Shown one piece after another: positions 1 to 32,153 of a stretch of 32,153 nucleotides of DNA (the stretch's first letter is position 1; every line of letters starts with the position of its first letter). The notes below the pieces were generated by a model. It was not told the origin of the DNA. It searched no databases and saw nothing but the letters and a program-made list of their open reading frames with translations. Source of the stretch: Luteitalea sp. (GTDB taxonomy: Bacteria > Acidobacteriota > Vicinamibacteria > Vicinamibacterales > Vicinamibacteraceae); contig WHTT01000075.1 of the NCBI GenBank assembly GCA_009377605.1, positions 1 to 32,153 of the forward strand. The letters are read 5' to 3'. The translations under genes were made by a program, and so were the position numbers.

Positions 1-657
1 ATGTGAGCGGGCTGGACCACCTCCCGCTCGAACCGGGCGCGTACTATGTGATGGACCGCGGGTACGTGGACTTCGCGCGCCTGCATCGCTTCGAGCGGGC
101 CAAGGCCTTCTTCGTCATTCGCGCCCGCAAGGACCTGGACTTCCGGGTGGTGGCGTCGCAGCCCGTGGACAAGACCACGGGGCTGCGCTGCGATCAGACG
201 ATCACACTCGGGGGCGTGAAGTCCGCCCAGGCGTATCCCGATCGGCTGCGCCGCGTCCGCTACACCGCCCCGGACACCGGCCAGCGCCTGGTCCTGTTGA
301 CCAACTGCTTCCTGCTCGATGCGATCACCCTCACGCGCCTGTACCGGGCGCGCTGGCAGGTGGAATTGTTCTTCAAATGGATCAAACAACACCTCCGCAT
401 CAAGGCCTTCTACGGGACGTCGGCCAACGCGGTCCGGACCCAAATCTGGATCGCCGTGTGCGTCTACGTGCTGGTGGCGATCCTCGCCAAAGAGCAGACC
501 GTGGCCCGAAATCCCAGCGAGATTCTGCACATCCTCGGCATTGTGCTTTTCGAAAAAGTCCCTGTGCATCAAGCGCTTACAGCGGAACGCGAAATCGTTC
601 CGGAAAGTGGTGACCCTAACCAGTTGTTACTATTCGACTTTTAACCGGACAGTAGTG
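1..657 (+). mobile_element. 3' part of an IS4-family insertion sequence
   Basis: The window opens inside a transposase gene and the element seems to end shortly after its stop codon. Just past the TAA at 642-644 the sequence AACCGGACAGTAGTG (643-657) looks like a terminal inverted repeat of an IS4-type element, but the left end lies outside the window, so the pairing cannot be checked and the end position is approximate. Directly after it, a long open frame without its own ATG begins, which is what an insertion into a gene would leave. Confidence 0.5.
3..644 (+). CDS. IS4-family DDE transposase, C-terminal part
   Basis: This is the C-terminal 213 residues of a DDE transposase; the 5' end is cut by the window edge, so the first residue is not a real start. 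The second catalytic Asp region is visible as VMDRGYVDFARL near the beginning, which also matches the usual D-R-G-Y pattern. The third catalytic residue sits in YRARWQVELFFKWIK, an exact fit to the Y-x2-R-x3-E-x6-K signature of the IS4 family, followed by a conserved tail (AVRTQIWIAVCVYVLVAI). The first Asp is outside the window. The protein would catalyse cut-and-paste movement of its own IS. The visible part has no frameshift, so the copy may be functional. Confidence 0.9.
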   Translation: MSGLDHLPLEPGAYYVMDRGYVDFARLHRFERAKAFFVIRARKDLDFRVVASQPVDKTTGLRCDQTITLGGVKSAQAYPDRLRRVRYTAPDTGQRLVLLTNCFLLDAITLTRLYRARWQVELFFKWIKQHLRIKAFYGTSANAVRTQIWIAVCVYVLVAILAKEQTVARNPSEILHILGIVLFEKVPVHQALTAEREIVPESGDPNQLLLFDF

Positions 658-754
658 CGATACGACCGGTCTTGACAGCAACACGGTCAATGACGCTGGC
701 CAGTACGTACTCCGTTCGTCCGATCCCACGTTCCAAACGGGGGTTGAGGAGCTC

Positions 755-1516
755 GTGGGCCCTGGGCAGTTCGTGCCGCGAACTGCGGCCAATCACACAA
801 CCTATGCGCTCATCGAGACCTTCTCTGTGGACTGGCAGTACGTCGACATGACAGATTCGTTCGCGATCGTGCAGTACATCAACACCAGCGTCCACCGTGT
901 GCGCTTCTTCAACGAAGCACTCAGCGCGGAACAATCGGCTGGACTGACGCTGAACATCACGAATCCAAATGGCAATTACCGTGAGGGGGCCGGGATCGTC
1001 TCAAGACCTGACAAACACGCGATCCCGTCGACACAGTGCGGCGTCGTTCCGATCGATATTGTGACGGCCGTTGGCCCGAATGGCAGTGACCCGTTCACGT
1101 GGGACCTCGCCCATCTCGGGATCAATCTGTCGACTGGACTATCGTGCGCTTGCTCTCAACTTCCAAAGGTGTTCGAGGACTCTCTAATACTCTCATCTGG
1201 GTTGCCCTGGATGGTTGTAAAGGGCGGGAAGGGGCTCTATTTCGAGCTTGGCCAGCCCGCTCTCACTCTCACCAAGAGTGCCTATTGGGTGAGCGCTGCG
1301 ATGTATTCTCAGGTTCCCTACGGTGCTTCCCTTCGATCGGGCAACGCTTGCCATTATACTGATGGTGCACCCGCAGCGTTCTTACTGGATGACGGCAAGT
1401 TGTGGCCCGTAAGCTGCCCTGAGATTATCGCGGCGAACAATTCGCAAGCAACCTATATCCCACCGCAGCAATACCATTCATACGGATTTGGGCCGCCTCT
1501 ATACTGCGTGAAGTAG
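755..1516 (+). CDS. hypothetical protein, probably 5'-truncated by the upstream IS
   Basis: I do not recognise this family. The frame is open back to 656 (stop at 653-655), immediately after the presumed IS end, and has no ATG near its beginning. A GTG at 755 preceded by GAGGAG (746-751) is the only plausible start and may be fortuitous. The 253 residues are rich in Asn, Thr, Tyr, Gly and Ser with several Cys, as in extracytoplasmic proteins, and show no transmembrane segment. If the original signal peptide was upstream, the IS removed it. GC is visibly lower than in the genes beyond 4 kb, fitting acquired DNA. It could be an inactive remnant or still be read from an IS-borne promoter. Confidence 0.5.
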   Translation: MGPGQFVPRTAANHTTYALIETFSVDWQYVDMTDSFAIVQYINTSVHRVRFFNEALSAEQSAGLTLNITNPNGNYREGAGIVSRPDKHAIPSTQCGVVPIDIVTAVGPNGSDPFTWDLAHLGINLSTGLSCACSQLPKVFEDSLILSSGLPWMVVKGGKGLYFELGQPALTLTKSAYWVSAAMYSQVPYGASLRSGNACHYTDGAPAAFLLDDGKLWPVSCPEIIAANNSQATYIPPQQYHSYGFGPPLYCVK

Positions 1517-1672
1517 CGGCCTGCTGTGGGGGCACGATGGTAGGAGTTCCTGAGCAAGCGATACCGAGACACATCAGACACCCAGCCAAGCGTGTCATTT
1601 CAGTGGTCGAGGTGCAACGCGAGCTGACCGAATCCTAGCTACGAATCCGACTTGCCAGGGGCAAGGGTTAGA

Positions 1673-2797
1673 ATGCAGTTCGTGAATGTGCTTTCTTCTT
1701 CGCCTCAGAAAATCGCACGCCTGGGATGGAAGCTGATCACTGAACGGTCTCTCCAGCGAACCGGGGACCGGATCCTTGGTGCCCTGGAGTTGCCGAGACC
1801 GATGCAGGCGTACAGCCACTGGCTCAACATTCGCGGTTGGGCCTGCGCTCGTGACGGCCAGCCAGTGACGGTCGTCGTGAAAGCTGGTGGAAGGACGCTA
1901 GCGGAATTGCATCCGAGTACACCTCGGCCGGACGTTGCCCGGGTCCATCCCGGCGTGCCCGGAAGTGACCGATCAGGCTTTGAATCAATCGTGCCGGCAT
2001 CGGCCCTTCCACGGCGTCGCATGGCTGTTGTGAGGGTAGAGGCGCAAATTGGAAACGCGAGCGTTTCGGTAACGCGAACCCTCAGCGTTGTTCCCGTGCT
2101 GAGGTTCTCTGGACGCTCGTTCGGCTTACCGCGGTTCGCCTATGAAAAGGTATGGGATCGTTCGTCGGCAACACTGGCGGACGCTCGTATTTCAGTTGCA
2201 GGTTACGACGACGACGCGGAATGGAAGCGCTCAGGTGCGTCGACGGCTAATCACGTCGCCGAAAAGACGCAAATCTCGCCAAGCGATATCGTTCTCGAGG
2301 TTGGCTGTGGAGCCGGACGTGTAGGTACACAGCTCGCCCACCGCTGCAGCCGATGGATTGGGGCGGACGTGTCCTCAAATATGCTGAAATTCGCTGAAGT
2401 TGCGCTGCGAGAGTCCGGCCAAGCGAACGTATCATTTGTCCATCTCAATGGAGTCGACCTCACAGGCGTTGCCCATACGACGATCGACGTCGTTTACTGC
2501 ACCACGGTTTTCATGCACCTTGACGAGTGGGAGCGCTTCCGATATGTCGCCGATTCCTTCCGTGTACTTCGACCCGGCGGAAGGATCTATTTCGACAATT
2601 TCGATCTAGGCAGCGAGATGGGATGGGCACTATTCGAAGAGACTTCACGTCTAGACGCTGCGGCCCGTCCGCCGAATGTGAGCAAATCATCAACGGGCGA
2701 GGAGCTTCGCGTGTACGCTGAAAAAGCTGGGTTCGTGAACATCGAAATTGAAAGAGGGGCGCTTTTCGTGACTATTGTTGCAGAAAAGCCGCGTTAG
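1673..2797 (+). CDS. class I SAM-dependent methyltransferase with N-terminal beta domain
   Basis: I chose the ATG at 1673 because AAGGG lies just upstream; a TTG at 1652 is in frame but has no ribosome site. The product is 374 residues. The C-terminal half is a Rossmann-fold methyltransferase: motif I VLEVGCGAGR (about 207-216), the acidic end of strand 2 in IGADVS (Asp about 232), and a motif-IV-like DVVYCTTVFMHL followed by FRVLRPGGRIYFDNF, typical of Methyltransf_11/25. Residues about 43-137 form a separate domain (RGWACARDG...RPDVARVHP...SGF) of a kind I associate with surface-polysaccharide glycosyltransferases and methyltransferases. A role in modifying a glycan or lipid-linked sugar is an inference. 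No operon partner is visible. Confidence 0.82.
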   Translation: MQFVNVLSSSPQKIARLGWKLITERSLQRTGDRILGALELPRPMQAYSHWLNIRGWACARDGQPVTVVVKAGGRTLAELHPSTPRPDVARVHPGVPGSDRSGFESIVPASALPRRRMAVVRVEAQIGNASVSVTRTLSVVPVLRFSGRSFGLPRFAYEKVWDRSSATLADARISVAGYDDDAEWKRSGASTANHVAEKTQISPSDIVLEVGCGAGRVGTQLAHRCSRWIGADVSSNMLKFAEVALRESGQANVSFVHLNGVDLTGVAHTTIDVVYCTTVFMHLDEWERFRYVADSFRVLRPGGRIYFDNFDLGSEMGWALFEETSRLDAAARPPNVSKSSTGEELRVYAEKAGFVNIEIERGALFVTIVAEKPR

Positions 2798-3039
2798 GAA
2801 AGGCTGAATGCGGTTGACCCGCACCCCAGTCCTCCACTGCTGAGTGATGCTGGCGGCGGCACTATCGCGGAAGGCATTGTGAGGAATTCTGTTCATTGCC
2901 CTCGCGATTCGCATCGTTCCAGCAGCATTCCATGGTTGCCAGTCGGAGCGTGTCACAAGAACGTTAGCGTCCGACAAACACCGTCAGGGGCGGTACGCTT
3001 GACCGAGGGACTTCTGCGGGCCTGTTGCGGAAGGGGCCG

Positions 3040-3385
3040 CTACGAGCCGCCGTGTGCCCAGCGGCGATAGGCTTCGATCCATTCCCAGCGGGGCGGCGGC
3101 GGTGACGGGAGCGGCAGGTTCAGGATAGGAATCCGCTGGCGTTGGCGACCTCGGCGGCAAACCGCCACGATCTCGTCAGCGTCATTCAGATCCAGCTTTT
3201 TCGACTCGGACCGTCACGCCAACGATGTCGGTCTCAAATGGGACGGCGAGGTGCTCCTCCAGCATCGTGAGGAATCCGATCCGTTGTCCCGACTCGCCAT
3301 AGGCGTCGACAATGGCTTCTTCGATGAGGGCGTCGAGCTGTCGAGCGCTGAGACGCGCTCGCCCGCGGGCATTCCGAGATAGGCG
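3040..3385 (-). pseudogene. decayed IS66-associated small protein (frameshifted)
   Basis: On the minus strand, two frames together give one continuous protein. The first, in the same frame as and just after the transposase stop, reads RLSARQLDALIEEAIVDAYG...FLTMLEEHLAVPFETD and ends at a stop after VRVEKAGSE. The second frame picks up at KLDLNDADEIVAVCRRGRQR and runs to PRWEWIEAYRRWAHGGS. A one-base shift near the VRVEK codons joins them. From memory, small proteins of this type sit right after IS66 transposases in several phyla and are often labelled calcium-binding; their function is unknown. There is no convincing start codon, so the gene is broken at both ends. Confidence 0.6.
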
Positions 3386-3639
3386 TCACGGCTCGGTACG
3401 GGTTTGGCGGCGGTATCGCCCGGTCCAGCTCTTCGGCGTGAGTTCGTGGATCAGGCGGTGCGGGTGCGTCGCCAGGCGAATGAGGACGTCTTTCAGATAT
3501 GCGAAGGGCGGGACGTCGACCAGTTTGCAGCTCTGGACGAGCGCGTAGAGGAGCGCGGCGCGGCAAGCGCCTTCGAAGCTGCCGGCGAATAACCAATTCT
3601 TGCGACCGACCGCGACGACACGCAGCTGATTCTCCGCGC
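3386..3639 (-). pseudogene. IS66-family transposase, C-terminal remnant
   Basis: Reading the minus strand from 3639, the frame gives RAENQLRVVAVGRKNWLFAG, then SFEGACRAALLYALVQSCKL, VDVPPFAYLKDVLIRLATHP and HRLIHELTPKSW, ending at TGA (3386-3388). This is the highly conserved end of IS66 TnpC proteins, including the final catalytic Glu context (RAEN) and the IS66 C-terminal domain. Upstream the frame meets a TAA and no further transposase sequence follows, so only about 85 of roughly 500 residues remain. The remnant shows the region between the methyltransferase and the M14 peptidase was once invaded by IS66. Confidence 0.8.
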
Positions 3640-4171
3640 GGGAATGCCGCCTGCCTGATTATGCCGCGCACCTCGGTCTCGCGCGCGGATTCAAGGATTC
3701 GCCGCAGAAGCGAGGGTGGCTGACGCGGCATAATTCCTGTGGTCTCCTCACTCCGGGAATAACGCCGTCCGAGGGGCGCTGATATCACGCGCTATGTTAA
3801 CCACAGCCCACATCCCAAAGGGCCACCTACACCCAACAGGGCCTTCATCCGTCCTATGTGCCATCGGTTACTTCCAGAATTCCTGAATGCGCGACATTCA
3901 GTGAGCGACCATTCCCGCAGCACACCTCGCTCCGATCTGTTTCCGTGCACGGGCCGAGCGATCCTCCTCTTGGTCGGCATCTGGATCATTCCCACGCTGA
4001 GCCTTACGGACCAGGTGCGCCTGCTGACCGCGGCTGAGCGCGTGCTCGACGGAGAAGTGGCGCTCGTCGGCGCCTACAGCAGGGAAGGGATTCATCATCC
4101 AGGTCACTTGGATCCCTAGATCCCTTGACCCCTTGATCCCTTTTCTTCGCCGCGTCCTTCGTGGTGCGTCG
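3640..4171. other. gene-free stretch downstream of the M14 peptidase
   Basis: About 530 bases hold no protein I can recognise on either strand; open frames here lack family features. The only structured item is the tandem octamer block at 4111-4142, just past the peptidase stop. The left part may still contain unrecognisable IS66 sequence. Confidence 0.5.
4111..4142. repeat. four tandem octamers of the type GATCCCTT
   Basis: Four consecutive eight-base units are seen: GATCCCTA, GATCCCTT, GACCCCTT, GATCCCTT. They lie 30 bases beyond the stop of the M14 peptidase on the opposite side from its start. The same octamer occurs at 26056-26079 and in reverse orientation near 25944-25976, so it is a recurring intergenic element and not a chance run. 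Its role is unknown. Confidence 0.8.
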
Positions 4172-6871
4172 TCAGTTGCGCGAGGACGACGAAGACGTCG
4201 CGCCCTCGGCTGCTTCAGAGCCACCAAGCAGCAGCGAGTTGAAGAGCAGCTTGAAGGTGCCGTGGGGTTGACCACGATGCTGTACGCGGAAGCCCAACAT
4301 CACGACGCGGCCCCTTTCGACGGTGGCTTCCAGCGCCGCGGCCTTCTCGTGCAGGTACGACTCGCCGAGCAGCCAGCCGCTCATTAGCGCATCCTCGCCT
4401 GGATAGGACGCGACGATCTTCACGTTCGCCGGTGGCGTCGGCGCAGCCTCCTCCGGTGCCCGTGAACGTCCGCGACGGTAACCCACGTCGAAGGCAGGGC
4501 TCCCGGCAAAGAACGCCGCAGCCTCTTCTGGCATGCCCCAGGCAACTGGGTGGCTGTTGTCGACATCGATCTTCAGGATCGTCCCTGGACAGAAGAACTC
4601 GTTCTCGCGGAGGTCGGCCAGCACGTCCCTGACGGGAAGCCCGAACGCCTGAAGCGGCAGCTCACTGGCAGTATCGAGCGCGACGAGCGTGCCTCCTTCC
4701 GCCGCAAAGGTGTAGAGATTGGCCACACCGCGCGGCGTCATCCCACCGACGTATTCGTCTGGCATCGAGCCAGGCGCAAAACCCTTGAGCATGCTGTCAT
4801 AGGTCGCATCCGGAAGCACGATCACGTCGAATCGCTTGCCGAGGTCGCCGGCACGGATGTCCTTGTCGCGAATGGTCGTGTATGGAAACTCGTACTGCTC
4901 CAGCACCCACCGCGTCCATCCCTCGTCCATGTTGCCGCCCCACGCGTTGTAGAGACCAATGCGAGGAGGCTCGACGCGCATGAGCTCACCTTGCGGTGCA
5001 TTGTCGAGGGCGACCGGCGAGAGACCGAGGGCAGCAGTGGCTTTGATCCGATCATGCGTTTCCTGCCCCGCCATCACCACGAAGGCCCCCGCCGGCCACT
5101 GCTGTCCGTTGGCGTTGATCGGCGCCGTGGCGCGATGGACGATCTCGCCCTCCTTCAGGAGACGGTTCACCGCGATGAACGCCTCGTTGGTCCGCGGATC
5201 GATGAGGTAGGCGCCCTCGGCGGCCGCCGGAACGGCGTCGCTCGCCAGCGAGACCTCTTCCACGGGCTCCGTTTGTGCGGTCACCGCTTCTGCGATCTTG
5301 TCGACCGTTACGCCCATCTGGAGATTCAGTGTCCACCCCGTGATGTCGTACGGCTGCTCCGGCGGACCGTCGGGATACAGGCGCCGATCAGGGTAGACCT
5401 GCGGCGTCAGCAGATCGCGGACGTAAGGGAGACACGGCTGTGCGCCCTGGATCACGAAGCTCCCAACCGCATACTGTTTGCCGCCGGCGGTGAACGGCGC
5501 CGTGGCGCGCTCCACCTCCACTCCGCCTAGGCGCAGCACGTTGATCATGCGCGCGGCGGCCCCTGGGTCCCACTGCTCCGCCGGCACGACGTACGTCTCC
5601 TGTGCGCCCGCCTCCATGTGGTCGCGCGCCATTTGATAGATATCGAATAGCCATTCCTCCCGGCGCTTGGCGCCGATATCGAGGACTGCCATCGATGCCG
5701 TGTTCATGTACTCGCACGACATCTTGATCGTCCAGTGGCCGCCGAGATACGGGCTCGGATAGTAGGTGCTGGGCTCGGTCGTCGACTCGCCATTGGCAAA
5801 GCGCTTGGGAAACGACTTCACGTCGTAGTCGGCCGGCGTTGCCGTCGCGTGGGCCGTTTCCGTGAGAATCCCCACCATGTTGTGAAAATAGGGCGCCGTG
5901 CGCATGCCACCGTTCCACCACGTGTCGAACTGCAATCGCGAGACGGCACCGACCTTGCCCTCCTGATCGAGGCGGCGGGTCATGGCATCCCCAACGGCGT
6001 TGATCCCACGGAGCACGAGGGGCGGGATGTTGAAGTTCGACGGATCCTCGAATGGCGGCACGAAGATGCGCGCCGGGAACGGCGCGGTTTGATGCTGGTT
6101 GTAGACGATCTGCGGGAACCACTCGTGGTAGAGCTGCCTCGCGCTATTACGCGACTCCGCCTGGTTGAACATGAACCAGTCACGATTGTTGTCGTGCCCG
6201 ACATACTTCTGGTACAGCTCGGGAAGCCGCATCTCCCACGGCTTGCCAACGTGCGTCATGTACCAGTCGGCAACGAGTGTCCCGCCGTCTGGGTTCATGT
6301 TCGGCACCAGGATGAAGATCACGTTGTCGCGGATGAACTTCATCTCGTCGGTCTCTTCCGTCACGGCTCTCCAGGCCATCCAGGGCGCGGTCTGGCCGTG
6401 CGCCACTTCGGTTGCGTGCAGTCCGAAGTCGATCCAGATCACGGCCTTGCCCTCCTGGGCCAACTGCGCCGCACGCTCGTCGGTGAGCGGACGCCCCTGC
6501 TCGTCGCGGTTCAACGCCAGTGCTCGCGCAATCTCCTTGTAGCGCGAGAGCTGTTTCATGTTGGCTTCCGACGAGATGATCGACATCAGCTGCGTCCGGC
6601 CCTCGGCGGTCTTGCCGATCTCGAGGAGCTGCATGCGCTCGGAGGCCGCGTCGAGCTTACGGAAGTAGTCGCCGATCTGCTCGTAGGTGGCGAGCTTGTA
6701 GTCGGAGCAGGGCGCAAAGCCGAGCACCGACGCCGGCGTCGGAACGCTCCCCTGGCGTGCCTCCCCCTGCGCCTCCCCGCCACGCGGGAGTGGCGCTCGC
6801 ATCGAGGCTTCGACGATTCCAATCGTGAGAATCAGGACCGCGAGCAGCGCGGCTCGAACAGATCGCAACAT
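4172..6871 (-). CDS. exported M14-family zinc carboxypeptidase
   Basis: An 899-residue secreted metallopeptidase. The ATG is preceded by TAGGAGGT at ideal spacing. Residues 1-23 form a signal peptide (MLRSVRAALLAVLILTIGIV). The M14 catalytic domain covers about 55-400: the H-x-x-E zinc pair in LHATEVAHGQ (His152, Glu155), PNMNPDG (190-196), NNRDW (228-232), the third zinc ligand His260 in YNQHQ, and the catalytic Glu338 in GILTETAH. The remaining 500 residues include a region from about 655 (PRIGLYNAWGGNMDEGWTRW) resembling a class I glutamine-amidotransferase-like fold. It should hydrolyse peptides in the periplasm or outside. It is the last gene of a minus-strand block with a sigma factor, an anti-sigma factor and a broken paralogue, starting 9 bases after the latter. 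Confidence 0.93.
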   Translation of the reverse strand: MLRSVRAALLAVLILTIGIVEASMRAPLPRGGEAQGEARQGSVPTPASVLGFAPCSDYKLATYEQIGDYFRKLDAASERMQLLEIGKTAEGRTQLMSIISSEANMKQLSRYKEIARALALNRDEQGRPLTDERAAQLAQEGKAVIWIDFGLHATEVAHGQTAPWMAWRAVTEETDEMKFIRDNVIFILVPNMNPDGGTLVADWYMTHVGKPWEMRLPELYQKYVGHDNNRDWFMFNQAESRNSARQLYHEWFPQIVYNQHQTAPFPARIFVPPFEDPSNFNIPPLVLRGINAVGDAMTRRLDQEGKVGAVSRLQFDTWWNGGMRTAPYFHNMVGILTETAHATATPADYDVKSFPKRFANGESTTEPSTYYPSPYLGGHWTIKMSCEYMNTASMAVLDIGAKRREEWLFDIYQMARDHMEAGAQETYVVPAEQWDPGAAARMINVLRLGGVEVERATAPFTAGGKQYAVGSFVIQGAQPCLPYVRDLLTPQVYPDRRLYPDGPPEQPYDITGWTLNLQMGVTVDKIAEAVTAQTEPVEEVSLASDAVPAAAEGAYLIDPRTNEAFIAVNRLLKEGEIVHRATAPINANGQQWPAGAFVVMAGQETHDRIKATAALGLSPVALDNAPQGELMRVEPPRIGLYNAWGGNMDEGWTRWVLEQYEFPYTTIRDKDIRAGDLGKRFDVIVLPDATYDSMLKGFAPGSMPDEYVGGMTPRGVANLYTFAAEGGTLVALDTASELPLQAFGLPVRDVLADLRENEFFCPGTILKIDVDNSHPVAWGMPEEAAAFFAGSPAFDVGYRRGRSRAPEEAAPTPPANVKIVASYPGEDALMSGWLLGESYLHEKAAALEATVERGRVVMLGFRVQHRGQPHGTFKLLFNSLLLGGSEAAEGATSSSSSRN

Positions 6872-6880
6872 CCAGACCTC

Positions 6881-7817
6881 CTACAAGGTGGGCGTTATCG
6901 GCAACGTGCCATCGAGCGTGGAGAGAAACAGCGGATTGAACAGCAGCTTGAACGTGTTGTGGGGCTGTCCGCGCCAGTGCGGGCGGAAGCCGAAGAGCAC
7001 CACGTGTCCTTGGCCCACCGGAACGTGGACAGCCGCCGCACGCCCGGCCACGTAGCGCGACGCACCGAGCTCCCAACCGCTCGCCAGAAGGTCCTCCTGC
7101 GCGTACTCGACGAACACGTCCAGGTCTCGCGATGCCTGCGCATCCCCCTCGGCGGCGGCTGGAACTACGGCAAACGCCTGATTGTCGGAGAACATGGCAA
7201 TCGCCTGCCGCTCCATCCCGGCAGCCAGCGGGTGATCACTCTTGGACGTGATGCGCAGCAGCGAGCCTGAAATGAAGAGCTCCTGCGGCGGCACCTGCGC
7301 GACGGTGTTCCTCAAAGGCAAGCCGAACGTGAGGATCGCGAAGTCCGCGGCGTGGTCCCAGGCGACGAGCCAGCCGCCATTCTCCACGAACCGCCGCACG
7401 TTCGCCGCACCCTCGACCCCAATGCCTCCTACGTACGCCTCCGGCATCGTCCCATCGAGGTGCCCGTTCAGGATATCCTCCGCTTCCTCGTCGGCCAACA
7501 GAATCACATCATACCGAGAAAGGTCGCCCGTCTGGATGTCGCGGTTCGAGAGGTTCGTAAAAGAGAACTCGTATTGCTCGAGCAGCCACCGCGTCCACCC
7601 TTCGTCCATGTTGGCGAGAAAGCTCTTGTAGAGCCCAATACGCGGCGCGCGCAGCGGTTGCACGTCTTTCGGGGAGCGTCTCGAGCGCGCGGAAGGACAC
7701 ACCCAGCTCTTTGCCCTGTTCTTCCACGCGATCACGCGCCACCTGCTGAACGATGAGCGTGCCGTCGGGCGCCCTTGCCACCCGCGCCCCTGCCTTCAAG
7801 AGCCGGTTCACCGCCAC
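6881..7817 (-). pseudogene. decayed second M14 peptidase, C-terminal part only
   Basis: Two overlapping minus-strand frames read as one protein closely resembling the C-terminal third of the neighbouring peptidase. The first (from 7817, VAVNRLLKAGARVARAPDGT...VSFRALETLP) matches AVNRLLKEGEIVHRATAP of the intact copy; the second continues KDVQPLRAPRIGLYKSFLAN, then MDEGWTRWLLEQYEF to the end at LPITPTL. The frame switches by one base near 7675-7680. The whole signal peptide and catalytic domain, with His, Glu and His zinc ligands, are absent, because the anti-sigma gene stops at 7820, directly abutting the fragment. So this is a deletion plus frameshift remnant of a tandem duplicate. An alternative is a separately translated accessory domain, but the frameshift argues against it. 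Confidence 0.8.
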
Positions 7818-7819
7818 TC

Positions 7820-8617
7820 CTACGTAGCGAGCATCGCTTTGTCGAATGCCAACTGGATGAGAGCCTCGGGATCGATATCCGACACGAGGATGCAGGTGAC
7901 CTTGCCCTCGGGCCAGACGACCACCGTGATTTCTCCCACACGGTAGATCGAGAACTCAATGCCTTCATGCGTCCGTACCTCGAGCGGCGCCTCGGAGGGC
8001 AGCCGGCCCTGGTACATCTCGCAGAGCACGAGCTCTCCCTGTGGGCCACGATACATCGCGACAGTTGCCGCGTGACCGGCCACGTCCTGCACGCGTCCGC
8101 CCTCGAGCGAGTATTGCATCATCGCAAGGTCAATCACGCGGTAGGCAATGCCCCGATCCTTGAAGTAGCGCTCGAGCGTCGCGGCGTCGCGCGTCGCGCG
8201 CTCGAGGGGCAGCTCGCCGCGCCGAGCCGCAGCGAAGTCGGCCGCGACGGCGACCGGGACGCCCGACGGTCCGCGCAACCAGAGGACGGCCAGCGTTGCC
8301 AACACGACAACCGCCGCCGCAGCCGACGCGAGGCCGAGCGGCGAGAGTTGCCACCGCCACCACCGGCTTACGCCAGTCCGATCCGCGTCGGCCTGATCGA
8401 GCGCAGCCTGCACGCCCTCCGCGACGTCCGTCGGCACGGCACGCGGACCGCCAATTCGCCGCAGCGTCGCCTTGACCCATTGCAGCCGTTCGAGCTCGTC
8501 CCGACAGCGCGCACACGTTGTCAGGTGCGCACGAACGACTGCCTCCTGCTCGGCGTCGAGGCGGCCGTCGACCAACGCCTGGATGTCCTCAAAGGGATGG
8601 CGCATCTCGTCGCTCAT
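7820..8617 (-). CDS. membrane-anchored anti-sigma factor (zinc-finger type)
   Basis: A 265-residue protein whose ATG overlaps the sigma factor stop (ATGA), indicating translational coupling. The N-terminus has the anti-sigma zinc motif: an upstream His in MRHPFEDIQALVDG and H-x3-C-x2-C in HLTTCARC. One transmembrane helix follows (about 94-113, LGLASAAAAVVVLATLAVLW). The rest, about 150 residues, should lie outside the membrane and probably senses a signal. The protein would hold the ECF sigma factor inactive at the membrane until released. It abuts a peptidase fragment, so the original downstream gene may have been a full peptidase. Confidence 0.87.
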   Translation of the reverse strand: MSDEMRHPFEDIQALVDGRLDAEQEAVVRAHLTTCARCRDELERLQWVKATLRRIGGPRAVPTDVAEGVQAALDQADADRTGVSRWWRWQLSPLGLASAAAAVVVLATLAVLWLRGPSGVPVAVAADFAAARRGELPLERATRDAATLERYFKDRGIAYRVIDLAMMQYSLEGGRVQDVAGHAATVAMYRGPQGELVLCEMYQGRLPSEAPLEVRTHEGIEFSIYRVGEITVVVWPEGKVTCILVSDIDPEALIQLAFDKAMLAT

Positions 8618-9192
8618 GGCTGGCGAGAATCCTCCTCCCTCAGCAAGCCGCTCTTTGCGGCGTACTCATGGAGCGCGGCCCACAGCATCTTGCGGCCGCG
8701 CGAGAGACGGGAGCGAACGGTATTCACCGGGCACTGCAGCACCGCCGCGGCCTCCTCGTAGCTGAGCTCTTCGACGTCGACGAGCAACACCGCGGCCCGG
8801 AACACCTCGGGCAGCTCGTCCAAGGCGTGCTCGATCTCGGGGTCAGAGATGGCGCTGCCCGATTCGGGCGCCACGGGCGGCATCGCCGGCTGTTGGCCCA
8901 AGGTCGAATCGTAGATCTGCTCGAGATTGTCGACGGCGACCACCGGGTCGCGCTGCCGCCGCCGGTAGCGGTTGACGAAGACCGAATACGTGATCGTGAG
9001 GAGCCACGCCTTGCCGTTGGTGCCTGGCGTGAAGCTGTCGAAGGCCGTGAAGGCGCGGAGGATCGCCTCCTGGGTGAGGTCTTTCGCCTCGTCGACACGA
9101 CGAGTGAGGCGCAGCGCCGCACGGTGCGCTGCGCCTAGAAATGGCAGGATGGTCGCCTCGAACTCGGCGCGTCGGTTCTCGAAACGGGTCAC
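8614..9192 (-). CDS. ECF-type RNA polymerase sigma factor
   Basis: A 192-residue sigma-70 family member of the small ECF type. Region 2 is seen at about 20-85 (AALRLTRRVDEAKDLTQEAI, then KAWLLTITYSVFVNRYRRRQR), which binds the -10 element and core polymerase. Region 4 is at about 125-180 (LDELPEVFRAAVLLVDVEEL, SYEEAAAVLQCPVNTVRSRL), the helix-turn-helix for the -35 element. The two are joined by an acidic linker. The start is a GTG at 9192; no strong ribosome site is visible, so the start is less certain than the rest. It overlaps its anti-sigma factor by four bases and probably drives its own block including the M14 peptidase, though I could not see its target promoter. Confidence 0.92.
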   Translation of the reverse strand: MTRFENRRAEFEATILPFLGAAHRAALRLTRRVDEAKDLTQEAILRAFTAFDSFTPGTNGKAWLLTITYSVFVNRYRRRQRDPVVAVDNLEQIYDSTLGQQPAMPPVAPESGSAISDPEIEHALDELPEVFRAAVLLVDVEELSYEEAAAVLQCPVNTVRSRLSRGRKMLWAALHEYAAKSGLLREEDSRQP

Positions 9193-9207
9193 AAAGGCGC
9201 AGACTGC

Positions 9208-9315
9208 AGTGGTCAGTGGCCGGTGATCAGCAGGGCAGGTCGCATCGAAAGTGGCTAACGACCGACGGCCGTCAGCCCCCCTTCGTATGATGCGGCACGC
9301 TGACCACTGACCACT
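9208..9315. repeat. inverted pair of AGTGGTCAGTGG
   Basis: AGTGGTCAGTGG at 9208-9219 is exactly matched by its reverse complement at 9304-9315, 84 bases apart. Each copy is itself a near-duplication of GGTCAGT, and a third partial copy (GATCAGC) follows the left arm. The pair fills the gap between the sigma factor start and the end of the lactonase-like gene. It may be a mobile small repeat or a transcript-end structure for the upstream lactonase gene; the role is not known. Confidence 0.65.
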
Positions 9316-9332
9316 ATTGCGGTAGACTCGCC

Positions 9333-10451
9333 TTACCGCACCGCCAGGCCGTTGGCGCTCATAGGCAGGCCGGACACACCCGGCAGCGCCCTCAGTGTAC
9401 CATCCCGGCCCACGAAAAACGCGCTCACCGTCTGGGTCCCCGAGCCCAACGCGTAGAGGAACGTTCCGCGCCGCGTGAGCGCCAGATCGATTGGGCTGGA
9501 GCCGTCGCCCGTGGTCGCGGTGACGCCATCCTCCTGCAGCCGAGTCAACGCTCCCATCGAGTCAACAGCATAACCGGTGATCGACCCGCTCCCGGTATTG
9601 GTCGTGTAGGCGAAGCGTCCATCCGGTGTGAGCGCAACCCAGCACGCGGCGGTCTGATTCGTGCCGACCGACTCGCTGACCGCCCCCAACATCCCATCCG
9701 CTTCCAGCGTGTACGAGGAGACCGCGCTCTCGCCCTCCGCCCCACCAAACGCTTCGGAGACGAAGAGCTGGTCACGCCTGTCGAAGGCGAAACCGAATGG
9801 CGTCGCGCCGGCCGACGGCTGCACGTGTGGCTCGCCGGGAACGCCACAACGGTCAACGGCGTAAACAACGATGTTGTTTGTTGCCTTCTCCGTCACGATC
9901 AGGAAGTCACCATCTGGGCTGAACCCGATCTGCGCAGGATCGACGCCGCTTCCACTCAACGAGCGCGTGGAGTTGGCGAGCGGCTGCAGCTCGCCCCGAC
10001 GGGTGAGCGTGAAGCCGGTGATGGTCTCGCTGCCCGCATTCAGGACATAGACGAGATCGCGGTTGATCGTCACGCTGATGGGGCGGCTGCCACCAGTCGC
10101 GGCACGATCGGTGAGCCGCAACTCATGGTGCCCAAGTCTGAACACCGACAGGTCGTCGCTCCCAGCGTTGACAGCGAGCAGCCAGCGCTCGTTTTGGCTC
10201 AGGACGAGCCCTCCTTGGTTACCTAGCCCACTCCCGGTGCCAAGGCCACCCGTCGGCACGGCACCTGCCTGCCGGAGCCGGCCGTCGAAAGAACGGTCGA
10301 ACACCAGCACGGCATTGCCTTCGACGGCGTTGGACGTCGTGTAAACAGCACCAATCGGAATGAACGGGAATCTCCGTGATTGCGCTGACACGTGGACGTC
10401 CATCATCGCGAGCGCAAACAGTGACACGAGCATCAACAGTCGAGTTTTCAC
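9333..10451 (-). CDS. exported lactonase-family beta-propeller protein
   Basis: I place the start at GTG 10451 because AAAGGAGG lies five bases upstream; an in-frame start further up is less likely. The 372-residue product starts with a signal peptide (VKTRLLMLVSLFALAMMDVH, cleaved near SAQS). It then has repeated propeller blades: VYTTSNAVEGNAVLVF, LLAVNAGSDDLSVFRL, VYVLNAGSETITGFTL, FLIVTEKATNNIVVYAV, AYTTNTGSGSITGYAV, FLYALGSGTQTVSAFFV. This is the seven-bladed 6-phosphogluconolactonase/YncE-like fold. The exported location makes a cytosolic pentose-phosphate role unlikely; a substrate cannot be named. Confidence 0.85.
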   Translation of the reverse strand: MKTRLLMLVSLFALAMMDVHVSAQSRRFPFIPIGAVYTTSNAVEGNAVLVFDRSFDGRLRQAGAVPTGGLGTGSGLGNQGGLVLSQNERWLLAVNAGSDDLSVFRLGHHELRLTDRAATGGSRPISVTINRDLVYVLNAGSETITGFTLTRRGELQPLANSTRSLSGSGVDPAQIGFSPDGDFLIVTEKATNNIVVYAVDRCGVPGEPHVQPSAGATPFGFAFDRRDQLFVSEAFGGAEGESAVSSYTLEADGMLGAVSESVGTNQTAACWVALTPDGRFAYTTNTGSGSITGYAVDSMGALTRLQEDGVTATTGDGSSPIDLALTRRGTFLYALGSGTQTVSAFFVGRDGTLRALPGVSGLPMSANGLAVR

Positions 10452-10546
10452 ATCGCCTCCTTTCAGACGTGCAGGCTGGATGACCTGCAACGCTGTCCCC
10501 GACTGTTAGGAACAAATGGGAGGCGCGGAAAGTTCCCGGTGGTGGG

Positions 10547-10565
10547 GCGCGTTCGCCGAACGCGC
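10547..10565. terminator. GC-rich inverted repeat between aquaporin and lactonase genes
   Basis: GCGCGTTCG (10547-10555) is followed after one base by CGAACGCGC (10557-10565), a perfect nine-base inverted repeat. It lies downstream of the aquaporin stop and upstream of the lactonase gene, both on the minus strand. There is no U-tract, so it may act as a transcript end only with help, or be an operator. Confidence 0.35.
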
Positions 10566-10621
10566 GGTCCGACTGTGGCCACGGTCCGCTGGCACAGGCC
10601 GCGGCCACAACGGGGAGGGCT

Positions 10622-11326
10622 TCACGCGCGCGTCGACCGCGGCGCGATGAGCGGATAAACGACGCCAGCCAGGAGAGCTCCGGCAATCGGTGCTACCCAA
10701 AACAGCCACAACTGCTGGAGGGCCCAGCCGCCGACAATGATCGCCGGACCGGTGCTCCGCGCAGGGTTCACCGAGAGATTGGTGACAGGAATGCCAATCA
10801 AGTGGATCAGCGTGAGGGCCAGACCGATGGCGATGGGAGCGAAGCCTTGTGGGGCCCGCGGGTCGGTTGCGCCGAGGATGACGATCAAGAACATGAACGT
10901 GAGGACGAGCTCGCTGAGGAAGGCGGAACCGAGCGAATAACCGCCAGGCGAGTGAAGATCGTAGCCGTTGGAGGCGAACCCGCCACTCAGGTCGAAGCCG
11001 GCCGTACCGCTGGCAATCAAATACAGCACGCCAGCCGCAATGATCGCACCCGCCAATTGGGCCACGACATACGCCGGCAACTCACCAACCGGAAACCTGC
11101 CGACGACGACCAGGCCGGCAGACACCGCGGGGTTGAGATGCGCGCCGGAGACGTGACCGATCGCGTACGCCATCGTGAGCACCGTGAGACCAAATGCGAG
11201 CGACACGCCCAACCACCCGATGCCGACGTCGGGCACCCCCGCCGCCAGGACCGCGCTGCCACATCCGCCGAAGACCAGCCAGAAAGTTCCGACCAACTCC
11301 GCAAACGCTCGTTTCCCGAGAGGCAC
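10622..11326 (-). CDS. aqpZ: aquaporin Z-like water channel
   Basis: A 234-residue six-helix channel of the MIP family. Both pore loops are present: [12 protein letters not shown] (NPA at 65-67) and [13 protein letters not shown] (NPA at 187-189). The selectivity filter residues fit a water-specific AqpZ: Phe45, His175, Thr182 and Arg190, in contrast to a glycerol facilitator. The start is GTG 11326 with AAGGAGG seven bases upstream. Length equals the E. coli protein closely. It should equilibrate water across the inner membrane under osmotic change. It stands alone, with no osmotic partner beside it. Confidence 0.95.
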
Positions 11327-11493
11327 GATGACCCTCCTTGGTGCGATTACGTACAGCTGTCCCGCAATCGTAGGGTGAATCCCTCAATCCGCTAGATCTG
11401 CCTGTGGGGCTCTGCTGGGAGCGATAGTGTAGCAGGCTTCAACGCGGGGAGGACCAGCGAAGCGCACGTTCACACGTTCGACTGGACGAGCGC

Positions 11494-12057
11494 CTAGCGG
11501 CCGACCTTCAGCCGATCGACGACTCGCTTCACGCCTGGCGTCCGGCGCGCGATGTCCATGGCGCGTGCGCGTTCCTCTTCCGAGCCCACGACGCCTGCTA
11601 GCGTGACCACACCGTCGTTGGTCTCGACGCTGACATTGCGGGCCTGGACGACCTCATCGAGCGCGAGCGCCGACTTGATTCTCGCGGTCATGCTGCCGTC
11701 GCTCACCGCACCACCAACCCGCGAGGCCGCCTGCGCGGCCTCGTCCCTTACGTCGGCCGCCGCCCCGCCGGTCTTCTCGCCCGCTTCCGTGGCTGCACCA
11801 GATGTCCGCTCGTCCATCGCGGATGCGGCCTCACCCGCAGCTTCTCTGGCTGCCCGCACGACGGTGTTGGCGGCATGAGCGGTACGCTCACCGATCTCGG
11901 CCCCGACCTCGCGGGCCTTGGCGGGATCGAGAGGGCCGCCGGTCGTGGCCGGTCGCGGTCCGAACAACTCGGACCAGGTCGAGCCGGGCTCGCGCTCGCG
12001 GTAGTACACGTAGCCAACCACGAGAATCAGCAGAATGACGAGCAGCAGGTTCCGCAT
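11494..12057 (-). CDS. membrane-anchored BON-domain protein
   Basis: The ATG at 12057 has GGAGG eight bases upstream; a longer frame to 12174 lacks this and would overlap the upstream gene. The 187-residue product starts with a hydrophobic anchor (MRNLLLVILLILVVGYVYY). Residues about 55-120 are an Ala/Glu/Thr/Arg-rich helical stretch with repeated EKTGGAA- and ERTSGAA-like units, resembling late-embryogenesis-type or coiled proteins. The C-terminal 65 residues form a BON domain (MTARIKSALALDEVVQARNV, VVTLAGVVGSEEERARAMDI), as in OsmY, thought to bind membranes or ligands. An envelope stress role is inferred. Confidence 0.83.
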   Translation of the reverse strand: MRNLLLVILLILVVGYVYYREREPGSTWSELFGPRPATTGGPLDPAKAREVGAEIGERTAHAANTVVRAAREAAGEAASAMDERTSGAATEAGEKTGGAAADVRDEAAQAASRVGGAVSDGSMTARIKSALALDEVVQARNVSVETNDGVVTLAGVVGSEEERARAMDIARRTPGVKRVVDRLKVGR

Positions 12058-12074
12058 GGCCGGACCTCCGCGGC

Positions 12075-12114
12075 GTGAGGGACGGACGCCTCGGCGAGGC
12101 GTCCCTACCCTCAC
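12075..12114. repeat. long hairpin in the 5' leader of the BON-domain gene
   Basis: GGACGCCTCG (12084-12093) and CGAGGCGTCC (12095-12104) form a perfect ten-base inverted repeat; an outer pair GTGAGGG (12075-12081) and CCCTCAC (12108-12114) extends it. It fits exactly in the 76-base gap between the upstream gene stop and the BON gene start. It might end the upstream transcript, shape the BON leader, or be a REP-like mobile repeat. Confidence 0.65.
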
Positions 12115-12133
12115 AATACGCGGATCTCTTGGT

Positions 12134-13240
12134 TCATGACAAACCGTGACGGGAGCGGCGCTCGCGCCGGCCAAGCGCGGGCAAGTACCCCTTCAGGCGC
12201 TCCCAGCGTCCGTGGGCACCCACAACGGGATGGACGTCAGGGCCGGCGCCCGGCCGCGCGCTATCCCCTTCATGCCCAGCCTGCGCAGACCGTGATCGCG
12301 CGAGCATGCCCTCGGCCACCTGCTTGCCGCGCGCGAGCCCTTCGCGCGTGAACCGGCGTAGGCTCTCGGTCGTCATCTCACGTCCCTCCGTTGCCCACAT
12401 GACCATGCCGCGCCCAATTGCCCACGTGCCTCCGTACGCAAGCGCGACCTTTGGCACCAGGCCAACGACCGGAATCAGGCCAACGAGCTGGCGGGCCGCC
12501 TGCCTGAACAACAGGCCGCCGCCCAGCACGCCGAGGATCTCCGCGACCATGCGCCGCGGGTGGCCATCGCGGCCCGCCGCCAGCGCGAGCCGATAGCACA
12601 TGATGAGCTGATTCTTCGTGAGAATCACCATGTCGCCGAGATTGAGAGGCGCGGTGAGCACGGGAACGACCTCGGCCAACCCCATGGTGAGTGCGAAGCT
12701 CGCATTGGCGCGCGCGGTCTCGTCGATGAGGACGTCGAACACAGCCGGCTGAAACGCTGGGAGCTGCACCGCAAGAGCGAGACGCAGGTCGGGCGGGAAC
12801 GTGTCGACCACCGCATTGCCAATCGCACCCAAAGACCCGGCGTCAATGGCGCCGACCGCGACCCGGGCGCGCTCGCCTCCCCGGGGCACGAGAGGCGTCG
12901 AGTCACCCACGACGATCGTGGCGATTGGAATGTGATCCAGGTGCAGGGTTTGGCGCGCACCGGCCAGCGCCACCGATAGCTCGTGGGTCTTCGAGAGCAG
13001 GATGGCGGCCGCAGGTCTGGTCTCGCGCGACATCACACGCGCGACATCTGCAACCACCACCCAAGGATGGGGCGTCACGTCGCCTCCCGGGCTCACCAGC
13101 GCGTGCAGCCTGCGCGCGTCTGTTTCATCGTCGCTGACGATCAGCAGCTCGAACCGCCCACGTGCGCTCCGTCGAATGGCCTCGATGTCGATGTCGCGGA
13201 TCACTCGCCACAGATTCCCCACCTTCAGCGAAACCGACAT
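12134..13240 (-). CDS. DUF697-like membrane-associated protein
   Basis: I favour the ATG at 13240 (MSVSLKVGNLW); a longer frame to 13324 would run into the divergent neighbour's start. The 368-residue protein has an N-terminal part (about 25-150) with a P-loop-GTPase-like strand pattern (FELLIVSDD, WVVVADVARV, IPIATIVVGD) but no Walker A, so it is probably not a GTPase. Residues about 185-285 (LTKNQLIMCYRLALAAG, then LGVLGGGLLFRQAARQLVG, LIPVVGLVPKVALAYGGTWA) match DUF697, a hydrophobic domain usually fused to or beside Era-like GTPases. The Arg/Gly-rich tail looks disordered. Function is unknown. Confidence 0.7.
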   Translation of the reverse strand: MSVSLKVGNLWRVIRDIDIEAIRRSARGRFELLIVSDDETDARRLHALVSPGGDVTPHPWVVVADVARVMSRETRPAAAILLSKTHELSVALAGARQTLHLDHIPIATIVVGDSTPLVPRGGERARVAVGAIDAGSLGAIGNAVVDTFPPDLRLALAVQLPAFQPAVFDVLIDETARANASFALTMGLAEVVPVLTAPLNLGDMVILTKNQLIMCYRLALAAGRDGHPRRMVAEILGVLGGGLLFRQAARQLVGLIPVVGLVPKVALAYGGTWAIGRGMVMWATEGREMTTESLRRFTREGLARGKQVAEGMLARSRSAQAGHEGDSARPGAGPDVHPVVGAHGRWERLKGYLPALGRRERRSRHGLS

Positions 13241-13304
13241 TGGTCGATTGTACGACACGGCATGATGTCTGGGGGATGTCGGATCTGGGGCTATAGTAGA
13301 TGTC

Positions 13305-13952
13305 ATGAAGACTATTGGGTTCATCGGTGCGGGGAATATCGGGGCTCAGGTCGCGCGACTCGCGGTCGCGAGTCAGTACAACGTCGTGCTCAGCAATTCG
13401 CGCGGCCCGGAGACCTTGTCCGCGCTCGTCGCAGAGCTCGGGCCCACTGCCCGCGCGGCAACCGCCGTCGACGCCGCGGCCGCAGGTGACCTCGTCGTAG
13501 TCTCGGTGCCGCTCAAGAGCTACCGGCAGGTGCCAGTCGAGCCGCTCGCGGGCAAGATCGTAATCGACACGAACAACTACTACCCGCAGAGGGACGGTCA
13601 CATCGCCGAGCTCGACGATGAGTCGACGACCACGTCGGAGCTGCTGCAGACGCACCTTCCGACCTCGAAGGTCGTCAAGGCGTTCAACCACATCTACGCC
13701 GTTCAGCTCACGACGCACGGGCAGCCCGCCGGCACCGCGAATCGCCGTGCGCTGGTCATCGCGGGAGATGATGAATCGGCCAAGGCGACGGTCGCTCGGC
13801 TGATCGATCAGTTCGGCTTCGACACGGTGGACGTGGGCCCGCTGAAGGAAGGGTGGCGCATCCAGCGGGACACCCCAGGCTACGGTCCGCGCCGCACGGC
13901 GGACGAGCTGCGAAACGACCTTGCTGCGGCCAAGCGGTACGCAGATCAGTAG
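13305..13952 (+). CDS. NADP-dependent oxidoreductase of the F420/NADP reductase family
   Basis: A 215-residue Rossmann-fold protein. The N-terminus has the dinucleotide motif G-x-G-x2-G in IGFIGAGNIGAQVARLAV, then a strand ending SNSRGP where the basic/hydroxyl residues suit NADP. The remainder (GDLVVVSVPLKSY, KIVIDTNNYYPQRDG, SKVVKAFNHIYAVQL) follows the F420-dependent NADP reductase pattern including the conserved KAFN. In bacteria without F420 such proteins reduce other substrates, so the substrate is open. It is divergent from the DUF697-like gene and converges on the DUF899 gene, sharing a hairpin with it. A TATAGT at 13292-13297 is too near the ATG to be a confident promoter. Confidence 0.85.
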   Translation: MKTIGFIGAGNIGAQVARLAVASQYNVVLSNSRGPETLSALVAELGPTARAATAVDAAAAGDLVVVSVPLKSYRQVPVEPLAGKIVIDTNNYYPQRDGHIAELDDESTTTSELLQTHLPTSKVVKAFNHIYAVQLTTHGQPAGTANRRALVIAGDDESAKATVARLIDQFGFDTVDVGPLKEGWRIQRDTPGYGPRRTADELRNDLAAAKRYADQ

Positions 13953-14611
13953 CGCGGGCCTTTTAGGCCTGCGCTACTGTAAGCGCCGAGCAACGGCTCG
14001 CCGCCACGAGCGTAGGCCGAGTAGGTGTGGAAGATGTCGCCGTTCTCGTCCTTGTAGAACACGCTCGTGCCTGGCATCTCCCCGCCGGGCAGATCGCGCA
14101 TGTCGTAGTCGTAGAAGACCTTTCCCCTCGAGAGGTCATCCTTGGTGGGCGACACGTGATAGTCGTAATTGAAGTCGCTCTCGTAGGACGAGACCCACGT
14201 GAACTGCCATCCCATACGCTTCTTGAACGGCTTGATCTTCTGGATGGGCGCTCGTGAGACGACGAGGAGTGTGACATCGTGGTGCGCCAGGTGCAAATTG
14301 GCGCCGTCGATATGGTCCGCCAGGAACGAACAGTATGGACAGCCCTCCTCGTCATCGGGATCGAACATGAAGTGATAGACAATCAATTGGCTGCGACCGT
14401 CGCACAGGTCGGCCAGCGTCTTCTTCCCGTCTGGCGTCTCGAAGACGTACTCCTTCTCGACCTTCACCCTGGGCAGCGCACGACGCTCGGCGCTGACCTC
14501 GTCGCGCAATCGGGTCAGCTCCTTTTCCCGCGCTCGCAGCGCCTTCCGGGCAATCAACCATTCTCCGCGCGACACGACCTTGTCGCCCGTCATCGGTGTT
14601 TGTTCTGCCAC
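13946..14611 (-). CDS. DUF899 thioredoxin-like protein with altered C-terminus
   Basis: A 221-residue protein of the DUF899 (thioredoxin-fold) family. GTG 14611 is preceded by AAGGAGA six bases upstream. Characteristic stretches are EKEYVFETPDGKKTLADL, LIVYHFMFDPDDEEGCPYCS with a CPYC pair where the thioredoxin active site would be, FPK-like KRMGWQFTWVSSYESDFNYD, and HTYSAYARGGEPLLGAY near the end. In relatives I remember, this is followed by YLDL and a polar tail; here the last residues (SSAGLKGPRY) are encoded by a GC hairpin. It overlaps the convergent oxidoreductase gene by seven bases. A role in thiol or peroxide chemistry is inferred only. Confidence 0.87.
   Translation of the reverse strand: MAEQTPMTGDKVVSRGEWLIARKALRAREKELTRLRDEVSAERRALPRVKVEKEYVFETPDGKKTLADLCDGRSQLIVYHFMFDPDDEEGCPYCSFLADHIDGANLHLAHHDVTLLVVSRAPIQKIKPFKKRMGWQFTWVSSYESDFNYDYHVSPTKDDLSRGKVFYDYDMRDLPGGEMPGTSVFYKDENGDIFHTYSAYARGGEPLLGAYSSAGLKGPRY
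13947..13979. repeat. GC hairpin covering the ends of two convergent genes
   Basis: CAGTAGCGCGGGCCT pairs with AGGCCTGCGCTACTG over 15 bases with one G-T pair and a three-base loop. Its outer parts provide the TAG of the oxidoreductase gene and overlap the TGA of the DUF899 gene. A related but imperfect element (CGCGCGGCCTAAAGGCCACGCGC) lies between two other convergent genes at 24904-24926. It may act as a bidirectional transcript end and probably arrived as a REP-like repeat. Confidence 0.75.
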
Positions 14612-14687
14612 GGTGAATCTCCTTCCTCGCTTACTATTCGTAGGAAGGGCCGCGATGTCTCACCGTGTCAATTCAAGGCCTGAATGT

Positions 14688-14922
14688 CTAGTCGCCATCA
14701 CGCTCGCCAGCTTCGTTCTGAACGTCGTGAGCGGCATGCGCTATACGCGCGTCTCGGCGGATATCCTGTTCGATACGCGACTGGCGTTGTATCGGCACCT
14801 ACAGCGGCTGTCGCCCCGCTTCTACGCAGACCAGGCTCGGGGACATCCTGTCGCGCCTCAACAACGACATCGGTGAGATCCAACAATCGGCGGCCGAGGT
14901 GGCGCTGGCTTGGGTTGGCAAC
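14688..14922 (+). pseudogene. ABC exporter membrane-domain fragment, frameshifted
   Basis: One frame gives VAITLASFVLNVVSGMRYTR, VSADILFDTRLALYRHLQRL and SPRFYAD, and a one-base shift near 14830 continues TRLGDILSRLNNDIGEIQQS, AAEVALAWVGN. This is the middle of the transmembrane domain of an MsbA/LmrA-type ABC exporter, covering helix 3 and the loop with S-R-L-N-N-D-I. Neither the start nor the ATPase domain is present. Right after AWVGN the sequence changes to a different protein, marking a recombination joint at about 14922. Confidence 0.75.
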
Positions 14923-14924
14923 GC

Positions 14925-15450
14925 GGAAGGTCGTCTTCGGGTCGCTCCCGCCGTATCCGGATCCGCGTGAGCGAGCGGAGCCGTTTCTCGTGCTCGGCGA
15001 GCAGCATCATCCGACCAAACCGATTCGCGTCGCCGAGCCGAAGTGGTTGACGATCCCACGGCGAGGTCTCCACACGGGCGTCATGATCCTGGACGCCATC
15101 GGCACGGGGAAACCTCGGCCTGTATGTACCCGTACGTCGAACAGTTATCGGCCTGGCGAGCACGTTCCGCCCGTGACAAGATCGGCGGCCTCGTCTTGGA
15201 GGTGAAGGGAGACTGTTGCCGAGAGGTGCAAGCGATCCTGGCCCGACACGGACGTGCAGAGGATTACGTCGAGATCGGCGTCGACTCGTGCTACTGCTAC
15301 AACCTGCTGTACAACGACCTGGAACCGTACGCACTCGCCCATTCGATCGCGACGCTGCTCAACAACCTGTACGGCCGCGGGAAAGAACCGTTCTGGCAAC
15401 AGGCGTACACCGACCTCCTGAAGTTCATGATTCTGCTGCGGAAGGTGCCC
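14925..15450 (+). pseudogene. TraG/VirD4-like coupling-protein fragment, frameshifted
   Basis: The first part reads VVFGSLPPYPDP, EPFLVLGEQHHPTKPI, WLTIPRRGLHTGVMILDAIG and then GTGK. Directly after the Walker A Lys the frame shifts by one base (the run AAA at 15109-15111 would need a fourth A) and continues TSACMYPYVEQLSAWRA, KIGGLVLEVKGDCCREVQAI, ARHGRAEDYVEIGVDS, YALAHSIATLLNNLYGRGKE, PFWQQAYTDLLKFMILL. This is the N-terminal half of a type IV secretion/conjugation coupling ATPase, which would move DNA through a mating channel. It ends abruptly at about 15450. It shows that a conjugative element once sat here. Confidence 0.75.
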
Positions 15451-15519
15451 CCACGCGGTGATCTGTCCGTGGCACACCATCCCAGTCTCAGCGTAAGCCA
15501 CTCGAAGAATCCGGGCAGG

Positions 15520-17145
15520 TCAGTCGTTCACACTCGTTGCGACCTGCAGTCGCTTTGCGTGGGACTTCAGTATGTCGTACGCCAAGAGGGGGAGTCCTTT
15601 GGCGTATCGTGCTCGGCGGTCTGGCTGCATGACAAAGAGATAGAGCCACTCGAATCCGCATCGCCTGAGAAACAGCGGCGGATTGGGGCGGTGTCCGGCA
15701 ATCAGGTCAAATAATCCGCCGACACAGAGAATCGTCGCGTAGGAGATCACGCGTCGTATTTCGAAGGCCAACAGCTCTTGTTTGGGTTGCCCCAAGCCGA
15801 GGATGATCAGGTCTGGCGCTGCGCTCTTCAATCGTCCGTGCAATGCCGCTTCTTCATCTGGCGACAGGTAGCCGTGTGAACTGAGGACGATGGATAACCC
15901 GGGAACGCTCTGGCGCAGGCGACTCGTTGCGACCCGGTTCGTCTGTTCGGTGGCACCAATCAGGGCCACTCTGAGCCCTTGGTAAGACGCCTGTCTACAG
16001 AGCGTCCAGATGAAGTCGTTCGCCGTCACCTTGCGAACTCTTTTGAGACTCAGAATCCAGAGCGCGAGCACAACGCCTATTCCGTCCGCGAAGCACAAGT
16101 CACACCTGCGCAATGTGGTCGCCATTCGTTCGTTCCGGCTCGCCTGAACGAGACTGACGCCGTGCAGGTAACTGACGATCAGCGGGCGCCGCCCGCACGA
16201 TCCGACGATTCTGGCGACCAGTTCGGACTCTCCGACTCCATCCACGGTAACCGACATCAATTCGTGGCGACCGCGGTCCATGCCGAACAGCGATGCCGTG
16301 ACGCGTCCACAAAGTTCAATCGCATAGGCCAGGAGAATCAGGCACACTGTGAGCGTGTGATAGAGTCTCGGCGAATTCGGCTGGGCGATGAGCGACATCA
16401 TCAAAGAAATGCGCTTCCGTGGGCACATCAAGACCGAGCCTGCATCCCTCAGAGCGTATCGGGCATACTTCGTGTGATGGCCAATTGCGAAGTGCTTTAG
16501 CAGGTACCGACAGAGCGACAGTCGCGGCCGGTGCATTGCGACGGCGGCGGCCGCGTACACCGGCCGGTGGCCAGTCTTGATCAATCGCGCCAACAATAGA
16601 GAATCTTGGCCACGCACGGCACCCGGGTCGAACAATGCTTCGCTCGCAGACGTGCGTCGAATTGCGAATGCCGAGGTATTCAAGTAGCGAATCCGTCCGT
16701 CCGGTGCTAATTGCGCCCTCTGCACCGCGGCGACCCTCAAGTCCTCCATTCTGCCGACCCACGTTACTGGGTCGCCAACGAGTCTCGCCTGAAATGCAAC
16801 GTCTCCCGGGTGCCGGTTGATTGCGGCGAGCAGTTCATTGATGAAGGTCGGCAGCAACTCAACGTCTGAATCCACGAAGAGGACGATGTCGCTATCGCTG
16901 ACCTGGAAGCCGTTGTTTCTGGCAGCCGAAACACCCAACGCAGCCTGCCGAATCAACCGGAGCCGAAACGGCCGCGGACCTCCCGTGACTCCGGGCGGTG
17001 GAAGCGCGTCGCTTCCATCATCCACCACGATTACCTCCCTGGGAGGCACCTCCTGGCCCGCCAAACTGCGCAAGCACGCCTGAACGCCGCTCCACTGGTT
17101 GCGAACAGGAATAACCACGCTCACCGTCAGGTTTGGTGGGGCCAC
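15520..17145 (-). CDS. two-domain glycosyltransferase: GT2 fused to WecG/TagA/CpsF (GT26)
   Basis: A 541-residue intact protein. Residues 5-230 are a family 2 glycosyltransferase with the nucleotide-sugar DDGS (42-45), the metal-binding DSD (92-94) and a later GQDSLLLARL acceptor-side motif. A hydrophobic stretch at about 262-282 (TVCLILLAYAIELCGRVTAS) separates the domains. Residues 296-530 are a WecG/TagA/CpsF transferase: catalytic ADGIGVVLAL (353-357 ADGIG), GLGQPKQELL (450-459), CVGGLFDLIAG (474-484) and FEWLY (498-502). Start GTG 17145 with AAGGA nearby. It would add two sugars in turn to a lipid-linked glycan at the inner membrane. It is flanked by broken genes on both sides, so was probably brought in with them. 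Confidence 0.88.
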   Translation of the reverse strand: MAPPNLTVSVVIPVRNQWSGVQACLRSLAGQEVPPREVIVVDDGSDALPPPGVTGGPRPFRLRLIRQAALGVSAARNNGFQVSDSDIVLFVDSDVELLPTFINELLAAINRHPGDVAFQARLVGDPVTWVGRMEDLRVAAVQRAQLAPDGRIRYLNTSAFAIRRTSASEALFDPGAVRGQDSLLLARLIKTGHRPVYAAAAVAMHRPRLSLCRYLLKHFAIGHHTKYARYALRDAGSVLMCPRKRISLMMSLIAQPNSPRLYHTLTVCLILLAYAIELCGRVTASLFGMDRGRHELMSVTVDGVGESELVARIVGSCGRRPLIVSYLHGVSLVQASRNERMATTLRRCDLCFADGIGVVLALWILSLKRVRKVTANDFIWTLCRQASYQGLRVALIGATEQTNRVATSRLRQSVPGLSIVLSSHGYLSPDEEAALHGRLKSAAPDLIILGLGQPKQELLAFEIRRVISYATILCVGGLFDLIAGHRPNPPLFLRRCGFEWLYLFVMQPDRRARYAKGLPLLAYDILKSHAKRLQVATSVND

Positions 17146-17279
17146 GGTCCTTTTTATGGGTCGGCTTGCAAGAGTCGTGCCTGCTGAGCTTGGCTTAGGA
17201 AAAAGCCGAGAGGCGGGATTGGCGCAAACCTGGCGGGCAAATTCTCATGCCCGGCAGACGTTATGTCGGTTTCCGGAAG

Positions 17280-17656
17280 TCGCTCGGTCCAACGCCTCGG
17301 AACCGTGTTCTGGGTGCACCCATCCAATGGGATCGTTGGGCCGGAACGTGTCGATCCATCACCAGCGTCCTCGTCGTTCGGCCACGAACTCCTGGAGCTC
17401 TATGAAGCCGAGCTGCGCCAGAACGATGTCGGCCTCGCCCGCGCGCCCGATCGAAGATGTTGATGCCGCCGACGGTGATGTCGACGCGGTGGCCGGTCGC
17501 CTCCTCGAAATCAGCCACGAGGGTCGCGAGGAATCCAGCGGTGTTGGCGGCGCCAACGGTGAGCAGCCGAATGGTGCGGCGCGGCCTGTCGACGCCGGAC
17601 CGGGACCCATCCTGCTCGGTGCTACACTCTGTATTGGCGGCTCGTGGGGACATCAC
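17280..17656 (-). pseudogene. periplasmic substrate-binding protein fragment
   Basis: Minus-strand frames read IRLLTVGAANTAGFLATLVA, DFEEATGHRVDITVGGINIF, then after a one-base shift AGEADIVLAQLGFIELQEFV, AERRGRW, an in-frame TGA and WIDTFRPNDPIGWV. This resembles the first lobe of molybdate/tungstate-type solute-binding proteins (ModA/TupA-like): the AANT strand start and ADIVLAQL are typical. There is no signal peptide and the 5' side ends exactly where the IS1182 fragment begins, at about 17656. Shift, stop and truncation show it is dead. Confidence 0.65.
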
Positions 17657-19452
17657 GACGGCGCCCGCCGGCGGCCGCCGAAGACCGCCGCGTCTCCATC
17701 GCCGACCCGGCGATGCGTCACGGCCGCAAGAGCAAGAGCAAGCGGTTCAATGGCTTCAAGCGCCACATCGCCGCCGATGTCGATCGGGGATTGATTCTCG
17801 CGTGCGCCCTCACCCCCGCCAATCGCCCTGAGGAGGAGGCGCTGCCGTCCTTGCGGACCGACTTGGAGCGGCAGGCCCTCGCCGTCGAGCAGCTGGTGAT
17901 CGATCGCGGGTACATCAACAGCACGCTCGTCGACGACGTGCTCCGCCGGCGCGGCAAGATTGTGTGCAAGCCCTGGAAATCGCACAACGGCGACCTGTTT
18001 CCCAAATCCGCGTTTCGGCTGAATCTCCGTGACCGGACGATCGAATGCCCCACGGGCCACGTGCAACGCTTCACGTTCGGCACGAGTGTCGAGTTCGACC
18101 CCGACAGCTGCGATCGCTGCGCGCGGCGACGTCAGTGCACCACCGCTGAACTCGGGCACGGCCGCACCGTCGCGATCGCCGAACACGAGCCGTTGCAGCA
18201 CCGACTTCGCACACAGATCCGGACGGCCGCGGGACGCGCGGCGCTGCGGGAGCGCACGACGATTGAACACAAGCTCGCGCACATCTCGCAACGACAAGGC
18301 AACCGCGCGCGGTACGTCGGCATCCGCAAGAACACCTTCGACCTCCGCCGTGCGAGCGCCCTCCAAAATCTGGAGACACTCCATCGTGCAGAGGCCGAAT
18401 CGCGAAAGGCTGCGTAATGACGGCACTTTCAAACCGTTTGGCGTTCTAGGCCCAGATGTTGACCAGAGCGGCTCTCCCGTGGACGCGCTAAACGCTCGCA
18501 GCCGCCCCGCCCCATCCGTTGCGTACACGCGCTCGCCATCCAAAGAGATCGCGGGGCTGGTTCCGCTGCCGGAGCCTATTGGCGTCGCGAATGCGATTGA
18601 GAGGCTCCCTTGAACCAAGTCAAGGCCATACAGTGCACCCTCGGCCGGAGTCGGTCCGGTCGCCGTCGCATAGATGCGGCCAGTGTCCGGGTGGACGGCA
18701 GGCGTGTTGGCGGCCTCAAAAACCCGTCCGAAGAACAGGTTGAAAATGTCGCTGGCAATAGCCGGGTCCAGGAGGCCATCCGCCCACAGGCCCGGAGGCG
18801 GCGTTAAGGCTACAGGTCCCGCTCCGCCCGGGAGATCCAACGGCGGCGCTGCGAGCCCGCCATCTTCCCGCCGAAACACCAGAACGGCTCCACCGGCGCT
18901 TGCGCCCAGAACGAACCCTTCCTTTGTGAACGCCAGGGAAGCGAAAGGACCACCGCCAGAGATCGGCACGCTCCACTTGACCTGGCCGTCGGAATGGAAC
19001 GCCCAAAGCTGGTCGCGGTCGCCAAGATAGAGATCGCCGGCAGCGTCTATCAGCGGTGCGCTGAAGCAGGCCGCCGAATCAAGATCGGCCATGGAGCGTT
19101 GAGGCGCGCTTTCCCACAGCAGATTCCCGGAACGGTCGAAGGCATGGAGATGGGACGTTCCCGGTCCTCGGCCAGTGGTGACATATAGGTGACCCTCAGG
19201 CCCGATGACCGGCGCCGGAAGAACCGCGGCGCCCTCCAAGCGCGACCAGGAGAAGCGGTGACGCGCTGGCATGAAGAACGGCGCGAAATCCGAGTTTCGT
19301 GAATCCCGGTGCAGCGACGGCCACGCCGTCTGCGCGTAAGGGGCCGGCAACTCCAGATCCGTCAGCGTCTGCGAGGACGACTGGGACGCAGGCAGCAGCA
19401 CGCTCCCAACCCAGACGATCAACTTCGCAACCTCCTTCGATCTGAGCCCCAT
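17653..19452 (-). CDS. exported PQQ-type beta-propeller protein, 3' end replaced by antisense IS
   Basis: The ATG at 19452 (MGLRSKEVAKLIVWVGSVLL, a signal peptide ending near ASQS) is the best start. Residues about 30-334 show propeller blades with the PQQ-like repeat: APVIGPEGHLYVTTG, HAFDRSGNLLWES, APLIDAAGDLYLGD, WAFHSDGQVKWSVP, PAVHPDTGRIYATATG, SPAISLDGERVYATDG, RAFSASTGEPLWS. After LWSTSG, at about 18451, the frame enters the IS1182 element antisense and stays open to 17653, adding roughly 265 residues with no family meaning. So the true protein has lost its C-terminus. It probably lay in the periplasm or outer membrane and its partner is unknown. Confidence 0.7.
   Translation of the reverse strand: MGLRSKEVAKLIVWVGSVLLPASQSSSQTLTDLELPAPYAQTAWPSLHRDSRNSDFAPFFMPARHRFSWSRLEGAAVLPAPVIGPEGHLYVTTGRGPGTSHLHAFDRSGNLLWESAPQRSMADLDSAACFSAPLIDAAGDLYLGDRDQLWAFHSDGQVKWSVPISGGGPFASLAFTKEGFVLGASAGGAVLVFRREDGGLAAPPLDLPGGAGPVALTPPPGLWADGLLDPAIASDIFNLFFGRVFEAANTPAVHPDTGRIYATATGPTPAEGALYGLDLVQGSLSIAFATPIGSGSGTSPAISLDGERVYATDGAGRLRAFSASTGEPLWSTSGPRTPNGLKVPSLRSLSRFGLCTMECLQILEGARTAEVEGVLADADVPRAVALSLRDVRELVFNRRALPQRRASRGRPDLCAKSVLQRLVFGDRDGAAVPEFSGGALTSPRAAIAAVGVELDTRAEREALHVARGAFDRPVTEIQPKRGFGKQVAVVRFPGLAHNLAAPAEHVVDERAVDVPAIDHQLLDGEGLPLQVGPQGRQRLLLRAIGGGEGARENQSPIDIGGDVALEAIEPLALALAAVTHRRVGDGDAAVFGGRRRAPS
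17656..18450 (+). mobile_element. 5'-truncated IS1182-family element
   Basis: The element runs from the break with the substrate-binding fragment to about 18450, where the propeller gene resumes. Only the 3' half of its transposase is left. The right end is inferred from where propeller similarity stops; terminal inverted repeats cannot be checked because the left end is gone. Confidence 0.6.
17668..18417 (+). pseudogene. IS1182-family transposase, C-terminal part
   Basis: The frame gives DRRVSIADPAMRHGRKSKSK, RFNGFKRHIAADVDRGLILA, then VEQLVIDRGYINSTLVDDVL with the second catalytic Asp in IDRGY, a zinc-like cluster C-x2-C-x4-C around DSCDRCARRRQC, and RERTTIEHKLAHISQRQGNR with the final catalytic Glu in TIEHKLAH. 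All are standard for IS1182 transposases. The N-terminal half with the first Asp is missing, so it cannot work. It runs opposite to the propeller gene into which it has moved. Confidence 0.82.
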
Positions 19453-19985
19453 GGGCGGCCACCTTCCCACAGCGTTGGCTCCGGAACACGCTCCGAATCC
19501 GGCCTGTCCTCTTGCGCAGCAAGCCAAATTCGCCCAAGTTCGCGGGGGCCGTTCGCTCCACGTCCCCGCTATTATATTCAACCTCATCCACGATGACCTG
19601 GACCCTAGCACGGTAGCTGATACGACCATATGACTTTCATCTGAAGGTCGGAGCCACCACTTACGCAGCGCCCACGTGGCGTGTATCGTCGTCGCACGGA
19701 GCTCGAGGAGCTCGACGTAGAGGCCCCGCCCTTTGCAGAGTGACCTGTACGGAGCTCCGCCGCCGTGGAAGCAAGGCTCGCTGAATCTCAGATTGAGATC
19801 GCGAGTCCGTCCAACCCCGCGGGCTAGGGCAACTCCTACAGGATGCAGAACAGGATGCAAAGCCGACGCTGGGGATCGGTTAGGCGACGGAGAGCGAAGG
19901 TGTGGCCAAGGCGTGACGCTGTCTTACACTGAACTTGCACAATTTGTATGCTGACCAGAGGTTGTATCGGCTAAGCCCTTTATAT
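19453..19985. other. gene-free stretch between the propeller gene and tRNA-Lys
   Basis: About 530 bases with no recognisable gene. One short plus-strand reading (TQRPRGVYRRRTELEELDVE then APPFAE and a stop near 19743) looks like a C-terminal scrap but matches nothing I know. The AT-rich part at 19935-19985 just beyond the tRNA 3' end has no clear hairpin. The stretch probably belongs to the worn island to its left. Confidence 0.45.
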
Positions 19986-20061
19986 TGGTGGGTCGTCAGG
20001 GACTCGAACCCTGGACACCCTGGTTAAAAGCCAGGTGCTCTGCCAACTGAGCTAACGACCC
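19986..20061 (-). tRNA. tRNA-Lys (anticodon TTT)
   Basis: On the minus strand the 76 bases form a full cloverleaf: acceptor stem GGGTCGT pairing with ACGACCC, D-arm GCTCAGTTGGCAGAGC, anticodon stem CTGGC/ACCAG-type with loop CTTTTAA giving TTT, T-arm around GGTTCGAGTCC, discriminator A and an encoded CCA (19986-19988). It reads AAA and AAG codons. It stands alone; the DNA beyond its 3' end is the scrap region, which is the usual side for island integration, but I see no repeated 3' end. Confidence 0.97.
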
Positions 20062-20130
20062 AGAACGATGTTACCAGCTTGCCCGTGTGCTCTCAATGGC
20101 CCAGACGTCACGTACCCGATGCCGTAACGT

Positions 20131-21174
20131 TCACCGCCACCGGAAGAGTCGAAGCGCGAGCAGGTAGCACACCACCGTCCAGCCGGCGAGATTGGCAAGA
20201 TGCGGCGTGAGACCGAGGAGCCCTTGGCCATCGAGCATGACGCCGCGGAGCGCGCTCGTCAGCGCCGTGAGCGGCAGCGCGTGCACGAACGGCTGCATGA
20301 CGCTCGGGAAGTGCTCCGAGGAGAAGAACACGCCAGAGAAGACCCACATGGGCACCATCGCGAAGTTCATGAGGCCGGAGGCCGCCTCGATCGTCTTGAC
20401 GCGGCTGACGAGCAGCAAGCCGAGGCCGGAGAAGGTTGCTGCGCCCAGCACGCAGACCGCCGCGAGCACGAGCCAGGAACCGTTGATCGGCACGTCAAAG
20501 ACGATGACGGCAAAGCCCACCAGCGTGACGACCTCGAGCGTGAGGAACAGCAGCCTCGCCAGCATGTGCGAGAGCAGATAGTGAGCGCGCCGCATGGGCG
20601 AAGCCACGAGCCGCTTGAGGAGCTTGCGTGTTCGCGCGAGCACGACGGCGAAGCCAATGCTCCACATGCCCGTGCCCATGATATTCATGCCGAGCAGACC
20701 GGGAACGACCCAGTCGACGTAACGCGCGCCAGGCGCCACCACGCGCTCCTCACGCGCCTTCCACAAGGACCGACGCCCCGCCGCACGTTGCAGCGCCTCG
20801 TCGACGGCCAAACGCGCGAGCTGACTCTCCGGCCGCGTGGGATCGAAGCGGTACACCGGCGGCGTGCCCGGCACGACGAGCACCTGAATGCTGCCCTTGC
20901 GCAACGCGATCTCCGCGTCGGGGCGCGAGAGCAAACGCGCGTCCAGGTCGGGCGCTGCCGCGAGCGCCGCGAGCCGCTCGTCGGCGCCAGGCGCCGCCAA
21001 GACGCCCACATCGACCGTCGTCGTCCCCTCACGACCAAAGGCGAGACCGAGCGCGCAGGTCATGAGCACCGGAAACAAGAAGACCCAGAACAGCGCTTCC
21101 GGCTCGCGCAGGAACTCGCGGACGCGCGCCAGCGTCAGCTCCACGAGCGGATGATGGACCTTCGCGTTACCCAT
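20131..21174 (-). CDS. ABC-2 type transporter permease
   Basis: A 347-residue membrane protein. One helix near the N-terminus (about 26-46, EALFWVFLFPVLMTCALGLA) is followed by a soluble outside loop of about 125 residues (VDVGVLAAPGADERLAALAA onward), then five helices: VPGLLGMNIMGTGMWSIGFA, LARLLFLTLEVVTLVGFAVI, WLVLAAVCVLGAATFSGLGL, ALTSALRGV-adjacent, and LAGWTVVCYLLALRLF. This is the ABC2_membrane_3 layout. The ATG lies within the end of the ATPase gene (eight-base overlap), so the two are coupled and form one exporter. Substrate unknown; drug or lipid export is common for the type. Confidence 0.88.
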   Translation of the reverse strand: MGNAKVHHPLVELTLARVREFLREPEALFWVFLFPVLMTCALGLAFGREGTTTVDVGVLAAPGADERLAALAAAPDLDARLLSRPDAEIALRKGSIQVLVVPGTPPVYRFDPTRPESQLARLAVDEALQRAAGRRSLWKAREERVVAPGARYVDWVVPGLLGMNIMGTGMWSIGFAVVLARTRKLLKRLVASPMRRAHYLLSHMLARLLFLTLEVVTLVGFAVIVFDVPINGSWLVLAAVCVLGAATFSGLGLLLVSRVKTIEAASGLMNFAMVPMWVFSGVFFSSEHFPSVMQPFVHALPLTALTSALRGVMLDGQGLLGLTPHLANLAGWTVVCYLLALRLFRWR

Positions 21175-22102
21175 CGCGCAGGTGCCTTCCCGTCAGCGAC
21201 ACGAACACATCCTCGAGCGTCGCACTGTGTGTGGTGAGCATGGAGAGCCGTGCGTCAGGTCCCACGACGTGCAGCAGCCCCGGAATCGCCAGGTGCAGGT
21301 GCGACGCGATGAGCGAGCAGCCGCCATCCTGATGCCTCACCTTCCGCACCCCAGGCAGCGTCTCGAGCACCTCGTCTGACGGCAACGGCGTGCCGTCCAC
21401 GAGCGCGAACTCGATGACGTGCTCCGCACCAAGCGACGCGATGAGCTCACGCGGTGTTCCCAAGGCAATCACATTTCCACGGTCCACGACCGCCACGCGG
21501 TCGCACAACGCCTGCGCCTCGTCCATGTAGTGCGTCGTCAGGAGAATTGTTCCGCCGCCAGCGCGGTAGCCGTCGAGCAACGACCAGAGCTGGCGTCGCG
21601 ACTGTGGATCGAGCCCGGTCGTGGGCTCGTCGAGGAACAGCAGATCGGGGGCGCCGACGAGTGCACACGCCACGGCAAGGCGTTGCTTCTGACCGCCTGA
21701 GAGCTTCGAGTACCACGCGTTCCGCTTCGACTCGAGCTCGACCATCGTGAGCACCTCGTCGACGCTGCGGCCCTGGCGGTAGAACGACCGAAAGAGGCGG
21801 ATCGTCTCCTCCACCGTCAGCTTGTCGGCGAGCTGCGTTTCCTGGAGCGCCATGCCCAAGCGCTGACGCAAGGCCTCCTCGTCATGTCGCCAGTGAAGGC
21901 CGAGCACCTCGACGTCGCCGGCATCCGGCTGCAAGAGGCCCTCCAGGATCTCGATGGTCGTCGTTTTGCCGGCGCCATTGGGCCCCAGCAGACCGAAGCA
22001 TTCACCGCGTCGGACCTCGAGGTCGAGCCGATCGACAGCCGTCAGGTCGCCATAGCGCTTCACCAAGCCGCTACAACGCACGGCAATTTCTGGAGAGGTC
22101 AT
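21167..22102 (-). CDS. ABC transporter ATP-binding protein
   Basis: A 311-residue ATPase subunit. Walker A GPNGAGKTT (40-48), Q-loop in MALQETQLADKL, signature LSGGQKQR (about 134-141), Walker B LLFLDEPTTGLD and switch His in LLTTHYMDEAQ. After about residue 225 a C-terminal extension (HVIEFALVDGTPLPSDEVLE, ATLEDVFVSLTGRHL) is typical of DrrA/CcmA-type partners of ABC-2 permeases. It overlaps the permease gene and begins 21 bases after purA on the same strand, so it may be co-transcribed with purA. It powers the neighbouring permease. Confidence 0.93.
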   Translation of the reverse strand: MTSPEIAVRCSGLVKRYGDLTAVDRLDLEVRRGECFGLLGPNGAGKTTTIEILEGLLQPDAGDVEVLGLHWRHDEEALRQRLGMALQETQLADKLTVEETIRLFRSFYRQGRSVDEVLTMVELESKRNAWYSKLSGGQKQRLAVACALVGAPDLLFLDEPTTGLDPQSRRQLWSLLDGYRAGGGTILLTTHYMDEAQALCDRVAVVDRGNVIALGTPRELIASLGAEHVIEFALVDGTPLPSDEVLETLPGVRKVRHQDGGCSLIASHLHLAIPGLLHVVGPDARLSMLTTHSATLEDVFVSLTGRHLRDG

Positions 22103-22123
22103 CAGAGGCTTGCGTGTCTTGGT

Positions 22124-23434
22124 CTACGCTGGCGCCGCCTCGAGCCACCGGCGTACCAGCGTGTCCTCTCGGAGAATGGTGTCCTCGCGTTCGGAGCCGG
22201 TCGAGATGACGGCCACCGGGACGCCGCACAGCTCTTCGAGTCGGGCGACATACTGGCGCGCGGCCAGCGGCAACGCCCCGTACGATCTGACACCCTTGGT
22301 CGGCGCGGACCAGCCGCGCACGGTCTCGTAGACCGGCTCGCATGCGGTGAGCTGGCCAATCTCCGCGGGAAACTCCTCTACCGTCTGTGCGCCGAGGCGA
22401 TACGCCACCCCCACGTGCAGCTCGTCGAGGCCGTCGAGCACATCGAGCTTGGTGACCGCCAGCGCATCCAAGCCATTGACGCGGACCGCGTACCGCACGG
22501 CGACGGCGTCGAACCAACCGCACCGGCGCGGACGGCCGGTCACGGCGCCGTACTCGTTGCCGCTCTCGCGCAATCGCTCGCCGATCGCATCATCGAGCTC
22601 CGTCGGCAGGGGCCCCTCGCCAACCCGCGTCGTATACGCCTTGGCAATGCCCAGGACCCCGTCGATGGCGCGCGGGCCCACACCAAGCCCGGTGCAGACG
22701 CCGCCGACCGTCGCGCTCGACGAGGTGACATACGGATACGTGCCGTGGTCGATGTCGAGCAGCGTGCCCTGCGCGCCCTCGAACAGCACGCGCTGACCTC
22801 GCCGAATCGCCCTGTCGAGGAAGAGGGAGGCGTCCTGGACCCAGGGACGCATGCGCTCCCACGCCTCCTGCAGCTCTGCCAGGACGAGCTGCCAGTCCAT
22901 GTGCGCGGTATCCAACAACCGGTTGCGCGCTTCGACGTTCTCGCGCACCGCATCCGCCAACGCGCGCGGCGACGATGGATCCGAGAGATCACCCACGCGG
23001 ATACCTCGCCGTCCCGCCTTGTCCTCGTACGCGGGCCCAATGCCACGCGACGTGGTGCCAATGCGCCGTTCGCCGCGCCGCGCCTCGGCCAGCAGCTCGA
23101 GCTCGCGGTGGTAGGGCAAGATGAGGTGCGCCTTGCTGCTGATGACGAGCCGATTGTCGACCATGACGCCCGCACGTTGCAGCTCTTCGATCTCGCCAAA
23201 CAGCGCCTGCGGATCGATCACCACGCCGTTGCCGAGCACGCAGATCACGTCGGGCTGGAGGATGCCGGACGGCAGTAGGCGGAGCACGAACTTCCGGCCC
23301 TTCGCGTACACGGTATGCCCGGCGTTGTGTCCGCCTTGATATCGGCACACGATCCCGAAATGAGGCGTGAGCAGATCGACGATCTTGCCCTTGCCTTCGT
23401 CGCCCCATTGGGCGCCCAGCACTGCGATGTTCAT
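22124..23434 (-). CDS. purA: adenylosuccinate synthetase
   Basis: Catalyses IMP + aspartate + GTP to adenylosuccinate, the first committed step to AMP. I use the ATG at 23434 ([17 protein letters not shown]), giving 436 residues, the family's normal size; longer starts add residues not found in PurA. Motifs: GDEGKGK P-loop (11-17), GHNAGHTV (35-42) with the catalytic His, [39 protein letters not shown], the [17 protein letters not shown] segment, and TKLDVLDGL for GTP base recognition. No residue seems missing. It is the first gene of a minus-strand group with the ABC exporter, and diverges from the P-loop ATPase gene. Confidence 0.97.
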
Positions 23435-23705
23435 CGTTGGTTGCATCCGATCCCGCGCGTGGGATCCCGGTAGTCGAAGCCAGCCGGACATGTCGACGAA
23501 CACGCCCGGTACGCGAACGCATTATGGTATCAGAGCGTTGCCGCTGAATCCACCGCAGGCGCAGGCAGCGGGCGACACGCGCACGCGCAGAGACAGCATG
23601 TAAACAGGCATTGACAATCGGTGTGGAGGTACATAGGCTCTTGATCTTCACTCCATACGGTCGCGCACGGGCACCGACGCGCCATGGAGCGTTCATGTAC
23701 AAGCT

Positions 23706-24890
23706 GTGACCACGTATCTGTCTCTGGGCGAACGTCTGGCCCCGACGCTTCGTGACTCGTCGGCTCGTCTGCCCGTCGTGATTGGCGGCTGCGGATCGGG
23801 CCGAACCTCCCTCCTCTTCTGCCTTCGCAGTCTCCTCGGCGGTGCGCGCGTCTGCCAGTACGTCGACCTCGAGCGCATCGTGTCGACACCTGAGCGATTC
23901 GTGCATGCGCTCGTCGCGCGGTCGCCGTTCGTAGCGGACGGGATAGCATGCGTCTCATTGCCGCACGCGCCGCGCGAGGCGTTCGACACCGCGGTGCAGT
24001 TCTTCACGAATGCCCGCACGCCCGAGGGCGCGCCGGCAACCTTCCTCGTTGATGAGCTGTTGGAGTTGCGGACCTTCGAGAGCTTCCCCGGCCTCCGCTC
24101 GGTCCTCGACGACCTCTTGCGTACCATCGCACATGGCTTCAACAAATTCGTGTTCACGACGCGGTTCATGGCACGCGCACGGCGTCTCTTGAAACACCTC
24201 GACGAAGTCGAGCTGGTGCCCATGCCGCCGCTCTCCGCGGACTTGATCGGCACCGAGCTGCAAGCCGACGGTGAGCCGCGGCAGGAAGCCGCCGAGCTCG
24301 CGCACGACATCCATACGCTGTGCGACGGGCGTCCCGCCTACGTGGAGGCGCTGAAGCATGCGCTTCAGCGCATGGAAGGGACGGATCCTATCAGCGCCCT
24401 CGTCGCCCTCGTCGAGCCCGGCGGCGAGCTCCACGCGCGCTTGCGCTTCTCGTACGAGCTCCGTTTGCACCGCGCCCGAGGCTACGGCGCACTCAAGGCG
24501 ATTCTCGACGTGCTGGCGCAGCAGGAGCCGCTGACGCTCACCGAGATTGCACACCGATTGCATCGCACGCCAGGCTCGACCAAAGACTATTTGTCCTGGC
24601 TCGAAGACGTCGACCTGCTTTGCACGAAGCGGAAGCGGTACACGTTTGCCGATCCGCTGCTGCGGCCATGGGTGCGTGTCAACAATCAGCCGGAGCTACC
24701 GACCGGCCAAGAGATCGCTCACGAGGTCCAACAGTACGCGCTCGCCCGTCTGACCCACTTCCCGCGACCACCAGCACCCGCCTCCCCGCCCACACCCACT
24801 GCCGTCGCTCATCCTGCCACTCCTCCAGAGGAAGTGCTCGAGCAGCCGATAGGTGTCCGTGGCCCCGGGAACATCATCGACTTCGACTGA
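23706..24890 (+). CDS. P-loop ATPase with winged-helix domain and Arg-type Walker A
   Basis: A 394-residue cytosolic protein from GTG 23706; no good ribosome site is visible. The loop GGCGSGRTS (27-35) fits G-x4-G-K-[TS] except that Lys is Arg33. Walker B is FLVDELLELR (Asp116, Glu117). FNKFVFTTRFMARARRLL (about 145) resembles sensor 1 with an Arg behind it. Residues about 262-325 (ALKAILDVLAQQEPLTLTEI, HRTPGSTKDYLSWLEDVDLL, RYTFADPLLRPWVR) form a winged helix like that of archaeal-type ATPases and STAND-like proteins. The Pro-rich tail is disordered. It could bind DNA or a partner; ATP hydrolysis is doubtful. It is divergent from purA and converges on rnc. Confidence 0.75.
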   Translation: MTTYLSLGERLAPTLRDSSARLPVVIGGCGSGRTSLLFCLRSLLGGARVCQYVDLERIVSTPERFVHALVARSPFVADGIACVSLPHAPREAFDTAVQFFTNARTPEGAPATFLVDELLELRTFESFPGLRSVLDDLLRTIAHGFNKFVFTTRFMARARRLLKHLDEVELVPMPPLSADLIGTELQADGEPRQEAAELAHDIHTLCDGRPAYVEALKHALQRMEGTDPISALVALVEPGGELHARLRFSYELRLHRARGYGALKAILDVLAQQEPLTLTEIAHRLHRTPGSTKDYLSWLEDVDLLCTKRKRYTFADPLLRPWVRVNNQPELPTGQEIAHEVQQYALARLTHFPRPPAPASPPTPTAVAHPATPPEEVLEQPIGVRGPGNIIDFD

Positions 24891-24903
24891 TCTCATGCTC
24901 TTC

Positions 24904-24926
24904 CGCGCGGCCTAAAGGCCACGCGC
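24904..24926. repeat. imperfect GC hairpin between two convergent genes
   Basis: CGCGCGGCCTAAAGGCCACGCGC can fold with the core GGCCT/AGGCC and flanking GCGCG/CGCGC, interrupted by unpaired bases. It lies in the 70-base gap between the ATPase stop and the RNase III stop, where both transcripts must end. It is similar in design and in its trailing GCTAC to the hairpin at 13947-13979. Confidence 0.5.
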
Positions 24927-24960
24927 TACGTACGAGGGCCATCTGTGAAGAGCATTGGAG

Positions 24961-25902
24961 CTAGGTGCGTAGCTGCTCGAGCGCGCCGCGTGCCGCTGCC
25001 TGTTCCGCCTCCTTCTTGCTCCGCCCGGTCGCGGACGCGAGCAACCGGCCTTCCGACCAAACCTCCACGGCAAATTCCTTCTCGTGATCCGGTCCGCGCG
25101 TGGCGACCACGCGGTACTCCGGTAGCGCGTGACGCTCTTCCTGCAGCCATTCCTGCAGGGCCGACTTGTAGTCGCCGGTCATCGCGGTCAGCAGCCCTGG
25201 CTGTTTCACCTCGTCCAGCACATCCTGACACTCACGGAGGATGAAGCGGCGCGCAACCTCCAGGCCGCCATCGAGATAGATTGCGGCAATGACGGCTTCG
25301 CACGTGTCCGCGATGAGCGCCTGCTTGTGCCGCCCTCCGCTCTTCTCCTCACCACGTCCGAGCAACAGATACTGGCCGATACCGAGACGCTCACCAATCT
25401 GGACCAGCGCCGCCGTGGAGACGACCGACGCCTTGATCTTCGACTTCTGCCCCTCGTCTGCTTCCGGGAAGTCTCGGAAGATGACGTCCGCTATCACGAA
25501 GCCGAGCACGGCGTCGCCGAGGAACTCGAGCGACTCGTTGTCGACCACGCCGCCCGTGACATCTTCGTGGGCTCGCGAGCGATGCGTGAGCGCATGCTCG
25601 AGCAGACCGCGGTCGCGAAACCGGTAGCCGAGCCGGTGCTCCAGCAGCACGAGTCCGTCGCCGAACGGGACGACGTTGAATCGATCCTCGGCGCTATCGC
25701 GGTACGCCTCGATGAGTCGCTGCGCTTCCGCGGCCTCCTGCTCCGCCACCTCGAGGCGAATGTCTCCGAGCCCGCTGGCGGGCAGCGGCATGACCACACG
25801 CAGCGCCTCGGCTACGCGCCGCACGGCAATGCCATGGGTCTCGAGCAAGCCGGTCACGAGGGTTGCTTCAACGTCCGACGCGGTCCGAAAGACGACCACC
25901 AT
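24961..25902 (-). CDS. rnc: ribonuclease III with N-terminal DUF2007 domain
   Basis: A 313-residue double-strand RNA endonuclease. I use ATG 25902; GTG 25923 is also possible, and neither ribosome site is ideal. Residues 1-70 (VVVFRTASDVEATLVTGLLE, DIRLEVAEQEAAEAQRLIEA) fit DUF2007, a small domain usually found alone. RNase III proper covers about 80-235: signature NESLEFLGD (122-130), catalytic Glu126, Asp130, Asp199 and Glu202 all present. A dsRNA-binding domain follows (about 243-311, DYKSALQEWLQEERHALPEY, GRSKKEAEQAAARGALEQL). It should process rRNA and mRNA. Ordinary RNase III is about 225-250 residues, so the extra domain explains the length. It lies downstream of the phosphatase gene. 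Confidence 0.92.
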   Translation of the reverse strand: MVVVFRTASDVEATLVTGLLETHGIAVRRVAEALRVVMPLPASGLGDIRLEVAEQEAAEAQRLIEAYRDSAEDRFNVVPFGDGLVLLEHRLGYRFRDRGLLEHALTHRSRAHEDVTGGVVDNESLEFLGDAVLGFVIADVIFRDFPEADEGQKSKIKASVVSTAALVQIGERLGIGQYLLLGRGEEKSGGRHKQALIADTCEAVIAAIYLDGGLEVARRFILRECQDVLDEVKQPGLLTAMTGDYKSALQEWLQEERHALPEYRVVATRGPDHEKEFAVEVWSEGRLLASATGRSKKEAEQAAARGALEQLRT

Positions 25903-25943
25903 TTCCTGAGAAGGTCTCACGGCGAGGGTGTTGTTCGCAATAC

Positions 25944-26079
25944 AGGGGTTAAGGGGTCCAGGGATCAAGGGGATGAGGGGTAAAGGAGGTAGCTCACGCG
26001 GCGGGGGGTAACGTCGAACAAAGGCAACGTGTTGCCGCCTCGCCCTCCGCCCCTTGCCCCCTTGATCCCTTGATCCCTC
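25944..26079. repeat. inverted octamer repeat blocks between phosphatase and rnc genes
   Basis: At 25944-25976 the units read AGGGGTTA, AGGGGTCC, AGGGATCA, AGGGGATG-like; at 26056-26079 they read GCCCCCTT, GATCCCTT, GATCCCTC, that is the same octamer reversed. The shared core is GGGATCAAGGGG and its complement. The two blocks could fold into one long stem with an 80-base loop in the phosphatase-rnc gap. The octamer is the same as at 4111-4142. Function unknown; it could be a transcript end or a multiplying repeat. Confidence 0.7.
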
Positions 26080-26081
26080 CC

Positions 26082-28163
26082 CTATCCCACCTTCAGCAAG
26101 ATCATGGTCATGTCGTCGTGCTGATCCGCCTCCCCGACCCAGGTCTTCAGTTCTCCATGAATGTGCTCGCGGAGCTCCTCGGGCGGCAGATGTCGTTGCT
26201 GCTCGAGGAGCTCACAAAACCGTCCCTCACCAAACAGGTCCGCGCCGCCGTTCATGGCTTCCGTGATCCCGTCGGTGAAGAGCACGCACAGGTCGCCCGG
26301 TGCCAGTGGGACGATCACCTCTTCGAGGAGTTGCTCGAACTTCGCAGCAATCCCCTCCAGACGCAGCCCCAGCACGAGCCCGTTCGGCGTCAGGATACGT
26401 GCGCATGACTCGGTCGCGAGCAGATGGATGAGCGGCGTGTGACCCGCCCGCGCGTAGGTGAGCGTGCGCTGCGAGAGGTCCATGATGGCATACGTCATCG
26501 TGATGAAGCTGCGGCTGTCGAGACTCTCGGAGAGGACGCGGTTGACCTCGATGAGCAGCTGCTTGGGTGACGGATACACCCTGCTCAGCGACAGCATGAG
26601 CCCCTTCAGCTCCGCCATGTAGAGGGCCGCCGACGTGCCCTTGCCTGAGACGTCCGCCACGAGCAGGCCGACGCGGTCCTCCGCCAGGACGAAGAAGTCA
26701 TAGTAGTCGCCGCCTACTTCTCGTGCGGGGACGCAGAGTGCGGCCATCGCAACGCCCGGCAGGCGGAGCGGCCCGCGCGGCAGGAGCGACGCCTGGATAT
26801 CGCGCGCGATCCGCAGCTCTTCCTGCAGCCGCTGCTTCTCCGCCTGCTCTCGGAGCAGGTGCTGGATGCTGGACGTCATGGCGTTGAACGAGACCGCCAG
26901 CTCGCCCAATTGATCGCGCGTCCTGACCTCGATGCGGTGCGTAAAGTCGTTCTCGCGAATGCGCTCGGTGGCGATGAACAGTTGATGGATCGCGCCGGTG
27001 ATGGAGCGGGCGAGGGAAAAGCCCATGATGAACGCGACGGCGTAGATCACCAGGAACATGCCGGCCACGACGAGCAGCAACAGGAAGAGCAACTGACCGA
27101 ACGTCCACTGACTGCCGACCCATCGAGCCGCCGCCATGCGCTCGTAGATCTCGAGCGGCCGTGCGCGAAAGAACACTTCCAGCGGCAGGCTCTTGCCCGT
27201 CGTCCAGTCTCGGTACGTGAAGTGTGTGCTCCACGGAATGCGACCGGCGGCATCTCGCGCCAGCGAGGATCTCTCGCGCGGGCGCTCGTCGAGCTCTTCG
27301 AGCCGAATGCCCACCTCTCGTCGTAGCTGCTCGACGGCCCCCTCCCCCATCGGCACGTCGACGATGGCGCAAGAGCTTGGTGAGTCGCTGGGTGCGCAGG
27401 CTGCGGCGCGCGCGACGAGCTGACGCGTCTCGTCGGGGAGGTTGGGGTCGCGGACCGGCAGCTTGTCCGCATAGTGCCCGGCATCCACGACGTGCGCCGG
27501 GATGGTCGTTGGCGGCGGCGCGTGCTCCCAGGTGCCTGCACGGGCACCCTGTCCTGACGCCAGACGCACGACGGCCATGGAGATGTTGGGATACTGGCCT
27601 CTCGACGTCGCCACGTGCCGCGCCAGCACCTCGGCCGCGTCGACATTCGCGTCAGCGGCGATCTCGGCCGAGAGGCTCTGCGCGAGTTGATCGGCATCCA
27701 TCACGCGCTCGTCGAGGCTGCGGAGCACGAGATAGGATCCGACGTTCATCAGGAACAACCAGCCAGCGAAGAGGAAGAACAGCCCGACCAGCAGGACAGG
27801 CACGAGCCCCATCAGCACGTAGGACAGCACGAGGCGCCGCCTCACCCGCCACAGCAGCCGCCGCTGCACGATCAGCCAGAGCCGCACGCCGCCGTACAGG
27901 CCAATGCCGATGAGGAGGAGGTTGGCCACCTTGCGGAGCAGCGCCAAGAGCGCGTTCTCGATGCCGACGAGCTCGAACGGCATCACGAGGATCCGCACCA
28001 CGAGCACCGCGACGAACAACCGCCCGAGCCAGTGCTGGGTGAGGATCTCCCGGACGCGTATCCTCACCGCCTGCGGCGGCTGTGGTTGCAGCCGCACGGG
28101 AAGCAACGGCGGGTCGGCGCGGTGAGACTGGCGGAGTTGTCTGGCGGCGGGTGGGCGGGCCAT
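26082..28163 (-). CDS. membrane PP2C/SpoIIE-type phosphatase with HAMP domain
   Basis: I choose ATG 28163 (MARPPAARQL), since a longer frame would overlap the divergent gene. The 693-residue protein has several helices near the N-terminus (about 47-66, 78-97, 111-142), an outside region of about 200 residues (150-350), another helix pair (355-380), a HAMP domain (383-436, SITGAIHQLFIATERIREND), a short coiled stretch (EKQRLQEELRIARDIQASLL) and a SpoIIE/PP2C domain (460-693). Metal-binding Asp are visible in GGDYYD (484-489), VADVSGKG (502-509) and later DGITEAMN and QHDDMT. It should dephosphorylate an anti-sigma antagonist-type Ser/Thr protein in answer to an outside cue. No such partner is coded nearby. 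Confidence 0.92.
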   Translation of the reverse strand: MARPPAARQLRQSHRADPPLLPVRLQPQPPQAVRIRVREILTQHWLGRLFVAVLVVRILVMPFELVGIENALLALLRKVANLLLIGIGLYGGVRLWLIVQRRLLWRVRRRLVLSYVLMGLVPVLLVGLFFLFAGWLFLMNVGSYLVLRSLDERVMDADQLAQSLSAEIAADANVDAAEVLARHVATSRGQYPNISMAVVRLASGQGARAGTWEHAPPPTTIPAHVVDAGHYADKLPVRDPNLPDETRQLVARAAACAPSDSPSSCAIVDVPMGEGAVEQLRREVGIRLEELDERPRERSSLARDAAGRIPWSTHFTYRDWTTGKSLPLEVFFRARPLEIYERMAAARWVGSQWTFGQLLFLLLLVVAGMFLVIYAVAFIMGFSLARSITGAIHQLFIATERIRENDFTHRIEVRTRDQLGELAVSFNAMTSSIQHLLREQAEKQRLQEELRIARDIQASLLPRGPLRLPGVAMAALCVPAREVGGDYYDFFVLAEDRVGLLVADVSGKGTSAALYMAELKGLMLSLSRVYPSPKQLLIEVNRVLSESLDSRSFITMTYAIMDLSQRTLTYARAGHTPLIHLLATESCARILTPNGLVLGLRLEGIAAKFEQLLEEVIVPLAPGDLCVLFTDGITEAMNGGADLFGEGRFCELLEQQRHLPPEELREHIHGELKTWVGEADQHDDMTMILLKVG

Positions 28164-28200
28164 GAGGCGGCTTGCAAAATGATAACAGAATGTAGTGTAA

Positions 28201-28221
28201 CGTTGGCTAAAGAGGCCAACG
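28201..28221. promoter_or_regulatory. inverted repeat in the divergent promoter gap
   Basis: CGTTGGC (28201-28207) and GCCAACG (28215-28221) pair perfectly around seven bases. It is 30 bases before the GTG of the PLP enzyme and 38 bases before the start of the phosphatase, so either gene could be under it. It fits an operator or a leader hairpin; no riboswitch fold is apparent. Confidence 0.45.
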
Positions 28222-28251
28222 CTGACTGCCAACACCCGAGGACACGCACCC

Positions 28252-29403
28252 GTGAAACTGACACCGCATGCCCGCTTCAGCACGCGCTGCATCCACGCCG
28301 GCCAGGAGCCGGACCCGGCGACCGGCGCCATCATCACGCCAATCTACCAGACGTCGACGTACGTTCAGGAGGCGCTCGGCCGGCACAAGGGGCACGAGTA
28401 TGCCCGCACGAGCAACCCGACGCGCACGGCGCTCGAAGCCAACGTCGCGTCGCTCGAGCGGGGACGCGCGGGCTTCGCCTTTGCGTCGGGCATGGCCGCC
28501 ATCGACGCCGTCGCCACGCTCGTGCAGTCGGGGGACCACGTCCTCGTGACGGACAATACGTACGGCGGCACGTATCGATTGTTCGAGCGCGTGCGCAGCC
28601 GCTGTGGTGTGACGTTCAGCTATGTCGATACCGGCGACCTCGACGCGGTCGAAGCTGCCCTAACGCCGGCCACGCGGATGCTCTTCGTCGAGACACCAAC
28701 CAATCCTATCCTCCGCCTCACGGATCTCGAGGCGCTGTCCGAGCTCGCCCATGCTCACGACGTGCCGGTCGCCGTGGATAACACGTTTGCGAGCCCGTAC
28801 GTGCAGCGCCCGATCGAGCTCGGCGCGGACCTGGTGATCCACAGCACGACCAAATATCTCAACGGCCACAGCGACGGCGTTGGCGGGCTCGTCGTCGCGG
28901 TGCGTGACGATCACATCGAGTGGCTGAAGTTCGTTCAGAATGCGGCAGGGGCCATTCTCGGGCCATTCGATGCCTGGCTGGTCCTCCGCGGCACGAAGAC
29001 CCTCGCGTTACGCATGGCCCAGCACAACATCAATGGCCTGGCGCTTGCCGAGTTCCTGGCCGCACATGCTGGGGTCGAGCGCGTGTATTACCCTGGGCTG
29101 CCCTCCCACCCGCAGCACGATCTCGCCAGCTATCAAATGAACGGCTTCGGCGGCATGATCGCCTTCGATGTCGGCTCGCTCGACAAGGCCAAGACCGTCC
29201 TCGAGCGCGTACGGCTCCTCGCGCTTGCCGAGAGCCTCGGCGGCGTCGAAACCTTGATCTCGCATCCCGCGTCGATGACGCACGCCTCGGTGCCAGCAGA
29301 GCGCCGGCAGGCGCTGGGCATCACCGACAGCCTTCTGCGAATCTCCGTCGGTGTGGAGGACGTCGAAGATTTGAAAGAAGACTTGGCGCAGGCCCTGGGA
29401 TAG
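28252..29403 (+). CDS. Cys/Met metabolism PLP enzyme (cystathionine gamma-synthase/lyase type)
   Basis: A 383-residue fold-type I PLP enzyme, from GTG 28252. Motifs: FSTRCIHAGQEPDPATGAII, YARTSNPTRTALE (Tyr50 and Arg52 contact the cofactor phosphate of the neighbour subunit), SGMAAIDAV, VETPTNPILRL, VAVDNTFASPYVQRP (Asp176), and HSTTKYLNGHSD with the PLP Lys201. The tail SLGGVETLISHPASMTHASV is the substrate carboxylate site. This places it among cystathionine gamma-synthase, gamma-lyase and beta-lyase, which sequence alone hardly separates; the Glu/Ser pattern near the end slightly favours gamma-synthase/lyase. Converges on the lactate permease gene with a one-base gap. Confidence 0.93.
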   Translation: MKLTPHARFSTRCIHAGQEPDPATGAIITPIYQTSTYVQEALGRHKGHEYARTSNPTRTALEANVASLERGRAGFAFASGMAAIDAVATLVQSGDHVLVTDNTYGGTYRLFERVRSRCGVTFSYVDTGDLDAVEAALTPATRMLFVETPTNPILRLTDLEALSELAHAHDVPVAVDNTFASPYVQRPIELGADLVIHSTTKYLNGHSDGVGGLVVAVRDDHIEWLKFVQNAAGAILGPFDAWLVLRGTKTLALRMAQHNINGLALAEFLAAHAGVERVYYPGLPSHPQHDLASYQMNGFGGMIAFDVGSLDKAKTVLERVRLLALAESLGGVETLISHPASMTHASVPAERRQALGITDSLLRISVGVEDVEDLKEDLAQALG

Positions 29404-29404
29404 A

Positions 29405-31210
29405 TCAGTCGGCATTCATCGCCGACGGCATCGACACACGGCTCACCAGACGCTGCCCTCGGAAGATCACGACGACGGCGAGCGCCGCTGCCGCGAGCGC
29501 CAGCACCGTCCCGAGATTGAGAAGCCCTTTCTGAGCGTGCCAGACAATCGAATAGCCGATGGCGCCAGGCAGCAGCGCGTAGTAAGCGAATGGGAGGAGC
29601 GTCTTGCGAATGATGGCACCTTCGCGGCCCGTCAGCCCGACGACCGCCGAGGCGGCGACCACGTTGTGCACGCAGATGATGTTTCCGGCCGCACCGCCCA
29701 CCGCCTGCAGCGCGACGACCCACGTGGGATCCACACCGATGCGCTGCCCCACTTCGAACTGGAACAGCGAGAACATCATGTTGCTCACCGTGTTGCTCCC
29801 GGCCACGAAGGCGCCGAGCCCGCCGATGAGCGGCGCGAACAGGGGCCAGGCGGCGCCGGTTAGAGAGGCAACGCCTTCTGCGAGCACGATGGGCATCCGC
29901 TCGAAGCCGGCACTCCCGCCGCCACTATTGATGAACACCTGGACCATGGGAACCGTGAAGATGAGAGCGACCGACGCTCCCATCATGACCCTGGCAGAGA
30001 TGCCGACGGCGCGTCGGAAGGATGCCGCCTGCATCCGATGGAGGAAGACCGTGATCAAAGAGACGGCGATGAACACCGTGCCTGGCAAATAGAGAGGCTG
30101 AAGACTGGCGGAGATGTCAGAGCCCAGGATCTCCGGGATCTCAATCGTCCAGGCTTGCAGCCATTGCCCGAACGGCAACGCGCTCACACGGGTGAGCACC
30201 AGCAGCAGGCCCACGAGCACGTAAGGCGTCCAGGCCAGCGCCAGGCTCATGCGCCCGCTCTGGTGGGCGATATCGCGGACCTCGATGCTCCCCGTCCACT
30301 CCGCGTCCCATTTCTCTCGAGGCTCGAAGTCCCAGCATTCCTCGCGCGATGGCATCAGGAAGCCCTTTCGCGCGGCTGGGACGACCAGCGCCAATCCTAG
30401 CAGCGCTCCCACGAGCGAGGGGAACTCAGGACCGAGCACGTGCGCGAGGATGACGTACGGGACGGTCATCGCGAAGGCGGCGAACAGGGCGAACTTCCAG
30501 ACGCGCAAGCCTTCGCTGAATGAGCGGTTCCTCCCGAAGAACCGCGTCATCAGCGCAACGACGAACAGTGGTATCAGCGTGCCGGTAATGCCGTGGAGCA
30601 GCGCGACCTTGCCGCCGATGAAGCCGAGAAACTGGGGCCAGTCGGTGTATCCGATCCCCGCGGCAAACGCCCGCACCGAGGCGTCGGTCGAGAGGCCGCC
30701 GCTGACGCCGACGAGGATCGGCGTGCCGCCAGCGCCAAACGACACCGGCGTGCTCTGAATGATCATGCCTGCCATCACCGCCGCCATGCCCGGGAAGCCG
30801 AGCCCCACCAAGAGTGGCACAGCGACCGCGGCGGGCGTGCCGAACCCTGCTGCACCCTCGATGAAGGAGCCGAAGAGCCACGCGATGATGATCACCTGGA
30901 CGCGCCGGTCGGGCGTGATGTTGGTGAAGCCCTGGCGAATGACCTTCAGGCCGCCGCTCTCCTGCAGTGTGTTCAGTAGCAGAATCGCGCCGAAGATGAT
31001 GTAGAGCAGTGACGCGGCAATGATGAGACCGTTGATTGAGGCGGCGGTCACCTTCGTCGCGGGCACGCCCCAGATGCCTAGCGAGAGCGCCGCCGCCACT
31101 GCCAGCGAGATCGGCATGGCCTTGCTGGCTGGCCACCGCAGCCCCACCAGGAAGACTGCCACTACCACGATCGGCAACAGCGAGAGCAGAGTCAAGACGC
31201 CGAGACCCAC
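29405..31210 (-). CDS. lctP: L-lactate permease (LctP family)
   Basis: A 601-residue transporter with about 13-14 hydrophobic segments that brings in lactate or glycolate with protons. GTG 31210 has GGGAG six bases upstream. Family stretches: [78 protein letters not shown], and near the end [17 protein letters not shown] and [20 protein letters not shown]. Length is usual for LctP (about 550-600). No lactate dehydrogenase is beside it. The hypothetical gene upstream on the same strand ends 122 bases away. Confidence 0.95.
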
Positions 31211-31332
31211 ACGCTACTCCCTTCGATTTCGTCAGAAGGTCGAATAACTGCAGTTACGATGTAACGTCGATTTGCCGGCGCCATTGTAGTCGAAGAAGAG
31301 CCACGGGTCTCCTGTCTCACACCGTGGCACGG

Positions 31333-32153
31333 TCACTCCAAAACGATGACGTCATAGGCCCCGAGGCGTGGCACCGAGAAGCTCGCGTACTCTCCGGACC
31401 GGGTCACTGACAAGGAGCGGTTGAGGAGAATCGAGCGGGCATTCTGGAAGCGTCCCTTGATCTCCAGGTCGACATCACGCATCTCGATCGGTGAGAAGTA
31501 CGCCGTGCTGGAATGACCCGAGATGTTGACGAGATGCACGAGCGTGCGCGCGCTCTTCGTCTGGCGCATGACGGTCATCTCGACCAGCGGGTGGGCGTTG
31601 GTCTTCAGTTGGCGGCCGTCCGGGAGCAAATGGTCGATCAGATCAGCGACCAGCGCCATGTGCCCTGGAGAGCTGTGACGATAGTAGAGGCGACCCACGT
31701 CGCACGGCACATAAGCGATCATGCCCTGTTCATGCTCGGCATGGAATCTGAAGACCGGCCGCGCGGCCATGATGCCACTCATGTCTTCCTGGTCGAGCGT
31801 GCCGAGCGCCACGAAGGCCGGTCCCGAGCCGTGCGCCATGTTTTGGTACAGTCGGCTCTGAATCTCTGCTGGCGGCACCGTCACGAACCGGTAAGGAATG
31901 TCGACGAAGCCGATCGCAAGGTTGACGGCCATCTTCTCCGGCTGCGCGTTGCGCGCCCGGCTGACGTTGTCGCTCGCGGAATACGGCCACAGCGGCAAGG
32001 GGCGCTCCAGGCCGGTGTTCGACTCCGACATGATCCCGTCGACGTACTCATCCGTGTAGGTGAAGAATCCCGCACGCGGTCGTTTGGAGTGGATCAGATC
32101 GGCAATGTTCTTGGTCACCTCTCGAACGGCCGTCGCAATGAACTCACGGTAGT
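31333..32153 (-). CDS. glycosyl-hydrolase-like protein, C-terminal part (cut by window edge)
   Basis: The frame is open to the window edge (YREFIATAVREVTKNIADLI), so the real start lies outside. About 273 residues are seen. The first (GFFTYTDEYVDGIMSESNTG, LWPYSASDNVSRARNAQPEK) look like the end of a TIM-barrel hydrolase, and the next part (YQNMAHGSGPAFVALGTLDQ, GMIAYVPCDVGRLYYRHSSP, GHMALVADLIDHLLP) resembles the trimerisation-type amidotransferase-like domain of family-42/GHL6-like glycosidases. A beta domain ends it (RTLVHLVNISGHSSTAYFSP). I cannot name the substrate. It probably degrades a plant or microbial glycan; whether it is exported cannot be seen. Confidence 0.55.
   Translation of the reverse strand, partial: YREFIATAVREVTKNIADLIHSKRPRAGFFTYTDEYVDGIMSESNTGLERPLPLWPYSASDNVSRARNAQPEKMAVNLAIGFVDIPYRFVTVPPAEIQSRLYQNMAHGSGPAFVALGTLDQEDMSGIMAARPVFRFHAEHEQGMIAYVPCDVGRLYYRHSSPGHMALVADLIDHLLPDGRQLKTNAHPLVEMTVMRQTKSARTLVHLVNISGHSSTAYFSPIEMRDVDLEIKGRFQNARSILLNRSLSVTRSGEYASFSVPRLGAYDVIVLE

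Follow-up and report, generated by a model that had tools for sequence, protein, structure and literature searches.

A DUF2007 domain fused to the N-terminus of class-1 ribonuclease III in the Vicinamibacterales

The window, i.e. the whole 32,153-nucleotide stretch of Luteitalea sp. DNA analyzed here, carries on its minus strand a ribonuclease III gene (rnc) whose reading frame of 313 codons opens with an ATG at position 25902 and closes with a stop codon at 24961-24963. Its features are listed in Table 1. In a search with the full protein, the Pfam profile of DUF2007 (PF09413) matched residues 1-67 with a score of 27.6 bits (E=3.3e-6; cut-off 25.7), covering profile positions 1-65 of 66, and the first 74 residues alone gave 31.9 bits (E=1.5e-7). 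Pfam also placed Ribonucleas_3_3 at residues 98-224 and dsrm at residues 245-311 (67.4 bits), the latter being the C-terminal dsRNA-binding domain (dsRBD) of a class-1 RNase III. The equivalog-level NCBIfam model TIGR02191 (RNaseIII) matched residues 87-311 with 246.6 bits against a cut-off of 166.25. The first-pass annotation had described an RNase III with an N-terminal DUF2007 domain at exactly these coordinates, and both domains indeed exceed their curated cut-offs. A search of this genome returned a single RNase III match, which is the fused one.

Table 1. Positions of the features discussed in the text; the last row refers to loci of family f93, the other rows to the window.
Feature	Position	Strand	Remarks
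DUF2007-RNase III gene (rnc)	24961..25902	-	313 aa, ATG to stop
DUF2007 domain (PF09413), residues 1-67	25702..25902	-	Pfam; 44% mean pairwise identity, 30 homologues
Variable linker, residues 68-86, with semi-conserved VVxLxDEF segment	25645..25701	-	27% identity
RNase III catalytic domain (RIIID), residues 87-226	25225..25644	-	Pfam, NCBIfam; acidic residues E123, E126, D130, E150, E185, D199, E202
dsRNA-binding domain (dsRBD), residues 245-311	24970..25170	-	Pfam dsrm
HAMP + SpoIIE-type PP2C phosphatase gene (putative start codon)	26082..28337	-	upstream of rnc, co-directional
Long hairpin, arms 25952-25980 and 26050-26078	25952..26078	-	SpoIIE-rnc gap; genome-dispersed repeat
f93 tandem RNase III loci	L183 1617-3257; L184 1337-3013; L185 446-2050 (-); L186 1573-3219 (-); L193-L198		

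RNase III is one of the best-studied bacterial nucleases, and its class-1 members are homodimeric, Mg2+-dependent dsRNA endonucleases. By its RIIID signature and its catalytic acidic residues, the fused protein belongs to this class. Seven acidic residues of the E. coli enzyme (E38, E41, D45, E65, E100, D114 and E117) are highly conserved in bacterial RNase III (PMC8708148). When equivalence was assigned via signature motifs, they corresponded here to E123, E126, D130, E150, E185, D199 and E202, none of which varied across 30 fused homologues, so that the catalytic set is complete, as had been noted earlier from the sequence. Over residues 87-311 the protein shares the RIIID, the dsRBD and the catalytic acidic residues with the class-1 enzymes (TIGR02191; E. 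coli, T. maritima 1o0w and Aquifex 1yyk), whereas the N-terminal DUF2007 of about 70 amino acids is lacking in them; among solved structures of the bacterial enzyme, the chains that match best (T. maritima 1o0w, Aquifex and others) align only from residue 86 onward. Bacterial RNase III has been described as a two-domain enzyme (PMC8708148), and although this layout is usual for class 1 rather than strictly defining, the additional N-terminal domain exceeds it. In other words, its nuclease features place the protein among the class-1 enzymes, yet it departs from the two-domain description.

To see how far the fusion extends, we searched 40 genomes, including that of the window; 35 had a match, and in 34 of these the match began at residue 1-3. 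We then used a class-wide sample of 119 genomes, in which a sequence was counted as fused when its profile match ran from position 1-6 through to the end. By this definition, the fused form occurs in 80 of the 81 Vicinamibacterales genomes that have an RNase III and in none of the 29 matching genomes from other orders of the class. The earlier reading would have fallen had no homologue carried both domains, and this order-wide sharing settles that point in its favor. A chance match to DUF2007 is ruled out by the same conservation (34/40 and 80/81 genomes). In a sample of 396 genomes from the phylum, the fused forms scored at least 407 bits; of the matches listed, the best from outside the order reached 317.9 bits and began at profile position 84. 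Among these matches, the fusion was not found in other orders or classes of the phylum. No RNase III match starting before profile position 65 was found in 34 genomes from other phyla, which had been chosen via RNase III similarity, so that independent fusions elsewhere could have escaped this sample. A contig scan of named genomes yielded 80 loci, none of them a fused homologue, and viral contigs scanned with the DUF2007 domain alignment yielded no relative. In a tree of the nuclease part, the fused forms cluster with the unfused forms of sister orders. Only one RNase III of the order is unfused (G024, locus L143). It sits on a long branch among unrelated bacterial enzymes, a placement that suggests transfer-mediated replacement or a misassignment, and not a simple loss. 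Five genomes (G001, G008, G016, G023 and G036) had no RNase III match although they are 90-100% complete, as did three further genomes of the order in the class-wide sample; these cases may reflect a true absence or a gap in the draft assembly.

We also analyzed the composition of the fused domain in the 30 homologues. Mean pairwise identity was highest in the RIIID (69%), followed by the dsRBD (54%), DUF2007 (44%) and the linker (27%), gaps made up 0.6% of the cells of the DUF2007 alignment, and the dN/dS of DUF2007 in close pairs (approximately 0.07-0.37) was similar to that of the nuclease part. The DUF2007 part is under purifying selection, and the DUF2007-RNase III is a real, selected protein design. 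The net charge of DUF2007 lies between -6 and 0 in all 30 homologues. Given that the domain is acidic or neutral, charge-driven RNA binding appears unlikely, and an RNA-binding role was set aside on this ground. Certain positions are specific to the fusion, namely T7 (29/30), S9 (30/30) and, in most sequences, R49; among unfused DUF2007 proteins from this class, T7 and S9 are seldom seen. Such fixed positions fit what would be expected of a specialized version of DUF2007. However, S9 and E12 may form a helix N-cap pair and hence be structural, so that invariance need not mean binding. AlphaFold2 modeled the domain alone with low confidence (pLDDT 52.7), with its elements tentatively arranged as beta-alpha-beta-alpha-beta. 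In a model built from RNase III-only rows, the RIIID and dsRBD were good, but for most of the first 40 residues of DUF2007 the confidence was under 50. No sequence similarity to any solved structure was detected for the DUF2007 region. As for its origin, other DUF2007 proteins of the class are mostly short and separate, whereas here the domain is fused to a nuclease. One stand-alone protein of about 85 aa from a sister order (L216, genome G426; core SVHPFTVGSQGEV) resembles the fused domain, and proteins of this type may have been its source before the fusion.

Next, we examined the neighborhood of the gene. The gene directly upstream contains HAMP and SpoIIE domains. In 29 of 30 loci, a co-directional SpoIIE match immediately precedes the fused rnc, one of these matches being only 29 residues long. 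The SpoIIE-rnc gap is 10 nt or less, or an overlap, in 19 of 29 loci, and in nine loci the SpoIIE stop codon overlaps the DUF2007 start by 4 nt. In a sister-order genome (G101), SpoIIE and rnc are paired but DUF2007 is absent, so the domain probably joined a gene pair that already existed. In the window the gap is 179 nt and holds a hairpin with 29-nt arms (MFE -89.1 kcal/mol, z -5.8), built from a repeat that has 88 further matches in this genome. Hairpins that are likewise strong but unrelated in sequence form in two other loci, with gaps of 122 nt (L027) and 86 nt (L028). The RNase III of E. coli cuts its own 5' UTR (PMC8708148); by analogy, the hairpin of the window could be a self-cleavage site of RNase III, or merely a dispersed repeat. 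On the other side, at 23706-24890 on the plus strand, a 394-aa protein faces rnc; its relatives stand beside nearly all fused rnc loci, and its sole Pfam match is a marginal IclR-type HTH.

Based on these results, we propose that DUF2007 joined the N-terminus of RNase III at the base of the Vicinamibacterales, inside an existing SpoIIE-rnc operon. The fused enzyme would be a class-1 homodimer and a predicted dsRNA endonuclease, with the usual processing of rRNA and mRNA as its probable task, and each dimer would thus bear two copies of the small acidic DUF2007. The domain would bind a protein partner or a small ligand without contacting RNA, and whatever is bound would set the place or timing of nuclease action. 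That DUF2007 is a regulatory docking module of this kind, tuning or positioning the RNase III dimer, is the likeliest of the explanations considered and seems to us an even call. The domain scores, the single RNase III match in the genome, the retention in 80/81 genomes, the identity of 44% against 27% in the linker, the dN/dS, the charge, T7/S9, the HAMP and SpoIIE domains upstream and the SpoIIE overlap all speak for it. Against it, no ligand, partner or structure was found for the domain, and its predicted models were poor. Regulation or localization of RNA cleavage by DUF2007, as read from the sequence, would fit the conservation, the acidity and the sensor-phosphatase operon.

Conservation by itself cannot tell docking from dimer support, and a second explanation deserves attention. 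The yeast enzymes Rnt1p and Pac1p likewise have an additional domain before the RIIID, a likeness of position only. In Rnt1p it carries a dimerization signal required for efficient cleavage of dsRNA, and this homodimer-stabilizing N-terminal domain sets the yeast enzymes apart from the bacterial ones (PMC8708148). DUF2007 is equally placed, with a short linker just before the RIIID, and by analogy it might stabilize the dimer or measure the substrate. However, no sequence relation to the yeast domain is apparent, DUF2007 has no sequence similarity to a solved structure, and its acidic or neutral character in 30/30 homologues disfavors direct contact with RNA. We regard this explanation as possible but rather unlikely.

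The operon invites a further idea, in which DUF2007 links the nuclease to the membrane phosphatase (HAMP-SpoIIE) with which it is co-transcribed, for example as a docking site or a phosphorylation target. The constant position of SpoIIE, its often overlapping stop codon and the near-fixed T7 and S9 would suit such a coupling, but the pair in G101 indicates that the two genes can do without the domain, a SpoIIE match is absent from one fused locus and spans just 29 residues in another, T7/S9 have the simpler structural reading given above, and no kinase was identified. The coupling thus appears quite improbable. About as improbable is that DUF2007 is a passenger, fixed once and kept for solubility or folding rather than for any specific role; its lower conservation relative to the RIIID (44% against 69%) would agree with this, whereas its retention by all but one of the genomes, its constrained sequence and its nearly gapless alignment do not. 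A bolder form of the docking proposal, which we consider unlikely, would make DUF2007 an integral receiver of signals that couples the global cleavage of dsRNA to some cue, possibly via the HAMP-SpoIIE phosphatase. If this were true, the RNase III of the Vicinamibacterales would have signal control built into the enzyme itself.

Finally, an annotation artefact, with translation really starting around residue 75 and DUF2007 being either a false reading or a gene of its own, is highly improbable: GTG codons do occur at 77/78 in 12-15 of the 30 homologues, but the window itself has no start codon there, no internal start codon is conserved among the 30, and DUF2007 is homologous at the protein level with a low dN/dS. 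In most loci, moreover, the SpoIIE gene runs up to or into the start of DUF2007, a spacing from which translation is expected to begin there. We therefore rejected an internal start, which would have refuted the first-pass annotation, on codon conservation, dN/dS and SpoIIE gene spacing, and place the start at DUF2007.

In the literature we searched, nothing treated DUF2007 together with ribonuclease III, and DUF2007 itself, which Pfam names 'Putative prokaryotic signal transducing protein' and whose cut-off residues 1-67 exceed, was rarely mentioned. Within what was searchable, the earlier impression that the arrangement is undescribed therefore holds. A selected third domain throughout an order suggests that the control or assembly of RNase III has been altered across a whole soil lineage. 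In addition, DUF2007, on whose function the literature searched has next to nothing, gains a defined partner activity, dsRNA cleavage, for functional tests.

A different rearrangement of RNase III was observed in another order of the same class. In family f93, the RNase III profile matches repeatedly inside one frame of 535-559 aa, in the order RIIID, RIIID, dsRBD, dsRBD. Ten genomes show the following pattern: in the first RIIID, the equivalents of E123, E126, D130 and E202 are retained, while E150 is replaced by G or A and D199 by N; in the second, R takes the place of E126 and D130, and E150 and E202 are retained where aligned. Because the catalytic losses of the two RIIIDs are complementary, the sequences suggest that the protein is an internal pseudo-dimer with one composite active center. 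By analogy, it is perhaps a nicking enzyme; a similar proposal has been made for a tandem RNase III protein of mimivirus (PMC4402537).
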